A stretch of DNA of 64,000 nt from the NCBI RefSeq assembly GCF_001787335.1, contig NZ_CP014674.1, positions 1,692,501-1,756,500 of the forward strand, written 5' to 3'. Below are positions 1 through 64,000 of this stretch, piece by piece. Made by a program: the position numbers and the translations under genes. Every line of letters begins with the position of its first letter. Within the stretch, counting starts at the first letter, position 1. Source of the DNA: Kozakia baliensis (lineage in GTDB: Bacteria > Pseudomonadota > Alphaproteobacteria > Acetobacterales > Acetobacteraceae). The notes below the pieces were generated by a model. The model was not told the origin of the DNA. It saw nothing but the letters and a program-made list of their open reading frames with translations, and did no database searches.

Positions 1-98
1 CGAATGAGGCCAGCGCGCAACATCAGACGATGCGAGGCAATCTGCGCCTCTGCAGGAACTTCTTTCAAGGTTGGCAAAAAGCCGCGTGACATACGCAT
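1..98 (-). CDS. proS: Prolyl-tRNA synthetase, N-terminal fragment (gene runs off the window)
   Basis: Reading leftwards from 98, the frame gives [20 protein letters not shown] and then [11 protein letters not shown], which matches the start of bacterial class II prolyl-tRNA synthetases. The enzyme charges tRNA-Pro in the cytoplasm. Only about 32 residues lie in the window, so no catalytic motif is visible. In-frame ATGs also occur at 137 and 134, but family proteins usually start at the MR(L/M)SR position, so 98 is preferred. It follows rnj on the same strand after a 75-bp gap, the last visible member of a birA-coaX-rnj-proS run. The call rests on recognising the N-terminal signature. Confidence 0.8.
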
Positions 99-173
99 AG
101 AAGAAATGATTCCATCACAACGAAAGCGGCGCATCATCGCACCGACGAGTTAACAAACGAATAATAAAAAAGG

Positions 174-1820
174 TCAGACGCGCAACAAATGCACATCCAC
201 CAACGGGCGCTTTTGAAGCTTGCGCCCTAAAGCGCGACGGAGCGCGGTTTTCGCCGCATCGCGGAAAGTGGCGTCATCGCGACGAAGTTCATCAGGAATT
301 TCGTCGATCGCATCGGCAAATTCTTCGGAAATTCGCGTGCTTTCCGGATCGTCCGGTTCCAGCAGGCCCGGTGCGCTGATTTTTGGCTCGCCGATAACAT
401 AACCTTCGTCATCTACGGCGAAGCTGGCCAGCACCATGCCATTGAATAGCATCTTACGACGCGCCGCGAGAACACCCCCCGTCATCGGCAACAGACGCCC
501 GCCATCCAGAGCCAACCGCCCCGTCGGGGCCGTATCTACGATTTCAGAACGTCCCGGCGCGAGGGACAGAACGTCCCCGTCTTCCAGCAGAATCGCTTCG
601 GCACCCGCATCGCGCGCAAACGCGGCATGGGTGGTCAGATGACGCCACTCTCCATGCGTCGGCACACTGATTTTAGGGCGGACCAAGCTATACAGATGAC
701 GGAGGTCATCGCTCGTAGCATGCCCGGAAACATGCACGAGATGGTCTTTATCGGTCAGCACCGTAACGCCACGCCGCGTCAGATTATCCTGCACCGCCAT
801 GACCGCCTGCTCATTTCCAGGAATCATACGCGAGCTATAGATGACCGTATCGCCTTCTCCGAGTGAGATATTCGGATGGACATCCGATGCGATGCGAGAA
901 AGCGCCGAACGGGGCTCGCCCTGACTGCCTGTGATCATCATCAAAAGGCGATGATCCGGCACTGTGTTAGCGTCCTGCTCCGTCAAAAACGGCGGCAGAT
1001 CCGCCAGATAACCGCACTCCCGCGCCGCCACTTCCAGATTGCGCAGCGAACGCCCGACCACCATGACTTCACGCCCGGCGGCACGTGCCGCCCGCGCAAT
1101 GGATTCCACACGCGCGACGTTACTGGCAAAACACGTGACGGCAATACGCCCCTTCAAGCTGCCGATCAGTTCCGCCATGCTGTCACGAACGGACCCTTCC
1201 GTGCCGGATGGACCGCCTTTGAAGACATTCGTGCTATCGCACACCATCGCCAGCACGCCTTCATCGCCAATGGCGCGAAAACGCTCTAAATCCGTCACCG
1301 GACCGACGACCGGCTCGTTATCAAGCTTCCAATCCCCGGTATGCACGACCGTTCCATGTGGCGTACGCAGGATCAGCGCCTGAGCTTCCGGAACCGAATG
1401 CGTTACAGGAACGAATTCGAGATTGAAGGGGCCAACTTCGAAGTGACCACCCGGGCGAATGGTGTGAATCTTCACCTGGTGGAGCAAATGAGCTTCACCT
1501 AGCTTACGACGCAACACCGCACTGGCAAACGGCGTCGCATAGATTGGGCAGCGCAATTGCGGCCAAAGATGCGCCACGGCACCGAGATGATCCTCATGCG
1601 CATGCGTAATAACCAACCCGCACAGCGATTTATGGCGCTCCGCGATGAAAACCGGATCGGGCATCAGGACTTCGGCTTCCGGCGTGTCATTGCCAGAGAA
1701 ACCGATACCGCAATCTACTGCCAGCCAGACTCCGTCCAGTTGGTAGAGATTTAGGTTCATGCCGATCTCGCCCGTTCCGCCTAACGGCAGGAAGGACAGA
1801 CCGCTCTGTTCTTCTGTCAT
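174..1820 (-). CDS. rnj: Ribonuclease J
   Basis: This 548-residue protein is a metallo-beta-lactamase/beta-CASP ribonuclease, the usual size for RNase J. Family members act as 5'-3' exonuclease and endonuclease in mRNA decay and rRNA maturation. The metal-binding HAHEDH motif sits at residues 73-78 and the aspartate of TGDWKLD at about 163. The beta-CASP part and a C-terminal VPTHGEWRHL segment follow. It lies 46 bp downstream of coaX and upstream of proS, an arrangement common in Alphaproteobacteria, and is probably co-transcribed with birA and coaX. Nothing looks broken. Confidence 0.95.
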   Translation of the reverse strand: MTEEQSGLSFLPLGGTGEIGMNLNLYQLDGVWLAVDCGIGFSGNDTPEAEVLMPDPVFIAERHKSLCGLVITHAHEDHLGAVAHLWPQLRCPIYATPFASAVLRRKLGEAHLLHQVKIHTIRPGGHFEVGPFNLEFVPVTHSVPEAQALILRTPHGTVVHTGDWKLDNEPVVGPVTDLERFRAIGDEGVLAMVCDSTNVFKGGPSGTEGSVRDSMAELIGSLKGRIAVTCFASNVARVESIARAARAAGREVMVVGRSLRNLEVAARECGYLADLPPFLTEQDANTVPDHRLLMMITGSQGEPRSALSRIASDVHPNISLGEGDTVIYSSRMIPGNEQAVMAVQDNLTRRGVTVLTDKDHLVHVSGHATSDDLRHLYSLVRPKISVPTHGEWRHLTTHAAFARDAGAEAILLEDGDVLSLAPGRSEIVDTAPTGRLALDGGRLLPMTGGVLAARRKMLFNGMVLASFAVDDEGYVIGEPKISAPGLLEPDDPESTRISEEFADAIDEIPDELRRDDATFRDAAKTALRRALGRKLQKRPLVDVHLLRV

Positions 1821-1866
1821 AAAGTTTCCTTCAAGTTTTTCGATATATTATGTTTGAAATGCACCA

Positions 1867-2658
1867 TTATCCCGGTGCCGGAATGGCGGAATAAGAAGTG
1901 TTGCGCGCAGCAAGCAGGCGCAAACCATCAAGCGTCAGTTTGGGAGCGACATGCTGGAAAAGCTCTGTCCCCTCCGAGAATAAAGGGGCAAGACCACCCG
2001 TCGCGATGACTTTGACCGGAGGGCCCATCTCCAGCGCAATGCGCGAGACGATGCCTTCGACTAGCCCGACATATCCCCAAAAAAGCCCGGAACGCATTGC
2101 GACCGTCGTACTACGCCCGATCGCGGCGGAAGGCCGCCCTACGCTGATGCGCGGCAAACGCGCGGCGGCCTGATGCAAAGCCTCCAGCGAAAGATTGACA
2201 CCCGGCGCAATCGCACCACCGCAATAAGCGCCCTGCGCATCGACGACATCGAATGTCGTTGCAGTTCCGAAATCGACCACGATCAACGGGCCACCGAATA
2301 AATGCTGAGCCGCCAGACCATTAAGGCGTCGATCGACACCAACTTCTTCCGGCGTATCGACATGGACGGGATAGCCCCAATCAAGCGCGGCATTTGCGAT
2401 CAAAGGTTCTATGGCCAGCCATTGGCGGCAAAGACGGCGCAAATGATAGAGCGCCGCCGGCACGACCGTTCCAATAATCGCGCGACTGATTTTTTTAGGG
2501 TCGATCTGACTGCGTTCAAGCAGCAGCAATAACCATGCCGCATATTCGTCCGACGTACGTTGATCGTTCGTGGAAATACGCCACGTGCCCTGCCAGCTTG
2601 CCCCGTCATGGACAGCGAACACAATATTGGTGTTGCCAGCATCAACGACGAGGAGCAC
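1867..2658 (-). CDS. coaX: Type III pantothenate kinase
   Basis: The product phosphorylates pantothenate, the first step of coenzyme A synthesis, in the cytoplasm. The 263-residue length fits type III (CoaX) kinases of the acetate-kinase/Hsp70 fold. The phosphate-binding loop DAGNTN is at residues 6-11, and a second conserved block, [12 protein letters not shown], lies mid-protein after a GVDR segment. The start codon is 9 bp after the birA stop codon, so the two are very likely translated from one transcript. No CoaA-type kinase is visible here, but the rest of the genome is not seen. Confidence 0.95.
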
Positions 2659-2667
2659 GCACAGTCC

Positions 2668-3408
2668 TTAAGCTATCAGCAGAATATCACCTGTCACGAA
2701 AGACAGAGTTTCGTTTTGATCTGTCCGAAGGAGAAGTCGCCCCAATTCGTCCAGTCCTGCAAAAGAGCCACTTATATAATTATCCCCTCTCTGAACCGCA
2801 AGATGCGTCCCAAGGGGATGAGCGTCAGCCAACCATCTTTGACGCAATGGAGCAAAGCCCGCCTCTGCCCATTGCATCAATTCAATGGAGAGTTCGGATA
2901 AGACAGCCTGCGCAACGATTTTAGGATGAGGTGGAGTAGTCACTTCCCCCAGGAAGGCCAAAGGCCGATCTGGGATTGTAGGGGCCGCTTTGAGGTTTGC
3001 CCCCATGCCGATCACAATCCAGGGATTTGTCGTCTCGCCGCGTTCGATCAAAACACCAGCAAGCTTTTTTTGATCCAACAGAATATCGTTTGGCCACTTT
3101 AACGAAAGTCGTGCATCGGGCGCGAATTTTCTTAGGGCATTTAGAAAAGCCAGCGCACATATAAACGGAAGGGCACGAATTAGTTCGTTAGGATTTTCCG
3201 GTCGCAACAACAGGGAAAAAGAAAGATTGCCACCTGGATCGATCCAATGTCGACCACGCGTTCCACGTCCCGCAGTTTGCTTAAAAGCTAAAACCGCCAG
3301 ACCTTCAGCGGCACCCTCTTCTGCACGATGGCGGCAAAAATCGGAGGTAGACCTGAGTTCATCGTGGCATTCAAGACGCCACTGGATCGGCAATTTATAT
3401 GAAATCAT
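2668..3408 (-). CDS. birA: Biotin--[acetyl-CoA-carboxylase] ligase
   Basis: The enzyme activates biotin with ATP and attaches it to the carrier domain of acetyl-CoA carboxylase. At 246 residues it is the short form: the ligase domain (GRGTRGRHW, then KWPNDILLDQKKLAGVLIE) starts near the N-terminus. The winged-helix repressor domain of E. coli BirA is absent, so it should not act as a DNA-binding regulator. The start codon lies only 10 bp from the 3' end of tRNA-Val and no Shine-Dalgarno sequence is visible there. It leads the birA-coaX-rnj-proS run. Confidence 0.93.
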   Translation of the reverse strand: MISYKLPIQWRLECHDELRSTSDFCRHRAEEGAAEGLAVLAFKQTAGRGTRGRHWIDPGGNLSFSLLLRPENPNELIRALPFICALAFLNALRKFAPDARLSLKWPNDILLDQKKLAGVLIERGETTNPWIVIGMGANLKAAPTIPDRPLAFLGEVTTPPHPKIVAQAVLSELSIELMQWAEAGFAPLRQRWLADAHPLGTHLAVQRGDNYISGSFAGLDELGRLLLRTDQNETLSFVTGDILLIA

Positions 3409-3418
3409 TTGCTTTGTA

Positions 3419-3493
3419 TGGTGGGCGATGACGGGATTGAACCGCCGACCCTCTCGGTGTAAACGAGACGCTCTACCGCTGAGCTAATCGCCC
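3419..3493 (-). tRNA. tRNA-Val (anticodon TAC)
   Basis: Read on the minus strand, the sequence folds as a 75-nt tRNA with the 3' CCA encoded. The acceptor arm pairs GGGCGAT with ATCGCCC. The anticodon arm is TCTCG-TTTACAC-CGAGA, giving anticodon TAC, and the T arm carries GGTTCAATCCC. It lies between hupB and birA, both on the same strand, and its 3' end is 10 bp from the birA start. Confidence 0.95.
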
Positions 3494-3495
3494 TC

Positions 3496-3532
3496 AAAAC
3501 AAGATCATGAGCGTTTGCCATAATCTTGTTTT
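3496..3532 (-). terminator. Inverted repeat between hupB and tRNA-Val, possible terminator
   Basis: AAAACAAGAT (3496-3505) and ATCTTGTTTT (3523-3532) form perfect 10-bp arms around a 17-nt loop, just downstream of hupB and ending 3 bp from the tRNA-Val 5' end. Read on the minus strand the second arm ends in TTTT, so it could terminate hupB transcripts. The T run is short and part of the stem, so it may instead be a processing site in a hupB-tRNA transcript. Confidence 0.5.
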
Positions 3533-3550
3533 AGAATCAAAGACTTTTTT

Positions 3551-3835
3551 TTAGCTTACTGCATCTTTCAAGCTTTTGCCCGGCTTGAAACGCACAGAAG
3601 TAGAAGCCGGAATATCGATTTCCTCACCCGTGCGCGGGTTACGGCCTTTAGCGGCCTTACGCGTTGCTGTCACGAAGGTACCGAAACCGACAAGACGCAC
3701 TTCCTGCTTTTTGGACAGCGCGCTTTGAATAGCGCCGAACACCGCATCCACCACTTCGCCAGCCTTGGCTTTAGGCAGGTCCGCATCGTCAGCCACGGCT
3801 GCGATAAGTTCCTGCTTATTCAGGGGCTTCTCCAT
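3551..3835 (-). CDS. hupB: HU-type DNA-binding protein
   Basis: This is a 94-residue HU histone-like protein that binds and bends DNA without strong sequence preference. It starts MEKPLNKQELIAAVA, contains the GFGTF turn and the RNPRTGEEI DNA-binding arm, and ends with the typical FKPGKSLKD. A start six codons upstream (3853) is open, but GAAAGGCG is well placed before the ATG at 3835, which also gives the usual family length. It sits downstream of lon on the same strand, a standard alphaproteobacterial pair, but has its own promoter-like sequence. Confidence 0.95.
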   Translation of the reverse strand: MEKPLNKQELIAAVADDADLPKAKAGEVVDAVFGAIQSALSKKQEVRLVGFGTFVTATRKAAKGRNPRTGEEIDIPASTSVRFKPGKSLKDAVS

Positions 3836-3906
3836 AATACGCCTTTCGATCATGTGATGAAAAATCCGCTTCCACGGACGGCCATCACGTCATGTTATTG
3901 GTCTGC

Positions 3907-3934
3907 ACTATGAAGCGGTTTTCGGCGACGTCAA
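3907..3934 (-). promoter_or_regulatory. Candidate sigma-70-type promoter for hupB
   Basis: On the minus strand TTGACG (3934-3929) is followed after 16 bp by CATAGT (3912-3907), about 70 bp upstream of the hupB start codon. The -35 is close to consensus and the -10 matches four of six bases. It lies downstream of the lon terminator, so it would drive hupB separately from lon. This is a pattern match only. Confidence 0.45.
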
Positions 3935-4014
3935 CTGATCAACCCCTTATATCGCCAAACTCATTGTGGCTTTAGCGCCACCTGCGACCTTCTTGCCATA
4001 GATTGAATGAGCAT

Positions 4015-4047
4015 GAAAAAAGGGCACCCACGCAAACAGGTGCCCTT
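4015..4047 (-). terminator. Rho-independent terminator of lon
   Basis: AAGGGCACC (4020-4028) pairs with GGTGCCCTT (4039-4047) around a 10-nt loop. On the minus strand the hairpin is followed by a run of Ts (4019-4015 and into the stem). It lies 25 bp beyond the lon stop codon and separates lon from hupB. Confidence 0.85.
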
Positions 4048-4072
4048 GAAACAGATTAACGAAATTTTCTAC

Positions 4073-6532
4073 TCAATGCGGCAATTGAGCACTCGGCTGC
4101 GTCTTGGCAACCTGCGCTACCGGCTCCTCTACCTCTTCTTCCCATTCGATCGCCTCAGGCGGGCGCGTCAGTGCTCCAGCAAGCACTTGGTCCACATGAG
4201 AGACAGGGATGATTTGCAGCGTGCCTTTGATATTGTCCGGGATTTCCGCCAGATCTTTTTCGTTATCTTTCGGAATAAATACCGTCTTGATGCCCGCACG
4301 CGTAGCAGCAAGAAGTTTTTCTTTCAAACCCCCAATTTCAAGAATACGGCCACGTAACGTGATTTCACCAGTCATCGCAATATCGCGACGAATCGGAATA
4401 CCCGTCATGACGCTCACGATTGAAGTCGCCATCGCCACACCGGCAGAAGGTCCATCTTTGGGGGTAGCACCTTCAGGAACGTGGACGTGGATGTCGCGCT
4501 TTTCGAACAGCGAGGGTTTGATACCAAAGTTTTGGGCGCGAGAACGAACATAGGAAACTGCCGCCGAGACGCTTTCTTGCATCACTTCACCAAGTTTACC
4601 CGTGCTTTTGACGACCCCCTTGCCCGGAACCATGACGCTTTCGATAGTGAGGATTTCCCCACCGACTTCCGTCCAAGCTAGGCCCGTCACGATACCGACC
4701 ATATCGTCGGTTTCGGTTTCGCCATGGCGGAAGCGACGAACGCCTGCATAATCACCGAGGTTCTCCCCCGTGATCGCCACCGTTTCACGAGAAGTCGTCA
4801 CCAGTTCCTTAACGACTTTTCGAGCGATCTTCGCGATTTCGCGCTCAAGGTTTCGCACCCCAGCTTCCCGCGTATAACCACGAATCAACTCGTAGAGCGC
4901 CTCGTCGCTGATCGACCATTCATGAGGCTTGAGGTTATGCGCTTCAGCTTGTTTGCCAACCAGATGACGCCGCGCAATCTCGACCTTCTCATCTTCCGTG
5001 TAACCGGATAGACGAATGACTTCCATACGATCCAGCAACGGCTGCGGCATATTCAAGCTATTCGCCGTCGTAACGAACATAACGTCAGACAGATCGTAAT
5101 CGACCTCAAGATAATGGTCGTTAAAAGTCGAGTTCTGCTCAGGATCCAGTACTTCGAGGAGCGCCGAAGACGGATCACCACGCCAGTCCGACCCAAGCTT
5201 GTCGATTTCATCGAGCAAGAACAATGGATTGGACGTTTTCGCCTTCTTCATCCCCTGGATGATCTTGCCTGGCATAGAACCGATATAAGTCCGGCGATGT
5301 CCACGAATTTCAGACTCATCGTGCACGCCGCCTAAAGACATGCGCACATAATGACGTCCCGTCGCCTTTGCGATCGAACGCGCTAGGGAGGTCTTACCAA
5401 CGCCAGGCGGGCCTACGAGACAAAGGATCGGGCCCTTGAGCTTCTGCGAACGCGTTTGGACAGCGAGATATTCAAGGATGCGCTCCTTGATTTTCTCCAA
5501 TCCATAATGCTCGGACTCAAGCACTTCTTCCGCTGCATGAAAATCACGCGAGATTTTAGAGCGCTTCTTCCAAGGAATGCTCAAAATCCAGTCGAGATAA
5601 TTACGCACGACCGTCGATTCGGCGGACATCGGACTCATGCCGCGTAGCTTCTTCAGTTCGCCCGTCGCCTTGTCGCGCGCTTCCTTGCTCAAACGTGTGT
5701 TGGCAATTTTCTCTTCGATTTCAGCCGTCTCGTCGCGGCCATCTTCACCCTCACCGAGTTCCTTCTGAATCGCCTTGAGTTGCTCGTTGAGATAATATTC
5801 GCGCTGCGTCTTTTCCATCTGCCGCTTAACGCGGTTCCGGATTTTTTTCTCCACCTGAAGAACGCCGATTTCCTGCTCCATATGAGCGAAAACCTTCTCC
5901 AGACGGCCCGAGACCGAACTGCTCTCAAGAATTTCCTGCTTCTCGGAAATCTTGAGATTCAAATGGCTTGCCACCGTATCGGCCAATTTCGACAAATCAT
6001 CGATCTGGTTGAGCGAAACCATAACCTCAGGTGCGATTTTCTTATTGAGCTTTATATACTGCTCAAACTGCGAGATCGCCGTCCGTCCAAGTGCTTCGGT
6101 TTCGTTGCCTTCCGCACGCTCTTCATGAACGTCTTCAATCTCAGCCTCGAAATGGCCGTCAACGTCATGAAAAGCCGTGATACGCGCACGGCGTATGCCT
6201 TCCACCAAAACCTTCACGGTGCCATCGGGAAGCTTCAGTAGCTGCAAAATAGTCGAGACAGTTCCGTAACGATAAATGTCATCGGCAGACGGATCGTCTT
6301 GCGAGGCGTTCTTCTGCGCCACCAGCAAGATTTGCTTGTCTTCTTTGGTGACCGCCTCAAGCGCGCGCACCGATTTTTCTCGCCCCACAAAGAGCGGTAC
6401 GATCATATGCGGAAAAACGACGATATCGCGAAGCGGCAATACGGAGATCGTCTCATGAGACGACTTTTCAACCACAGCCGTGTTTTCTTCGACAATAGCT
6501 TCCGGTGAGGCTTTTTTCTTATCTTCGGTCAT
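4073..6532 (-). CDS. lon: ATP-dependent Lon protease (class A)
   Basis: Lon is a homo-hexameric AAA+ protease that degrades misfolded and regulatory proteins in the cytosol. In order, the protein has an N-terminal substrate-binding domain (ISVLPLRDIVVFPHM), a coiled-coil region, the Walker A GPPGVGKT near residue 375, Walker B LFLLDEIDK, and a C-terminal Ser/Lys protease domain with KDGPSAG. The open frame extends to 6583, but there is no ribosome site there. GGAG precedes the ATG at 6532 (MTEDKKKA), giving 819 residues. A terminator follows. It lies downstream of clpX on the same strand with a 150-bp gap. Confidence 0.95.
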   Translation of the reverse strand: MTEDKKKASPEAIVEENTAVVEKSSHETISVLPLRDIVVFPHMIVPLFVGREKSVRALEAVTKEDKQILLVAQKNASQDDPSADDIYRYGTVSTILQLLKLPDGTVKVLVEGIRRARITAFHDVDGHFEAEIEDVHEERAEGNETEALGRTAISQFEQYIKLNKKIAPEVMVSLNQIDDLSKLADTVASHLNLKISEKQEILESSSVSGRLEKVFAHMEQEIGVLQVEKKIRNRVKRQMEKTQREYYLNEQLKAIQKELGEGEDGRDETAEIEEKIANTRLSKEARDKATGELKKLRGMSPMSAESTVVRNYLDWILSIPWKKRSKISRDFHAAEEVLESEHYGLEKIKERILEYLAVQTRSQKLKGPILCLVGPPGVGKTSLARSIAKATGRHYVRMSLGGVHDESEIRGHRRTYIGSMPGKIIQGMKKAKTSNPLFLLDEIDKLGSDWRGDPSSALLEVLDPEQNSTFNDHYLEVDYDLSDVMFVTTANSLNMPQPLLDRMEVIRLSGYTEDEKVEIARRHLVGKQAEAHNLKPHEWSISDEALYELIRGYTREAGVRNLEREIAKIARKVVKELVTTSRETVAITGENLGDYAGVRRFRHGETETDDMVGIVTGLAWTEVGGEILTIESVMVPGKGVVKSTGKLGEVMQESVSAAVSYVRSRAQNFGIKPSLFEKRDIHVHVPEGATPKDGPSAGVAMATSIVSVMTGIPIRRDIAMTGEITLRGRILEIGGLKEKLLAATRAGIKTVFIPKDNEKDLAEIPDNIKGTLQIIPVSHVDQVLAGALTRPPEAIEWEEEVEEPVAQVAKTQPSAQLPH

Positions 6533-6682
6533 TAATTCGATCTCCATAGGGACGATCTCGAAACCCCCACCCTTCGCAGGCATGAGTGGCGTCGTGTCAT
6601 GATGCGCAATGTACGCACGACCATCTTATCGGATATGTGGTTAAGGAAAGGCCAGTGCAACCCACCCTATAAATAGCGCGGC

Positions 6683-7948
6683 TCAGGCGGATTGCTCCGC
6701 TGGCTGAGCCTTACCTTTTCCATAGACATAAACCGGACTGGCCTTGTTTTCGGCGACATCCTTATTGATGACGACCTCTTCCACACCTTCAAGGCCTGGC
6801 AGATCGAACATCGTCGCGAGCAGGATGTTCTCCATGATCGAACGCAAACCGCGCGCGCCCGTTTTACGCGCAATGGCACGCTGAGCGATCGCCGCAAGCG
6901 CGTCCTCCGTAAAGGTCAACGTTACGCCTTCCATTTGGAAAAGGCGCTGATACTGCTTCACAAGAGCGTTTTTCGGCTTCGTCAGGATCGCAATGAGCGC
7001 ATCTTCGTCCAGGTCGCCCAAGGTCGCCACGACAGGAAGACGTCCGATAAATTCCGGAATGAGTCCGAATTTCAGCAGATCTTCCGGTTCGACATCGTGC
7101 AGGACCGCACCGAGACGACGGGCATCGGGATCACGAACGTCCGCACCGAAGCCGATGCCAGACCCCTTGCCGCGTTGGCTAATGATCTTATCCAATCCAG
7201 CGAATGCACCGCCGCAGATGAACAGCATGTTGGTCGTATCGACTTGCAAGAATTCCTGCTGCGGATGCTTGCGGCCACCCTGCGGAGGAACCGAGGCAAC
7301 GGTGCCTTCCATCAGTTTGAGCAGTGCTTGCTGCACGCCCTCACCGCTTACATCGCGCGTGATCGATGGATTATCGGATTTGCGCGAAATCTTATCGATC
7401 TCATCAATATAAACGATGCCGCGTTGTGCACGTTCGACGTTATAATCCGCAGACTGCAACAGCTTGAGGATGATGTTCTCAACATCCTCACCAACATAGC
7501 CCGCTTCGGTCAACGTAGTGGCATCCGCCATCGTGAACGGCACATCGAGGATGCGCGCCAGGGTTTGCGCAAGTAACGTCTTACCCGAGCCGGTCGGCCC
7601 GATCAGCATGATGTTGGACTTAGCGATCTCGACGTCGTTGTTCTTCTGTGCGTGCGCCAACCGTTTGTAATGGTTGTGAACAGCAACGGAGAGCGCCTTT
7701 TTCGCTTCGAACTGGCCGATAACGTAATCGTCCAGAACCTTGCAAATTTCCTTGGGTGTTGGCACCCCATCACGCGACTTCACAAGATGCGTTTTGTGCT
7801 CCTCGCGAATGATATCCATGCACAGTTCAACGCATTCGTCACAGATGAACACGGTCGGTCCGGCAATAAGTTTACGCACTTCGTGCTGCGACTTACCGCA
7901 GAACGAGCAATAAAGAGTGTTTTTCGGGTCGCCGGATTTGTTGTTCAT
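6683..7948 (-). CDS. clpX: ATP-dependent Clp protease ATP-binding subunit ClpX
   Basis: ClpX is the AAA+ unfoldase that feeds substrates to ClpP. The 421-residue protein has the N-terminal C4 zinc finger (Cys14, Cys17, Cys36, Cys39), Walker A GPTGSGKT at 117-124, Walker [10 protein letters not shown] and the [11 protein letters not shown] region near the pore/sensor area. A strong ribosome site (GGGGAGGAGGAG) lies just upstream of the ATG. It follows clpP on the same strand after a 173-bp spacer containing two small hairpins, so it may be transcribed with clpP or from its own promoter in the spacer. Confidence 0.97.
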
Positions 7949-8010
7949 CGCTGCTCCTCCTCCCCAACCGATACTCTTGCCAACAGATCGACAGGGGGAA
8001 CTAAACTTAG

Positions 8011-8045
8011 GCCGGGCCTTAAACGCCCGGCAAGCCCTTTAGGGC
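8011..8045. other. Two tandem hairpins in the clpP-clpX spacer
   Basis: GCCGGGC (8011-8017) pairs with GCCCGGC (8025-8031), and immediately after, GCCCT (8034-8038) pairs with AGGGC (8041-8045). Neither is followed by a T run, so they are not clear terminators. They could be RNA-processing or stability elements in a clpP-clpX transcript. Only the inverted repeats themselves are observed. Confidence 0.35.
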
Positions 8046-8121
8046 GTATCCACACGACCATATCGTGTTCCGACGCCTTCAAACCAAGACATAATTTTGG
8101 CGAAACGTCGGAAATAACGTC

Positions 8122-8766
8122 TTAGCTGCGTTCAGCCGGAGTGGATGGACGGCTTTGCACTACTTCGTCAACCAAACCGAAAGCCAGCGCTTCTTCGGCG
8201 GAGAGATACGTATCACGCTCTAACTTCCGCTCGATTTCTTCAAGACTCTGACCCGTATGATGACGGTAGATCTCATTCAGACGCTGGCGGATCACCAGGA
8301 TTTCGCGCGCTTGAATTTCGATGTCCGATGCTTGCCCCTGTGCGCCGCCGGAAGGCTGATGCACCATGACGCGTGCATTCGGTAAGCAGAAGCGCCGCCC
8401 CTTCTCACCGCCAGCGAGCAAGAGCGATCCCATCGATGCAGCTTGCCCGATGCAGACCGTGCTAACGGGGCTGCGGATGTATTGCATCGTATCATACATC
8501 GCCAGACCTGCGGATACGACACCGCCTGGGCTGTTGATATAGAACGAAATTTCCTTATTCGGATTGACGCTCTCCAGATAAAGGAGCTGCGCCGAAATGA
8601 CGGCTGCCACCTGATCGTAGACAGGGCCCGTCAGAAAAATAATACGCTCTTGCAGCAAGCGCGAATAGATGTCGAAGGCTCGCTCGCCGCGCGAGGTCTG
8701 CTCGACGACCATCGGCACCAGCGCGTTGTTGAACACTTCAACGGGATCGCGATCCCTCATGGCCAT
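8122..8766 (-). CDS. clpP: ATP-dependent Clp protease proteolytic subunit
   Basis: ClpP forms the tetradecameric serine-protease chamber that works with ClpX. The 214-residue sequence carries the full catalytic triad: Ser111 in GQAASMGS, His136 in VMVHQPSGG and Asp185 in [12 protein letters not shown] is 7 bp before the chosen ATG, and a second in-frame ATG follows two codons later. A strong hairpin lies in the leader. Trigger factor is directly upstream on the same strand, giving the common tig-clpP-clpX-lon order. Confidence 0.97.
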
Positions 8767-8782
8767 TTCCGTTCCTCATAAA

Positions 8783-8806
8783 CTCTGCCGCGACAGCGCG
8801 GCAGAG
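8783..8806 (-). other. Strong hairpin between tig and clpP
   Basis: CTCTGCCGCG (8783-8792) and CGCGGCAGAG (8797-8806) form a perfect 10-bp GC-rich stem with an ACAG loop, 16 bp upstream of the clpP start codon. On the minus strand only TTT follows, so it is a weak candidate terminator for tig. It may act instead as a processing or translation-control hairpin in the clpP leader. Confidence 0.5.
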
Positions 8807-8900
8807 ATTTGTCTTCATGTTGGTATGGCCACCATGAACGCCCAGAGCCAGAAGGTCAAAAAAACCGACGGCCCTAGGATTCGCGGCGCGAATCCGGCGA

Positions 8901-10232
8901 TTAGAGATCAGCCGGGGGAATTTCGGCCAATTCTTCCGGAGTCACTTCTTTGTCCGTGACGTTCGCGAGTTCGATCAGGTAGTCCACGACCTTGTTCTCC
9001 AGGATCGGACCACGCAGCCCTTCAGCCGCCTGCGGGTTCTTGCCGAAGAACTCAAATACTGCCTGTTCCTGGCCCGGATAACGCATGGCTTCCTGACGAA
9101 CGGCCTGCATCAATTCTTCACGGGAAACCGTGATTTCCTTTGCACGCCCGATTTCCTCCAGCAGCAGGCCGAGCTTCACGCGGCGTTCCGCAATCTTGCG
9201 ATAGTCGGCGCGCAGTGTCTCTTCGTCCTTACCGGCATCTTCTTCGTCCAACTCGCCGCTGGCACGATCTTGCTCGACGCGCTGCCAGATTTGATTGAAC
9301 TCAGCATCCACCATGCTTTCTGGCGCTTCGAAATCGGTCTTGCCCGACAAGGCGTCAAGCAGGTCACGCTTGATGCGCAGACGCGAAAGCTGAGCGTATT
9401 CATTTTCAGCCTGCTTCGTGATGAGATCACGAACCTGCTCGATTCCTTCGAACCCGATCTTCTTGGCCAGCTCATCGTCCAGCGCCGGATCGATCGGCTT
9501 CTTCAGAGCGTTCGCCTTGATATCGAACGTTACTTCCTTACCGGCCAGTTCCTGAGCCTGGTACTCGGCCGGGAACGTCACCGTGATGATCTTTTCCTCA
9601 CCCGGTTTCATGCCTTCGAGTTGCTCGGCGAAACCAGGGATGAAGCCTTCGCCACCGATTTCGACGTTGACGTCCTGTGCCGTGCCGCCATCGAACGGCG
9701 TGCCGTCCAGCTTGCCGACGAAATCGACGTTGAGCACATCGCCATTCTGCGCCGCACGATCTTCTTCGATCGTCTCGAAGCTACGCTGGCGCTTCGCCAC
9801 TTCGTTCAAGGCTTTATCGACAACTTCAGCGCTCGGCTTGGCCGTCAGACGTGTCAGTTTCAGATCGGAGAGATCCGGCGTTGCAATTTCCGGCAGCACT
9901 TCAAGATCGACCTTGAACTGCAGATCGCCCTTGCCGTCCGCTCCCGAAATCAGGTCCACCTTCGGCTGCGTCGCCGGGCGAAGCTTCTGATCTTCCAGGA
10001 GCTTCGTCGTCGAATCGTTCAACGCCTGCTCAAGAATTTCACCGTTTACCGCTTCGCCGTAACGCTGCTTAACGAGCGAGGCAGGCACCTTGCCGGGGCG
10101 GAAGCCAGGCAGATTGATGGTGCGGCCCAACTCGGCAAGGCGAGCGGCGCGTCGCGCCTCCAGGTCGCCAGCCGGCACGGTAACAGTAAAGCCGCGCTTA
10201 AGACCTTCGGATTGCGTTTGCGTAACCTGCAT
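8901..10232 (-). CDS. tig: Trigger factor (ribosome-associated peptidyl-prolyl isomerase)
   Basis: Trigger factor binds the ribosomal exit tunnel and chaperones nascent chains. The protein has the N-terminal ribosome-binding domain with GFRPGKVP, the central FKBP-type isomerase domain (VDFVGKLDGTPFDGG) and the long C-terminal helical arm. The frame is open to 10283, but the family start is MQVTQTQSEGLKR, at 10232, giving 443 residues. An AGAGGA stretch is about 11 bp upstream of that ATG. It is the first gene of the tig-clpP-clpX-lon run, downstream of tRNA-Leu. Confidence 0.96.
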   Translation of the reverse strand: MQVTQTQSEGLKRGFTVTVPAGDLEARRAARLAELGRTINLPGFRPGKVPASLVKQRYGEAVNGEILEQALNDSTTKLLEDQKLRPATQPKVDLISGADGKGDLQFKVDLEVLPEIATPDLSDLKLTRLTAKPSAEVVDKALNEVAKRQRSFETIEEDRAAQNGDVLNVDFVGKLDGTPFDGGTAQDVNVEIGGEGFIPGFAEQLEGMKPGEEKIITVTFPAEYQAQELAGKEVTFDIKANALKKPIDPALDDELAKKIGFEGIEQVRDLITKQAENEYAQLSRLRIKRDLLDALSGKTDFEAPESMVDAEFNQIWQRVEQDRASGELDEEDAGKDEETLRADYRKIAERRVKLGLLLEEIGRAKEITVSREELMQAVRQEAMRYPGQEQAVFEFFGKNPQAAEGLRGPILENKVVDYLIELANVTDKEVTPEELAEIPPADL

Positions 10233-10331
10233 CTGCCAGGCGATCCTCTTCGATCGGGTTATTGCCGGAAGCTCCGCTTCCAACGGCTTAACCTGCTTGG
10301 AAGAGACTGAGCCTCCGACGAAAAATCATTG

Positions 10332-10416
<85 letters not shown>

Positions 10417-10478
10417 ATGGGTTGCGCCTCAAAATTTCGAGGCGTCAAGCGGGCGGCTTTACATCAACTTTCTTCTCT

Positions 10479-11903
10479 TCACAAGCCAAGCTCTATCGCC
10501 TTTGTGCGAGCAGCGCCCAAATGCGCGTCTAAATCTTCCGCAATCGGCCAATCTCCAGCACGCAAACCAGCTTCACCGTGCAGCCAGACTCCAGCGCAGC
10601 AGGCTTCCCAGACCGGCATGCCTGCCGCCAGCATCGTGCCGATCACCCCCGTCAACGTGTCGCCAGAGCCCGCCGTAGCGAGAGCCGGACTGGCGTGATC
10701 GTTGATTGCAGCGCGACCATCGGGTGCGGCAATAATAGTATCTGCCCCCTTCATCACGACGACTGCATTTATTTTTCTTGCGGCCTCCCGTGCCGCACTC
10801 AAACGGTCCTCTCCCGGCTTTCCAAAAAGACGTGAAAATTCGCCGATATGCGGCGTAATGGCCGCAACGCCTTTGAGACGTTCTGGATTCTCTGCGCCCC
10901 AGGTCAGCGCGCCAGCATCCGCCAATACGATACGCTCTGCTTTCAAGAGAATCGGCAAAGTTTCAGCCACTTCATCCGGGGTTAGCCCAGGGCCACAAAT
11001 CCAGATCTTACGACGCTCATCCTGCAACAGATTCGCCAGTTCACCATCATCGACGATCAGCCCTGGCGCACCAAGGCGAAAAGCGGGCGCGTTTTCCCCA
11101 GCGCTAATCCGCACCAACCCCGCACCGCTGGCCCGCGCACCCGCGGCAGAAAGACGCGCCGCACCCGGCATACTGCCGCCCGCACAGATACTGACGACAC
11201 CGCGACTATATTTATAGCTTTCCGGCGTCATGGGCGGAATGTGCCAAAGTCCCGGCTCATTATGCCACGTCTGTATCCCAAGCTGATCGAGGATACCCTG
11301 CGGCTCACCGATATCGGCACAAACGAAGTCACCAAGCTTAGCGCTACCCGGTAGCAATTTATGTCCGGGCTTCGGGCGGACGAAAGTGACAGTTAGTTCG
11401 CAATCGGGCGCATCGCCAAGAATAGCGCCCGTTGCGCCGTCAATGCCCGTTGGCATGTCGATCGCCACAACCCGTTGCGCTGCCTTCAAAACGGAAACGA
11501 CATTTTCTTCAGGTGCACGGCTCAGTCCGGCACCGAAAATCGCATCGACGACCAAATCCGCACGGGCCGCTTCCTTCGGGGAAAACGGCACACGCGGTCC
11601 CTTGAACAAAGCGGCAGCCTTCGCAGCGTCGCTATCGGAGCGCGGCTCGGCAAGTGCCGCAACGGCGACGGGCGACCCCATCTGCGCAAGATATCTGGCG
11701 GCCACATAACCATCGCCACCGTTATTCCCCGGCCCACATAAGACAAGAACACGGCAAGGCGTAAAATGAAGCCTTATGGCGCGCGCGACAGCCCAGCCGG
11801 CACGGTCCATCAATGTCGCGATCGGGACCGCCTTATACGCAAGGCGATCCATCTCACCGCACTGCGCTGGCGTTGGAAGCAGAAGCGAACGGGGGTGCGG
11901 CAT
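10479..11903 (-). CDS. nnr: Bifunctional NAD(P)H-hydrate epimerase / ADP-dependent dehydratase
   Basis: The enzyme repairs hydrated, inactive NADH and NADPH. The N-terminal YjeF-type epimerase domain (about residues 1-215) carries GPGNNGGDGYVAARYL. The C-terminal ribokinase-like dehydratase domain carries ITPHIGEFSRL, VVMKGADT and the catalytic-loop AGSGDTLTGVIG. At 474 residues it is slightly short of the usual ~500 but has both domains. Divergently transcribed from the small membrane protein at 12002, and 63 bp upstream of tRNA-Leu. In many Alphaproteobacteria nnr sits near glnB, which is not seen here. Confidence 0.93.
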   Translation of the reverse strand: MPHPRSLLLPTPAQCGEMDRLAYKAVPIATLMDRAGWAVARAIRLHFTPCRVLVLCGPGNNGGDGYVAARYLAQMGSPVAVAALAEPRSDSDAAKAAALFKGPRVPFSPKEAARADLVVDAIFGAGLSRAPEENVVSVLKAAQRVVAIDMPTGIDGATGAILGDAPDCELTVTFVRPKPGHKLLPGSAKLGDFVCADIGEPQGILDQLGIQTWHNEPGLWHIPPMTPESYKYSRGVVSICAGGSMPGAARLSAAGARASGAGLVRISAGENAPAFRLGAPGLIVDDGELANLLQDERRKIWICGPGLTPDEVAETLPILLKAERIVLADAGALTWGAENPERLKGVAAITPHIGEFSRLFGKPGEDRLSAAREAARKINAVVVMKGADTIIAAPDGRAAINDHASPALATAGSGDTLTGVIGTMLAAGMPVWEACCAGVWLHGEAGLRAGDWPIAEDLDAHLGAARTKAIELGL

Positions 11904-12001
11904 GAATTATTGTCCTCGCCTAATCAAGTTCTCTTGCATGTGGAAGAAGAACGACGGAAAAGCGGAGCCGTTTGTTTCGACGCCATATTTTGGGAGCCGT
12001 T

Positions 12002-12454
12002 ATGTCCAGTCCGATCCTCTGGAGCCTTGTGCTGACTTTACACGTTTTGTGCGTGGCGTTCTGGGTTGGCGGAGGCGCTTTCGCGGCTTTGATCACGCGT
12101 TCCAGCCTGACCTTGCTTGACCAAGCGCAACGCCAAAGCGTGCAATTGCAATATCTGAACCGTTATTTCCGCGGATTGTGGCATGTCGTTCCTTTGGCCC
12201 TCATCAGCGGCTGGTTGCTCATCATTCATATGGGCGGCTTCGCCAACGTTATATGGCCAATCAATGCCATGCAGCTTTTGGCGATTCTTATGGCCATCGT
12301 CTTCCTGAACGCATTTTATGGGCCGTTCAAGGCAGCCCGCCGCGCCATCCGCCCGCAACCGGCCATGTTCAATGCCGTTCGCCTGCGGATTGTCGCGATG
12401 GTCGCACTCGGGGTGCTGGCGATTTTGTGCGGCGCACTTGGAAGCGGCATTTAA
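12002..12454 (+). CDS. Small four-helix membrane protein, CopD-like
   Basis: The 150-residue protein begins MSSPILWSLVLTLHVLCVAFWVGGG and has about four hydrophobic segments: near residues 5-25, 60-80, 84-105 and 130-148. A histidine in the first helix (LHVLCVAFWVGG) and the overall layout resemble CopD/DUF2214-type inner-membrane proteins, some of which bind haem or copper. The exact family is not certain. The ATG at 12002 is preferred over the one at 11972 because GGGAG lies 6 bp upstream. It is divergent from nnr, and a terminator-like hairpin follows. Confidence 0.7.
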   Translation: MSSPILWSLVLTLHVLCVAFWVGGGAFAALITRSSLTLLDQAQRQSVQLQYLNRYFRGLWHVVPLALISGWLLIIHMGGFANVIWPINAMQLLAILMAIVFLNAFYGPFKAARRAIRPQPAMFNAVRLRIVAMVALGVLAILCGALGSGI

Positions 12455-12543
12455 TTCGTCACGCCTGCTCCCCAGCATTTACGTTCAAAAAATGGAAAAA
12501 CTTGCGTTCAAGTCGAAATAAAGTTATCGCACGGCCAGCCAGA

Positions 12544-12565
12544 CGTCTCGGACGCGAGACGTTTT
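12544..12565 (+). terminator. Short rho-independent terminator or attenuator before the helicase gene
   Basis: CGTCTCG (12544-12550) and CGAGACG (12555-12561) form a perfect 7-bp stem with a GACG loop, followed by TTTT. It lies about 90 bp beyond the membrane-protein gene and about 60 bp before the chosen helicase start, so it may end the first transcript or act as an attenuator in the helicase leader. The T tract is short. Confidence 0.5.
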
Positions 12566-12626
12566 GCCTCCGCTCCGCGTCAGCGGCATACTGATCGATA
12601 CACCCAGCGAATTATCAGAGAGCAGT

Positions 12627-14762
12627 TTGAGCGCCAAAACGACCGAAGGTTCTAAGAAGCCCGCCTCGCCACGTGGCCGCAAACCCAAGAAGAATCAGAC
12701 CCAATCTGAAACCCCTGCGGTTGAGATTGCATCTTCGCGCGAGTCGGTCCCAGATGTTGGCGTCAAGCCAACACTCGTGAAACCCGAATCTTCTGCGTCT
12801 GCGGCACCGCCCAAGCGTGGACGTGGCCGCCCGCGCAAAACAGTTGTCGAGACGCAGCCGGCATCGGTGGCCGCGGATAATGCCGAGGACCAGAATGTCG
12901 ATGCTGAAGTTGCCCCGAAAGCAAAGTCAGCCAGAAAAGCGCCTAGCCAAAAAAAAGCAGCGCCCAATAGCGAAACTGTAGCAGACGCATCATCGAAGTC
13001 TGCGAAGAAACCGAGCCGCTCTCGCAAGAAAGCCGCAGACCCTGCTCTGCCGCTGCTCGATGAGCCTCATGCTGCTGACGAAACCTTAGTCGCCGCTCCT
13101 CCAGCACAGCCTGAGACCGTAGAAACCGTCGTGCCGGAAGAGAAAAAAGAGTCGCCCGCACGCGGTCGTGGGCGGCCACGCAAGAAAGCCGCTCCGGCTG
13201 TTCGGGATGAAGCGATTAGCTCCAAGCCTGAAGAAACCGCCGAGATCGTTGCAAAATCGGAAGAGAAAGAAACTTCTTCAATCGCCTCCAAGGCCGAAGA
13301 GGAAGAGCTGCCGCGCTTTGCGGATTTGCATCTCTCCGAACCGATTATGCGCGCTATCGAAGCGATGGGTTATGAACGCCCCACGCCGATTCAAGCTAAA
13401 GCTATTCCCTCGGTCCTTCAGGGACGCGACGTCTTGGGCGTCGCGCAAACCGGAACCGGAAAAACGGCGTCCTTCACATTGCCGATGCTGGAAATTCTTT
13501 CCGGCTCCAGGGCGCGTGCAAGGATGCCGCGCTCCCTCATCCTGGAACCAACACGAGAGTTGGCGCTTCAGGTTGCGGAAAACTTCAAGCTTTACGGTCA
13601 ACATTTACGCCTGACGCATGCACTCTTGATCGGCGGCGAAAGCATGTCCGATCAACGTGCTGCGTTGAATCAGGGTGTAGATGTTCTTATCGCGACGCCG
13701 GGCCGTCTGCTTGATCTGTTCGATCGCGGGGGCTTGCTCCTGACGCAGACGCGCATCTTGGTGATCGACGAAGCGGACCGCATGCTCGATATGGGCTTCA
13801 TTCCCGATATCGAACGGATCGTGTCGCTCCTTCCTGCACAACGCCAGACCTTATTCTTCTCCGCAACCATGGCGCCGGAAATCCGTCGCCTCGCGGATGC
13901 ATTCCTGCATAACCCAGAAGAAATTACGGTTTCGCGGGCATCTTCTGTCGCGACGACCATTGCTGAAGCTTTGCTCGTCGTTAATGAGCACGACAAGCGC
14001 CGTGTTCTTCGGAAGCTATTGCGCCGAGAAAACGTGCAAAACGCGATTGTTTTCTGCAATCGCAAGCGTGACGTCGATACGCTTTATAAATCGTTGGACA
14101 AACACCACTTCGCCGTCGGACATCTGCATGGCGACCTGCCGCAATCGTTGCGGTTCTCCACTTTGGAGCGCTTCAAAAACGGCGAGTTGAAGATTTTGGT
14201 TTGCTCCGATGTCGCCGCGCGCGGAATTGACATCAGCGGCCTATCGCACGTGTTCAATTTCGATTTGCCGTTCAACGCGGAAGATTATGTACACCGCATC
14301 GGCCGCACGGGGCGCGCCGGCAATGAAGGGCATGCGTTCAGCCTCGCCACGCCTTATCAACGTCCGCTGGCCGAAGCCATTGAGGCGCTAACACATAAGA
14401 CCATTGCTCAGCCGCAAATCGAAGGCATTGAAACACTGCCTTGGGCCGACCCGGAAGAAAGCGCGAACCACCAAAACCAGTCGCGCCATCGGCGTAAAAA
14501 TAAAAATGGGCGGCGCGACGAAAGACAGGCTCCGGCCTCGACGGAACATCGCCCTGAGCATCAGCAAGCGCCACGAGAAAATACACAACGCCCGCCGGAA
14601 AGGACGCGTTCTGTCGCTCCGACCACGCCGTTCGATCGCGAGACGCCCGCAACGGGCTTTGGGCATGATACGCCTGCCTTCATGCTTCTGCCGCGCCGAA
14701 ACCGGAATCGCGGTGAGAATGATGAACGCCAAGGGCCGATTCAACATCGCGGCGCTGACTGA
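12627..14762 (+). CDS. DEAD-box RNA helicase with a long basic, AT-hook-like N-terminal region
   Basis: The helicase core (from about residue 228) has the Q motif ERPTPIQ, Walker A AQTGTGKT, the DEAD box VIDEADRMLDMGF, FFSATM and HRIGRTGRAG, so it should unwind RNA duplexes in ribosome assembly or mRNA decay. The core is RhlE-like. Before it lies about 225 residues of low-complexity Lys/Ala/Pro/Glu sequence with two GRGRPRK motifs (about residues 65-70 and 179-185) and PRGRKPKK near residue 16. A basic, Gln-rich tail follows the core. The TTG at 12627 is preceded by AGAGAG; an earlier TTG at 12564 falls inside the terminator T tract. It is 6 bp from the next gene. Confidence 0.9.
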   Translation: MSAKTTEGSKKPASPRGRKPKKNQTQSETPAVEIASSRESVPDVGVKPTLVKPESSASAAPPKRGRGRPRKTVVETQPASVAADNAEDQNVDAEVAPKAKSARKAPSQKKAAPNSETVADASSKSAKKPSRSRKKAADPALPLLDEPHAADETLVAAPPAQPETVETVVPEEKKESPARGRGRPRKKAAPAVRDEAISSKPEETAEIVAKSEEKETSSIASKAEEEELPRFADLHLSEPIMRAIEAMGYERPTPIQAKAIPSVLQGRDVLGVAQTGTGKTASFTLPMLEILSGSRARARMPRSLILEPTRELALQVAENFKLYGQHLRLTHALLIGGESMSDQRAALNQGVDVLIATPGRLLDLFDRGGLLLTQTRILVIDEADRMLDMGFIPDIERIVSLLPAQRQTLFFSATMAPEIRRLADAFLHNPEEITVSRASSVATTIAEALLVVNEHDKRRVLRKLLRRENVQNAIVFCNRKRDVDTLYKSLDKHHFAVGHLHGDLPQSLRFSTLERFKNGELKILVCSDVAARGIDISGLSHVFNFDLPFNAEDYVHRIGRTGRAGNEGHAFSLATPYQRPLAEAIEALTHKTIAQPQIEGIETLPWADPEESANHQNQSRHRRKNKNGRRDERQAPASTEHRPEHQQAPRENTQRPPERTRSVAPTTPFDRETPATGFGHDTPAFMLLPRRNRNRGENDERQGPIQHRGAD

Positions 14763-14768
14763 CCCACA

Positions 14769-16049
14769 GTGCCTGTAATTGATGTCGGTATCGTTGGTCT
14801 GGGCGCCACTGGCGATGGCCTTGCGCACTCAGACGGCGAAACGCTGTTCGTTCCCGGCGCAGTGCCGGGCGATCTCGTGCGCGTCCACCGTGACACTAGC
14901 CGTATAGCGGTGCTGGAAGAAATTCTAGAACCGTCGCCGGAACGCGTGCAGCCAGTCTGCTCGCTTTTCGGCCAATGCGGGGGGTGCTCGACCCAGGCTC
15001 TTCCCTTGCCAGCTTTGCTGGAATGGAAAGTCAGCCGCGTCGAACATGCGTTGATCCAAGCGGGCTTTAACAACCTTCCCGCCCCTAGCGCCTTTCAAGT
15101 TTCACCGCTTTCTCGCCGTCGTATCGACCTTGCAGCGCGTCGTGTTCCTGGCGGCGTTATATTGGGGCTACATCGCCGTCATGGCGATCCCGTGGATATG
15201 ACGGAATGTCACGTCATCGAGCCAGCACTTTTCGCGTTACTGACGCCGCTCCGAGCAGTTCTGGCTAATCTCGGCGCTTTGACTGGGGATGCCGACGTTC
15301 AAGTCAATATGCTCGATAGCGGCCCTGATATCGTAATCGCGACGGATAAAAATTTCGAGGCGGCGGACCGTGCTAAATTGGCGGCCTTTGCCAAGCAGCA
15401 AAATATTCCGAGAGTTTCCTGGCAGCCTCGGCGGAAAGCGCAGCCGATCGAAACCGTTGTGCAGCAAGGTCCGGTCAAGATTCACTTCGGCGACATCACG
15501 CTTTCCCCGCCACCGAATGTCTTCCTGCAGGCAACGCGGGAGAGCGAACACGCCATTGGCGATGCGGTCGTTGAAGCGCTTCCGGCGCTCAATCGCCGCG
15601 ATCCTATTTTCGAGCTTTATGCCGGATGCGGCACATTAACCGCGCCCCTCTCCACAAAAGGGCGTGTTCTTGCTTATGATGGCGCGACAGAGGCGATCGC
15701 AGCATTAAAAAGCGGCGCTGGCGGACAACGTATCGAAGCGATCGCACGTGATCTAAGTCGCCAGCCTTTGCTTGCAAAAGATCTGGCGAAAGCGCGCGTT
15801 ATCGTTCTCGACCCTCCACACGCCGGTGCAGGCCCGCAAATCCAGCCGCTTGCGGAATCGCAGTGCAAAGACATCATCTATGTCAGTTGCAACCCGAAAG
15901 CGCTGGAAAAAGATGCGCAGTCTTTGCGGAAGACAGGATACGATGTTCTATCCTGGCATGTAGTCGATCAGTTTCTTTGGTCGTCCGAAGTCGAAGTTAT
16001 TGTTGCCTTCACAAAAGACAGCAAGCGTCTTGCGCGGCGCCGCTCCTAA
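14769..16049 (+). CDS. TrmA/RlmD-family RNA (uracil-C5) methyltransferase
   Basis: This 426-residue SAM-dependent enzyme likely methylates C5 of a uracil in 23S rRNA or tRNA. The N-terminal TRAM-like domain (VGIVGLGATGDG) is followed by a cysteine cluster CSLFGQCGGC that binds an Fe-S cluster in RlmD-type proteins. The C-terminal Rossmann domain has FELYAGCGTLTAPL, IVLDPPHAGAG and the catalytic cysteine in YVSCNP. The start is GTG, 6 bp after the helicase stop, so the two RNA-acting genes form an operon. Its stop codon abuts that of the convergent sufA with no gap. The exact target base cannot be decided here. Confidence 0.9.
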   Translation: MPVIDVGIVGLGATGDGLAHSDGETLFVPGAVPGDLVRVHRDTSRIAVLEEILEPSPERVQPVCSLFGQCGGCSTQALPLPALLEWKVSRVEHALIQAGFNNLPAPSAFQVSPLSRRRIDLAARRVPGGVILGLHRRHGDPVDMTECHVIEPALFALLTPLRAVLANLGALTGDADVQVNMLDSGPDIVIATDKNFEAADRAKLAAFAKQQNIPRVSWQPRRKAQPIETVVQQGPVKIHFGDITLSPPPNVFLQATRESEHAIGDAVVEALPALNRRDPIFELYAGCGTLTAPLSTKGRVLAYDGATEAIAALKSGAGGQRIEAIARDLSRQPLLAKDLAKARVIVLDPPHAGAGPQIQPLAESQCKDIIYVSCNPKALEKDAQSLRKTGYDVLSWHVVDQFLWSSEVEVIVAFTKDSKRLARRRS

Positions 16050-16421
16050 TTAGACGTGAAAGCTTTCGCCGCAACCACAACGGCCTTTTTCATTGGGATT
16101 ATTGAACGTAAAGCTTGATTCGAGGTCTTTCGTTTCATAATCCATCACCGTTCCGATGAGGAACAATGTTGCTTTCCGGTCAACTAAAACCGTTAGGCCA
16201 TGGTCATGAACCTGCTCGTCGGTTTGTGCGGGTTCATCGACGAAATTCATCTCGTAAGACATTCCCGAGCAGCCCCGTGTAGAAACGGAAATGCGCAGCA
16301 ATTGCCCCTGCTTTCCACCCTTATAAAGCACGCGCAAGCGCTCGGCCGCGCACTCAGATAAGCGCATAAGCGGCGGCAGTTCACGTGGCGCTGGGGCGGA
16401 ATGGGTTTGCAATTCGGACAT
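16050..16421 (-). CDS. sufA: A-type Fe-S cluster carrier, SufA/IscA/ErpA family
   Basis: A-type carriers receive Fe-S clusters from the SufBCD scaffold and pass them to target proteins. The protein has the HesB fold with the three conserved cysteines in RGCSGMSYEM and the C-terminal GRCGCGESF. The frame opens far upstream, but AGAGGACG precedes the ATG at 16421 (MSELQTHSA), giving 123 residues, slightly longer than typical because of a Pro-rich N-terminus. It is the last gene of the suf operon, 14 bp after sufT. Its stop codon directly abuts that of the convergent methyltransferase gene. Confidence 0.92.
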   Translation of the reverse strand: MSELQTHSAPAPRELPPLMRLSECAAERLRVLYKGGKQGQLLRISVSTRGCSGMSYEMNFVDEPAQTDEQVHDHGLTVLVDRKATLFLIGTVMDYETKDLESSFTFNNPNEKGRCGCGESFHV

Positions 16422-16435
16422 GTTTTCGTCCTCTC

Positions 16436-16792
16436 TTAAAACATATTCAATGCAAGGCGGGCATCGTCGCTCATGCGGCTCATATCCCACGGCGGTTCCC
16501 AAACGATTTCCACCGACGCCCCGCTAACACCATCAACCTTGCTGACGGCGTCGCGAACCTGTTCGGGTAGTTCCTGAGCGCTTGGACAATTCGGGGCAGT
16601 CAATGTCATCTCGATACCGACACGCCCGTCCTCATGCAGATCGATCGCGTAGATAAGGCCAAGCTCATAGATATTGACCGGAATTTCAGGATCGAAAACG
16701 GTCGCGATAGCGCTGATGATCGCATCCTCATCCGGCGCGCTGGATTTTGGGCCGGGAGCTTCGGTCAAAACATGATTTGCTTGATCCGTCAT
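16436..16792 (-). CDS. sufT: SufT-type metal-sulfur cluster assembly factor (DUF59/MIP18)
   Basis: This 118-residue protein belongs to the DUF59/MIP18 family, whose SufT members help mature Fe-S proteins. It shows the family core: VFDPEIPVNIYELGLIY, then MTLTAPNCPSAQELP with the conserved cysteine, and EIVWEPPWDMSRMSDDAR. It lies 16 bp downstream of sufS and 14 bp upstream of sufA, firmly inside the suf operon. The suf context supports SufT over the PaaD phenylacetate-pathway relatives. Confidence 0.9.
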   Translation of the reverse strand: MTDQANHVLTEAPGPKSSAPDEDAIISAIATVFDPEIPVNIYELGLIYAIDLHEDGRVGIEMTLTAPNCPSAQELPEQVRDAVSKVDGVSGASVEIVWEPPWDMSRMSDDARLALNMF

Positions 16793-16808
16793 TCCGTCAT
16801 TTCTCCCC

Positions 16809-18044
16809 TCAAGCCAACATCGTGCGTGCGCGTGTCAAGCCATGGGCCAAAGCATCGATCTCAGCGTGAGTCGTATAAACGCCGAAACTTGCACGGGCCG
16901 TTGCCGTCAGATGCAAACGCCGGATAAGCGGTTCCGCACAATGCTGTCCGGCGCGAATGGCAATTCCCTGCTGATCGAGAAGCGTTGCCAGATCATGTGG
17001 ATGCGCATTTTCGCACACGAACGACACGACACCGCCACGCTCGGCAGGAGAACCTATAATGGTGATCCCATCGAGCTTTCCCAAGGTCTCCAATGCATAT
17101 CGGGTCAGCGATGCTTCATGTGCCGCGATGGCAGGAAAACCCAATTGTTCGATAAATGCCAGCGCCGCGCCAAGGCCGATCACATCGATAATGGCCGGCG
17201 TTCCGGCCTCGAACTTGTGAGGTGGCGTCGCCCAAGTCGAACGTTCGATGGAAACGCTCTGGATCATTTCGCCGCCCCCCATAAAAGGTGGCATGGCTTC
17301 GAGCAATTCCATACGCGCCCATAGCAGGCCTACACCTGTCGGGCCGTAAAGCTTATGCCCGGTGCAGACAAAGAAATCCGCATCCAGATCCTGAACGTCG
17401 ATCTGACGATGAACGGCGGATTGCGAGCCATCCAAAAGGATACGCGCACCATGATGATGCGCGATCTGCGCCAGTTTTTTCGCGGGCGTCACTGTGCCCA
17501 ATACATTCGACATATGCGTGATGGAAACGAGCGCGACTTTCCCATCCTCAAGCAGCGCTTCGTAAGCGGCCAGATCGATATCGCCTTGATCCGTAACGGG
17601 AGCAACACGCAGTTCGATCCCTACCCGGTCACGCAGCATCTGCCACGGCACGAAATTGGAGTGATGCTCCATTTCCGAGATCAAAACCGCTTGGCCTGGA
17701 CGCAGAAGCGAGCCGAAACTATAGGCCACGAGGTTGATCGCTTCCGTGCTGTTCCGCGTGAAAACGATCTCGCGGCGGCTTGGCGCATTTAAAGAGCGCG
17801 CGGCTTGCGTCCGAACGCTTTCATACGCCTCGGTCGTCCGCTCGCTCATCCAATGCAGGCCACGATGAATATTGGCATATTGGTGCTGCATGGCTTCCGC
17901 CATGACGGCAATCACCGTATTTGGCTTTTGCGCGGACGCAGCGCTATCCAAAAAAACAAGCGGCTTGCCGTGCACGCGTTCCGAAAGGATAGGGAACTTT
18001 GCCCTTACGGCTTCGACATCGAGATTAATGGAAGCGACATCCAT
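16809..18044 (-). CDS. sufS: Cysteine desulfurase SufS
   Basis: SufS is a PLP-dependent group II cysteine desulfurase that takes sulfur from cysteine for cluster assembly. The PLP lysine lies in CTGHKLYGPTGVG and the persulfide cysteine in RAGQHCAEPL. The start is the ATG at 18044, whose A overlaps the sufD TAA stop codon and which follows GGGAGG; an upstream in-frame start at 18068 would lie deep inside sufD. The resulting 411 residues is a normal length. No SufE or SufU partner gene is seen in this operon. Confidence 0.95.
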   Translation of the reverse strand: MDVASINLDVEAVRAKFPILSERVHGKPLVFLDSAASAQKPNTVIAVMAEAMQHQYANIHRGLHWMSERTTEAYESVRTQAARSLNAPSRREIVFTRNSTEAINLVAYSFGSLLRPGQAVLISEMEHHSNFVPWQMLRDRVGIELRVAPVTDQGDIDLAAYEALLEDGKVALVSITHMSNVLGTVTPAKKLAQIAHHHGARILLDGSQSAVHRQIDVQDLDADFFVCTGHKLYGPTGVGLLWARMELLEAMPPFMGGGEMIQSVSIERSTWATPPHKFEAGTPAIIDVIGLGAALAFIEQLGFPAIAAHEASLTRYALETLGKLDGITIIGSPAERGGVVSFVCENAHPHDLATLLDQQGIAIRAGQHCAEPLIRRLHLTATARASFGVYTTHAEIDALAHGLTRARTMLA

Positions 18045-19258
18045 TAGCTCTGCCTCCCTTCCCACCAAGTTTCGACCCGCCGATCAAGAATATCGTGCAA
18101 GGCTTCATCTTGCACCAAAGCCAAAGCGTCGATCATGAAAGCACGCACCAGCATGGCGCGCGCTTGCGCCAGTGGGATACCGCGAGATTGCAGATAGAAT
18201 AACTGCTCATCGTCGAGCGCGCCCACAGTCGCGCCATGGCTGCACTTGACGTCATCGGCATAGATTTCGAGTTCGGGCTTGCTGTCGATCTGCGCCTTTT
18301 CCGATAGAAGCAGCGCTTGGTTCATCTGATAGCCATCGGTTTTCTGCGCGATGCGATCGACGTAAATTTTGCCCTGGAACACGCCATGAGCTTCGTCCAG
18401 CAGAACGTTTTTAACGGTCTGGCGGGAATTACAATCCGGCGCGTCATGCGTGATGACGGAGGTAAGATCGGCGTGCTGCCTGTCACCAAGAAGCTGTGCC
18501 GCGTTGACATGAACATTGGCATGAACGCCATTCAAGCGCGCAAGAACTTCGTGACGCGCCAACGCTGCGCCCAAAGTCAGCATAAAGCTGTCATATGTTC
18601 CGTGTTGCGCCACATCAGCGCTGACGAGTGCAAGATGCGCCGCTTTCCGATCTTCTTGCTGCACCTTTACATGGATCAAAGCCGCATAATCGCCCACGGT
18701 CACATCGAAGACCGGATTGGAAAGATAGTTTCCATGTCCGGCCTGGATATCCAGAAGCGTTAACTTGGCACCCTCATCCAGAATAATGTGATGATGCAGA
18801 TGCGTGGAAAATGCCTCCTCGCCCTCGCTGAGAGAGATCAGTGCCAGACGCCCGGCATCGACATCTTTGGGAACGCGCAACCGCAGCCCCGGCTCTCTCA
18901 ACGCTTGGTTAAGATAAGCGATCGGTTGCTGGTGCTTCGCCTCCTCGTAAGCCACCAATACCTCAACACCTTCCGGTATATTGGACAGCGCAGAGACATA
19001 ACGCCCATTGGCGAAAACAACGCGCGCGCCAGTGGCTTCAAGCGCAAGTTCTTCCAAAAGCGCCTTCACGCGCTCTTCATCGAGTTGAGGCGCCGCCGCG
19101 TATGCTGTTTCGCTCACGGCGCGCAGCGGCGTGTAACGCCATGCTTCCACCCGCCGTTGCGGCAGGCCTTCCGCGCGCAGAATCGCCGCCGCCTCGTTCT
19201 TATCGGCGCGTGCCAGAAATGCCTCTAAGGCAGGCGACGTGTTTGTCACCGCATTCAT
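18044..19258 (-). CDS. sufD: Fe-S cluster assembly protein SufD
   Basis: SufD is the paralogue of SufB in the SufBC2D scaffold complex. The 404-residue protein contains the beta-helix core and the C-terminal KCSHGATVGALDDEQLFYL segment characteristic of SufD, with the conserved His of CSHGA. The start overlaps the sufC stop codon as ATGA, and its own stop overlaps the sufS start, implying translational coupling through the operon. Confidence 0.95.
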   Translation of the reverse strand: MNAVTNTSPALEAFLARADKNEAAAILRAEGLPQRRVEAWRYTPLRAVSETAYAAAPQLDEERVKALLEELALEATGARVVFANGRYVSALSNIPEGVEVLVAYEEAKHQQPIAYLNQALREPGLRLRVPKDVDAGRLALISLSEGEEAFSTHLHHHIILDEGAKLTLLDIQAGHGNYLSNPVFDVTVGDYAALIHVKVQQEDRKAAHLALVSADVAQHGTYDSFMLTLGAALARHEVLARLNGVHANVHVNAAQLLGDRQHADLTSVITHDAPDCNSRQTVKNVLLDEAHGVFQGKIYVDRIAQKTDGYQMNQALLLSEKAQIDSKPELEIYADDVKCSHGATVGALDDEQLFYLQSRGIPLAQARAMLVRAFMIDALALVQDEALHDILDRRVETWWEGRQS

Positions 19259-20025
19259 GCCGCCGCCTCAAGATATTTCGTGTAGCCTTGCGCTTCCAGT
19301 TCACGCGCCACTTCCGGGCCACCGCTATGGATGATCTGGCCTTTAGCCATGACATGCACGCGATCCGGCTGGATATAATCGAGCAGACGCTGATGATGCG
19401 TGATGATCAGGGCCGAGAAATCCGGCCCACGAAGGCTGTTCACGCCTTCCGCGACAATACGCAGCGCATCGATATCCAAGCCGCTATCCGTCTCGTCGAG
19501 AATGGCCAACGAAGGTTGCAGCATCCGCATCTGCAACACCTCGTTGCGCTTCTTCTCGCCACCGGAGAAGCCGACATTGACGTTACGCTTGAGCATCTCG
19601 TCCGACATATGCAAGTGCTTCGTTTCAGCACGCACCGCTTTCAGAAAGCCGACGGCATCCAACTCCGCCTCGCCACGCGCTCTGCGCACCGCGTTCACAG
19701 CTGTGCGAAGGAAGTTCGCGTTATTGACGCCCGGCAGTTCGACTGGCGCCTGAAACGCAAGAAACAACCCAAGCGCCGCTCTTTCTTCGGGTTCGAGCGC
19801 AAGCAGATCCTGCCCTTTGAATGTGACCGATCCGCCCGTTACTTCATAATCTTCCCGGCCGGACAACACATAAGATAGCGTGGATTTCCCCGAACCGTTC
19901 GGCCCCATGATCGCATGGACCTGGCCCTTGGGAATTTCCAGATCGAGACCGCGCAGAATTTCTTTCGGCGTTCCGTTATTGTCAATCTGAGCGCAAAGGC
20001 CAGAAATTTTAAGAAAATCGTTCAT
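19255..20025 (-). CDS. sufC: Fe-S cluster assembly ATPase SufC
   Basis: SufC is the ABC-type ATPase of the SufBC2D complex, cytosolic rather than a transporter. It has Walker A GPNGSGKST, the signature FSGGEKKRNEV and Walker B LAILDETDSGLD, all in SufC-specific form. The ATG at 20025 (MNDFLKISG) is chosen because AAGGG lies 8 bp upstream and the start is 13 bp after the sufB stop; the longer frame to 20058 would overlap sufB. Length is 256 residues. Confidence 0.96.
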   Translation of the reverse strand: MNDFLKISGLCAQIDNNGTPKEILRGLDLEIPKGQVHAIMGPNGSGKSTLSYVLSGREDYEVTGGSVTFKGQDLLALEPEERAALGLFLAFQAPVELPGVNNANFLRTAVNAVRRARGEAELDAVGFLKAVRAETKHLHMSDEMLKRNVNVGFSGGEKKRNEVLQMRMLQPSLAILDETDSGLDIDALRIVAEGVNSLRGPDFSALIITHHQRLLDYIQPDRVHVMAKGQIIHSGGPEVARELEAQGYTKYLEAAA

Positions 20026-20038
20026 TATCTGACCCTTA

Positions 20039-21529
20039 TTACCCAACGCTACCTTCAAGACTTAGCTGGAGCAGCTTTTGAGCCTCCACTGCGAATTCCA
20101 TTGGAAGTTCCTTGAGAACATCCTTGCAGAACCCATTGACAATTAAGCCAACTGCATCCTCTTCGGAAAGCCCGCGAGAGCGACAATAGAAAAGCTGATC
20201 CTCGGAAATTTTCGAGGTGGTCGCCTCATGCTCCACCCGTGCCGTCATGTTGCGGCTTTCAATGTAGGGCACAGTATGCGCACCGCATCGATCGCCGATC
20301 AGCAAGCTGTCGCACTGTGTGAAATTGCGGGCGTTCCGTGCCTTAGGCATCATCCGTACCAACCCACGATACGTGCTGTCCGAATGCCCCGCCGAGATCG
20401 TTTTGGCGATGATGGTGGAACGCGTGTTCGGTGCGAGATGGATCATCTTCGTGCCGGTATCGGCCTGCTGATGATTGTTCGTCACCGCAACCGAATAGAA
20501 CTCGCCGACCGAACCTTCGCCCGCCAAAATGCAAGAAGGGTATTTCCACGTAATGGCGGAACCGGTCTCGACCTGCGTCCAGGAAATTTTCGCGTTCCGA
20601 CCACGGCACGCGCCGCGCTTGGTTACGAAATTGTAAATCCCGCCACGGCCGTTTTCATCACCCGGATACCAATTCTGCACAGTCGAATATTTGATGGAGG
20701 CATCGTCCATCGCAATCAGTTCGACCACGGCAGCATGAAGCTGGTTTTCGTCTCGCATCGGTGCCGTGCAGCCTTCGAGATACGAAACGGAGGCCCCATC
20801 CTCGCAGATGATCAGCGTGCGCTCGAACTGCCCGGTATTACGCGCATTGATGCGGAAATAGGTTGAAAGCTCCATCGGGCATCGCACGCCCTTCGGCACG
20901 AAAACGAAGGAGCCGTCCGTAAATACTGCCGAATTGAGGGCTGCGAAGAAATTATCTCCCGCCGGGACGACGCTCCCAAGATAAAGCTTCACCAGATCGG
21001 GATGTTCACGGATCGCGTCGGAAATCGGGCAGAAGATAACACCGGCTTCCTCAAGCTTCTTGCGGAAAGTCGTAACCACCGAGACGCTATCGAACACCGC
21101 ATCCACGGCAACCGGCAAGCGCGCCTCTTCACCTTCCGGCATTTCGACACCGGCGAGCAAAGCCTGCTCATGCAAAGGAATACCGAGCTTTTCGTAAGTG
21201 CGGAGCAGTTCCGGATCGACCTCTTCAAGACTTTTAGGACCCGGCTTCTTCTTCGGCTGAGCGAAGTAGTGCGCGTCTTGATAGTCGATGGCCGGATAAT
21301 GCGGCTTCTGCCACGTCGGCTCTTCCATCTTCTGCCAAGCGCGATAGGCTTTCAGGCGCCATTCCAGCATCCATTCCGGCTCTTGCTTCTGCATGGAGAT
21401 GAAGCGGATCGTTTCCTCGCTCAAGCCCTTCGGCGCGATATCCATCTCGATATCGGTCTCGAAACCCCACTTATAGGTCGATTGGCCAAGGTTTTCGACG
21501 GCTTCACGGGTCTCTGTTACAGCTGGCAT
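20039..21529 (-). CDS. sufB: Fe-S cluster assembly protein SufB
   Basis: SufB is the scaffold subunit on which the nascent Fe-S cluster is built. The 496-residue protein contains [24 protein letters not shown] and the C-terminal [21 protein letters not shown] typical of SufB. The open frame reaches 21625 inside sufR, but MPAVTETRE at 21529 follows GGAAGG and is one base beyond the sufR stop codon. It is the first structural gene after the regulator. Confidence 0.96.
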
Positions 21530-21530
21530 C

Positions 21531-21998
21531 TCAACCTTCCTTCTCGGCTCGAATAGCGGGGGACAATGTCTCTGGCTGAGGTGCCAAAAAATCCAAACAG
21601 GGCTGGACGTGCGCCATATCGGCAAGGGAGATGGACATCAACGTCTCTCGAATGGCGTTGTTCACCATATCCCAGTGGCCCGATAGATTGCAGGTCGCCC
21701 TTGCCTCGCAGCTTCGGCCATCCACGCATGCCGTAATCGCAATCGGCCCATCCACGGCGGTAATGACATTCGCCACGGAGATCTCCTCCAGTGGCTGAGC
21801 AAGACGATAACCGCCTCGCGCCCCACGATGAGAGACCACCAACCCATCCGCTGCCAAGCCCTTGAGCAATTTCGCCACGGTCGGCTCGGGCACGCCCGTT
21901 TCGGATGCGAGCGCGGTGGCGGTCGTCAAATTATCATGACGACCCAACTGTACGAGCAATACGGTCGCATAATCGGCAAGTTTCGACAGCCTGAGCAT
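21531..21998 (-). CDS. Rrf2/IscR-type regulator of the suf operon
   Basis: This 155-residue Rrf2-family winged-helix protein begins [18 protein letters not shown]. Three cysteines at [13 protein letters not shown] (C-x5-C-x5-C) match the cluster-binding spacing of IscR, so it should sense Fe-S status and control the operon that it heads. Its TGA stop is one base before the sufB ATG. An inverted repeat in its promoter region (22008-22061) may be an operator. Proteins of this type are annotated as SUF-system regulators in Alphaproteobacteria. Confidence 0.92.
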
Positions 21999-22007
21999 AG
22001 CGCTCCC

Positions 22008-22061
22008 TCAATCGGGTCCTATGAGGAGAAATCCAATACAGACCCTTGCAGTCCTGATTGA
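22008..22061. promoter_or_regulatory. Inverted repeat upstream of the suf operon, possible operator
   Basis: TCAATCGGG (22008-22016) and CCTGATTGA (22053-22061) are inverted repeats matching at eight of nine bases, separated by 36 bp, directly upstream of the Rrf2-type regulator start. The location suits autoregulation of suf by its own regulator, but I cannot match it confidently to a known IscR-type site. Confidence 0.3.
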
Positions 22062-22129
22062 AGAGGAGATGCGCGTGTGCGGGCTTCACGTCAACCCTAG
22101 ACCGTTAATTCATTTCTCACATCACCGCG

Positions 22130-23464
22130 CTAACCGAACGGACCGAAGCAAAGACGCAACACCGCATCCAGCCCTGCACCAACGAGAAAACCAACGATCG
22201 TTCCGTTTATGCGAATATATTGAAGATCTCGTCCAACACGTTGTTCCAGTTTCGTCGAAAGAACGCTGGCATCCCAACGGCCCATCACGGAAGCGATAAA
22301 GCCCGACAGCTTTTCGCGTAGCGACGGCAGAACCCGGATGACCGAAACCGATATGCCACGTGTGATACGGTCGCGCAGCGCTTCTTCATATTTCATCTGA
22401 TCGGCCAGATGCAGCAAAGACGCTTCGATGACGCTCGCACTCCATCCGTCATCATGCTCCAGATCGGCTTCCGCCAGACTGCGCAGCTTCTGCCACAATT
22501 CCCCGCTCCAGGCTTTGAGGCTCTCATGCCCCAAAACATCGACGACGCCCCGCCCCAAACTCGCCCGGCGCGCCGGATCGGTTTCGAGACGGTCGATCTC
22601 CTGGCGTACCCATTGCGTAAAGCCTTCACGCAATTCGGAATTGCGCGGATCGACACGATCCAATTCCACATAAAGAGCGCTAAGGACCCGCCCCGCCACC
22701 GAGGCGCCGATCGCCCAGCCAACGACGCGGCCACCCTGCTCCCGAACGCGCTCCTCGATGAACGCCCGCAGCGCGGGCTCGCGTTTTTGCACGGCACGCT
22801 TGGTCCGATCCAAAATAAAGGAAAGGACTTCTTGATGCAGTTCGCTGTCCACCATCGCCCGCAAGGCGCGCGCCATGATCGGCGCAGTCGTCTCGCCCTT
22901 CAGCAAAACCGGCAAGGCCCGGTTGATAGCGGCGGAAGCGCGTCCATCCTCCAAGCGGTCCAGAAGCGAGGGAACCGTCCTGCGGATAGTGCGCGTCACG
23001 GCGGCAAGTGTTTCGGGTTGACGCAGAGCATCGGCCAGCATGCTTGGCACATCGACGCTTTGAAGCGCCCTGATGACATCTTGCTCGGTGAAAAACTGCG
23101 TCGAGATGAAGCGGCCAAGCCCTTGCCCCAAACGCTTCTGCTGACGCGGCAGAATAGCAGTATGGGGAATCGGCAAACCAAGCGGATGACGAAAAAGTGC
23201 TGTGACGGCAAACCAATCGGCAATACCCCCCACAACGCCTGCTCTCGCCCCCGAACGCAGCATTTCCAAGGCAGTGCTATCAGGCACGTAATGCCACGCT
23301 GGAAGCCCGGTCGCGAGAAGCATGACCCCGCCCATTCCCAGCAATAATCCGCTAGCAATCCGCCGCGCCGTACGCAAAGCGGCAATCGCGTCCGCCTCAG
23401 CGGAAGATGAAGTCACAGACGAAACGCCCTCATGACGGTGCAGCGGAGCCGATGTTCCATTCAT
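22130..23464 (-). CDS. DUF445 family membrane protein
   Basis: The 444-residue protein has a hydrophobic segment near residues 38-58 (LLLGMGGVMLLATGLPAW), then the DUF445 hallmark GARAGVVGGIADWFAVTALF, a long helical region and a C-terminal hydrophobic segment (NGTIVGFLVGAGLDAVLRL). This matches bacterial DUF445 proteins (YjiN-like), which are predicted inner-membrane proteins of unknown function. GGAAG precedes the ATG. It is divergent from the PEP-carboxylase-like gene and sits downstream of the suf promoter region on the same strand as suf. Confidence 0.88.
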   Translation of the reverse strand: MNGTSAPLHRHEGVSSVTSSSAEADAIAALRTARRIASGLLLGMGGVMLLATGLPAWHYVPDSTALEMLRSGARAGVVGGIADWFAVTALFRHPLGLPIPHTAILPRQQKRLGQGLGRFISTQFFTEQDVIRALQSVDVPSMLADALRQPETLAAVTRTIRRTVPSLLDRLEDGRASAAINRALPVLLKGETTAPIMARALRAMVDSELHQEVLSFILDRTKRAVQKREPALRAFIEERVREQGGRVVGWAIGASVAGRVLSALYVELDRVDPRNSELREGFTQWVRQEIDRLETDPARRASLGRGVVDVLGHESLKAWSGELWQKLRSLAEADLEHDDGWSASVIEASLLHLADQMKYEEALRDRITRGISVSVIRVLPSLREKLSGFIASVMGRWDASVLSTKLEQRVGRDLQYIRINGTIVGFLVGAGLDAVLRLCFGPFG

Positions 23465-23540
23465 TGAGCTTCCGATACCACTTCGGGCATCGATTGTCCT
23501 GCTTTCATCTTAATTACCGCTTTGCACTCATGCGACGCTC

Positions 23541-26432
23541 GTGGAAGATAAACACTTCCACAGTTCAGACCGCAGTGAGATTGTTTTGTCCATCAGCACT
23601 TCGCCCCATGAGCCTTACAGAACTACCAACGCCGACCTAGCGGCCCGTGCAGGGAAAGGCCATGAGATTGCGCGCAAATTGAGCGACGAGATGCAGAAAT
23701 TACAGGATAGTAACCCTATCGAACATTCCTGCGGCGATGCGGTCCAGCTTCTTTCCAATAAAATCAGCGACGAACTATCGAATGGCCGCCTCGCGTTAGA
23801 GGACGTCGAAGCCGCCGTGCGCGATTTACGTGATGCAAACCTTTGCGACCGCGCAGCACGTTTGCGGAGTTATGTCGGGCTTAATGAGGACCTCACGCCG
23901 GCAGACCGAATGGATGCGGCGGCGGCAACGCTCGTGGAAGCTTATGATAATCCCGTCGCTTTGGCCGATGCTCTAGCGCGCCCATCTTTCGCTGCGGTTT
24001 TCACGGCTCATCCGACCTTCGCTCTCGCGGATAAAATCTATCGCCACATCGTGGACATGGCGACAGATCCTGAACATAAACTCCCCGAGTTCAAAACCCA
24101 TCGGCGGGAAGCACCGCCCACTCTCGCCCATGAGCAGTCCCTCGCCCTAGCCGCCATTCTGCGCGGGCGCGATGCACTCGACCTGCTGAATGCCGCAATT
24201 TTGCGCCATGCCGCGCGCAAATGGCCCGACACCATTTTTTCCCCGCGCCCGTTGATCCTCTCCACATGGGTCGGCTTCGACACGGATGGCCGAAACGATA
24301 TTCATTGGTGGGATACGTTGCGCATTCGGCTGGCGCTGAAACGCACCCAACTTGAGCGCCTCCATCGGCAGCTTCAGCCGCTTGTCGCAAGCCAGTCGCC
24401 TCTCCTGTCTCGAATCGACGAGGCCCTTACCGCCGTCGCGGAACAGGAAGCGGCGTGCCCTAATCATCAACATCATGATGCGGCTGCCATTTCGGCCTTC
24501 GCAAAGGCACTGGTGACACGCCGGGAAGCTGCGCTGCCTAATACGGACGTGCTTCTGCCGCTCTTCGAACAAGCACTTTCCGAAGCCGATTCCGCAACCC
24601 GGCCGGAACTCATCACAGCGCGTGCCGGATTTTTCGCTCACGGCCTCAGCGCCGCACACATCCATACGCGCCTCAACGCCGCTCAGATTTATAATGTGGC
24701 GCGCCATCGCCTCGGCATTGAGGACGATCCAAACGTTCCGTCCCGCCGTCGCACCGTGCTGACCCAAATCAACGAAGCGCTCGACGAATTGCAAACGCCG
24801 CTTCCGGTCGATTTCGGCGCATTGATGATCGAGCAATCATCGGCGGCGCGCTTGATGATGACGATGGCGCAAATTCTCAAGCATATCGATAGCGAAACGC
24901 CGATTCGCTTCCTCATCGCCGAGACGGAGAGCGGCTATACGCTTCTCGCCACGCTTTGGCTTGCGCGCCTGCTGGGCATTCAAGACCGCCAAATTCAAAT
25001 TTCGCCCTTGTTCGAAACGCAAGACGCGCTCGAACATGGCGAGATCATTTTGGAAGAAGCTTTCCGGTCCCCTCACTGGCGCAGCTATCTCCGCGCGAAC
25101 GGAAAGCTGTGCCTGCAATTCGGCTATTCCGATTCCGGTCGCTATATCGGGCAGCTAGCCGCGACCAACCTCGTCGAACGCCTGCGTCTGCGCACTCTGA
25201 CTCTCATGCAAAAACATGGTTTGCAGGACCTCGAACTCGTTCTGTTCGATACGCATGGTGAAAGCATCGGACGCGGTGCGCATCCTTTCCGCCTGACGGA
25301 TCGTCTAAGTTATTTCTCTCCCGAACATACCCATGCCCTATTCGCCAAGGCTGGGATCCATATTCGGGAAGAAACGGCGTTTCAGGGAGCGGATGGCTAT
25401 ATGCTATTCGGGACACCCCAAATCGCCGAAGCAACTGTGGCGATCCTGGCGGAACACATCTCCCAGCGCCATAACGAAGCGCATCCCGATCCTATCTATG
25501 ACGAACCGGATTTTGCCGCCGATTTCTTTTCCACCATCGCGCTCGACACCAGCGCATTGGTCGAAGACCCAGGCTATGCCGCGCTTTTGGGGGCTTTCGG
25601 CCCCGCGCTGATCGACAAATCGGGATCGAGGCCCTCCGCCCGTCAGGCGGATGGCCTCAGTGTCACCCGGATCACTCACCCGAGCCAACTTCGCGCCATT
25701 CCCAACAACGCCATTCTTCAGCAGTTGGGATGGTGGGCGAACGTGCTGCAAGGGCTCGGCACCGCAGCTTCTCGCCATCCGGACACGTTCGAACAACTAT
25801 CCAAATCCAGCAGACGGTTCGGCCTTGCACTCGATTTCGCGCGGCAAGCCTTGGCACATTCGGATATCAACGTTCTGCGCAGCACGATCCGCATGCTTGA
25901 TCCCGGAACGTGGTTGGATCGCGCCGCCAGCACGCGGGATGAAGAAAAACGCCGCCAATATCTTGGGCTGGCGCGCGGCCTGGAAGATCAGGAATTCTGG
26001 AAAAGCCTTCCTGCGATGTTTCGCCGCATTCAAGCGGACCATATCGCTCTACGCGCCGTTTGGAACCACACATTGCGCATGGGCGGAACCGAACGCACGC
26101 TTCATGCAATCCGGCACGCGGTTATCGAGCAGATTTGGCTTCTGGCGACACGCATTCCCTATTTCAGTCCGCGCAACGATATTTCGCGCGAAACGCTCTT
26201 GGCTCTTATTCTGCGTCTAGATATTCCCGTAGCCCTCAAACATCTCGCACAGATTTTCCCTCGCAGCGCGGATGTGGTCGCGGATATCGATTTTTATGAG
26301 CCTGTCGGCCCACGTGACGATCACGGCTTTACGCGCGAGCATGAAGATATTTTTGTGCCCATGCAGCGGCTTTTCGCGCTTCAACGTGAAATTAGCGTCG
26401 CCATTCTGCACGCCAATGGCACTTTCGGGTGA
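23541..26432 (+). CDS. Phosphoenolpyruvate carboxylase-like protein, divergent at the active site
   Basis: The 963-residue protein aligns by eye along the whole PEP carboxylase fold: VFTAHPT near residue 154, FGYSDSGRYIG, SIGRGAHP and LRAIP. PEP carboxylase converts PEP and bicarbonate to oxaloacetate. However, several residues known to be essential in the E. coli enzyme differ. FHGRGG is FDTHGE here, losing the His and first Arg; the Lys of SDSAKDAG is Arg; and the Arg of the later QNR block is not apparent. The C-terminal RNTG end is also missing. It may be a non-PEPC paralogue. The GTG start has no clear ribosome site; a TTG at 23586 is an alternative. Confidence 0.75.
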   Translation: MEDKHFHSSDRSEIVLSISTSPHEPYRTTNADLAARAGKGHEIARKLSDEMQKLQDSNPIEHSCGDAVQLLSNKISDELSNGRLALEDVEAAVRDLRDANLCDRAARLRSYVGLNEDLTPADRMDAAAATLVEAYDNPVALADALARPSFAAVFTAHPTFALADKIYRHIVDMATDPEHKLPEFKTHRREAPPTLAHEQSLALAAILRGRDALDLLNAAILRHAARKWPDTIFSPRPLILSTWVGFDTDGRNDIHWWDTLRIRLALKRTQLERLHRQLQPLVASQSPLLSRIDEALTAVAEQEAACPNHQHHDAAAISAFAKALVTRREAALPNTDVLLPLFEQALSEADSATRPELITARAGFFAHGLSAAHIHTRLNAAQIYNVARHRLGIEDDPNVPSRRRTVLTQINEALDELQTPLPVDFGALMIEQSSAARLMMTMAQILKHIDSETPIRFLIAETESGYTLLATLWLARLLGIQDRQIQISPLFETQDALEHGEIILEEAFRSPHWRSYLRANGKLCLQFGYSDSGRYIGQLAATNLVERLRLRTLTLMQKHGLQDLELVLFDTHGESIGRGAHPFRLTDRLSYFSPEHTHALFAKAGIHIREETAFQGADGYMLFGTPQIAEATVAILAEHISQRHNEAHPDPIYDEPDFAADFFSTIALDTSALVEDPGYAALLGAFGPALIDKSGSRPSARQADGLSVTRITHPSQLRAIPNNAILQQLGWWANVLQGLGTAASRHPDTFEQLSKSSRRFGLALDFARQALAHSDINVLRSTIRMLDPGTWLDRAASTRDEEKRRQYLGLARGLEDQEFWKSLPAMFRRIQADHIALRAVWNHTLRMGGTERTLHAIRHAVIEQIWLLATRIPYFSPRNDISRETLLALILRLDIPVALKHLAQIFPRSADVVADIDFYEPVGPRDDHGFTREHEDIFVPMQRLFALQREISVAILHANGTFG

Positions 26433-26503
26433 TCATAACGACATAGCAACATGAAGGAACAAGGATTAGCATTGCCGCGTATTTCAATACGTGGAGGATA
26501 TCC

Positions 26504-28093
26504 TTGTCTCGCAACTATCTCGTCGCCTCCGTCGCAAGCTTTCTTTTAAGCAACGCGGCGTCGGCGGCTGCCCCTACCTTGCCAATATCCTCGGGCCAGG
26601 ATTCGATAACGACGGGACACGTCACGATCGGTCATGCGACGGTTCCCTACCGCGCCATTGCTGGCAACCTGCTGGTACATGAACATAAATATGACGATTC
26701 TCAACATGTTATCGAAGAAAATACCGGCGAGAAGTTGGGCAAGAACCAGTCGAAAGAGAACGACGACATCCACGATGCCGTCGCTTCGATGTTCTACGTC
26801 GCCTATGTCAAGGAAGGTGTGAAATCGGCCAATCGGCCAATTACGTTCGTCTATAATGGCGGTCCGGGTTCAGCGTCGGTCTGGCTACATATGGGATCGT
26901 TCGGGCCGGTTCGTCTCGATACACCCGGAGATTTTCATCTACCCGCCGCACCCTATAAACTCATCAACAACAATCAGTCCCTGCTGGACGTCACCGATCT
27001 TGTGTTTGTCGATGCACCCGGCACCGGCTTCGGTAGAATTGCAGGGCAAGATCATGAAAAAGCGTTTTACGGCGTCGATGAAGACGGCCATGCTTTTACA
27101 AGGTTCATCGCGCAGTTTCTCGCGAAGTATAACCGCTACAATTCGCCCAAATATCTGCTTGGCGAAAGCTACGGCACCATGCGCTCCGCCGTCGTCATCA
27201 ACGATCTACAAGATGATGAAAACATCGATTTCAATGGCGTAATCTTACTGTCGCAAATCCTGAATTATGAAAATAACATCGATGCGCCGCGCGCCAATCC
27301 TGGCATAGACGAGCCTTACGAACTGGCGCTTCCCAGCTATGCCGCAACCGCGTGGTATCATAACGTTCTTCCTCACAAACCCACGGATCTTCCAAAATTT
27401 TTGGCGGAAGTCGAACAGTTCGCAATCACCGATTACACGGTAGCCCTGCATCAAGGCGCTGATCTACCGCAGGCACAACGACAGGCCATTGCTGAAAAGC
27501 TGCATGGTTATACGGGCTTGTCGGTCGATTATCTTCTTCAGGGCGATCTCAGAATTACCGGCGGCCAGTTTTCCAAACATCTGCAGCAAGCTACGGGAAT
27601 GACGACCGGAAGACTGGATTCACGCTTCTCAGGACCCAGCCTGAATCTTATGAGCGAAGAAGCGGGATACGATCCCCAATCTACAGCCATCAGCTCAGCC
27701 TATATTTCCGCCTTCAACGACTATGCCCGTACCGTTCTTCATTACGGTGACAGCCAACGCTATCTCGGTGGCATAGATCCTACATGGAACTATCGCCACA
27801 AACAGCCTGGAATGGGAACGTCCGATCTCGGCGCGAATGTAATGCCAGATTTAGCGAATGCCATGAAAACCAACCCTCAACTGCATGTCATGTTGAATGC
27901 CGGTTATTACGATTTGGCGACGCCTTTCTATGAAGGAATTTATGAGATGAAGCACCTTCCCATACCGTCGAACCTACAAAAGAATATTGAATATAAACAA
28001 TATTTCTCAGGCCATATGGTATATGTGGACCCGGCTTCCTTACAGGAACTCCATGACAACATGGCAAATTTCATTAACCGAACACACAACTAA
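26504..28093 (+). CDS. Secreted serine carboxypeptidase, peptidase family S10
   Basis: The protein starts at TTG, 6 bp after GGAGG, with a clear signal peptide (about residues 1-23, ending SAAA). The mature part has the S10 hallmarks: FVYNGGPGSASVWLH (oxyanion region), the nucleophile Ser in LLGESYGTMR, the Asp in AGYYDLATPF and the His in FSGHMVYVD. It would cleave C-terminal residues from peptides in the periplasm. At 529 residues it fits bacterial S10 proteins, which are frequent in Acetobacteraceae. It follows the PEPC-like gene by 71 bp. Confidence 0.9.
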   Translation: MSRNYLVASVASFLLSNAASAAAPTLPISSGQDSITTGHVTIGHATVPYRAIAGNLLVHEHKYDDSQHVIEENTGEKLGKNQSKENDDIHDAVASMFYVAYVKEGVKSANRPITFVYNGGPGSASVWLHMGSFGPVRLDTPGDFHLPAAPYKLINNNQSLLDVTDLVFVDAPGTGFGRIAGQDHEKAFYGVDEDGHAFTRFIAQFLAKYNRYNSPKYLLGESYGTMRSAVVINDLQDDENIDFNGVILLSQILNYENNIDAPRANPGIDEPYELALPSYAATAWYHNVLPHKPTDLPKFLAEVEQFAITDYTVALHQGADLPQAQRQAIAEKLHGYTGLSVDYLLQGDLRITGGQFSKHLQQATGMTTGRLDSRFSGPSLNLMSEEAGYDPQSTAISSAYISAFNDYARTVLHYGDSQRYLGGIDPTWNYRHKQPGMGTSDLGANVMPDLANAMKTNPQLHVMLNAGYYDLATPFYEGIYEMKHLPIPSNLQKNIEYKQYFSGHMVYVDPASLQELHDNMANFINRTHN

Positions 28094-28152
28094 AAACGTC
28101 CTATCCCGTTGGCGTTCTTTCCATACTGTCATTTTGAAGTCGAGAACGCACC

Positions 28153-28407
28153 ATGCATCTTATCTGGACCTTGATCATCGGTTTCTTCATCGGACTGATC
28201 GCCAAGTTTCTTATGCCCGGACGCGACCCCGGAGGATTTATCATTACGATTTTCCTCGGTATCGCCGGCTCTGTCTTGGCAGGTTGGCTCGGTCAGCATC
28301 TGCACTTTTATGGCCCCGGGCAACCAGCAGGCTTCATCGCCTCTGTTGTAGGCGCCATGATCCTACTTTTTCTCTACCGTATCCTGTTTCGCAACAATAA
28401 CGTTTAG
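28153..28407 (+). CDS. GlsB/YeaQ/YmgE family small membrane protein
   Basis: The 84-residue protein has three hydrophobic helices (about residues 3-20, 30-48 and 58-78) separated by AKFLMPGRDPGG and GWLGQHLHFYGPG, the conserved glycine-rich loops of the transglycosylase-associated protein family. These inner-membrane proteins are stress-linked but their activity is not known. A terminator follows within 20 bp. Confidence 0.85.
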   Translation: MHLIWTLIIGFFIGLIAKFLMPGRDPGGFIITIFLGIAGSVLAGWLGQHLHFYGPGQPAGFIASVVGAMILLFLYRILFRNNNV

Positions 28408-28426
28408 AGTTTCCTACTTAAGCCAT

Positions 28427-28462
28427 AAAAAAAGCCGCCTCCTTTCGGAAGCGGCTTTTTTG
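28427..28462. terminator. Bidirectional rho-independent terminator
   Basis: A run of seven As and GCCGC (to 28438) pairs with GCGGC plus a run of six Ts (28451-28462), with a partly paired CTCCTTTCGGAA loop. It sits between the convergent glsB-like gene and fusA and has a T run on both strands, so it can stop both. Confidence 0.88.
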
Positions 28463-28475
28463 TTTCCTGAAAAGA

Positions 28476-30581
28476 TCAGGCCGATTTGGCCATGATCTCT
28501 TCCGCCACGTTACGCGGCACCGGATCGTAGTGATGGAACTGCATCGTGAAGGATGCACGACCCTTCGTTGCAGAACGCAGATGCGAGATGTAGCCGAACA
28601 TTTCCTTCAGCGGCACCTGTGCACGGATCATCACGGTGGAGCCTGCCGTTTCCTGGTTCTGAATGATACCACGGCGACGGTTCAAATCGCCCACCACGTC
28701 ACCGACGTGATCGTTCGGCGTCGTGATTTCCACGTCCATGATCGGCTCGAGAATGACCGGACCGGCACTTTTCATACCTTCACGGAAGCAAGCCTTTGCC
28801 GCGATTTCGAACGCCAGAGCGGACGAGTCAACGTCATGGTACTTACCGTCGAGCAACGTGAACTTGAAGTCCACCGTCGGGAAGCCCGCGAGCACACCAG
28901 TCGAAGCCTGGTTGCGAATACCCTTTTCGACAGCCGGGATGTATTCCTTCGGAACGGAACCACCGACGACCTTGTTCTCGAAGGTGATTTCGTCCGGCTT
29001 GTCGGAAGGCGCGAACTCGATCTTCACTTCGGCGAACTGACCCGAACCACCCGACTGCTTCTTGTGGGTGTAGGTTTCGATATGCGGCTTGGTGATCGTC
29101 TCGCGATAGGCCACCTGCGGCGCACCGATGTTGGCGTCAACACCGTATTCACGACGCAGACGGTCCACGATGATGTCGAGATGAAGCTCGCCCATGCCCG
29201 AAAGGATGGTCTGACCCGTCTCCTGATCGGTCTTGAGCTGCAAGGACGGATCTTCCGCCGTCAGCTTCTGCAGAGCCAACGTCATCTTTTCGACGGCGTC
29301 CTTGGTTTTCGGCTCGACGGAGATGTCGATAACCGGAACCGGGAACTGCATACGCTCCAGAACCACTGGATCAGCGGCATCGGCCAACGTATCACCCGTC
29401 ACCGTGTCTTTCAGACCGACGAACGCAGCAATATCACCCGCACCGACCGACTTCACTTCCTGGCGCTTGTCGGCGTGCATCTGGAACATACGTCCAACGC
29501 GTTCCTTATGGCCCTTCGTGGTATTGAGCACGGTATCACCCGAGTTCAGAACGCCACGATAGACGCGCACGAAGGTCAGCGTGCCATACTTGTCGGAGAT
29601 GATCTTGAACGCCAGACCGGCGAACTTGCCATCCGGGTCGACCGGAACGATCGGCAGGAAGTTTTCGTCGACTTCCTCGCCTTCCGGCGGTGCAATGCGG
29701 ATGCCTTCGACTTCGTCCGGAGCCGGAAGATAGTCGATCACCGCATCGAGTAGCGGCTGCACGCCCTTGTTCTTGAACGCCGTGCCGCACATGACCGGAC
29801 GGAACTCACCCGAAATCGCACCCTTCTTGATGCATTTCTTGAGCGTTGCGACGTCCACGTCGCCCTTTTCGAAATACTCTTCCATGGCTGCATTGTCCAT
29901 GGCGAGCGCCGTGTCGAGCAGGGTCTGGCGCGCTTCCGCGGCCTTTTCCTTCAGGTCGGCCGGAATTTCTTCGTAATGGAACTTCGCACCCAACTCACCG
30001 CCTTCCCAGACGATCGCGCGCATTTCCACCAAGTCGACAACGCCGACGAAGTTCTCTTCAGCACCGATCGGCAGTTGCAGCGGAACGGCAACGATATCGA
30101 GCTTCTCTTTCAGCGTGCTGAAAGCGTAGTCGAAGTTCGCACCCGTGCGATCGAGCTTGTTGATGAAAATGATGCGCGGCACGTTGTAACGGTCCGCCAG
30201 ACGCCAGTTGGTCTCGGACTGCGGCTGCACGCCAGCCACACCTTCGATCACGAAGATGGCACCATCAAGCACGCGAAGCGAACGGTTGACTTCGATGTTG
30301 AAGTCGATGTGGCCCGGAGTGTCGATGATGTTGATGCGATGGTCTGCCCACTCGCAGGTCACGGCTGCGGACGTGATCGTGATGCCACGCTCACGCTCTT
30401 GTGCCATATAATCGGTCGTGGTGTTGCCGTCGTGCACCTCACCGATCTTGTGCGACACGCCTGTGTAATACAGGATGCGCTCAGTCGTGGTGGTCTTGCC
30501 GGCATCGATGTGCGCGGTAATGCCGATATTGCGGATTTTCGAGAGAGCCGATTTGGCTTCTGCGACGCTGCTTTCGGACAC
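28476..30581 (-). CDS. fusA: Elongation factor G
   Basis: EF-G is the GTPase that drives tRNA-mRNA translocation and ribosome recycling. The 701-residue protein carries the P-loop [15 protein letters not shown], the DTPGHIDF switch, NKLDRTGA, and intact domains II-V, and it looks like the canonical copy. The start is GTG preceded by GGAGGG. No rpsL, rpsG or tuf lies next to it, so it is outside the usual str operon here. A long hairpin lies in its leader and a bidirectional terminator follows 14 bp after the stop. Confidence 0.96.
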
Positions 30582-30603
30582 GGAATCCCTCCAAAATGCG
30601 ATG

Positions 30604-30635
30604 AAAGGTGCTTCAGACCCGTCTGAAACACCTTT
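30604..30635 (-). promoter_or_regulatory. Long hairpin in the fusA leader
   Basis: AAAGGTGCTTCAGAC (30604-30618) pairs with GTCTGAAACACCTTT (30621-30635), 14 pairs with a single C-A mismatch and a tight loop, ending about 23 bp before the fusA start codon. On the minus strand TTT leads into CATCGCATTTTGGAGGG, so it could act as an attenuator or processing site. Its function is inferred only from position. Confidence 0.45.
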
Positions 30636-30775
30636 GCCGTGGCCGTCGCAGCCTCCCTATATTCTACTGAATCCAGCAGCGAGACGAGACTGAGCGACCA
30701 AGTCGGGCCAGTTGCACGGCGTTGGTGAAATGAACCAGAAGCGCCGGGCTTTCAAGGCCAATCTTAAAGATACTG

Positions 30776-30808
30776 GCACGAACCGACGAAAATATCGGCA
30801 GTTCGTGC
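30776..30808 (-). terminator. Hairpin downstream of rpmB, probable terminator
   Basis: GCACGAAC (30776-30783) pairs with GTTCGTGC (30801-30808), with an inner CCGA/TCGG pairing. It begins 8 bp past the rpmB stop codon. On the minus strand it is followed by CAGTATCTTT, a poor T run, so termination may be partial. Confidence 0.5.
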
Positions 30809-30815
30809 TTCAGCA

Positions 30816-31118
30816 TCAGGCCGGCTGAGCGGCCTTGCTTTCTTGAGCGCGCTGAATGCGGCGCTTGATGACCTGTGCTTCCGTCGGGAGCTTGCGGTTC
30901 GGCGTGTTCAGCAGAAACGCGTCCAGGCCACCGTTGTGCTCAACGGTACGGATGCCGTTCGTCGTCAGGCGCATACGAACGCCCGTGCCGAGAATGTCGG
31001 ACAGCAAGGTGGTTTCCTGCAAATTCGGCAGAAAACGACGACGAGATTTATTATTGGCGTGGCTGACGTTATTGCCCGTCAGCACGCCTTTGCCCGTAAC
31101 TTGGCAGCGGCGAGACAT
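30816..31118 (-). CDS. rpmB: 50S ribosomal protein L28
   Basis: The product is L28, a small basic protein of the large ribosomal subunit. It starts [24 protein letters not shown]-like (residues 1-24), contains the conserved RFLPNLQ and [16 protein letters not shown], and is 100 residues long, the alphaproteobacterial form. The frame is open to 31217, but the family start with GAGG upstream is at 31118. It precedes fusA on the same strand. Confidence 0.96.
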
Positions 31119-31238
31119 GGACTCAATCCTCGGAACTAGTTGACCGCCGAGAAGATACCCCGGCACACGACTATGCGTTAAGGCGCGGCTTATGACGGAC
31201 CGACCCGCCGCCGTCAAGCCGAAACCGCCTTTTCTTGT

Positions 31239-31589
31239 TTATTCCCCGTCGGACATACTTTCATCCGACAAAATCAGTTCCCCTGCCCGCACGCTATCGA
31301 TGGCGGTCTGCAACATGCGAATCATCGTCTCGGCATCCGTCGTGCGCGCCAGAACGCCCAATGAACCCCCAAGCAACGCCGAGGCGATCAACTCGGAGGG
31401 AAGCTTCTTCTCGATCAGATAATCGATCGCCTTGTCCACAACCGCACCGCACTGCCGCAACTCAGCGGGAATCTGCATGTCGTTCGGATCGAACGAAGCC
31501 GTCTCCTGGGCCGCATCGTTACGAACCGCTTCTTCCAGCGCCTCATCGGGATGAAAAGCGGCAGCGGTTCTTTCGGGGGCTTCCGTCAT
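31239..31589 (-). CDS. Conserved-looking small protein of unknown function
   Basis: I do not recognise a family. The 116-residue acidic protein has a disordered N-terminus (MTEAPERTAAAF) and a compact helical part from FDPNDMQIPAELRQCG to the end (VDKAIDYLIEKKLPSELIAS, then AETMIRMLQTAIDSVRAGE). There is no signal peptide or membrane segment. The ATG at 31589 follows AAGGA and lies 33 bp after the ABC-transporter stop codon, so it is probably co-transcribed with that gene. The longer frame to 31745 would overlap the transporter. Confidence 0.65.
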   Translation of the reverse strand: MTEAPERTAAAFHPDEALEEAVRNDAAQETASFDPNDMQIPAELRQCGAVVDKAIDYLIEKKLPSELIASALLGGSLGVLARTTDAETMIRMLQTAIDSVRAGELILSDESMSDGE

Positions 31590-31621
31590 GGCGGCAGGGT
31601 CCTTGCTGTTGAGTGAACGCC

Positions 31622-33448
31622 TCAAGCAGGTGGGTGATCCGACTGCGGAAGTCCAGAGGGCAAAGCCGATTGAATTCGCCACATCGCCGCGTAACGGGCG
31701 TTTTGAGCCAACAAACTTGCATGATCGCCCTGCTCGACTACACATCCTTTTTCGAGAACGAGGATATGGTCCGCATCCTGAATGGTCGAAAGTCGATGGG
31801 CGATAGAAATGGTTGTACGTGCCCGCGCCGCTTTTCTAAGCGCTTCGAGAATGCCTTGTTCCGTTCGTGTATCGAGCGCACTCGTTGCTTCATCGAGCAA
31901 CAAAACACGTGGGTCTTTCAGAATAACCCGCGCGATGGCGATGCGCTGCTTCTCCCCGCCCGACAGCTTCATGCCACGCTCTCCGACGAGCGTCTGATAA
32001 CCTTCCGGTAGACTGGCGACAAATTCATGCATCTGCGCGGCGCGGGCCGCTTCCTCGATTTTGTCCATGCTTGCGCCAAGCCGACCATATTCGATGTTAT
32101 AGGCAATGGTATCGTTAAACAGCATGGTCTCTTGCGGTACGATGCCAATGGCTTGCCGCACGGCCGTTTGGGTTAAATCCTTCAAATCGATGCCATCGAG
32201 CATGACCTGCCCCTGATCGGCGTCATAGGCACGCAACAACAAACGCCCGATCGTCGATTTTCCTGAACCGGTCGTTCCAACGATAGCGAGTTTGCCGCCA
32301 GCCGGGACGGATAAAGAAATATCGTCCAAGATTTTCCGGGACGGTTGATAACCGAAATGCACATGGTCGAAAGTGATGCTTGCCGGGCCTCCCTCTTCGA
32401 GGGTGAGTGGCAAGAAGCCCGGTTGCCCCGGATCTTTGACATCCGAAGTGACGGCGAAGAGTTCCAGCAGATGTTCCAAATCCACCCGCGCGTTGCGCCA
32501 TCCGGCATAGACCATATTCAAGGCCATAATCGCTTGATAAAGGCCGCGCAGATAGGTGCCGATCAACACGAATTGCGGCACGCCGATACGATGGTGCACG
32601 ATATCATGCGCGGCGAGCAGCATGATCGTGACGGTCGCCGCGGCGATCATCAGGTTTTGCGTGACGGAGGAGAGGTTAGCGATTCTGGTCATGCGGATGC
32701 TCGCCCGCTCCTGCCGAAGACGCGCCTCCTCATAACGGTCATGCTCGTGGGATTCGTTGCCGAAATGGCGGACGGTTTCGAAATTGAGCAAACTATCCAC
32801 CAATAGATGCTGCGCTTGGCTGCTGGCCTCGTTCCGCGCACGCCGCGCATGCACGCGCCGGCGCACGAACCATTGAGCGACTGCGATATAAGCCAACATC
32901 GCCACCAAAATAATGACGGCGTACAGAAGCCCGAAAAGATGAAGCACCACGATGACGGTCAACACCGTATCGAGCACCGCCGGCCCGATATTGAAGAGCG
33001 ACAACCGTAAAAGCGTATCGACGCCTTCTGCGCCCCGCTCCAGCGCGCGGGTCAAAGCGCCGGTTTGCCGTTCCAGATGAAAGCGCAGCGATAACGCATG
33101 AAGATGGCGCAGACCCGCTTGCGCGATGAGCCGTTGAATATTTTGGCTGACAGGTTGGTAAGATAATTCTTCGAGGCCGGAAAAGGCGCTGCGAAGCACG
33201 ATTAGCACACCATATCCTATGATCAGCCACACAGGCATGAGGAGCAATTGCGTCGGTTCGGAAAGGCGCGCCACCATACGGCTGAACAGATATGGCGTTC
33301 CCAACACGGCCAAACGCTCCGCCAACAGCAGCACGAGAGTAAGAACGATACGGACCCGAAAGCGCCGATTTTCGAAAGGACGCAACAGCAGCCACGCCGC
33401 CCATAATCCAAGGCGCGCGGGCCGATGCTGATCAGTTTTGGAAGTCAT
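31622..33448 (-). CDS. ABC exporter of the Atm1/HMT type (fused permease and ATPase)
   Basis: The half-transporter has a six-helix permease domain (about residues 20-310) and a C-terminal nucleotide-binding domain with Walker A GTTGSGKST, signature LSGGEKQR, Walker B VLLLDEATSALD and the switch IAHRLS. The permease segments FETVRHFGNE and YAGWRNARVDLEHL are typical of Atm1/HMT1-like exporters, which move glutathione-linked compounds or sulfur species in mitochondria and bacteria. The ATG at 33448 is used; an upstream ATG at 33508 is open but neither has a strong ribosome site. It is divergent from the Nudix gene. Confidence 0.88.
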   Translation of the reverse strand: MTSKTDQHRPARLGLWAAWLLLRPFENRRFRVRIVLTLVLLLAERLAVLGTPYLFSRMVARLSEPTQLLLMPVWLIIGYGVLIVLRSAFSGLEELSYQPVSQNIQRLIAQAGLRHLHALSLRFHLERQTGALTRALERGAEGVDTLLRLSLFNIGPAVLDTVLTVIVVLHLFGLLYAVIILVAMLAYIAVAQWFVRRRVHARRARNEASSQAQHLLVDSLLNFETVRHFGNESHEHDRYEEARLRQERASIRMTRIANLSSVTQNLMIAAATVTIMLLAAHDIVHHRIGVPQFVLIGTYLRGLYQAIMALNMVYAGWRNARVDLEHLLELFAVTSDVKDPGQPGFLPLTLEEGGPASITFDHVHFGYQPSRKILDDISLSVPAGGKLAIVGTTGSGKSTIGRLLLRAYDADQGQVMLDGIDLKDLTQTAVRQAIGIVPQETMLFNDTIAYNIEYGRLGASMDKIEEAARAAQMHEFVASLPEGYQTLVGERGMKLSGGEKQRIAIARVILKDPRVLLLDEATSALDTRTEQGILEALRKAARARTTISIAHRLSTIQDADHILVLEKGCVVEQGDHASLLAQNARYAAMWRIQSALPSGLPQSDHPPA

Positions 33449-33538
33449 GGCTTCAACTTGGCCGCCCGCTAGGCGTTTTGCAATTCGCGAGACGCAAGCC
33501 ATAAACATTCAAGCCGCTGATGAAAGACTATATCAATA

Positions 33539-34363
33539 ATGAACGATAGCAATCTGGCCCCTTTCCTACAGCACATCGCCCATTGTCATACCGCGCGCCT
33601 ACCCGGCACACGCCGCCCATTCTATTGCGAGCAGATTCAAATCGGTTGGGTGGACCCACGTATCTTTTCGGCACTCGGCGAATTGCGGTTGGAAACGGGG
33701 GATGGTTTCGGGGTCCCGCATGGGAGCGATCTGCAAAATCTCGGTGCTGAACTGGCGTGCCGTGAACTTTATCGTCCGCATCACGAACTATTTGACGTCA
33801 GCACATTGGATAACCGCGTTCTCGGACAGATCGATCGTGGCGCTTTGCCTTTGTTGGGATTGACCGCCCAGGGCGTGCACCTCAACGGCCTTGTGCGCAA
33901 AGAAAGCGGCCTTTTCATCTGGCTCGGCCATCGTTCGCCTCATAAACGGCTCGATCCCGGCAAGCTCGATCATCTCGTCGCAGGTGGTGTGTGCGCAGGT
34001 ATCGGACCGTTGGAAGCGCTTGCAAAAGAAGCGGAAGAAGAAGCCAGCATCAAAGCCGATCTCATCGCCCAGGCCAAACCCGTGGCCACAATCCGCTACG
34101 CTATGGAGCGCCCTGAAGGGCTTCGGCGCGATACGCTACATTGTTACGATCTCTACCTTCCGGAAGCGTTTGTTCCCGAACCGGCGGACGGCGAAGTGGA
34201 GTTTTTTAAACTTCTCCCGATCGAGGAGGTCTTTTCTCTCGTACGCGATACGCAGAAGGTCAAATTTAACGTCAATCTCGTGCTGATCGACCTCTTCTTG
34301 CGACAAAACCTCTTTAGCCCGAGCGACGCCGCAATATTGCGCGCAGCCTTGAACGCCTCATGA
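33539..34363 (+). CDS. Nudix hydrolase with N-terminal DUF4743 domain
   Basis: The first ~120 residues match the DUF4743 domain found in front of Nudix domains in thiamine-pyrophosphokinase-like proteins. The Nudix part has an imperfect box GGVCAGIGPLEALAKEAEEE, in which the REUXEE core reads KEAEEE and the following Gly is Ser. It likely hydrolyses a nucleoside diphosphate derivative; the substrate cannot be told. The 274-residue length is normal for this architecture. Its stop overlaps the next start as ATGA. Confidence 0.85.
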   Translation: MNDSNLAPFLQHIAHCHTARLPGTRRPFYCEQIQIGWVDPRIFSALGELRLETGDGFGVPHGSDLQNLGAELACRELYRPHHELFDVSTLDNRVLGQIDRGALPLLGLTAQGVHLNGLVRKESGLFIWLGHRSPHKRLDPGKLDHLVAGGVCAGIGPLEALAKEAEEEASIKADLIAQAKPVATIRYAMERPEGLRRDTLHCYDLYLPEAFVPEPADGEVEFFKLLPIEEVFSLVRDTQKVKFNVNLVLIDLFLRQNLFSPSDAAILRAALNAS

Positions 34364-34770
34364 GAAGCTTTTTCTTCATCGCCTTATGTTTTCTAGCCGC
34401 CTGCACTTCCTCTAGCCCTCACGATATTTGTTTGGCTTACGGAACGCATGCGGATCGGCAAATCCAAATGCTCTTCGGCCTTTCCCGACCGGATGGAACG
34501 CCCGTGACTGAAAAGGAATGGCAGGATTTTCTCGCGGAAGTCGTTACGCCGCTTTTTCCAAACGGCTTCAGTGTGATTAACGCATCGGGCCAATGGCAGG
34601 ATCGTATGTCTCACCGTGTCACGCATGAAGATTCGCGCCTTCTCTGGATTGCCACACCAGAGAACCGCGATTTGGGACACCGCGTGGCGATAATCCGCGA
34701 CGCTTACAAAGCACGCTTTCAGCAGCAATCCGTTGGCTTGCTTATACAAGCAGGATGTGAAGCGTTCTAA
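34360..34770 (+). CDS. DUF3574 family lipoprotein
   Basis: The 136-residue product has a short signal peptide ending in the lipobox LAAC at about residue 15, so it should be lipid-anchored in the envelope. The mature part (QIQMLFGLSRPDGTPVTEKE and FQQQSVGLL near the C-terminus) resembles DUF3574 proteins, of unknown function. The start overlaps the Nudix stop codon (ATGA), implying coupled translation. Confidence 0.75.
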   Translation: MRSFFFIALCFLAACTSSSPHDICLAYGTHADRQIQMLFGLSRPDGTPVTEKEWQDFLAEVVTPLFPNGFSVINASGQWQDRMSHRVTHEDSRLLWIATPENRDLGHRVAIIRDAYKARFQQQSVGLLIQAGCEAF

Positions 34771-34860
34771 TTTCCATAGCGATATCTCAACAGGACAGAT
34801 ACGCAGTTCGCTTCTATAATAGACATTCCTGGGCTACTCGCCCTCTACCAGAGGATATCG

Positions 34861-36018
34861 ATGACCGACGACCACCGCCTCCCCATTTCCGTTTCGGCGA
34901 AGGTCAAGCCCGATCCATACCCTGACGATGACGACGAAGCGGTCATGCCGGACCCCATGCCGATCACGCCGTTAGGACGCACTCAAAGACGCGCCCGAAG
35001 CTTATTGGCGACGGGTTTTCTTTTGCTCGCGCTTTACACACTCAAGAATTTCCTACCCGCGTTGTTGTGGGGCAGCGTCTTCGCAATCGCAACTTGGCCA
35101 CTTTATCGCCGGGCTGAGTTACGCTTCGGAAAGAGCGATTGGCTTCCAATGCTCTTTACCGCCGCCATCGCCCTTATTTTTCTGGTGCCCCTCAGCATTG
35201 TGGGCGTCAAAGCGGCGGAAGAAGCACAAAGCGTACTGCGGTGGCTGGACGACGTGCGCCATAACGGCATCCCGATGCCAAGCTGGATCAACAAATTACC
35301 CTTCGAACGCGCGGCGGCCGCGCGTTGGTGGCAGAATAATCTGGTCAATCCAGAGCATCTTGCAAAATTGCTGCATTCCTTCGACGCTACCCATAGCATG
35401 GCCGTAACACGCCAAGTCACATCGCAAGTGACGCGCCGGGCGACGCTTTTTCTCTTCTCGATCGTGACCTTGTTTTTTCTTCTGCGTGACGGCGCCGACA
35501 TTATCCATCGCTCGCTCATCGCCTCCAACCGCACGTTCGGCCAGCGCGGCGAATCATTGGCGCGGCAGATTATATCTTCCGTACATGGCACGGTTGCTGG
35601 CTTGGTTCTTGTCGGGCTGGGAGAAGGCATGCTGATGGGCGTGGCCTATATCCTCGCCGGAGCACCGCAACCGCTGCTGTTCGCGATGCTGACGGCCGTT
35701 GCGGCTATGGTGCCCTTTCTCGCCCTTCCTACGGTGATGCTGGCAGGGGCTCTGATCCTGATGCAGGGCAAAATGATTGCGGCCATTATCGTTGTGGCCA
35801 TCGGCGCGATCATCATTTTCGTGGCCGACCATTTCGTGCGCCCTGTTCTGATCGGGGGCAGCACGCAAATGCCGTTCCTCTGGGTCTTGCTTGGGATATT
35901 GGGCGGCGTCGAGACCTGGGGTTTGCTGGGATTGTTCCTCGGCCCGGCTATCATGGCAGCCGTTCATCTGCTCTGGCGTATCTGGAGTTCCGATACGCCG
36001 CAGGATCATTTCACCTGA
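34861..36018 (+). CDS. AI-2E family transporter (TqsA/PerM-like)
   Basis: The 385-residue inner-membrane protein has a hydrophilic N-terminus, two helices around residues 50-75, a third at about 95-115, a soluble central region and a C-terminal cluster of helices including VRPVLIGGSTQMPFLWVLLG and GGVETWGLLGLFLGPAI, the most conserved part of the family. Members are linked to autoinducer-2 export, Na+/H+ exchange or other solutes; no substrate can be assigned. It ends 59 bp from the 3' end of the convergent tRNA-Pro. Confidence 0.9.
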   Translation: MTDDHRLPISVSAKVKPDPYPDDDDEAVMPDPMPITPLGRTQRRARSLLATGFLLLALYTLKNFLPALLWGSVFAIATWPLYRRAELRFGKSDWLPMLFTAAIALIFLVPLSIVGVKAAEEAQSVLRWLDDVRHNGIPMPSWINKLPFERAAAARWWQNNLVNPEHLAKLLHSFDATHSMAVTRQVTSQVTRRATLFLFSIVTLFFLLRDGADIIHRSLIASNRTFGQRGESLARQIISSVHGTVAGLVLVGLGEGMLMGVAYILAGAPQPLLFAMLTAVAAMVPFLALPTVMLAGALILMQGKMIAAIIVVAIGAIIIFVADHFVRPVLIGGSTQMPFLWVLLGILGGVETWGLLGLFLGPAIMAAVHLLWRIWSSDTPQDHFT

Positions 36019-36076
36019 AAACAGCGAAGTGGAAGTCTTTACATTTTTGGAAGATTTCCACCGCAGGACAGGAATA

Positions 36077-36150
36077 TCGGGCAGGCGGGATTCGAACCCA
36101 CGACCCCCAGTCCCCCAGACTGATGCGCTACCAGGCTGCGCTACTGCCCG
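36077..36150 (-). tRNA. tRNA-Pro (anticodon GGG)
   Basis: The minus strand folds as a 74-nt tRNA without an encoded CCA. The acceptor arms are CGGGCAG and CTGCCCG with discriminator A. The anticodon arm is TCAGT-CTGGGGG-ACTGG, giving anticodon GGG, and the T arm reads GGGTTCGAATCCC. It lies downstream of the merR gene on the same strand. Confidence 0.95.
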
Positions 36151-36254
36151 TCCGTCCTGCGGTAAAGGCCGTTTAGCAGCGCAGGCAGTTTCCCGCAAGC
36201 GCATCGGTGGGAATTATTTTCGATAGAATTGCTTCGGAGAAAAATAGAGCGGTT

Positions 36255-36953
36255 TTAGGAAATCGGCAGCAGACGACGAATACCGTCTAGCTCTTCCAGC
36301 ACATTCCGCAACTCGCCCCGCAAGGCTTTTTTGTCCCGACGCAGCTGCTCCAGATCGTCTTTCAATACCCGGATAAACTCCGCCTCTTCATTAGATGTCG
36401 AAACATTCAATTGCGGAGCGGCATCTTCCACCTTTTCTGAAACCAGGGCTTCTGGTTCAGGAGTCGCTTCCGGTTCAACGTCAGGTTGAGGCTCTAGGAT
36501 ATTTTCAGCAGGAACTTCGGAAGTGCTTTCTGTCGCCTCGCTTGGAGGCGCTGGAATTTCGATTGGCTGCGGATGAGAATCAAAAATTTCCTCATCTGTG
36601 GCAGCCGATGAAACGGGAGCAGCGACTTCAACTGGACGAGAGACGGCATCGCCTTCCCTCAGTACCCGCTGAACACCTTTGATGGTATAACCCTGCACAT
36701 AGAGAAGGTCGGAAATACGACGCAGGACGTGAATATCTTCAGGGCGATAATAGCGCCGTCCACCACCACGCTTGAGCGGCTTTACTTCGGGGAAGCGTGT
36801 TTCCCAGAAGCGCAATACATGCTGAGGAACGTGAAGTTCATCCGCGACTTCACTGATCGTGCGATACGCATGAGGCGCTTTTTTCAAACGCTCCGAGGAT
36901 GAATCGAGATGCAGTTCTTCCGCAAGATCGGTCGGATCCGTAAACTCGTTCAT
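36255..36953 (-). CDS. MerR-family transcriptional regulator
   Basis: The 232-residue protein has an N-terminal MerR-type winged helix ([20 protein letters not shown], then [14 protein letters not shown], about residues 30-100). It is followed by a long acidic, Pro/Glu-rich linker and a C-terminal coiled coil ([20 protein letters not shown]). No metal-binding cysteines are seen. The gene overlaps the ihfA stop by 4 bp; this ihfA-merR pair next to fabH and tRNA-Pro is standard in Alphaproteobacteria, but the regulated genes are unknown. Confidence 0.9.
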
Positions 36954-37264
36954 TCTTCGTCGACCATTCCCTCTAACGACTCACCGTTAACTTGGGCTTT
37001 GAGTATCTGACTCGGCCGAAAAACCAATACTGATCTAGGAAGAATCGGGACTTCCACGCCTGTTTTAGGATTACGACCGATCCGGCGACCTTTCTGGCGA
37101 ACAGAAAAAGTGCCAAATCCGCTTAGTTTTACCGATTCGCCACTTTCTAGTGCGGCCGAGATGCGCTCCAGAACATCCTCCAGCAAATCCGCAGATTCGT
37201 GGCGCGACAGCCCAACCTGGCTGTAGATATGTTCTGCAAGATTGGCGCGAGTGATGGTTGGCAT
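36950..37264 (-). CDS. ihfA: Integration host factor subunit alpha
   Basis: IHF-alpha pairs with IHF-beta to bend DNA at specific sites. The 104-residue protein has [19 protein letters not shown] at the N-terminus, the [10 protein letters not shown] turn and the [15 protein letters not shown]-inserting arm. It starts 67 bp downstream of fabH, and its stop overlaps the merR start (ATGA). The beta subunit is encoded in this window at 52226-52522. Confidence 0.95.
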
Positions 37265-37330
37265 ATCGACACCGTATCATGACGAATACAAGCGTCAATC
37301 GAATCAAGCACTAAAGTGAAAAAATACAGC

Positions 37331-38281
37331 CTAGATGCGAACGAGCGCCGAACCCCAGGTCAGCCCACCGCCAAGCGCTTCCATCAGCACCAGATCGCCT
37401 GGTTTGATCCGGCCGTCTCTCACGGCAACGTTCAGCGCCAACGGAATCGAAGCCGCCGAGGTGTTGGCATGGCAGTCGACCGTCACGACCACACGCTCGG
37501 ACGAAAGGCCGAGCTTCTTACCCATTCCGTCGATAATCCGGAGGTTGGCTTGATGCGGCACAAGCCATTGGATGTCTTCCGCCTTCAATCCGTTCGCCGC
37601 AAGAGCCTCATCCACAACTTTGGAGAGCTTAGCAACCGCGTGGCGGAAAACGTCGCGTCCTTGCATACGCAGCGCGGAACGACCGTTTTCTTGCTCAACA
37701 TATAACAGATCGCCGAGCGAGCCATCGCTATGGAGATGAGTCGAAAGAATGCCTTTTCCCGCTTCTTCCGTCGCTTCCAGCAGAACCGCACCGGCGCCAT
37801 CGCCGAACAGAACGCAGGTAGAGCGATCGTTCCAATCGACGATACGGGAATAAACTTCCGTTCCGATAACAAGCGCGCGCTTGATTTGCCCGCTGCGAAT
37901 AAAGGAATCCGCTGTCGCAAGAGCATAAACGAAACCCGAACAGGCCGCACTGATATCAAAACCGAACCCATCGGTCATGCCAAGTTCAGCCTGAACGCGA
38001 ACGGCAACGGCTGGGAAAGCTTGATCCGGCGTCGCCGTGGCAACGAAAATCGCGTCCACATCGGAAGCCGCCAGACCGGCATATTCCAATGCCTGACGCC
38101 CGGCTTCAGTCGCCATCATCGTCGCCGTTTCGCTTTCATCAGCGATATGGCGCTGTGAGATTCCCGTACGCGCCCGAATCCACTCATCCGATGTGTCGAG
38201 GTGAGAGGGAAGCTCCGCGTTCGTGACGATCCGCTTAGGTAGATAGCTTCCAAAACCAGTCAAACACGCATGCACAGACAT
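37331..38281 (-). CDS. fabH: Beta-ketoacyl-ACP synthase III
   Basis: FabH starts fatty acid synthesis by condensing acetyl-CoA with malonyl-ACP. The 316-residue sequence shows the thiolase-fold catalytic triad: Cys114 in [10 protein letters not shown], His in VPHQANLRI and Asn in [10 protein letters not shown]. It lies 63 bp downstream of plsX in the usual rpmF-plsX-fabH order. Confidence 0.97.
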
Positions 38282-38343
38282 GATTTACCTCTCAGCCTTA
38301 CGTCACGCCTGTCATGGATGCAAAATCCGAACAGCCGATAAGA

Positions 38344-39435
38344 TCAAGCGACCGCTGACGCTTCAGCGCTTTCATTCTCACTCGGTGCCGACATCAAACG
38401 CTCGACCTGCGCAAGCCGCGTTCTAATCTTCTCGTTAATCGAATGCGTCACGGCGTCCATCGCCACATCGATCGCCGCCGCGAAACCTTCCGCATCGGCG
38501 CCACCATGCGACTTAACGACAATGCCGTTCAGACCGACAAACACAGCCCCATTATAACGCCGCGGGTCGATCCATTCTTTCATACGCTCCAACCCAGGAC
38601 GCACCAGCAAATAGCCAATCCGCGTCAATAGGTTGGTCTTGAACACACGCTGCAAAAGCTGGGAAACCAGCTTCAACGCGCCCTCACCCGTCTTAAGAGC
38701 GATATTACCGGAGAACCCATCCGTTACGACGACATCGGTAGTGCCAGCCGTAATGTCATGCCCTTCGACAAAGCCATAAAACTGGTCGCTCAAAGGCGAC
38801 TCGCGCAGAATTTCAGCAGCGCGGCGCAAGCGCTCATCGCCCTTCAATTCCTCGACACCAACATTGAGCAGACCTATCCGTGGCGCGGGCAGGCCCAGAA
38901 CAGCTTTGGCGAAAGCTTCTCCCATCACGGCAAACTCAACGAGATTGCGCGTATCGCACGAGATGTTGGCGCCCAGATCGAGCATGACGACATCCCCTCG
39001 CGCCGAAGGGTTGACCGCCGCCATTGCCGGTCGCGTAACGCCCGGCAATGTTTTGAGAACGATTTTGGCAAGCGCGAGCATGGCGCCACTATTTCCGGCC
39101 GAAACGATTCCGCCAGCTTCCTCGTGAGCGACCGCATCGATCGCAACACGCAAGGACGAATCGCGAAGACGCAACGCAGATGTCGGCTTCATCTCCATGG
39201 AGATGGCCGAGGAAGCGTGACGAATCTCGCAAATGCGTGCAGCTTTGGGATATTTCGCCAGTTGCGGCTTCAGCAGCGATTCGTCGCCAACGAGCAGCAT
39301 ACGAGCATTCGGATGACGATCCGCCGCAAGTTCCAGACCAGCCAAAACGATGTCAGGCGCATGATCGCCTCCCATCGCATCGATAGCCAAACTAAATGGC
39401 GCAGCCGGAATGGCAGGCGCACTTACGTCATTCAT
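38344..39435 (-). CDS. plsX: Phosphate acyltransferase PlsX
   Basis: PlsX makes acyl-phosphate from acyl-ACP for phospholipid synthesis. The 363-residue protein has AIDAMGGDHAP near the N-terminus, SAGNSGAML in the middle, VVTDGFSGNIALK, and NGIVVKSHGGAD near the C-terminus, all family signatures. It sits between rpmF and fabH on the same strand. Confidence 0.97.
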   Translation of the reverse strand: MNDVSAPAIPAAPFSLAIDAMGGDHAPDIVLAGLELAADRHPNARMLLVGDESLLKPQLAKYPKAARICEIRHASSAISMEMKPTSALRLRDSSLRVAIDAVAHEEAGGIVSAGNSGAMLALAKIVLKTLPGVTRPAMAAVNPSARGDVVMLDLGANISCDTRNLVEFAVMGEAFAKAVLGLPAPRIGLLNVGVEELKGDERLRRAAEILRESPLSDQFYGFVEGHDITAGTTDVVVTDGFSGNIALKTGEGALKLVSQLLQRVFKTNLLTRIGYLLVRPGLERMKEWIDPRRYNGAVFVGLNGIVVKSHGGADAEGFAAAIDVAMDAVTHSINEKIRTRLAQVERLMSAPSENESAEASAVA

Positions 39436-39500
39436 GCTCCGCCCCGCGTGATGTTTGAACCAGAAGGACCAATGTCAACATGACATCGGTCCGTCATGCC

Positions 39501-39704
39501 TCAGACGCGGACGGTGTTCTTGAGGGTCTTGCCAGCCGCGACGACTTCACGACCGTCATAGTGCCCGCAATGCGCGCAGACATGATGAGGGCGCTTCAGT
39601 TCACCGCAGTTGCTGCAATCTGCATGCGCCTGAACGGTCAGAGCATGGTGGCTGCGACGCATACCTTGGCGAGAAGGCGTGGTCTTTCTTTTGGGGACGG
39701 CCAT
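39501..39704 (-). CDS. rpmF: 50S ribosomal protein L32
   Basis: The 67-residue L32 starts [20 protein letters not shown] and keeps the zinc-binding cysteine pairs CSNCG and CAHCG. This is the zinc form (all four Cys present). It lies between yceD and plsX, the widespread bacterial order that links ribosome and lipid synthesis. Confidence 0.97.
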
Positions 39705-39841
39705 GGCGGGAGCCTCTTTCCTCTTTATCGCCCCACACCGCGAGCCGCCAAATCGGCCGCGTCAGGGATCGACAATGTTTACTATGATCAGGCGGGCGGC
39801 TCTAGCAGACCACAACCAAGGTCGCAAGCACGACCTGCATT

Positions 39842-40402
39842 CTATTCTTCTTCTTTTGCATTTTTCTGCCCCGCCAATGTTGCCAGAGCCGCAAAAGGAT
39901 TGGGTCGCGGCGCGGCTTCTTCCGCCTCCGTTTCTTCGCGTGGCACTTCATCGACGCCATGTTCGAGAGCGGCTCCAGCTCGCCGTGGATAGGCTGGAAG
40001 CGCCAGCGCCAACTGCTCGGACGTTATTTCGCCGAGGTCGATATTATGGCCTTCGTAAGGAAGTTCGTCGATCTCATCGAGTTCAAGCGCACGCTCTTCC
40101 GAGAAACGGTTTTCCGGCACCAGACGCAGCGTGAAATTTTCCGTTATCACATCGTCGAACGCCTCATCCGTCACAACGCATATTTGCGTCACCTCGGCGG
40201 AAAGCCACCCTTCCGCAAAAATCGTCTCCCCCTCTCCCAGAGTCAGACGATATCGGCAGGTTAAAGACGCGATAGCAGGCAGAAGAAGCCGCTTTGCGAG
40301 CGCCGCACATTCCTTGGGCGTCGCTTCCAGAACTTCAGTGAAAGGCTCCCGCCCAAGACGGTGCAGGGCTATCCGGCGTGAAAATTCCGGTTGGTTCGAC
40401 AT
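39842..40402 (-). CDS. YceD/DUF177 family protein
   Basis: The 186-residue protein belongs to the DUF177/YceD family (in some bacteria linked to 23S rRNA accumulation). It has the conserved CRYRLTLGEGETIFAEGWLSA-type beta region, LVPENRFSEERALELDEIDELPYEG, and an acidic tail ending in FAALATLAGQKNAKE. The ATG at 40402 is preferred over 40423 because AGGAGA lies 8 bp upstream. It heads the yceD-rpmF-plsX-fabH run and is divergent from the BamE-like gene. Confidence 0.9.
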   Translation of the reverse strand: MSNQPEFSRRIALHRLGREPFTEVLEATPKECAALAKRLLLPAIASLTCRYRLTLGEGETIFAEGWLSAEVTQICVVTDEAFDDVITENFTLRLVPENRFSEERALELDEIDELPYEGHNIDLGEITSEQLALALPAYPRRAGAALEHGVDEVPREETEAEEAAPRPNPFAALATLAGQKNAKEEE

Positions 40403-40568
40403 ATTGATTCTCCTGCGATTCATGCCTCATGCGGGACGATCGCCGGGATAAGAAACGTTTTACGATTTGTCATCCTGGCATAAGGCGCAATATAGACGGC
40501 TCTATCGCCATGCCTACACTAGACAGCCTCTTTCCGCTCGGGCATTTAGACGAACACTTATAAGCAGG

Positions 40569-41156
40569 ATGACGAAACTCGTTATGCACAGCGCCCCGAC
40601 CTCGGTCCGAAACGTGAGAACCGCGCGATCGAGGTTCGGCCTCGCCATACTCTGCGCCATGCCGCTTACCTTGGGCGGATGTTCCGTTTTCGGGCCTATT
40701 CCTCAGGAACGCGGTTCGCTGATCGAAAAATCAGATTATTCGCAACTCGTGCCGGGAACGAGCACTCGCAACGATGCGATTGACCTCCTCGGCTCGCCGA
40801 CGGCCCATGCGACGTTCGACGACAATAAATGGATTTACGTCTCCATGACGACGGTTCCGACGCCGCTATCCTTTCCAACGGTGAGGAAGCAGCAAGTCGT
40901 CGTCTTGGCGTTCGATAATGGCGGCGTGTTGCGTCAGATCGACACGCTACACAAGAAGAACGGCTACGATGTCGGCATGGTAGGCGAGAAAACGCCGACG
41001 CCGGGAACCAAGATCAACGTTTTGCAACAGTTGCTCGGCAATGTGGGCCGTTACAACCCTATGAGCAATATGGGCAGCACGTTCGGCGGCAGCCAGGGGC
41101 CGTTGGGGGGCAGCCAGGGAACCGGCAATGGCGGAACAGGCAACAGCCTGCCGTAA
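40569..41156 (+). CDS. BamE/SmpA-like outer-membrane lipoprotein
   Basis: The protein has an N-terminal signal peptide and a lipobox LGGC (about residue 38 from this start), followed by a SmpA/OmlA-type domain: QLVPGTSTRNDAIDLLGSPT and DNKWIYVSMT are hallmarks of BamE, a subunit of the beta-barrel assembly machine. The C-terminus adds a Gly-rich, disordered tail with GGSQGPLGGSQGTG. The true start is uncertain: ATGs at 40569 and 40584 are both possible and the open frame reaches 40467. It is divergent from yceD, the normal alphaproteobacterial arrangement. Confidence 0.88.
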   Translation: MTKLVMHSAPTSVRNVRTARSRFGLAILCAMPLTLGGCSVFGPIPQERGSLIEKSDYSQLVPGTSTRNDAIDLLGSPTAHATFDDNKWIYVSMTTVPTPLSFPTVRKQQVVVLAFDNGGVLRQIDTLHKKNGYDVGMVGEKTPTPGTKINVLQQLLGNVGRYNPMSNMGSTFGGSQGPLGGSQGTGNGGTGNSLP

Positions 41157-41190
41157 GAAGGCCGCTGAACCCGTCTGACTGCTTCATCGC

Positions 41191-42555
41191 CTAAGCCGGC
41201 AATGTCAGCAATACGCGTAGACCTCCTAAGGGACTGTTGCGCAGCGCGATGTTGCCGCCATGCGCATGCATGATGTCTCTGACAATCGTTAACCCAAGCC
41301 CACTTCCGCTGGTGGGGCTTCCGCCATTGCTAAACGCCTGAAACACTTGTTTCCGACGGGATGGCGCAATACCCGGCCCATCATCATCGATCGTGATCTC
41401 GATCATGCCGTCATGGCGCTGCAATGAAAAAGTCATGCGTCCACCATGCCGCCGAGCGTTATCCGCCAGGTTGATCAAGACACGCCGAAAAGCGTCCGGA
41501 CGGACTGTCGCGATAATATGGTCCTCCGCATGCACCGCGAGGACTTCACCTCCCGCCCGTGTGGTCGCTTGCGCCACTTCCTGCATCAACGCAGCCAAAT
41601 CCGTTGAAACCGGCTCCTCCGAACCTTCTCCACGCGCGAAAGAGAGATAGCTGCCGATCAGGCGCTCCATCTCTCCGATATCCGCCACCATGTCCTCAAT
41701 ATCCGGCCGCAAATCAGCACAGGCTATTGTCCCATCGGTCGGGATCATCGCTAGAGAAAGACGCAAGCGCGTCAATGGTGTTCGCAGATCGTGAGATACG
41801 CCAGCCAGAACGGCGGTCCGCTGCGCTACGAAGCGGTTGACGCGCGCTTGCATGCGGTTGAACGCCACAGCCGCTTTACGGACCTCTTGTGCGCCTTCGG
41901 GATGGATCGGCCCCATATCCCGGCCTAGACCAAAGGACTCAGCTGCCTGCGCCAGACGACGAATCGCCCTCACCTGATTTCGAATAAACAAACTCGCGAT
42001 CAGGAACAGCAACAACGAACTGCCTAACGCCCACACGACAAACAGCCAGATCGGTCCGACATCCAAGCGTTTGCGTGGCGCGATAACCTCCAACACACCA
42101 TCATGGAGCGCGATTTCGATCCGGACGCTCTGCTCCGTCGCATTCCAATCGATGCGACAGGGACGTTGAAACGCCATTTGAATCGCATGTGTCAGATCTT
42201 CGTCCATCGGTCCCAGCACGGAAGTAGAACCGGTTGTTGTGAGGTGCTGATGAGAATGGAACATAATTTTCAGCTGCGTGCGTTCGCGCGCGCGGGAGAG
42301 AATCCATTCCGTCGATTGCGGCGCATGCTCGATCATGTCCATCGTCAGCACCAATTCCGAGACGACGCTATCGGACAAGCGGCGGGAGACGACATTCAGG
42401 TAAGTGCCATAAAACAGCACCAACGCCACAGCCTGCGTCACGAGGAGCGGGATCAGAACGATCAACAAAGAGCGCCCAAAGAGGGATCGCGGCAAAAAAC
42501 GCCGCGAGACGCGCTCAAAGTCGCGTGCACGAAGCAGAAAACCATTATTCGCCAT
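41191..42555 (-). CDS. EnvZ-like sensor histidine kinase
   Basis: The 454-residue inner-membrane kinase has two transmembrane segments (about residues 28-52 and 168-190) around a periplasmic sensor region. Then come a HAMP linker, the phospho-acceptor block LAGVSHDLRTPLTRLRLSL, and an ATPase domain with INLADNARRHGG, DDGPGIA and GSGLGLTIV. It starts 3 bp after the response-regulator stop codon, so they are partners. The stimulus is not known. Confidence 0.93.
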   Translation of the reverse strand: MANNGFLLRARDFERVSRRFLPRSLFGRSLLIVLIPLLVTQAVALVLFYGTYLNVVSRRLSDSVVSELVLTMDMIEHAPQSTEWILSRARERTQLKIMFHSHQHLTTTGSTSVLGPMDEDLTHAIQMAFQRPCRIDWNATEQSVRIEIALHDGVLEVIAPRKRLDVGPIWLFVVWALGSSLLLFLIASLFIRNQVRAIRRLAQAAESFGLGRDMGPIHPEGAQEVRKAAVAFNRMQARVNRFVAQRTAVLAGVSHDLRTPLTRLRLSLAMIPTDGTIACADLRPDIEDMVADIGEMERLIGSYLSFARGEGSEEPVSTDLAALMQEVAQATTRAGGEVLAVHAEDHIIATVRPDAFRRVLINLADNARRHGGRMTFSLQRHDGMIEITIDDDGPGIAPSRRKQVFQAFSNGGSPTSGSGLGLTIVRDIMHAHGGNIALRNSPLGGLRVLLTLPA

Positions 42556-42558
42556 GGG

Positions 42559-43251
42559 TTAAGAACCTGGTTTTAAAACATAACCCTTCCCGCGCACCGT
42601 ATGGAGAAATCTCGGCTCCCTCGAATCCGGCTCGATCCGGCGACGTAAACGCGTCACCTGCACATCGACAGCGCGCTCACCGATTTCGTCCATTTCCAAT
42701 GCTTGCGCGATTTCCTCGCGAGACAGGACTTCGCCAGGACGTCGTGTCAGAACGCCAAGCAATGCCGCCTCTCCGCTGGTCAGATGCACCATGCCATCGG
42801 GCCCGCTTAAAAGCCCACGTGCCGTATCGAATTCCAATTGCCCAAGACGCAGCACTCTCGGCACGCCGGACGTGAGCGGTTGTCGCCGCCGCAGATGCGC
42901 GCGCAATCGCAAGGCCAGTTCCAGAGGTTCAAACGGCTTGCCAAGATAGTCGTCGGCCCCCGCCTCAAGCCCACCGATACGATCCGCCGGTTCGCCACGC
43001 GCCGTCAGCAAGATGATCGGCCAAAAATGACCGGCATCACGCAAGCTCTTCGTAAAACTTAGCCCATCCTCACCCGGCATCGTCACATCAAGAACCATGG
43101 CGTCCGGCTGCATGACTTCCAAAACGCGTCGCGCTTTCTCGGCACTATCCGCAATCGTGATACGAAAATCCTGCTCACTCAAAAAACGCTGGAGCAGACG
43201 AAGCAATCTGGCGTCGTCATCGACAACCAGAATATGAGGATCATGGCTCAT
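42559..43251 (-). CDS. OmpR-family response regulator
   Basis: The receiver domain has the acidic pair VVDDD at residues 7-11, the phospho-acceptor Asp of MVLDVTMPGEDG near residue 54 and the Lys of YLGKPFEP. The C-terminal winged helix (EVLSREEIAQ, then DVQVTRLRRRIEPD and GKGYVL) is of OmpR type. It overlaps the upstream marR gene by 4 bp and is followed by the kinase. The marR-regulator-kinase order recalls the petP/petR genes of Rhodobacter, but target genes are not visible here. Confidence 0.94.
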   Translation of the reverse strand: MSHDPHILVVDDDARLLRLLQRFLSEQDFRITIADSAEKARRVLEVMQPDAMVLDVTMPGEDGLSFTKSLRDAGHFWPIILLTARGEPADRIGGLEAGADDYLGKPFEPLELALRLRAHLRRRQPLTSGVPRVLRLGQLEFDTARGLLSGPDGMVHLTSGEAALLGVLTRRPGEVLSREEIAQALEMDEIGERAVDVQVTRLRRRIEPDSREPRFLHTVRGKGYVLKPGS

Positions 43252-43730
43252 AAAGGAACGCTTTCCGATTGCAGGCTAGCAAGAACACGCCGAAAACCAT
43301 CAACCGCCTGCCCGCCGACGTCACGATAAGCCATGGTCATCCGTTCGCGAAGCGCGTCGAAAACAGCGTTCTCCACCGCATGCCCTTTCGGGGTAAGAAA
43401 AAGCAGCCTCAGCCTTTTGTCTTGCTCCGAATTACGCTGCTCCAAATAAGCGCGCGCCACCAACTCCTGCAAAACACGATTGAGGCTTTGTTTGGTAATG
43501 TTGAGCCGACGCAGCAAATCGCTCATCGTGCACCCGGGATGGGTACTCACGAGAAATAAAACCCGATGATGCGCCGCACCGAGTTTTTCGTCTCGAAGCC
43601 GAGCATCGCTGATCGCCTCTAACTCACGCCACGCAAGCAAGAGAGATTCGTAGGTCGAACGAACTTGCTCTTCACGGAGATACAGATGGGTAAAACCAGG
43701 AGCATCGCCGCTCCCGCGTGAGATAGACAT
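43248..43730 (-). CDS. MarR-family transcriptional regulator
   Basis: The 160-residue protein has the MarR winged helix: LFLVSTHPGCTMSDLLRRL, NITKQSLNRVLQELVARAYL and the wing RNSEQDKRLRLLFLTPKG. It has no extra sensing domain. The gene lies 9 bp downstream of def and its stop overlaps the response-regulator start (ATGA), so def, marR and the two-component genes form a tight operon. The ligand is unknown; the position resembles PetP of Rhodobacter. Confidence 0.9.
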   Translation of the reverse strand: MSISRGSGDAPGFTHLYLREEQVRSTYESLLLAWRELEAISDARLRDEKLGAAHHRVLFLVSTHPGCTMSDLLRRLNITKQSLNRVLQELVARAYLEQRNSEQDKRLRLLFLTPKGHAVENAVFDALRERMTMAYRDVGGQAVDGFRRVLASLQSESVPL

Positions 43731-43739
43731 GACGATGGT

Positions 43740-44264
43740 TTAGCTTTCAGAAAAACGCGCTATCTCATCAGCATAACCGAAAGTGTTGAAATCCTTCATC
43801 CTCATTGGATAAAGCACGCCGTCCAGATGATCATATTCATGTTGGAGGACATTGGCGTGAAATCCGCGCGCTTCGCCGCTGACATGAACACCATTCCTGT
43901 CCCATCCTTCGTAACGGATATGTGCGAACCGCGGCACGCTGCCGCGCAGACCAGGCAAGGAAAGGCATCCTTCCGCACAAACCATTATCTCATCGGAGAG
44001 CGGCGTCAGAGTCGGGTTGATCAGCGCCCTGGGCGCCAAAGCTTCCTCACCTTCTTGTGTTCTCTGTGTCGGAACATGATAGACGAAGAGTCGGCGCGAG
44101 ACATGAACTTGCGGTGCCGCAAGGCCTGCTCCGTTAACGTCCTTCATCGTTTCCAGCATATCGGAAATTAACGTTGATATTTCAGGTGCTTGGATGTCTT
44201 CGACCGGAAGAGCGTTCTGCAACAAGACCGGATGCCCCATACGGGCGATTTTGAGTAAAGCCAT
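43740..44264 (-). CDS. def: Peptide deformylase
   Basis: The enzyme removes the formyl group from nascent polypeptides. The three metal-site motifs are present: GAGLAAPQV, EGCLSLPG and QHEYDHLDG. The frame opens to 44423, but MALLKIARMGHP at 44264 is the family start, preceded by GAAGGCG, and gives 174 residues. Its promoter region is shared with the divergent rpsU. Confidence 0.95.
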   Translation of the reverse strand: MALLKIARMGHPVLLQNALPVEDIQAPEISTLISDMLETMKDVNGAGLAAPQVHVSRRLFVYHVPTQRTQEGEEALAPRALINPTLTPLSDEIMVCAEGCLSLPGLRGSVPRFAHIRYEGWDRNGVHVSGEARGFHANVLQHEYDHLDGVLYPMRMKDFNTFGYADEIARFSES

Positions 44265-44476
44265 CGACGGCGCCTTCTTTTTGCATGCCAAAACCTGAAA
44301 CAAGGCTTTCACGCATAGAATCGCGCCAGTTGAGACGCAAAGCATTTGTGTTCTGGCGAAATAGTGTGGTAAGGGCAGCGACCTTACCGGATGACAGGCA
44401 TTCCGCCGGTCATTTCTGGGCATCGAGATGATAATTTAAGACCATGCATAATGGTCGGATAGGAGATGACAGACCC

Positions 44477-44680
44477 GTGCAGGTTCTGGTTCGTGACAAC
44501 AATGTTGATCAAGCGCTCAAAGCGCTCAAGAAGAAAATGCAGCGCGAAGGCGTTTTTCGTGAAATGAAACTGCGTCGCCACTTCGAGAAGCCCTCCGAGC
44601 GTCGCGCTCGTGAAGCGGCTGAAGCCGTGCGCCGCGCCCGCAAGATGGAGCGCAAGCGCCTGGAGCGTGAAGGCTTCTAA
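44477..44680 (+). CDS. rpsU: 30S ribosomal protein S21
   Basis: S21 is a small basic protein of the 30S subunit used in initiation. The sequence [20 protein letters not shown] followed by an Arg-rich helical tail is typical. The start is GTG at 44477, with AGGAG 11 bp upstream; the ATG at 44466 is out of frame and the one at 44444 would add a non-family extension. Length is 67 residues. A strong terminator follows. Confidence 0.95.
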
Positions 44681-44708
44681 TAAGCCTGTTGCTCACGAAG
44701 CAAAAAAT

Positions 44709-44739
44709 AGGGCCACCCCTCAGGGATGGCCCTTTTTTT
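44709..44739 (+). terminator. Rho-independent terminator of rpsU
   Basis: AGGGCCA (44709-44715) pairs with TGGCCCT (44727-44733), with an inner CCC/GGG pairing, and is followed by a run of seven Ts. It lies 29 bp past the rpsU stop codon. On the other strand an A-rich run provides Ts as well, so it could also stop motA transcripts. Confidence 0.9.
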
Positions 44740-44780
44740 ATCTATGATGCTGGCGTCTAGTAATTCGCGAAAAGCAATCC

Positions 44781-45650
44781 TCAAGCAGTCGCCGTAGATG
44801 AAGTCATTGCCTTTTCGAGTTCTTGAAAACGGGGCATGCAATGGCTCGGAATGTCCTTACGCCCAATCTCGATGCTGATCTGAGGCGCGCTTCCCTGCAA
44901 ATGCGCAACGAGAACAGAGCGAATGATCCGATGGTAGCACGCATCTTCGCCGACAATGCCGCCTAACCGCGCAGCGATTGGCGCAACAACGCCATAAGCT
45001 AGCAGAACCCCCAGAAACGTGCCGACAAGCGCCCCTGCGATCATTTCTCCAAGAATGACCGGCGGCTTACTGATCGATGCCATTGTCTTAATCACACCTA
45101 ATACCGCCGCCACGATACCCAAAGCGGGTAAAGCATCGGAAAGCGTCTGAAGCGCGTGCGGCAGGTGCATTTCTTCCTGAATATTCTTTTTCAGTTCGCG
45201 TGATATGGCCTCTTCGAACTGCACCGGATCATCGACATTCATCCCGATGAGGCGAAGATAATCGCAGACCAAATCACGCGTTTGCTCGTCTGATTTTATC
45301 TTGGGAAACGACGTGAAAATTGTGCTGTTTTCAGGCTCTTCCACATGACTTTCGATCGCCATATAGCCTTTCGCGTGCATCGATTTCAGAAGCTGGAAAA
45401 GCAAATTGAGTAAATCGATATAATCGGCGCGCGCGAAGCGTGGGCCTTTGAGCACCTGCTTTATTCCAGCAGGGATATGCTTCAGATCTACCAGAGAATT
45501 GGCCATAACGAACGAGCCGATCGCGGCCCCTAGAATGGTAATCAACTCGAAGGGCATCGATGCAAGAAGCGGCCCGATTGCGCCGCCAGAGGCGATAAAC
45601 GAGCCGAATACGCAGGCAAGCACGACACCGAAACCAATAAATAGAAACAT
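44781..45650 (-). CDS. motA: Flagellar motor stator protein MotA
   Basis: MotA is the proton-channel stator subunit that pushes the flagellar rotor. The 289-residue protein has the four transmembrane segments: residues 1-24, 33-52, about 170-190 (PALGIVAAVLGVIKTMASI, with the conserved Pro) and about 200-222 (IAGALVGTFLGVLLAYGVV). The cytoplasmic loop includes KGYMAIESHVEEPENS. It lies 15 bp downstream of the full-length motB frame, so motB comes first, opposite to the common motA-motB order. The gene itself is intact, but its partner is interrupted. Confidence 0.93.
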   Translation of the reverse strand: MFLFIGFGVVLACVFGSFIASGGAIGPLLASMPFELITILGAAIGSFVMANSLVDLKHIPAGIKQVLKGPRFARADYIDLLNLLFQLLKSMHAKGYMAIESHVEEPENSTIFTSFPKIKSDEQTRDLVCDYLRLIGMNVDDPVQFEEAISRELKKNIQEEMHLPHALQTLSDALPALGIVAAVLGVIKTMASISKPPVILGEMIAGALVGTFLGVLLAYGVVAPIAARLGGIVGEDACYHRIIRSVLVAHLQGSAPQISIEIGRKDIPSHCMPRFQELEKAMTSSTATA

Positions 45651-45665
45651 GATGGAAATCTGGCC

Positions 45666-46574
45666 TTATAGAATTTTTTCTGGAGGGATCGGTGGTGTCC
45701 GTCGCGTCAGTGTCAGAACCACACGCCGGTTGAGCGCTGCGCGAGGGTGTTCCGGGTCGGCCAAATCATGATCGGCTCGCCCCGCAACGCTCTGAAATCG
45801 CCATTCAGGCAGACCCGCCTAGACCAACACGGATCGCGCCGCCTCGGCGCGCAAAGCCGATAAAAGCCAGTTCGTCTTTTTTCCCGGCTGATAGGGCGTT
45901 GCATCCGTAAAACCGTCGATGCTCAGCATCCCTGGCATGGATTGGAGCACAGGCACCAGAGCGCGCAATAAAGCGATCGCATGTTCGTTTGGAACAGCCG
46001 TGCCCAATTCGAACATAGGCTGATGTTCCGCATCCGCAATGGAAATGCGCAATTCATTTGAGAAACCGCCTATATTAACCTGCGAAGCAGAAGGCTGATG
46101 CGCTAAAGCCGCGCGCACTTTCTCCGGCGCATGCCGGAACGCCTCTTCTTCGACTTTACTAGGTTCATGCTTCGCCTTTTGGGTAACTTCTTTTTGCTGG
46201 GAGATATCGAAGCGTGCCGATCGCGCTTGTTGGGCTTTCCCTAAAATGTCGTCATGGCGTGAGGCTGTGCTGGAAACAACAAACGGTTTTTGCAGCGCCG
46301 TTTGCGATGGTTGCGTCGGGGAAAGATTGTTGTCCTGAGTCGGATCGTCCCGTTCCGCAAAGGGATTGAAAAAGGCAGCAATCCCGCGACGCTGCTGTTC
46401 AGTGGTGGCGTTGATCAGCCACATGACGAGGAAAAACGCCATCATGGCCGTCATGAAATCTGCATAGGCAATCTTCCATGCACCGCCATGTCGGCCATCT
46501 TCTATAATTTCTTCACGCCGAATAATGATCGGACGCGCGGCATTGCTGCCTTTTCTGCCTTTTAGCGCCGCCAT
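45666..46574 (-). pseudogene. motB: motB interrupted by an in-frame amber codon
   Basis: MotB anchors the stator to peptidoglycan. The N-terminus is normal: a basic tail, then YADFMTAMMAFFLVMWL with the proton-path Asp, followed by the plug region. In the OmpA-like domain the frame stops at a TAG at 45819-45821, after ARSVLV. Reading on in the same frame to the TAA at 45666 gives AGLPEWRFQSVAGRADHDLA and then ALNRRVVLTLTRR, the expected end of the domain. CAG to TAG is the simplest change. As read, the product is 251 rather than 302 residues and lacks part of the peptidoglycan-binding fold. Confidence 0.85.
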
Positions 46575-46623
46575 CTTCCCTCCGATACTGAGAGGAAGAT
46601 GGTGGAAAAAATCTAATCAATCG

Positions 46624-48066
46624 TTAAGGAGATGGCAGTTTAACGGGACGCCAAGCGGCATCTTCAGGCGCTTTCAAAGCCCAAAGCCGATAACAAGCCA
46701 TGATCGCCTGGCGGTTATATCGACACACCAGCCCTTTACTTTCGCCCAGTTGCCAATCCGAAGGCACATCCGGTCTTTCTTTTTCTCTGACTAAAAGAAC
46801 GCCCTCGCCCGCGTTCCGCTGCGAAAGAGCGAAATAACCCCAGCGGCGATCCGCGCCATAGATCGCGAGAGGCTTGCCATAAAAGGCCAGTTCCGAGGCG
46901 ACTGCGTAATCGTTCACCGCAATATAGTTCGTCGTCGGCACCGTGTGTGCCAAATCTTTCCCCAATTGCTCCCAGCCACGAGCTTGGCGCGCAATAACAT
47001 CGTGATGGGCGGAAAGCGGCACGATAGAGAAAGCGGCCTGAAGATAAACCAACAAGGTCAGGCCTACGCCTAGCCCACATGCCGCACCGATCCGGTAACT
47101 GGTCGAGGCGGCCGCCAGCGCCAAAGCGGGATAGATGACAACCGGCCAGTTAGCCTGAACGCGCCCACCAAAAGCATGCTGCACGAATACTGCACATGGT
47201 ATCAAAATCATGAAGGCGAGAAGACGCTCTTCCTGATTGCGCACAGCCAAGCGCGCAACGCGCCATGTTCCGATGACGAACAGAATAAAAATAAGCGGCG
47301 TGGCAAGGCCGATCTGGCCTCCTAACAATTCCCCCAGGAATTGCAGGGCACGCGCCGGATGCCAATCGCCGGTGCGTCCACCCTGCTTCAAGAAGCTCGC
47401 CCAATCATGCGTGGCGTTCCAGATCATTACCGGAGACATCAGCACCAACGCCAAAATACCTGCCGTTATGACAGAGAACGCCTGACGCCAACGGGAACGA
47501 TCGCTTATCCACCACAAGGCGCAAGCCATGGCAGGAAGTGCGGCTGTATATTTGCTATCGAACGCCAGCCCGAAAATTCCGCCGATGACCAGCCACCAGC
47601 GATCCAAGCCCGTTCGGATCAAGCGCCCTAGCGCCCAAAGCGCAATGGTCAGAAAGAAAACCGTTGGGGTGTCCGGCGTCATCGTCGCCGCCCCGATGCC
47701 CAACATCAAGGTCGCGTTCAAAAGCGCGACCGCTCTCCATGAACCGGTTTGACGCGGCCAAAAATCACGCGCGGCTTGATGTAACGCCACGGAGCCGACC
47801 AGCGTGGAAACCGGCCCTAACCAACGCACGCCTAAAGCATTTTGCCCGAGAAGCGTTGTCCCGATCCGAATCCATATGGCGACCATCGGCGGATGATCGA
47901 GATAGCTGAGTTGGAGATGGCGCGACCAAACCCAGTAATAAGCTTCATCCGGCGTGAGCGGCAAAGACGCGGCCAAACCCAAGCGCAGGAACGTCGCTAT
48001 GCACAGAAATAACCAGATGAGACGTGTCTCTCGATCAACGCCAGACAAGAGTTGACGCCACCACAT
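46624..48066 (-). CDS. ArnT/PMT-like glycosyltransferase (GT39/GT83 type)
   Basis: This is a multi-pass membrane protein with about ten hydrophobic helices. The first periplasmic loop has PLTPDEAYYWVWSRHLQLSY and YLDHPPMVA, the Asp-containing motif of ArnT-like enzymes that take sugar from a polyprenyl-phosphate donor. It likely adds a sugar to lipid A, another lipid or a protein in the periplasm. The ATG at 48066 (MWWRQLL) is inside the end of the upstream glycosyltransferase gene, so the two overlap by 32 bp and are coupled. The earlier ATG at 48102 is also open. The acceptor is unknown. Confidence 0.85.
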   Translation of the reverse strand: MWWRQLLSGVDRETRLIWLFLCIATFLRLGLAASLPLTPDEAYYWVWSRHLQLSYLDHPPMVAIWIRIGTTLLGQNALGVRWLGPVSTLVGSVALHQAARDFWPRQTGSWRAVALLNATLMLGIGAATMTPDTPTVFFLTIALWALGRLIRTGLDRWWLVIGGIFGLAFDSKYTAALPAMACALWWISDRSRWRQAFSVITAGILALVLMSPVMIWNATHDWASFLKQGGRTGDWHPARALQFLGELLGGQIGLATPLIFILFVIGTWRVARLAVRNQEERLLAFMILIPCAVFVQHAFGGRVQANWPVVIYPALALAAASTSYRIGAACGLGVGLTLLVYLQAAFSIVPLSAHHDVIARQARGWEQLGKDLAHTVPTTNYIAVNDYAVASELAFYGKPLAIYGADRRWGYFALSQRNAGEGVLLVREKERPDVPSDWQLGESKGLVCRYNRQAIMACYRLWALKAPEDAAWRPVKLPSP

Positions 48067-49126
48067 AATTCCACACAACGCCAATAACCGCCCCCGCAGC
48101 ACTCGAACGCGTCCAATGCCCAGCTGAATCGTAAACGAGCTGCGCTACGCCAATATTCGCGATACCGCCAAGGCTACAGCCCGCGACAAAGAGGATAAAT
48201 CCCGGCCACCAACGCACACCTTTGAGGCGGCGATCATAATAAGTGATCCGGTTATTGAGCTGAAAATTGGCGATAATGGCGCAAGCCATACCAATCATCT
48301 GCGCCTTATTGAACTCACATCCTGAAAATCGTGCGATATCCGTTGCGGCAAGATTGACGAGAACGCCAATAAGTCCAACGGCAGCGAACACGACAAAGCG
48401 CGTCGGCAGCCAACCGCCACATGCCCGTTCCACCAACATGCCGAGAAACTGAAACATGACGAGCGGACTCAACTTGCTCTCTCCGGCAAGCCGCGGACGA
48501 AACACGGAGGGCGCTTCGGCGATGCGTGCGCCGCGCCCAACCGAAAGCACGAGTTCCAGCAGGATCTTAAATCCGGAGCCCACCAATTTCGGCGCTGCCT
48601 CATCGAACAATTCACGCCTCACCGCGAAAAACCCGCTCATCGGATCGGTCAGCGGATAAGGCAGCATGATTTGCGCCAAGCGAATTCCCGCCTGAGAAAG
48701 CAGATGACGCCAGCGATTTGCTAGACCGCTACTATCTCCTCCAGCCAAATGGCGGCTAGCCACCATGATGTCCGCATCACCGGAAAAAATTGGCGCGACG
48801 AGTTTGTTCAGCGTGGTTTCATCATGCTGAAGATCGCCATCCATAACGGCCACAACTGGCGCGGAGGATGAAAGAACCCCCTCGATCACGGCCGAGGAAA
48901 GGCCACGTCGCCCTACTCTTTCGATGATCCTCACACGGGGGTCCTGCTGCGCGAGTTCCCTCACCGCTTGTGCCGTTCCATCCGGAGAGTGGTCATCTAC
49001 GAAAACGACTTCCCATCGTCGCTGAAGAAGAGCCGCGTCCAACGCCCGCACGAGCGGAGCGACGTTGAGGACTTCATTATAACAAGGAACGACAACGGTA
49101 AGATCGGCGGGAAGCCTGCTCGTCAT
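48035..49126 (-). CDS. GT2 polyprenyl-phosphate glycosyltransferase fused to a GtrA-like domain
   Basis: The N-terminal half is a DPM1-like GT2 domain (VVVPCYNE, then VFVDDHSPDGT and MDGDLQHDE), which charges a polyprenyl phosphate with a sugar. The C-terminal ~130 residues form four helices of GtrA type (RFVVFAAVGLIGVLVNLAAT, then IIANFQLNNRITY), thought to flip the lipid-linked sugar. Together with the adjacent ArnT-like gene it makes a complete donor-flip-transfer set. The ATG at 49126 overlaps the Lrp gene stop (ATGA). An open frame extends to 49291 inside that gene. Confidence 0.9.
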   Translation of the reverse strand: MTSRLPADLTVVVPCYNEVLNVAPLVRALDAALLQRRWEVVFVDDHSPDGTAQAVRELAQQDPRVRIIERVGRRGLSSAVIEGVLSSSAPVVAVMDGDLQHDETTLNKLVAPIFSGDADIMVASRHLAGGDSSGLANRWRHLLSQAGIRLAQIMLPYPLTDPMSGFFAVRRELFDEAAPKLVGSGFKILLELVLSVGRGARIAEAPSVFRPRLAGESKLSPLVMFQFLGMLVERACGGWLPTRFVVFAAVGLIGVLVNLAATDIARFSGCEFNKAQMIGMACAIIANFQLNNRITYYDRRLKGVRWWPGFILFVAGCSLGGIANIGVAQLVYDSAGHWTRSSAAGAVIGVVWNYVVASTLVWR

Positions 49127-49635
49127 ACAGGAACGCCGGCTCGATCCAGGCTCGTGCGAATCGTCTGCAATGTCTGAACCCTGACGACATGCACCAGATC
49201 CGTCAGTTGGTTCGTCAGCAGATTCTGATGCGCAGCATCCCTCGCGACCAACCGGACCAGAAAATCTCCGCCGCCGCGGATCATATGGCACTCACGTACT
49301 TCCGGCCACTGGGCGATTTGTGCTTCGAAAGCTTCCAGAACGCTGCCCTTCTGGCTTTCCAGCCCGATGAGCGCGAATAACGTCAACGACCAACCCAGCT
49401 TCGCAGCGTCCACTTCGGCATGATAGCCGCGGATAATTCCCGTCTCTTCCAAACGTCGAACACGCCGCAAACAAGGCGGGGCGGAGATTCCGATACGTCG
49501 CGCCAATTCGACATTCGTCATTCTCCCATCTTCTTGCAGTTCGACGACAATCTGGCGATCAATCGCATCCAGTTCCGCTGCGCCATGAGGCGAGATGGTT
49601 ATCTGGTCACGTTCGCCCGGGTCACGATCATTCAT
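49123..49635 (-). CDS. Lrp/AsnC-family transcriptional regulator
   Basis: The protein has the N-terminal helix-turn-helix (AIDRQIVVELQEDGRMTNVE, then ARRIGISAPPCLRRVRRLEE) and a C-terminal ligand-binding RAM domain (FLVRLVARDAAHQNLLTNQL). The start is taken as MNDRDPG at 49635, though the ribosome site is weak; an upstream ATG exists at 49674. It is divergent from trxB and its stop overlaps the glycosyltransferase start. An Lrp gene beside trxB is frequent in Alphaproteobacteria. The regulated genes are not known. Confidence 0.9.
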   Translation of the reverse strand: MNDRDPGERDQITISPHGAAELDAIDRQIVVELQEDGRMTNVELARRIGISAPPCLRRVRRLEETGIIRGYHAEVDAAKLGWSLTLFALIGLESQKGSVLEAFEAQIAQWPEVRECHMIRGGGDFLVRLVARDAAHQNLLTNQLTDLVHVVRVQTLQTIRTSLDRAGVPV

Positions 49636-49767
49636 TAGATTACCGCGTAAGTCATATTTAAAACAGGTTGGCACACAAGCTGCCTACCCTATATCTGGAT
49701 CCCAACCAAAGAGCCATGACCCGTCGCGGTTCTTTTCTTTCTATGCGCGCGCTCGTTGAGGAATAAT

Positions 49768-50757
49768 ATGAGTCAAACCTTCAAGACCGAGTTTCTTGTC
49801 GTAGGAGCCGGTCCCGCCGGCTACACGGCGGCGATTTACGCCGCGCGCGCCAGCCTCAAACCCATTCTCGTCGCGGGCCTTCAGCCGGGCGGGCAACTCA
49901 CGATCACAACTGAAGTGGAGAACTACCCAGGCTTCGCTGAGCCGGTGCAAGGCCCTTGGTTAATGGAACAGATGCAGGCCCAGGCCGAGCATGTCGGGAC
50001 CGACATTCATTATGACCTGATCACCGAATGCGATTTCGACAGGAAGGTGGACGATCAATATTTCCGGCTCGTGAGCGATTCCGGCAATATCTATCTGGCG
50101 CGCACGATTGTCATCGCAACTGGCGCTCAGGCGAAATGGCTCGGCCTTGATTCGGAAGCACGCCTGCAAGGCGGCGGCGTTTCGGCCTGCGCAACCTGCG
50201 ATGGCTTCTTTTATCGCGGCAAACGCGTGGCGGTCGTCGGCGGTGGTAACACCGCAGTAGAGGAAGCGCTCTATCTAACCCACCATGCCGATCATGTTAC
50301 GCTTATTCATCGCCGCGATACGCTACGTGCGGAGCGCATCTTGCAGGAGCGTCTGTTCGCCCATCCGAAGATTACCGTTCTCTGGCATCGGGAAGTCGCC
50401 GAGATTCTCGGTCAGGGACATCCAGAGACTGTTTGCGGCCTTACGCTGCGCGATACGCAAACAGGCGCATTGGAAAAACTGGATCTCGACGGCGTGTTTA
50501 TCGCAATCGGGCATACGCCGAACACAGGCCCGTTCCGCCAGCATATTCGCTGCGATGATGAAGGCTATATTATCACCGAGAAAGGAAGCACACGCACTTC
50601 GATTCCGGGCGTTTTCGCTGCAGGAGACGTGCAGGACAAAATCTTCCGGCAAGCTGTTACGGCGGCGGGCACTGGTTGTATGGCCGCGCTAGAGGCGGAA
50701 CGGCACCTTGCGGAACTCGGCCATCCTGCACCGGAACCGCCGTCATGGCTCGGTTGA
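49768..50757 (+). CDS. trxB: Thioredoxin-disulfide reductase
   Basis: TrxB reduces thioredoxin with NADPH. The protein has the FAD-binding GAGPAGYTAAIYAARA, the redox-active CATC (Cys141 and Cys144), the NADPH-binding VVGGGNTAVEEALYL and the final FAAGDVQD. The ATG at 49768 follows GAGG by 6 bp and is preferred over the one at 49756. Length is 329 residues. It is divergent from the Lrp gene, with the promoter in the 132-bp gap. Confidence 0.96.
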   Translation: MSQTFKTEFLVVGAGPAGYTAAIYAARASLKPILVAGLQPGGQLTITTEVENYPGFAEPVQGPWLMEQMQAQAEHVGTDIHYDLITECDFDRKVDDQYFRLVSDSGNIYLARTIVIATGAQAKWLGLDSEARLQGGGVSACATCDGFFYRGKRVAVVGGGNTAVEEALYLTHHADHVTLIHRRDTLRAERILQERLFAHPKITVLWHREVAEILGQGHPETVCGLTLRDTQTGALEKLDLDGVFIAIGHTPNTGPFRQHIRCDDEGYIITEKGSTRTSIPGVFAAGDVQDKIFRQAVTAAGTGCMAALEAERHLAELGHPAPEPPSWLG

Positions 50758-50897
50758 TATCGCTTAACGATTGAAAATCTTGACGAAAGCGCAAATCGGC
50801 GGCACTTTCCTTTATTATGAAAAGAAAATGATCCGTGCGCCCATCGACTATTGATCGTTGCACTTGGAATTTGGATAAAACGCCGTAGGAAACAGGC

Positions 50898-51791
50898 ATG
50901 GATTGGGACAAACTAAGAATTTTCCATGCCGTCGCGGAAGCCGGGTCGTTTACTCATGCGGGAGATAAACTCAATCTCAGCCAATCTGCCGTCTCTCGGC
51001 AGATTTCCGCTTTGGAAGATACCCTGCATGTCCCCCTCTTTCATCGACACGCACGCGGCCTGATCCTGACCGAGCAAGGCGAGACGCTCAATCGCACGGT
51101 GCGAGAAGTTTTTTCCAAACTTTCCCTGACGCAAGCCTTCCTAAGCGAAAGCAAAGTGAAAGCCGCAGGGCAGCTTAAAATCACGACGACATCGGGCTTC
51201 GGCCAATGCTGGCTTACTCCACGCCTAGAACATTTTCTTAGCGCCCATCCGGATATTGAAGTCACGCTTCTGATGGAAGATGACGATTTGGATTTGGGAA
51301 TGCGCGAAGCCGATGTCGCAATCCGGATGCACCCGCCCAAACAACCGGATCTTATTCAGCGCCATCTGGCGAATTTCGATATGCCGATTTACGCCAGCGC
51401 GGCATATCTGGAAAAACATGGAAATCCTGCGAATATCGCAGCGTTGACGCAACATCAGCTTATTGGGTTTTCAGGATGGCATCCGCCATTGCCCAATATC
51501 AACTGGCTTATCGAATTAGTACGTCAACATGGGCATGGCGGCTTACGCCATCGCCTGGAAATCAACAGCATACCGGCCATTGCCAGAGCTATTTCTGCGG
51601 GGGTCGGCATCGGTTCTCTGCCGATCTATGTTGCCAATTCCTTCCCCGATCTCGTGCGTATTTTGCCAGAACAGTCTCTTCCGATTGTCGAAGCTTTTTT
51701 CGTCTATCCTGAGGAACTGCGCATGTCCAAGCGCATATCCGTTCTGCGCGATTTTCTGTTGGCGGAAATTCACGCATCCAAAAGCGAATAG
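50898..51791 (+). CDS. LysR-family transcriptional regulator
   Basis: The 297-residue protein has the LysR helix-turn-helix at the N-terminus (FHAVAEAGSFTHAGDKLNLS and QSAVSRQISALEDTLHVPLF) and a periplasmic-binding-protein-like effector domain (about residues 90-290). It follows trxB by 140 bp on the same strand. No divergently transcribed target gene is present, so its regulon cannot be guessed from context. Confidence 0.92.
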   Translation: MDWDKLRIFHAVAEAGSFTHAGDKLNLSQSAVSRQISALEDTLHVPLFHRHARGLILTEQGETLNRTVREVFSKLSLTQAFLSESKVKAAGQLKITTTSGFGQCWLTPRLEHFLSAHPDIEVTLLMEDDDLDLGMREADVAIRMHPPKQPDLIQRHLANFDMPIYASAAYLEKHGNPANIAALTQHQLIGFSGWHPPLPNINWLIELVRQHGHGGLRHRLEINSIPAIARAISAGVGIGSLPIYVANSFPDLVRILPEQSLPIVEAFFVYPEELRMSKRISVLRDFLLAEIHASKSE

Positions 51792-51801
51792 CTTTTTATA
51801 C

Positions 51802-52101
51802 TTATCCTCGGCGGTAAGGGTGCTTACCGAGGCAGGAAGCCGGAGAATTTGAGAGAAAGAGCGCTTGTCCGGCAGGCGCGTAACCTTTGCGCGAACCAAC
51901 CGGACGCAAACTTCTCCCGTTCGGCGTAATAATTGAGCCAGTTAAAACAACATGACAAAGCGGGTGAAGATGAGAAAGTGCGCTTTGCGGCGTCACGCGC
52001 GCCACCGTTTTTGCCCGACTCTCATTCAACGGTGACATCAGCAAGACTGCCGAAGCGGCAGCTAGCACACAAAGTCGAAGGTGTTTTTCAACTGTGAACA
52101 T
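51802..52101 (-). CDS. Possible small secreted protein, unknown function
   Basis: In the 434-bp space between the LysR gene and ihfB, one minus-strand frame encodes 99 residues with a plausible signal peptide (RLCVLAAASAVLLMSPL, cleavage near ESRA-KT). The rest (about 70 residues with two cysteines) is not recognised. No ribosome site is obvious before the ATG. It is tail-to-tail with the LysR gene (10 bp gap). The rest of this space holds only the ihfB terminator. Confidence 0.35.
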   Translation of the reverse strand: MFTVEKHLRLCVLAAASAVLLMSPLNESRAKTVARVTPQSALSHLHPLCHVVLTGSIITPNGRSLRPVGSRKGYAPAGQALFLSNSPASCLGKHPYRRG

Positions 52102-52198
52102 AAGATGAACATATCAGATTGGATCGTGAAGTCCACCCGCTTGTTCCCTCTTTGAAGCATCTTGCCTATCACCTGTTGCCTGCGTGCAGCAGATCGAT

Positions 52199-52223
52199 AA
52201 AAACGGCGGCAAAAGCCGTTTTT
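52199..52223. terminator. Rho-independent terminator downstream of ihfB
   Basis: AAAAACGGC (52199-52207) pairs with GCCGTTTTT (52215-52223) around a GGCAAAA loop. On the minus strand the Ts follow the hairpin 3 bp after the ihfB stop codon; there is a T run on the plus strand too, so it can act both ways. Confidence 0.85.
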
Positions 52224-52225
52224 AA

Positions 52226-52522
52226 TTACCGTTTTTTTGACGCATGAACGTTCACCCGCTCTCGCAATTCCTTGCCGGCCTTAAAAAACGGCACTGTTTT
52301 TTCATCGACGGAGACGGACGTGCCCGTGCGAGGATTGCGCCCTACACGTGCATCTCGCTTTTTGACGATAAAGGCGCCGAACCCTCTCAATTCGACTCGG
52401 TCGCCGCGTGCGAGAGCCGTGCTGATTTCGTTGAAAATAGTCTGCACAATAAGTTCGACATCTCGCCCCAGCAGATGAGGGTGAGCGGCAGCCAACTCGG
52501 CTATGAGCTCTGATTTTGTCAT
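52226..52522 (-). CDS. ihfB: Integration host factor subunit beta
   Basis: IHF-beta is the partner of IHF-alpha. The sequence starts [17 protein letters not shown], has [11 protein letters not shown] and the [12 protein letters not shown] arm, and ends with a basic HASKKR tail. The ATG at 52522 has CAGGG upstream and gives 98 residues; an ATG six codons earlier is open. It lies 81 bp downstream of sppA and is followed by a terminator. Confidence 0.94.
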
Positions 52523-52603
52523 TCTCGGCCCTGCTGACAATCGTAAGCTGGTGATGCAAATGAGGCCGCTCGGCCAAGAAAGGACGCAACCACAGCCATT
52601 GGC

Positions 52604-53569
52604 CTAAGGTTGCAAAATCGCAATGGGCGCGTCAAGGCCATCACGCAAAAGCGAATGATCCAACCAGTTTACCGCCCAAGGACCGAGAACCCAATTCAAA
52701 ATCGCCCGACGCGGTAACCAGGTCTCCCAACCATCTGCCTTGCGGGAGGAGCGCAAGGGCAAGACCGGAAAATCATCCGCAACATGCAGTTCGTGCTTGA
52801 GCCAGCTTCGCGCAGAGTCTTCATTTCCAATCTGATCGATCAAGCCCAAGGACAATGCTTGCCTTCCCGTATAAGGGCGACCATCGGCCAAAGATTTGAC
52901 CTTCTCAATCGGCAGATGACGACCATCCGCAACCATCTCCACGAATTGATTGAACAAATCGTCCACCACACCCTGAAGCATTGCCTGACCATCCGGGCGA
53001 AGCGCTACGAACGGCTGTGTCTGGTCCTTCATGGACCCCGAAGTAATGCTATGGACATTTATCCCAGTTTTACCGAGCAAGCCGGAGACATCGGGGCGTT
53101 CCATAATAACGCCGATAGATCCTGTAATGGTCGATGAAAGCGCAAAAATTCTCGAAGCGGGAACCGAGATCATATATCCCGCCGAAGCCGCCGTTCCCAA
53201 CATAGAAACGACCACAGGCTTATGCTGTTTGAACCGTGCTACGGCATCATGCAGTTCCTCACCGCCAGTAACACCGCCACCAGGACTATCGACGACCAAA
53301 AGCAATCCGCACACCTGACGATCGGAAGCTGCTTTATCGATCGCATGCGTCAGAAGGTGCAAGTCGTTGCCGATAATACCATCGACAGCAACACGCACGA
53401 TGTGAGGCTTTAATTTTGCAACTGAGGAATTATAGCGGTGCAGACCAACAGTAAGAAGCGCGACCGAAAAAGCGAGAACTGCGGCAATACGCCAAATAAG
53501 AAGACGGCGCCGTAGCTTTTCTTGCACAACGACGCCGTCAGAAAATTCATTGGCTGCAGGGTGAGTCAT
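52604..53569 (-). CDS. sppA: Signal peptide peptidase SppA (S49 family)
   Basis: SppA degrades cleaved signal peptides in the inner membrane. The 321-residue protein has one N-terminal transmembrane segment (about residues 24-44), then VDSPGGGVTGGEEL, the nucleophile Ser in GTAASAGYMIS and the general-base Lys region GSIGVIMERPDVSGLLGKTG. This is the short single-domain form found in Alphaproteobacteria. The next gene on the strand is ihfB. Confidence 0.93.
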   Translation of the reverse strand: MTHPAANEFSDGVVVQEKLRRRLLIWRIAAVLAFSVALLTVGLHRYNSSVAKLKPHIVRVAVDGIIGNDLHLLTHAIDKAASDRQVCGLLLVVDSPGGGVTGGEELHDAVARFKQHKPVVVSMLGTAASAGYMISVPASRIFALSSTITGSIGVIMERPDVSGLLGKTGINVHSITSGSMKDQTQPFVALRPDGQAMLQGVVDDLFNQFVEMVADGRHLPIEKVKSLADGRPYTGRQALSLGLIDQIGNEDSARSWLKHELHVADDFPVLPLRSSRKADGWETWLPRRAILNWVLGPWAVNWLDHSLLRDGLDAPIAILQP

Positions 53570-53636
53570 TTTCTAGAACCCGAAAGGCATAAAACTGCTC
53601 ACCCTTTATAATTAGAGCATCGAAACGGAAAGAACG

Positions 53637-54137
53637 TTAGGATGCTTTCTTAGCACGCCCCTTACGAGCCGGCGCCGCCTCGTTATCGCCCTCGCCTGCC
53701 TCGTCCGCAATTTTCTCAGCCGAGCTGTCGCTGTTCGCATTGATCTTACGGCCCAGGCCAATCTCACGAGCGAGGTGCGAGCGGCGCTCGGCATAATTCG
53801 GCGCGACCAGCGGGTAATCCGAAGGCAGGCCCCAACGCTCACGGTATTGTTCCGGCGTCATATTGTAAGCGCTTTGAAGATGGCGCTTGAGCATCTTCAG
53901 CTTTTTACCATCTTCAAGGCAAACAATATAATCAGGAAAAACCGAACGCTTGATCGGCACCGCAGGCTGGGGACGTTCCGGCTCCGCTTCAACATGCCCG
54001 GCACCTTGCAAAGCAGAATAAACCTGCTTGATCAGGCCCGGAAGGTTTTCACCGCCAATCGGATTGTTCGTGACATGCGCAGAGACGATCTGAGCCGTCA
54101 GCTCCAATAGCGCGATGTTTGAATCTGAATTCGACAT
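53637..54137 (-). CDS. MucR/Ros-family zinc-finger regulator
   Basis: The 166-residue protein contains the Ros/MucR zinc-finger region (YIVCLEDGKKLKMLKRHLQ, then MTPEQYRERWGLPSDYPLVA), which binds AT-rich DNA and often represses horizontally acquired and surface-polysaccharide genes. A Lys/Ala-rich basic tail follows (ARKGRAKKAS). It lies alone, with a long AT-rich, repeat-containing upstream region that could be its autoregulatory site. Confidence 0.93.
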   Translation of the reverse strand: MSNSDSNIALLELTAQIVSAHVTNNPIGGENLPGLIKQVYSALQGAGHVEAEPERPQPAVPIKRSVFPDYIVCLEDGKKLKMLKRHLQSAYNMTPEQYRERWGLPSDYPLVAPNYAERRSHLAREIGLGRKINANSDSSAEKIADEAGEGDNEAAPARKGRAKKAS

Positions 54138-54424
54138 TTATTGTTCCTTACTTGTTTCCACCGCTGATATTACCAGTTTTTAGCAGATTCTAATGAACTG
54201 GTAAATGGGATTAACGGTTGTTATCGAATAATTCGACAAATTAAGTTCACTATTTGAAAATGAAGAAAATATCGCCAAAAGCAAGATCAAGAGAAAAATA
54301 ATTTTATTCAAATGTCAGCAACAAACGTTACAATTCGTCAAAGTTATCTTGTAACAAAACATAGAGAGCGGGGAGAACTTTTCCCTTTCCCCGACTCGCT
54401 TTCCGCCTCCCCAAAATACTTCGA
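54138..54424. promoter_or_regulatory. AT-rich divergent intergenic region with three inverted repeats
   Basis: This 287-bp gap between mucR and the UdgX gene is clearly AT-richer than its surroundings. It contains TACCAGTT (54171-54178) with AACTGGTA (54196-54203), the palindrome TCGAATAATTCGA (54224-54236), and GTTACAA (54327-54333) with TTGTAAC (54349-54355). The first two face mucR, the last faces the UdgX gene. They could be operator sites for MucR or another regulator; the function is inferred. Confidence 0.4.
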
Positions 54425-55747
54425 ATGCGACGAAAACCCCCTTACATCGTTAATGGCTTAGAGAATGATTGCTCATTGGAGACCCAAACATTGGCCGAAA
54501 TTCACTTGGCACATGCCGCTGATTTGAAGGGATGGCGTGCCCATGTGCGTGCGTTACTTGCTGATAATACAGACCCTTCGACGGTTGCCTGGAATATTCG
54601 GCCGCCTCCAGACCTGTTCGAGAGTAATATTCAGCCGGACCTTCCCTCCGCGAGCATCGACCTAAAAATTTCGCGAGAGCATGCCGCTCTTATCTCGGCG
54701 GTCATTCAGTCGTCAGACGCAGAGCGTTTCCGCCTCCTACATCAGTTCGTGTACGGTCTTCATTGTAACACGCCATCGGATGCGTCGCTTGAAGCGCGTC
54801 TTTCAGAACTTCATGAAGAAGCACAAAAAGCCGCGATCGACCTCCGTGCGCAGTTCATTACGGCCTTCGAACAAGAAGAAAATAATTCTCTTTTCCGTTT
54901 GTCGCCTGCCTGCCCCGTGCTTGCCGGACAAGCCAAGCAGCTTTCAGAAATACGCGTCGAACCTTGGGTGATAACGACACCCGATCTGAGCATTCGGTGG
55001 GATGGCAACATTCTTTATTATGGCGCAGGATCGCTTCATAAGCCCCATGAAGCGACCTATCCTGTTAAAGCTGGGCAAGGATATTGGGCGCAACTTCCTG
55101 AACTGATCGTCTCTTCTTCGGAATACATATTAGGTGCAGCGACCTCTATAGAAGTCGAACGCGCTTTAGCCGCCGATTGCAGGCGCTGCGCACTTTGGCA
55201 ACCTGCGAACCGGACCATATTCGGTGAAGGCGCTCATGAGGCTGCACTTATGTTCGTTGGAGAACAACCTGGCGATCAGGAAGATCAACTCGGCCACCCC
55301 TTTGTTGGTCCGGCCGGACAGGTTTTCGATAAAGCGCTCGTTGCCGCCAATATAGAACGCCGGTCCATCTATCTGACGAACGCCGTCAAACATTTCAAAT
55401 TTCAAAAACGCGGCGCGCGTCGAATCCATCAAAAGCCGGATTCTGCCGAAATGCGCGCCTGCCTACCCTGGCTGCAAGCGGAACAACGCATAATGAAACC
55501 GAAGGTTATCGTCATGCTGGGCGTTACCGCCGCCACGAGCATATTGCAAAGAGCTGTCACGATTTCCCGCGAGCGTTCTCGCCCTATTCCGCTTGAAGAC
55601 GGCGCGATTGGAATCGTGACGGTCCACCCTTCTTATCTATTGCGCCTTCCAGATGCCGACGCACGCGAACGCGAAACACGCCGCTTCGAAGAGGATCTTC
55701 GTCTTGCCGCTTCATTACTAACGGAATCCCAACCTTTATTTCATTAA
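54425..55747 (+). CDS. UdgX-type uracil-DNA-binding protein with N-terminal DUF4130 domain
   Basis: The C-terminal half (from about residue 245) is a family-4-like uracil-DNA glycosylase of the UdgX subgroup: GEQPGDQEDQLGHPFVGPAG, TNAVKHFKF, the ARRIHQKP loop, and MLGVTAATSIL. UdgX proteins bind uracil in DNA covalently through the His of this RRIH loop. Cysteines at 252, 255 and 346 with His323 fit its Fe-S site. The N-terminal ~200 residues match the DUF4130 domain often fused to UdgX. ATG at 54425 lacks a ribosome site; the TTG at 54491 follows GGAG and gives a family-like N-terminus. No radical-SAM partner gene is adjacent. Confidence 0.88.
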   Translation: MRRKPPYIVNGLENDCSLETQTLAEIHLAHAADLKGWRAHVRALLADNTDPSTVAWNIRPPPDLFESNIQPDLPSASIDLKISREHAALISAVIQSSDAERFRLLHQFVYGLHCNTPSDASLEARLSELHEEAQKAAIDLRAQFITAFEQEENNSLFRLSPACPVLAGQAKQLSEIRVEPWVITTPDLSIRWDGNILYYGAGSLHKPHEATYPVKAGQGYWAQLPELIVSSSEYILGAATSIEVERALAADCRRCALWQPANRTIFGEGAHEAALMFVGEQPGDQEDQLGHPFVGPAGQVFDKALVAANIERRSIYLTNAVKHFKFQKRGARRIHQKPDSAEMRACLPWLQAEQRIMKPKVIVMLGVTAATSILQRAVTISRERSRPIPLEDGAIGIVTVHPSYLLRLPDADARERETRRFEEDLRLAASLLTESQPLFH

Positions 55748-55833
55748 GCGAAGTCCTTTCCCGATGCCTCGGAGGCTGTCATCATAACCACATGATGAGC
55801 CTCCTCTCCTAACGACACGATCCTGCTGCAATC

Positions 55834-57498
55834 GTGAGCGCCTCCACCCGCCTTGCTGGACCGTCTCCCCGACCGTCCTCCACCACGCCCCCCCGCCCAT
55901 CGTTTCATTCGAAATGGGGGTGGCTCTACGCGCCTTCGCCGCAGGCGGTGGAGTTCGCCCTTCGCAACACGGCGGCAGCACTTCTCGCGCTCGCCATCGG
56001 CATGTGGCTGGAGTTGGACAGCCCGATCTGGTCGGTCATGACGGTATGGGCTGTCGCGCAGGGAACGCGCGGTGAAAGCGTATCCAAAGCCCGCTGGCGT
56101 ATCGTTGGGACCATGATGGGCGCCACAGCCTCCATTTGCCTGTTTTCCGTATTCCCGCAACAACCATGGCTTTTCTTTCCTGCCCTATCGATCTGGATGG
56201 GCCTATGCGCGGGCTTCGCAACGTTCGTCAGTAATTTCCGCGCCTACGCACTGGTCCTGGCCGGTTATACCTGCGCCATTATCAGCATGGGCGCGGTTTC
56301 CGACCCGGACAACGTGTTCATGATTGCGATGTCCCGTTCGACATACATCATCCTGGGCGTGATTTGCGAAGCCGGAATGGGTCTGATCTTCGCAACCAAT
56401 CAGGAGCGCCAGGCGCGGACCAACGTACGCCGGAAGCTTCAAAGCGCTCTCTCCCTCGTTGCGACCGCGATCGCGGATATTTTGGAACAGGCCGAAACCG
56501 CACAGTCCCGCGCCCGTGAATTGTTTGGCACGATCCTACGGCTGAACAGCGAAATCGAGTTCGCCGAAATCGAAATGGGTCCGCACGGCCATGAAGGCGA
56601 TCACGCCCGCGCCGCGCTTGCTGCCGTTTCTGTGTTGCTTTCACGCGGTTTTGGAATGGCCACGCGCCTTTCCGCGCTCACGCATGGTCATGGAGAGTTC
56701 AAGCATACAGCCGCGCACGTCCAGGAATTTCTCCGCAGTCTCGGCGTTCGTCTTCAACAATCGAACGGCATCCCTGGATTGTTGGCCGAACTTCATCAAT
56801 TGAGTGAGGAATGCCGTCACCACGCGGTGCCTTACGACTTAGCGGGTCATGATGAGCAAGTCGTCCTCGGGCCAGCCGATGAACGCGTGCTTTACGTGGC
56901 GCTTGGCGAATTATTGAACGATATGGAAATCGCCATCATCGAATACGATGCCAGTTCTCACACCATCCCCGGCGATCATTTCCATTTCAAACTTCAATCC
57001 CATCGCGATGCGCGCAATGCCATCAATAACGGTCTGCGCGTCATGGCCGCCATTATGTTTACAGCGGGCGTTTATGAAGTCACCGCCTGGCCGAACGGCA
57101 CGACTTTTATCGCTATTACGGCCCTAGTTTGCGGCCTCTTCGCCACTCAGGAAAATCCTGTTCTCGGTACCGGTAAATTTTTCAAAGGCGCCGTTTGGTC
57201 AGCTATTTCCGCAGGAATTCTTACCTTTATCTTCGTGCCGTCATTCGATACTTACGAAATGCTGATAATGGCGTTGGGACCTGCCATGTTCATCGGCGGG
57301 TTAGCCAAATTCAATCCGGCCACGGCAGGCGCTTCCGCCTCCTACGGGTTGCTCATGCCCAGCATGACGAACATTCAGAACCACCATCGCCTAGATGAAA
57401 TCGCCTATTTCAACGGCGCTTCCGCGACGGTGCTGGCCGCTGCCGCCGCCGTATTCGTGTTCCACACATTTCTGCCTTTCAATGGCTTTGTTGCGTAA
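55834..57498 (+). CDS. FUSC-family aromatic-acid-exporter-like protein, C-terminus cut by an IS
   Basis: The frame encodes 554 residues with two hydrophobic clusters of about six helices each (residues 40-185 and 400-548) around a soluble middle, the FUSC/AaeB layout for exporters of aromatic acids or similar compounds. Translation ends at a TAA inside the IS inverted repeat, so the last four residues come from the IS. FUSC proteins normally carry a further cytoplasmic C-terminal stretch (AaeB is about 655 residues), so the gene appears truncated. The start is GTG. Function after truncation is uncertain. Confidence 0.75.
   Translation: MSASTRLAGPSPRPSSTTPPRPSFHSKWGWLYAPSPQAVEFALRNTAAALLALAIGMWLELDSPIWSVMTVWAVAQGTRGESVSKARWRIVGTMMGATASICLFSVFPQQPWLFFPALSIWMGLCAGFATFVSNFRAYALVLAGYTCAIISMGAVSDPDNVFMIAMSRSTYIILGVICEAGMGLIFATNQERQARTNVRRKLQSALSLVATAIADILEQAETAQSRARELFGTILRLNSEIEFAEIEMGPHGHEGDHARAALAAVSVLLSRGFGMATRLSALTHGHGEFKHTAAHVQEFLRSLGVRLQQSNGIPGLLAELHQLSEECRHHAVPYDLAGHDEQVVLGPADERVLYVALGELLNDMEIAIIEYDASSHTIPGDHFHFKLQSHRDARNAINNGLRVMAAIMFTAGVYEVTAWPNGTTFIAITALVCGLFATQENPVLGTGKFFKGAVWSAISAGILTFIFVPSFDTYEMLIMALGPAMFIGGLAKFNPATAGASASYGLLMPSMTNIQNHHRLDEIAYFNGASATVLAAAAAVFVFHTFLPFNGFVA
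57484..57498 (+). repeat. Left terminal inverted repeat of the IS
   Basis: GGCTTTGTTGCGTAA marks the left end of the element. Its TAA supplies the stop codon of the truncated FUSC gene. The outer boundary could be shifted by one base. Confidence 0.75.
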
Positions 57499-57547
57499 AT
57501 GCTCGGAGTGGATTCACGGAATGAATCCAGACTGGTAGCTGGGAGTG

Positions 57548-58480
57548 ATGAGCAAGCCGAAAGCCACGCGATACCGTACGACGAACTGGTCCTCCTACAA
57601 CGCCGCGCTGAAGAAGCGCGGCTCTCTGACGGTATGGTTTGACCCATCCATGAATTGGGAGGGCCTTCCGACGGGACGTCGAGGACGGCGGCAGAATTAC
57701 AGCGACGCCGCGATCCAGAGTTGCCTGACGCTGAAAGTCCTGTTTGGCTTTGCGCTGCGACAGACGACGGGCTTTGTCGAAAGTCTCCTTCGTCTGGCTG
57801 GGCTGTCGTGGTCCGTGCCGGATTTCAGCACGCTGAGCCGTCGGCAGAAATCCCTGACGGTCGATATTCCGTATCGTAGTTCGGGCGGTCCGCTCCATCT
57901 CCTGATCGACAGCACCGGCATCAAGGTCGAGGGAGAAGGCGAATGGCACACCCGCAAACACGGGGCGTCAAAGCACAGGATCTGGCGCAAACTTCATATC
58001 GCGATCGATGAAGGATCACTGGAAATCAGGGCTGTTGAGATCACGAAAAACGATGTCGGTGATGCCCCAGTCCTACCGGCGCTTCTGGAACAGATCCCCG
58101 ATGAAGAGGACATCGCCTGCGTCACTGCTGATGGCGCGTATGATACAAGAAAATGCCACGAAACCATCGCCAACCGTGGCGCACAGGCTGTCATACCGCC
58201 TCGAAAAAACGCAAAACCATGGTGCCCCACATCACCAGGAGCCATCGCCCGCAATGAAGCCCTGCGGACGTGCGGGCATCTCGGGCGGGCTATCTGGAGA
58301 CGGTGGAGTGGTTACCATCGGCGAAGCCGCGTCGAGACAAAGATGCACTGCATCAAGCTGCTGGGCCAGCGTCTGACAGCACGCGATTTCGACCGCCAGA
58401 TCACCGAAGTTCACATCCGTGTGGCTATCCTCAATCGCTTCACAGCGCTCGGAATCCCTCTCACACACGCGGTCGCGTAA
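57548..58480 (+). CDS. IS5-family transposase (DDE type), intact
   Basis: The 311-residue DDE transposase has an N-terminal DUF4096-like DNA-binding part (YNAALKKRGSLTVWFD) and the catalytic residues Asp121 (LLIDSTGIKV), Asp195 (VTADGAYD) and Glu263 (RRSRVETKMH). No frameshift is seen, so the element may still be mobile. The ATG at 57548 is used; a GTG lies directly before it. Confidence 0.94.
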   Translation: MSKPKATRYRTTNWSSYNAALKKRGSLTVWFDPSMNWEGLPTGRRGRRQNYSDAAIQSCLTLKVLFGFALRQTTGFVESLLRLAGLSWSVPDFSTLSRRQKSLTVDIPYRSSGGPLHLLIDSTGIKVEGEGEWHTRKHGASKHRIWRKLHIAIDEGSLEIRAVEITKNDVGDAPVLPALLEQIPDEEDIACVTADGAYDTRKCHETIANRGAQAVIPPRKNAKPWCPTSPGAIARNEALRTCGHLGRAIWRRWSGYHRRSRVETKMHCIKLLGQRLTARDFDRQITEVHIRVAILNRFTALGIPLTHAVA

Positions 58481-58521
58481 TGGAAAACTCTATAGCGGCC
58501 TCGTCACGCCAATAGACCGAA

Positions 58522-58536
58522 TTGTGCAACAGAGCC
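58522..58536 (-). repeat. Right terminal inverted repeat of the IS
   Basis: TTGTGCAACAGAGCC on the plus strand is the inverted copy of the left end with three differences. The DUF927 remnant begins directly after it. Confidence 0.75.
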
Positions 58537-59546
58537 GCGTGGCGGCGGAAACCTCCGATACCGTGCTGATCTTGGATGAAATCGGGCAGGCCAGCGACCG
58601 AGACGTGGGCGATATCGTCTATTCGTTGAGCAACGAAGCGGGCAAGCAACGCGCCAATCAGCGCGGCGGCGCGCGTAGCGCCTACACATGGCGCACGTTG
58701 TTTCTCTCCACCGGCGAATGCACGCTGGAAGATAAGCAGAACGACGCAGGCAAAAAGACGATGGCCGGTCAGAAAACGCGGCTGGCCAATATCCCCGCCG
58801 CGCCGGAAGGCGGGTTCGGTCTGTTCGACGCGCTACACGGTTTCGAGGATGGCGGCGCGCTCTCGAACGCTCTACGCCGGGCGGTGCATCGCTATCACGG
58901 CACGGCGGCAGTGGCGTTTCTTGCACGAATCGCCAGCGAACGCGCCAGCGATGAGGCTGGATTGCGGCAATGGATCGATGAACGACGCAAGGCGTTTGCG
59001 GCGGAACACGCCAGCGGTGCCGGAAGTCAGGCGCAGAGCGTGGCGGGACGGTTTGCGCTGGTCGCCTGCGCGGGAGAATTGGCCGCTCGTTATGGCGTGC
59101 TACCCTGGCACGAAGGCGAAGCCATGAACGCGGCGGCGGCGTGCTTTAAAGCATGGCTGGCCGAGAATGGCGGCGGCGAAGCGTTCGAGGAACAAGCCGC
59201 GCTTGAGCAAGTAAGCGCGTTCGTCGCGGCTCATGGCGATAGCCGGTTTCAGGTGATCAGCGTGGACGGCAGCGTTGAAGCGAACGCCGATAGTCGGCTT
59301 GCGGTATCGAACAGGGCGGGCTTTCGCTGGCTTCGAAACGGCGCGGTTGAATGCTTTGGCGTTATCCCTACCGCATTCACGCAAGAAGTCTGCAAAGGTA
59401 TCAATGCACGCCGTGCGCTCGATATCCTGGCCAAAGCGGGCCACTTGATCCTATCGAAAAGCGGCAAGCGCAAGGTCTCGAAGCGCGTGCCGGGATATGG
59501 CAATCCCTTTTCGCTTTACCTCATTAGCCCGACGATCTTGGCCTAA
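58537..59546 (+). pseudogene. 3' remnant of a DUF927 primase/helicase-like gene
   Basis: Directly after the IS right end the frame continues as VAAETSDTVLILDEIGQASD and DVGDIVYSLSN, the Walker B region of DUF927 proteins found in phages, satellites and plasmids. About 335 residues of the C-terminal half follow, ending normally. The N-terminal part with Walker A is missing, replaced by the IS; an open frame reaches back to 58419 inside the IS, but that start is unrelated to the family. It is a broken relic of a mobile element. Confidence 0.8.
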
Positions 59547-59571
59547 CCTTCTATCCGGCGGCCTTGTAGCT

Positions 59572-59721
59572 AACTACAAATCCAGGCCGCCACTAAAACC
59601 GCTTACATAAAAACCCGCAGAAAACGGCCACTTTTGGCCAATTGTAGTTGTGTAAGCGGTGTAAGTGGTATTTTTCACCCTTTCCGGAAACGAAAACAAA
59701 AAGTGCCTAAAATTTAGGCAC
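59572..59721. repeat. Nested inverted repeats and a 19-bp palindrome in the gap after the DUF927 remnant
   Basis: The 307-bp gap holds AACTACAA (59572-59579) with TTGTAGTT (59642-59649); ACCGCTTACA (59598-59607) with TGTAAGCGGT (59651-59660); and a small GGCCA/TGGCC hairpin (59626-59639) inside them. A near-direct repeat GTAAGCGGT-GTAAGTGGT lies at 59652-59669, and the perfect palindrome GTGCCTAAAATTTAGGCAC at 59703-59721. Such clusters occur at replication origins and operators of small mobile elements. No gene is seen in this gap. Confidence 0.6.
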
Positions 59722-59853
59722 ACACAACGAATAAACGGGGCCGTTGGGGCGGGCGCAAGAGAAATCCCCTAGGAAGGACCCAATGTTTCTTAATTATAGA
59801 AAGTTCGCTAAGACTATACGAGTTTCAAGTAATTTATATATAAAGAGAAAGTG

Positions 59854-60783
59854 TTATGATGAGGCGGAGAAATTTTGCAGTTCTCTGAAAGCATTGTATC
59901 TCCTTTCCAAATACCTTGTATGAGGGCTATAGTTTTCATTGTTTGGAATACGGATTTTTTTTCCAGAAATCTTCTCATATCCTGTGCCGATCAGTGAGTC
60001 AGCGATAGTAATGCGTCTCCCGCGGGGGTCGATTGAGAATAAATGGCAGTCGAATAGAGTGTGTAAATCCGCCCTTAAAAGAAGGCCATTTGATACATGA
60101 TTTGTTTGAGGTCCGTTATATGGAACAATATGTGCAGCTTCTAACACGTCTTTCACTGTGCAATTCGAGATTACGCAACGACCGCCATACGCCTCTAGAA
60201 GACTTGCTCGAAAAGCAGCCTGCCCTCTGCGGAGACGAATGGCTCGCATTGCGCGTTCCCTTTCATCTCCGGCGCTATCAGGATCGAAGCTAAGATCATC
60301 AGCATCGAAACTTTTTATTATTTCCAGCGGAGTGACTAACCCAGCGAGCCTTCGCTCTAACTCATCTGCAACAGGGGGTGGAACACTCTGCCCACTTGCG
60401 CGAGCATCGATGAGGCTTGCAGGAACAAAGCCCTGAATCGCCTCCAGGCCCAAGACAAAATTCTGAGCGGGGTCCACTAGATAGTTGAATTTGATACTCG
60501 CCCAATATGTGTTTGCGTCGTTGGCATTGTTCGAATTGCCTCCTGGTTTCGGAAGGCTAGCTATCTCTCCGATACCGAATATACCTCTCGGTCCTTTACC
60601 TTGTTTGAATAAATATACACGGTCGCCAATTTGAGCCTGTTTGTGAGAGGCGATGCGCCACTCATGAAATGTGTTGTTGGGAGATGATTGAAAGCGTTGC
60701 ACAAGTTGCCTTACCTCGTCCTCATGCATACCACGCGGTGAGGAAGGGCTATGAGGAGTATAGGTCAACCAATAGACTGCCAT
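59854..60783 (-). CDS. EVE-HNH endonuclease, probable modification-dependent restriction enzyme
   Basis: The 309-residue protein has an N-terminal EVE/PUA-like domain (YWLTYTPHSP, GDRVYLFKQGKGPRGIFGIG and YWASIKFNYL, about residues 1-130), which in related enzymes reads modified bases. The C-terminal HNH nuclease has Cys203, Cys208, His218 (LEAAHIVPY), Asn232 and His241 (ADLHTLFD). EVE-HNH proteins are type IV-like restriction enzymes that cut DNA with modified cytosine. The gene is AT-richer than its neighbours and stands alone beside mobile-element remnants, with no methylase partner, as expected for this class. AAGG lies 11 bp before the ATG. Confidence 0.82.
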   Translation of the reverse strand: MAVYWLTYTPHSPSSPRGMHEDEVRQLVQRFQSSPNNTFHEWRIASHKQAQIGDRVYLFKQGKGPRGIFGIGEIASLPKPGGNSNNANDANTYWASIKFNYLVDPAQNFVLGLEAIQGFVPASLIDARASGQSVPPPVADELERRLAGLVTPLEIIKSFDADDLSFDPDSAGDERERAMRAIRLRRGQAAFRASLLEAYGGRCVISNCTVKDVLEAAHIVPYNGPQTNHVSNGLLLRADLHTLFDCHLFSIDPRGRRITIADSLIGTGYEKISGKKIRIPNNENYSPHTRYLERRYNAFRELQNFSASS

Positions 60784-60999
60784 CGAGTTAAGGACCTTAA
60801 ATTCTAAGACGTTGAAAACTGCATTTTGAATGCTAATTGATCAACGTTTCTGAGCCCATATGGCAAATGCTTAAGGAAACATTAAACTCATTGCCTCACG
60901 CCGCGTCAGACAAGCGCGCGCTCTAAGCAGGGTTTTAAGAGGGGTCCGAAAAGCGCACTTCTCGCAAGTCATTGAAAATACAACGATTTTTTCGAGAAA

Positions 61000-61089
<90 letters not shown>

Positions 61090-61207
61090 ATCCGGTAAGC
61101 CGGGTCGTGGGCGGGCTTATAAAGTGCGTTGGTAGAAGGGTGCAAGAGGGTTGAATGCGATTCTTTCGCTCAAACATGATTTCCTGCAAAAAATAGTCCG
61201 GAATTTG

Positions 61208-61235
61208 TTGACGCACAGCCTGCTTTTCTTGTAGT
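61208..61235 (+). promoter_or_regulatory. Weak candidate promoter for rplU-rpmA
   Basis: TTGACG (61208-61213) is followed 16 bp later by TGTAGT (61230-61235), about 120 bp before the rplU start. The -35 is good, the -10 poor. This is a pattern match in the region where a promoter is expected. Confidence 0.35.
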
Positions 61236-61356
61236 CAGCGCGCCTTGCCGCGGTTTTCATGCCGTGGCCAAAAATAAAAAGCGACTGGACGGTGCCGACC
61301 GGGGAAAACCTCGGCAAACAATCGTCAAGAGTTCGGAAACGAAGAGAGTTTTAGCA

Positions 61357-61671
61357 ATGTTCGCAGTTATCCGCACGGGCGGCAAACAATACCGCGTCGC
61401 GCCACAAGCCACGTTGAAGGTCGAGAAGCTGGAAGCCGAAGCCGGTTCCACCATCACCTTTTCTGACGTTCTCGCCGTCGGCACTGACGCAGGCGTTCAG
61501 ATCGGCGCTCCGCTGGTGGCTGGCGCTACCGTCACCGCCACCGTGATCGCGCAGGACCGTCTGGCCAAGGTAATTATTTTCAAGAAGCGTCGCCGTCAGA
61601 ACAGCCGTCGCAAGAACGGCCACCGTCAGCCGGTCACCGTGCTGCGCATCGACGCGATCAACGCCGCGTAA
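61357..61671 (+). CDS. rplU: 50S ribosomal protein L21
   Basis: L21 starts [20 protein letters not shown] and ends with the basic block [17 protein letters not shown]. The ATG at 61357 gives 104 residues, the family length; the longer frame from 61264 has no family match. It is followed 29 bp later by rpmA, the usual pair. Confidence 0.97.
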
Positions 61672-61700
61672 TCGACGCATAGAGATAAGGAGCAACCTCC

Positions 61701-61967
61701 ATGGCACAAAAAAAGGCAGGCGGTTCGAGCCGCAACGGACGCGATAGCGCTGGCCGTCGTCTCGGCGTCAAGAAATTTGGCGGCGAAAGCGTTCTGGCAG
61801 GCAACATTCTCGTCCGTCAGCGTGGCACGAAGATGAAAGCTGGCACGAATGTTGGCATCGGTCGTGACCACACGCTGTTCGCCCTCGTGGACGGACATGT
61901 GAAGTTCCAGCGTCGCTCAGAAGGCCGCGTCCACGTTTCCGTGGCGCTGCCGGAAGCCGCCGAATAA
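61701..61967 (+). CDS. rpmA: 50S ribosomal protein L27
   Basis: L27 begins [20 protein letters not shown] and keeps the conserved [11 protein letters not shown] and [19 protein letters not shown] precedes the ATG. At 88 residues it is a normal L27 reaching the peptidyl-transferase centre. It follows rplU in one transcript and is followed by a terminator. Confidence 0.97.
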
Positions 61968-61996
61968 GGCGAGCTGCCGCTTGGCACAGCAATTAA

Positions 61997-64000
<2,004 letters not shown>

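What the first reader, a model, noticed from the sequence alone, without database searches (positions are those of the whole stretch)
45666..46574. motB carries an in-frame amber codon in its peptidoglycan-binding domain
The frame stops at TAG (45819-45821), yet the same frame continues without a further stop into AGLPEWRFQSVAGRADHD and LNRRVVLTLTRR, the normal end of the OmpA-like domain. A single C-to-T change explains it. Either the strain has lost stator function, the codon is suppressed, or the read has an error. MotA next door is intact.
Basis: partly seen in the sequence, partly recalled or inferred. Interest (0 to 1): 0.6.

Follow-up and report, generated by a model that had tools for sequence, protein, structure and literature searches.

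The report
Broken flagellar stator gene, ordinary decay
In the acetic acid bacterium Kozakia baliensis the gene for a part of the flagellar motor is cut short by a stop codon, and a second essential flagellar gene is split by a jumping element, so this looks like ordinary recent loss of swimming ability and not a new mechanism.

Summary
motB (minus strand, 45666-46574) stops at an in-frame TAG at 45819-45821. The frame then stays open for 50 codons that encode the normal end of the peptidoglycan-binding domain. The tail is as similar to the nearest relative (25/48 aligned residues) as the part before the stop (125/250), so the stop looks young. In 107 of 109 homologues examined the frame runs at least 30 residues past this position.

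Chromosome length and assembly size match Kozakia baliensis DSM 14400, a finished PacBio assembly; a base error is unlikely but was not tested.

The only flagellar flhA found is split by a 3,340-bp IS66-family element with an 8-bp target duplication. Two further copies, at 1 and 0 mismatches, sit elsewhere in the genome. The other FlhA-like gene is a type III secretion SctV. Twenty-seven other flagellar genes recognised by Pfam are open.

Best explanation: motB is a recent pseudogene in a strain that probably cannot build flagella anyway. No suppressor tRNA was found, but that test was incomplete. This is ordinary gene decay; the split flhA is the useful addition.

The parts
45819..46574 (-). 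motB, open part: 251 codons with intact plug/transmembrane region and about two thirds of the OmpA-like domain, ending at TAG 45819-45821
45819..45821 (-). in-frame amber codon (TAG)
45666..45818 (-). remnant 3' part of motB: 50 codons and TAA, same frame, the end of the OmpA-like domain
   Evidence: 25 of 48 aligned residues identical to the nearest relative
44781..45650 (-). motA, intact, downstream in the same orientation
44709..44733 (-). terminator-like hairpin downstream of motA; consensus match only (3 found in 44400-46700, 3.2 expected by shuffling)

Best explanation
motB in this genome (Kozakia baliensis DSM 14400 by its sizes) is a recent pseudogene. Shown: the frame ends about two thirds into the OmpA-like domain while the rest of the domain remains in frame and undecayed, and the flagellar export-gate gene flhA is independently split by an IS66-family element. 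Inferred: the 251-residue product cannot anchor to peptidoglycan, so no working MotA-MotB stator forms; without full-length FlhA no rod, hook or filament is exported, so the cell is non-flagellate and selection on motB is gone. Which break came first is unknown.
For: Stop and intact tail. Identity to the nearest relative 125/250 before and 25/48 after the stop. 107 of 109 homologues continue at least 30 residues past the column; of the two others one is cut by its contig end (L023) and one aligns poorly, 55 of 232 identical, with 17 residues left (L077). One match only for this MotB in the genome. The genome has three FHIPEP (FlhA-family) matches in two places: one intact gene that is SctV (792.2 bits, over the hrcV cut-off of 692.25; 568.1 for FlhA, under 772.1) and one gene in two pieces that both match FlhA best. 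Between the pieces lies a 3,340-bp element with an IS66 transposase, matching terminal inverted repeats and an 8-bp duplication AGATATCA. Two further copies, at 1 and 0 mismatches, have their own 8-bp duplications. 27 other flagellar genes are open with Pfam matches.
Against: No expression or motility data were available. The passages I read state nothing on the motility of this strain (searches; several listed papers were not opened). No second strain could be compared, so strain-only or laboratory-only change cannot be told from species-wide change. Twenty-seven of 29 named flagellar genes being open argues against long-standing decay.
Confidence: 0.9

Rival explanations
1. Base error in the assembly: the living strain has a sense codon.
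For: One codon separates the sequence from an open frame, and the tail shows no other interruption.
Against: The sizes match a finished PacBio HGAP assembly; substitution errors are uncommon in such consensus sequence (general knowledge). The flhA insertion supports real flagellar loss and is not a base error.
Confidence: 0.06
2. The amber codon is read through by a suppressor tRNA or programmed readthrough, giving a full MotB.
For: The downstream frame is open and conserved.
Against: TAG is a routine stop here: 8 of 50 listed ORFs of 150 aa or more in the window, motB included. No CUA tRNA by pattern in the whole genome (the pattern finds 3 of 4 window tRNAs and misses the tRNA-Ser with a long variable arm) or by ARAGORN in the window and 13 fetched loci. 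None of the 108 homologues with a residue at that column has a stop there. With flhA split, a full MotB would have no motor to drive (inference).
Confidence: 0.02
3. The short MotB is functional as it is, as a lineage-specific truncated stator.
For: The plug and transmembrane region are intact.
Against: The end of the OmpA-like domain is lost and the domain falls below its cut-off, 107 of 109 homologues keep at least 30 residues there, and the lost tail still carries conserved residues.
Confidence: 0.02

Closest known systems
MotB, proton-channel stator subunit (Pfam PF13677 plug + PF00691 OmpA-like)
   Same: Plug, transmembrane segment, linker, and first two thirds of the peptidoglycan-binding domain; next to motA
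   Different: Ends 50 codons early at an amber codon
Loss of flagellar genes in Asaia (PMC6317953 and PMC8092202, passages read)
   Same: Acetic acid bacteria related to Kozakia that lose motility genes; some strains non-motile
   Different: There one strain has 6 annotated flagellar genes where the others have 30, and motility genes erode in insect symbionts; here two genes are broken and the 27 others recognised are open
IS66-family insertion sequences (element in flhA)
   Same: IS66 transposase, terminal inverted repeats, 8-bp target duplication, several near-identical copies
   Different: Carries a UPF0149/SEC-C passenger ORF; TnpA and TnpB were not identified
Transposon switch at gumD in K. 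baliensis NBRC 16680 (PMC5050591, PMC5553594, passages read)
   Same: Gene inactivation by mobile elements in the same species
   Different: A different, shorter element (about 1.3 kb by its printed coordinates) and an exopolysaccharide gene

Membership tests
MotB | N-terminal plug/transmembrane segment with the channel aspartate | tested here: met
   PF13677 64.9 bits, cut-off 24; D39 is invariant in a 3-sequence alignment; its channel role is recalled
MotB | Complete OmpA-like peptidoglycan-binding domain | tested here: not met
   PF00691 positions 2-65 of 98 only, 21.9 bits against cut-off 27.2; no NCBIfam MotB model over its cut-off either (best 169.5 against 342)
MotB | Partner motA adjacent | tested here: met
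   TIGR03818 339.4 bits, cut-off 303.8
Pseudogene | Frame interrupted relative to homologues | tested here: met
   107 of 109 homologues continue at least 30 residues
Pseudogene | Pathway inactivated elsewhere too | tested here: met
   flhA split by IS66
Pseudogene | No functional product | not testable with these tools
   needs proteome and motility assay
IS66 family (element in flhA) | IS66 transposase | tested here: met
   PF03050 305.1 bits
IS66 family (element in flhA) | Terminal inverted repeats and 8-bp target duplication | tested here: met
   three copies, three different 8-bp duplications; that 8 bp is typical of IS66 is recalled
IS66 family (element in flhA) | Accessory TnpA/TnpB genes | tested here: inconclusive
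   ORFs of 173 and 163 aa seen but not searched or assigned

The most novel reading that the evidence does not exclude
The flagellar apparatus is kept in a non-swimming form: the intact SctV of the type III secretion system could stand in for the split FlhA, and the truncated MotB would leave any such structure unpowered, so that retained flagellar genes serve secretion or attachment. Nothing here supports it directly; only the openness of 27 other flagellar genes fits it.
Probability: 0.02. Interest if true: 0.6.

Novelty: new member of a known kind. Interest (0 to 1): 0.15.

Why it matters
It gives a two-lesion genetic explanation for loss of flagella in one acetic acid bacterium, caught early: two genes broken, the 27 others recognised still open. 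It could be useful for timing motility loss in the Asaia-Kozakia group, and it warns annotators that this motB and flhA are probably not functional. It adds no new mechanism.

Tried and rejected
Same-genus comparison: only this genome is held for its genus, so close relatives could not be tested; the next best match is another genus at 50% identity. Plasmid search for motAB gave 82 records, none covering 80% of the query. First homologue count was faulty because minus-strand loci were read in the wrong orientation; one search replaces it, while the comparison of IS66 copies stands. Literature: five searches pairing Kozakia or Kozakia baliensis with flagella, non-motile, motile, nonmotile or motility led to no statement on this strain's motility in the passages I opened; several papers in those listings (for example PMC11858473) were not opened. 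My recollection that the species was described as non-motile in 2002 is unverified. Two searches for MotB truncation phenotypes listed one paper each and gave nothing that I used. Structure prediction was not run: it would not change the verdict.

Full report
Observation. On the minus strand, motB begins at 46574 and its frame meets TAG at 45819-45821 after 251 codons, then stays open for 50 more codons to TAA at 45666-45668. Pfam sees the MotB plug and only positions 2-65 of 98 of the OmpA-like domain, below its cut-off. Solved MotB periplasmic domains (2zvy, 5y3z) align with the open part up to its last residue, which falls at residue 129 of their 183. MotA next door is intact and over the curated MotA1 cut-off.

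Identity of the genome. The window lies in a contig of 2,888,029 bases in an assembly of 3,505,604 bases in 7 contigs. The chromosome length equals that printed for Kozakia baliensis DSM 14400, a PacBio HGAP genome of seven contigs (PMC5050591, passages read), and the total and contig number equal those printed for K. baliensis Yo-3T (PMC11493185, passages read). The printed contig lengths in PMC5050591 add up to 3,505,524, 80 bases less; one printed plasmid length (176,911) is 80 below contig C4 here (176,991), which would account for it.

Relatives. Only this genome is held for its genus. Of the 60 genomes, 43 have a match; both numbers include the window's own genome, so 42 of 59 others. 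In 107 of 109 the frame continues at least 30 residues beyond the column of the amber codon; L023 is cut by its contig end and L077 aligns poorly and has 17. The residue at that column varies (Ala 44, Glu 19, Ser 9, Asp 8, Gln 5 and others); it is Gln in the three Gluconobacter and the Neokomagataea sequences and Lys in the nearest relative, G024. Against G024 the identity is 125 of 250 aligned residues before and 25 of 48 after the stop, so the tail has not visibly decayed. No sequence in the sample is shown to share the short form.

Second lesion. The genome has three FHIPEP (FlhA-family) matches at two places. One, at C1:1168349-1170490, is intact but is a type III secretion SctV by curated cut-offs. 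The other is flagellar FlhA by best match, in two pieces, C1:1276449-1278032 and 1281309-1281863. It lies in a cluster with flgD, fliF, fliG and fliN. Between the pieces lies a 3,340-bp element, C1:1278007-1281346, with an IS66 transposase (305 bits), inverted ends GTAAGCGTGAGC... and flanking 8-bp duplications AGATATCA. Copies at C1:1488639 and on contig C4 (transposase positions) differ from it at 1 and 0 of 3,340 positions and have their own 8-bp duplications, CAAGAGCG and GATTTAAC. So the element moved recently and flhA is genuinely interrupted.

Rest of the system. Twenty-seven other flagellar genes are open and have a Pfam match over a cut-off: motA; fliC, flaF; flgE, flgK, flgL; flgD, fliF, fliG, fliN; fliP, flgB, flgC, fliE, fliQ, fliR, flhB; flgI and a rod-binding FlgJ-like protein; flgF, flgG, flgA, flgH; fliM, fliL; fliI, fliJ. 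FlgB/FlgC, FlgE/F/G and FlgK/FlgL share Pfam domains, and fliP, fliQ, fliR, flhB and fliI have type III secretion counterparts, so those names rest partly on size and gene order. Candidates for fliH, fliO, fliK and flgN are open but not named over a cut-off. Missense damage was not tested; fliD, flbT, regulators and chemotaxis genes were not sought.

Suppression and error. TAG ends 8 of 50 mechanically listed ORFs of 150 aa or more in the window, motB included, so it is an ordinary stop here. No tRNA with a CUA anticodon was found by a whole-genome pattern, which recovers 3 of 4 window tRNAs when their anticodons are put in, nor by ARAGORN in the window and 13 fetched loci. This is not a full tRNA list. 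Base error was not tested against reads.

Conclusion. Ordinary, recent gene decay: motB is a pseudogene in a genome whose flagellar export gate is also broken. That the truncated protein cannot anchor, and that the strain lacks flagella, is inferred from the known roles of the OmpA-like domain and FlhA (general knowledge). Loss of flagellar genes is already described in the related genus Asaia (PMC6317953, PMC8092202, passages read). I did not see the two K. baliensis lesions in print; the searches were made, and the find calls on the three K. baliensis papers opened returned no hit for flagell or motil in their main texts.

Noticed in passing
L117 16008-19347 (G000:C1:1278007-1281346): The 3,340-bp IS66-family element inside flhA carries a UPF0149/SEC-C passenger ORF (222 aa; 82 and 40.9 bits); three copies in the genome, one on contig C4.
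   Followed up: yes
L116 and L130 (G000:C1 about 1156000-1174000): A type III secretion cluster, separate from the flagellar genes, with intact SctV, FliP-family and ATPase genes, and FliQ- and FliR-like ORFs by eye; unusual company in an acetic acid bacterium as far as I recall.
   Followed up: partly
window 57545-58480: Transposase-like ORF (by eye, IS5-like) closely similar to an ORF at G000:C1:1151719-1152651 next to the type III secretion cluster (245 of about 311 positions identical without gaps).
   Followed up: partly
L139 4252-5378 (G000:C1:2159251-2160377): DUF6468 and MgtE_N-domain ORFs directly after fliL-fliM, both open; possibly flagellar in alphaproteobacteria.
   Followed up: partly
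window 44424-44780: Between motA and the def-like gene lies an rpsU-like ORF (44444-44680 +, by eye), as in G024 (L131); a Gluconobacter (L031) has a 705-aa ORF between motA and its def-like gene, so the neighbourhood differs between genera.
   Followed up: partly
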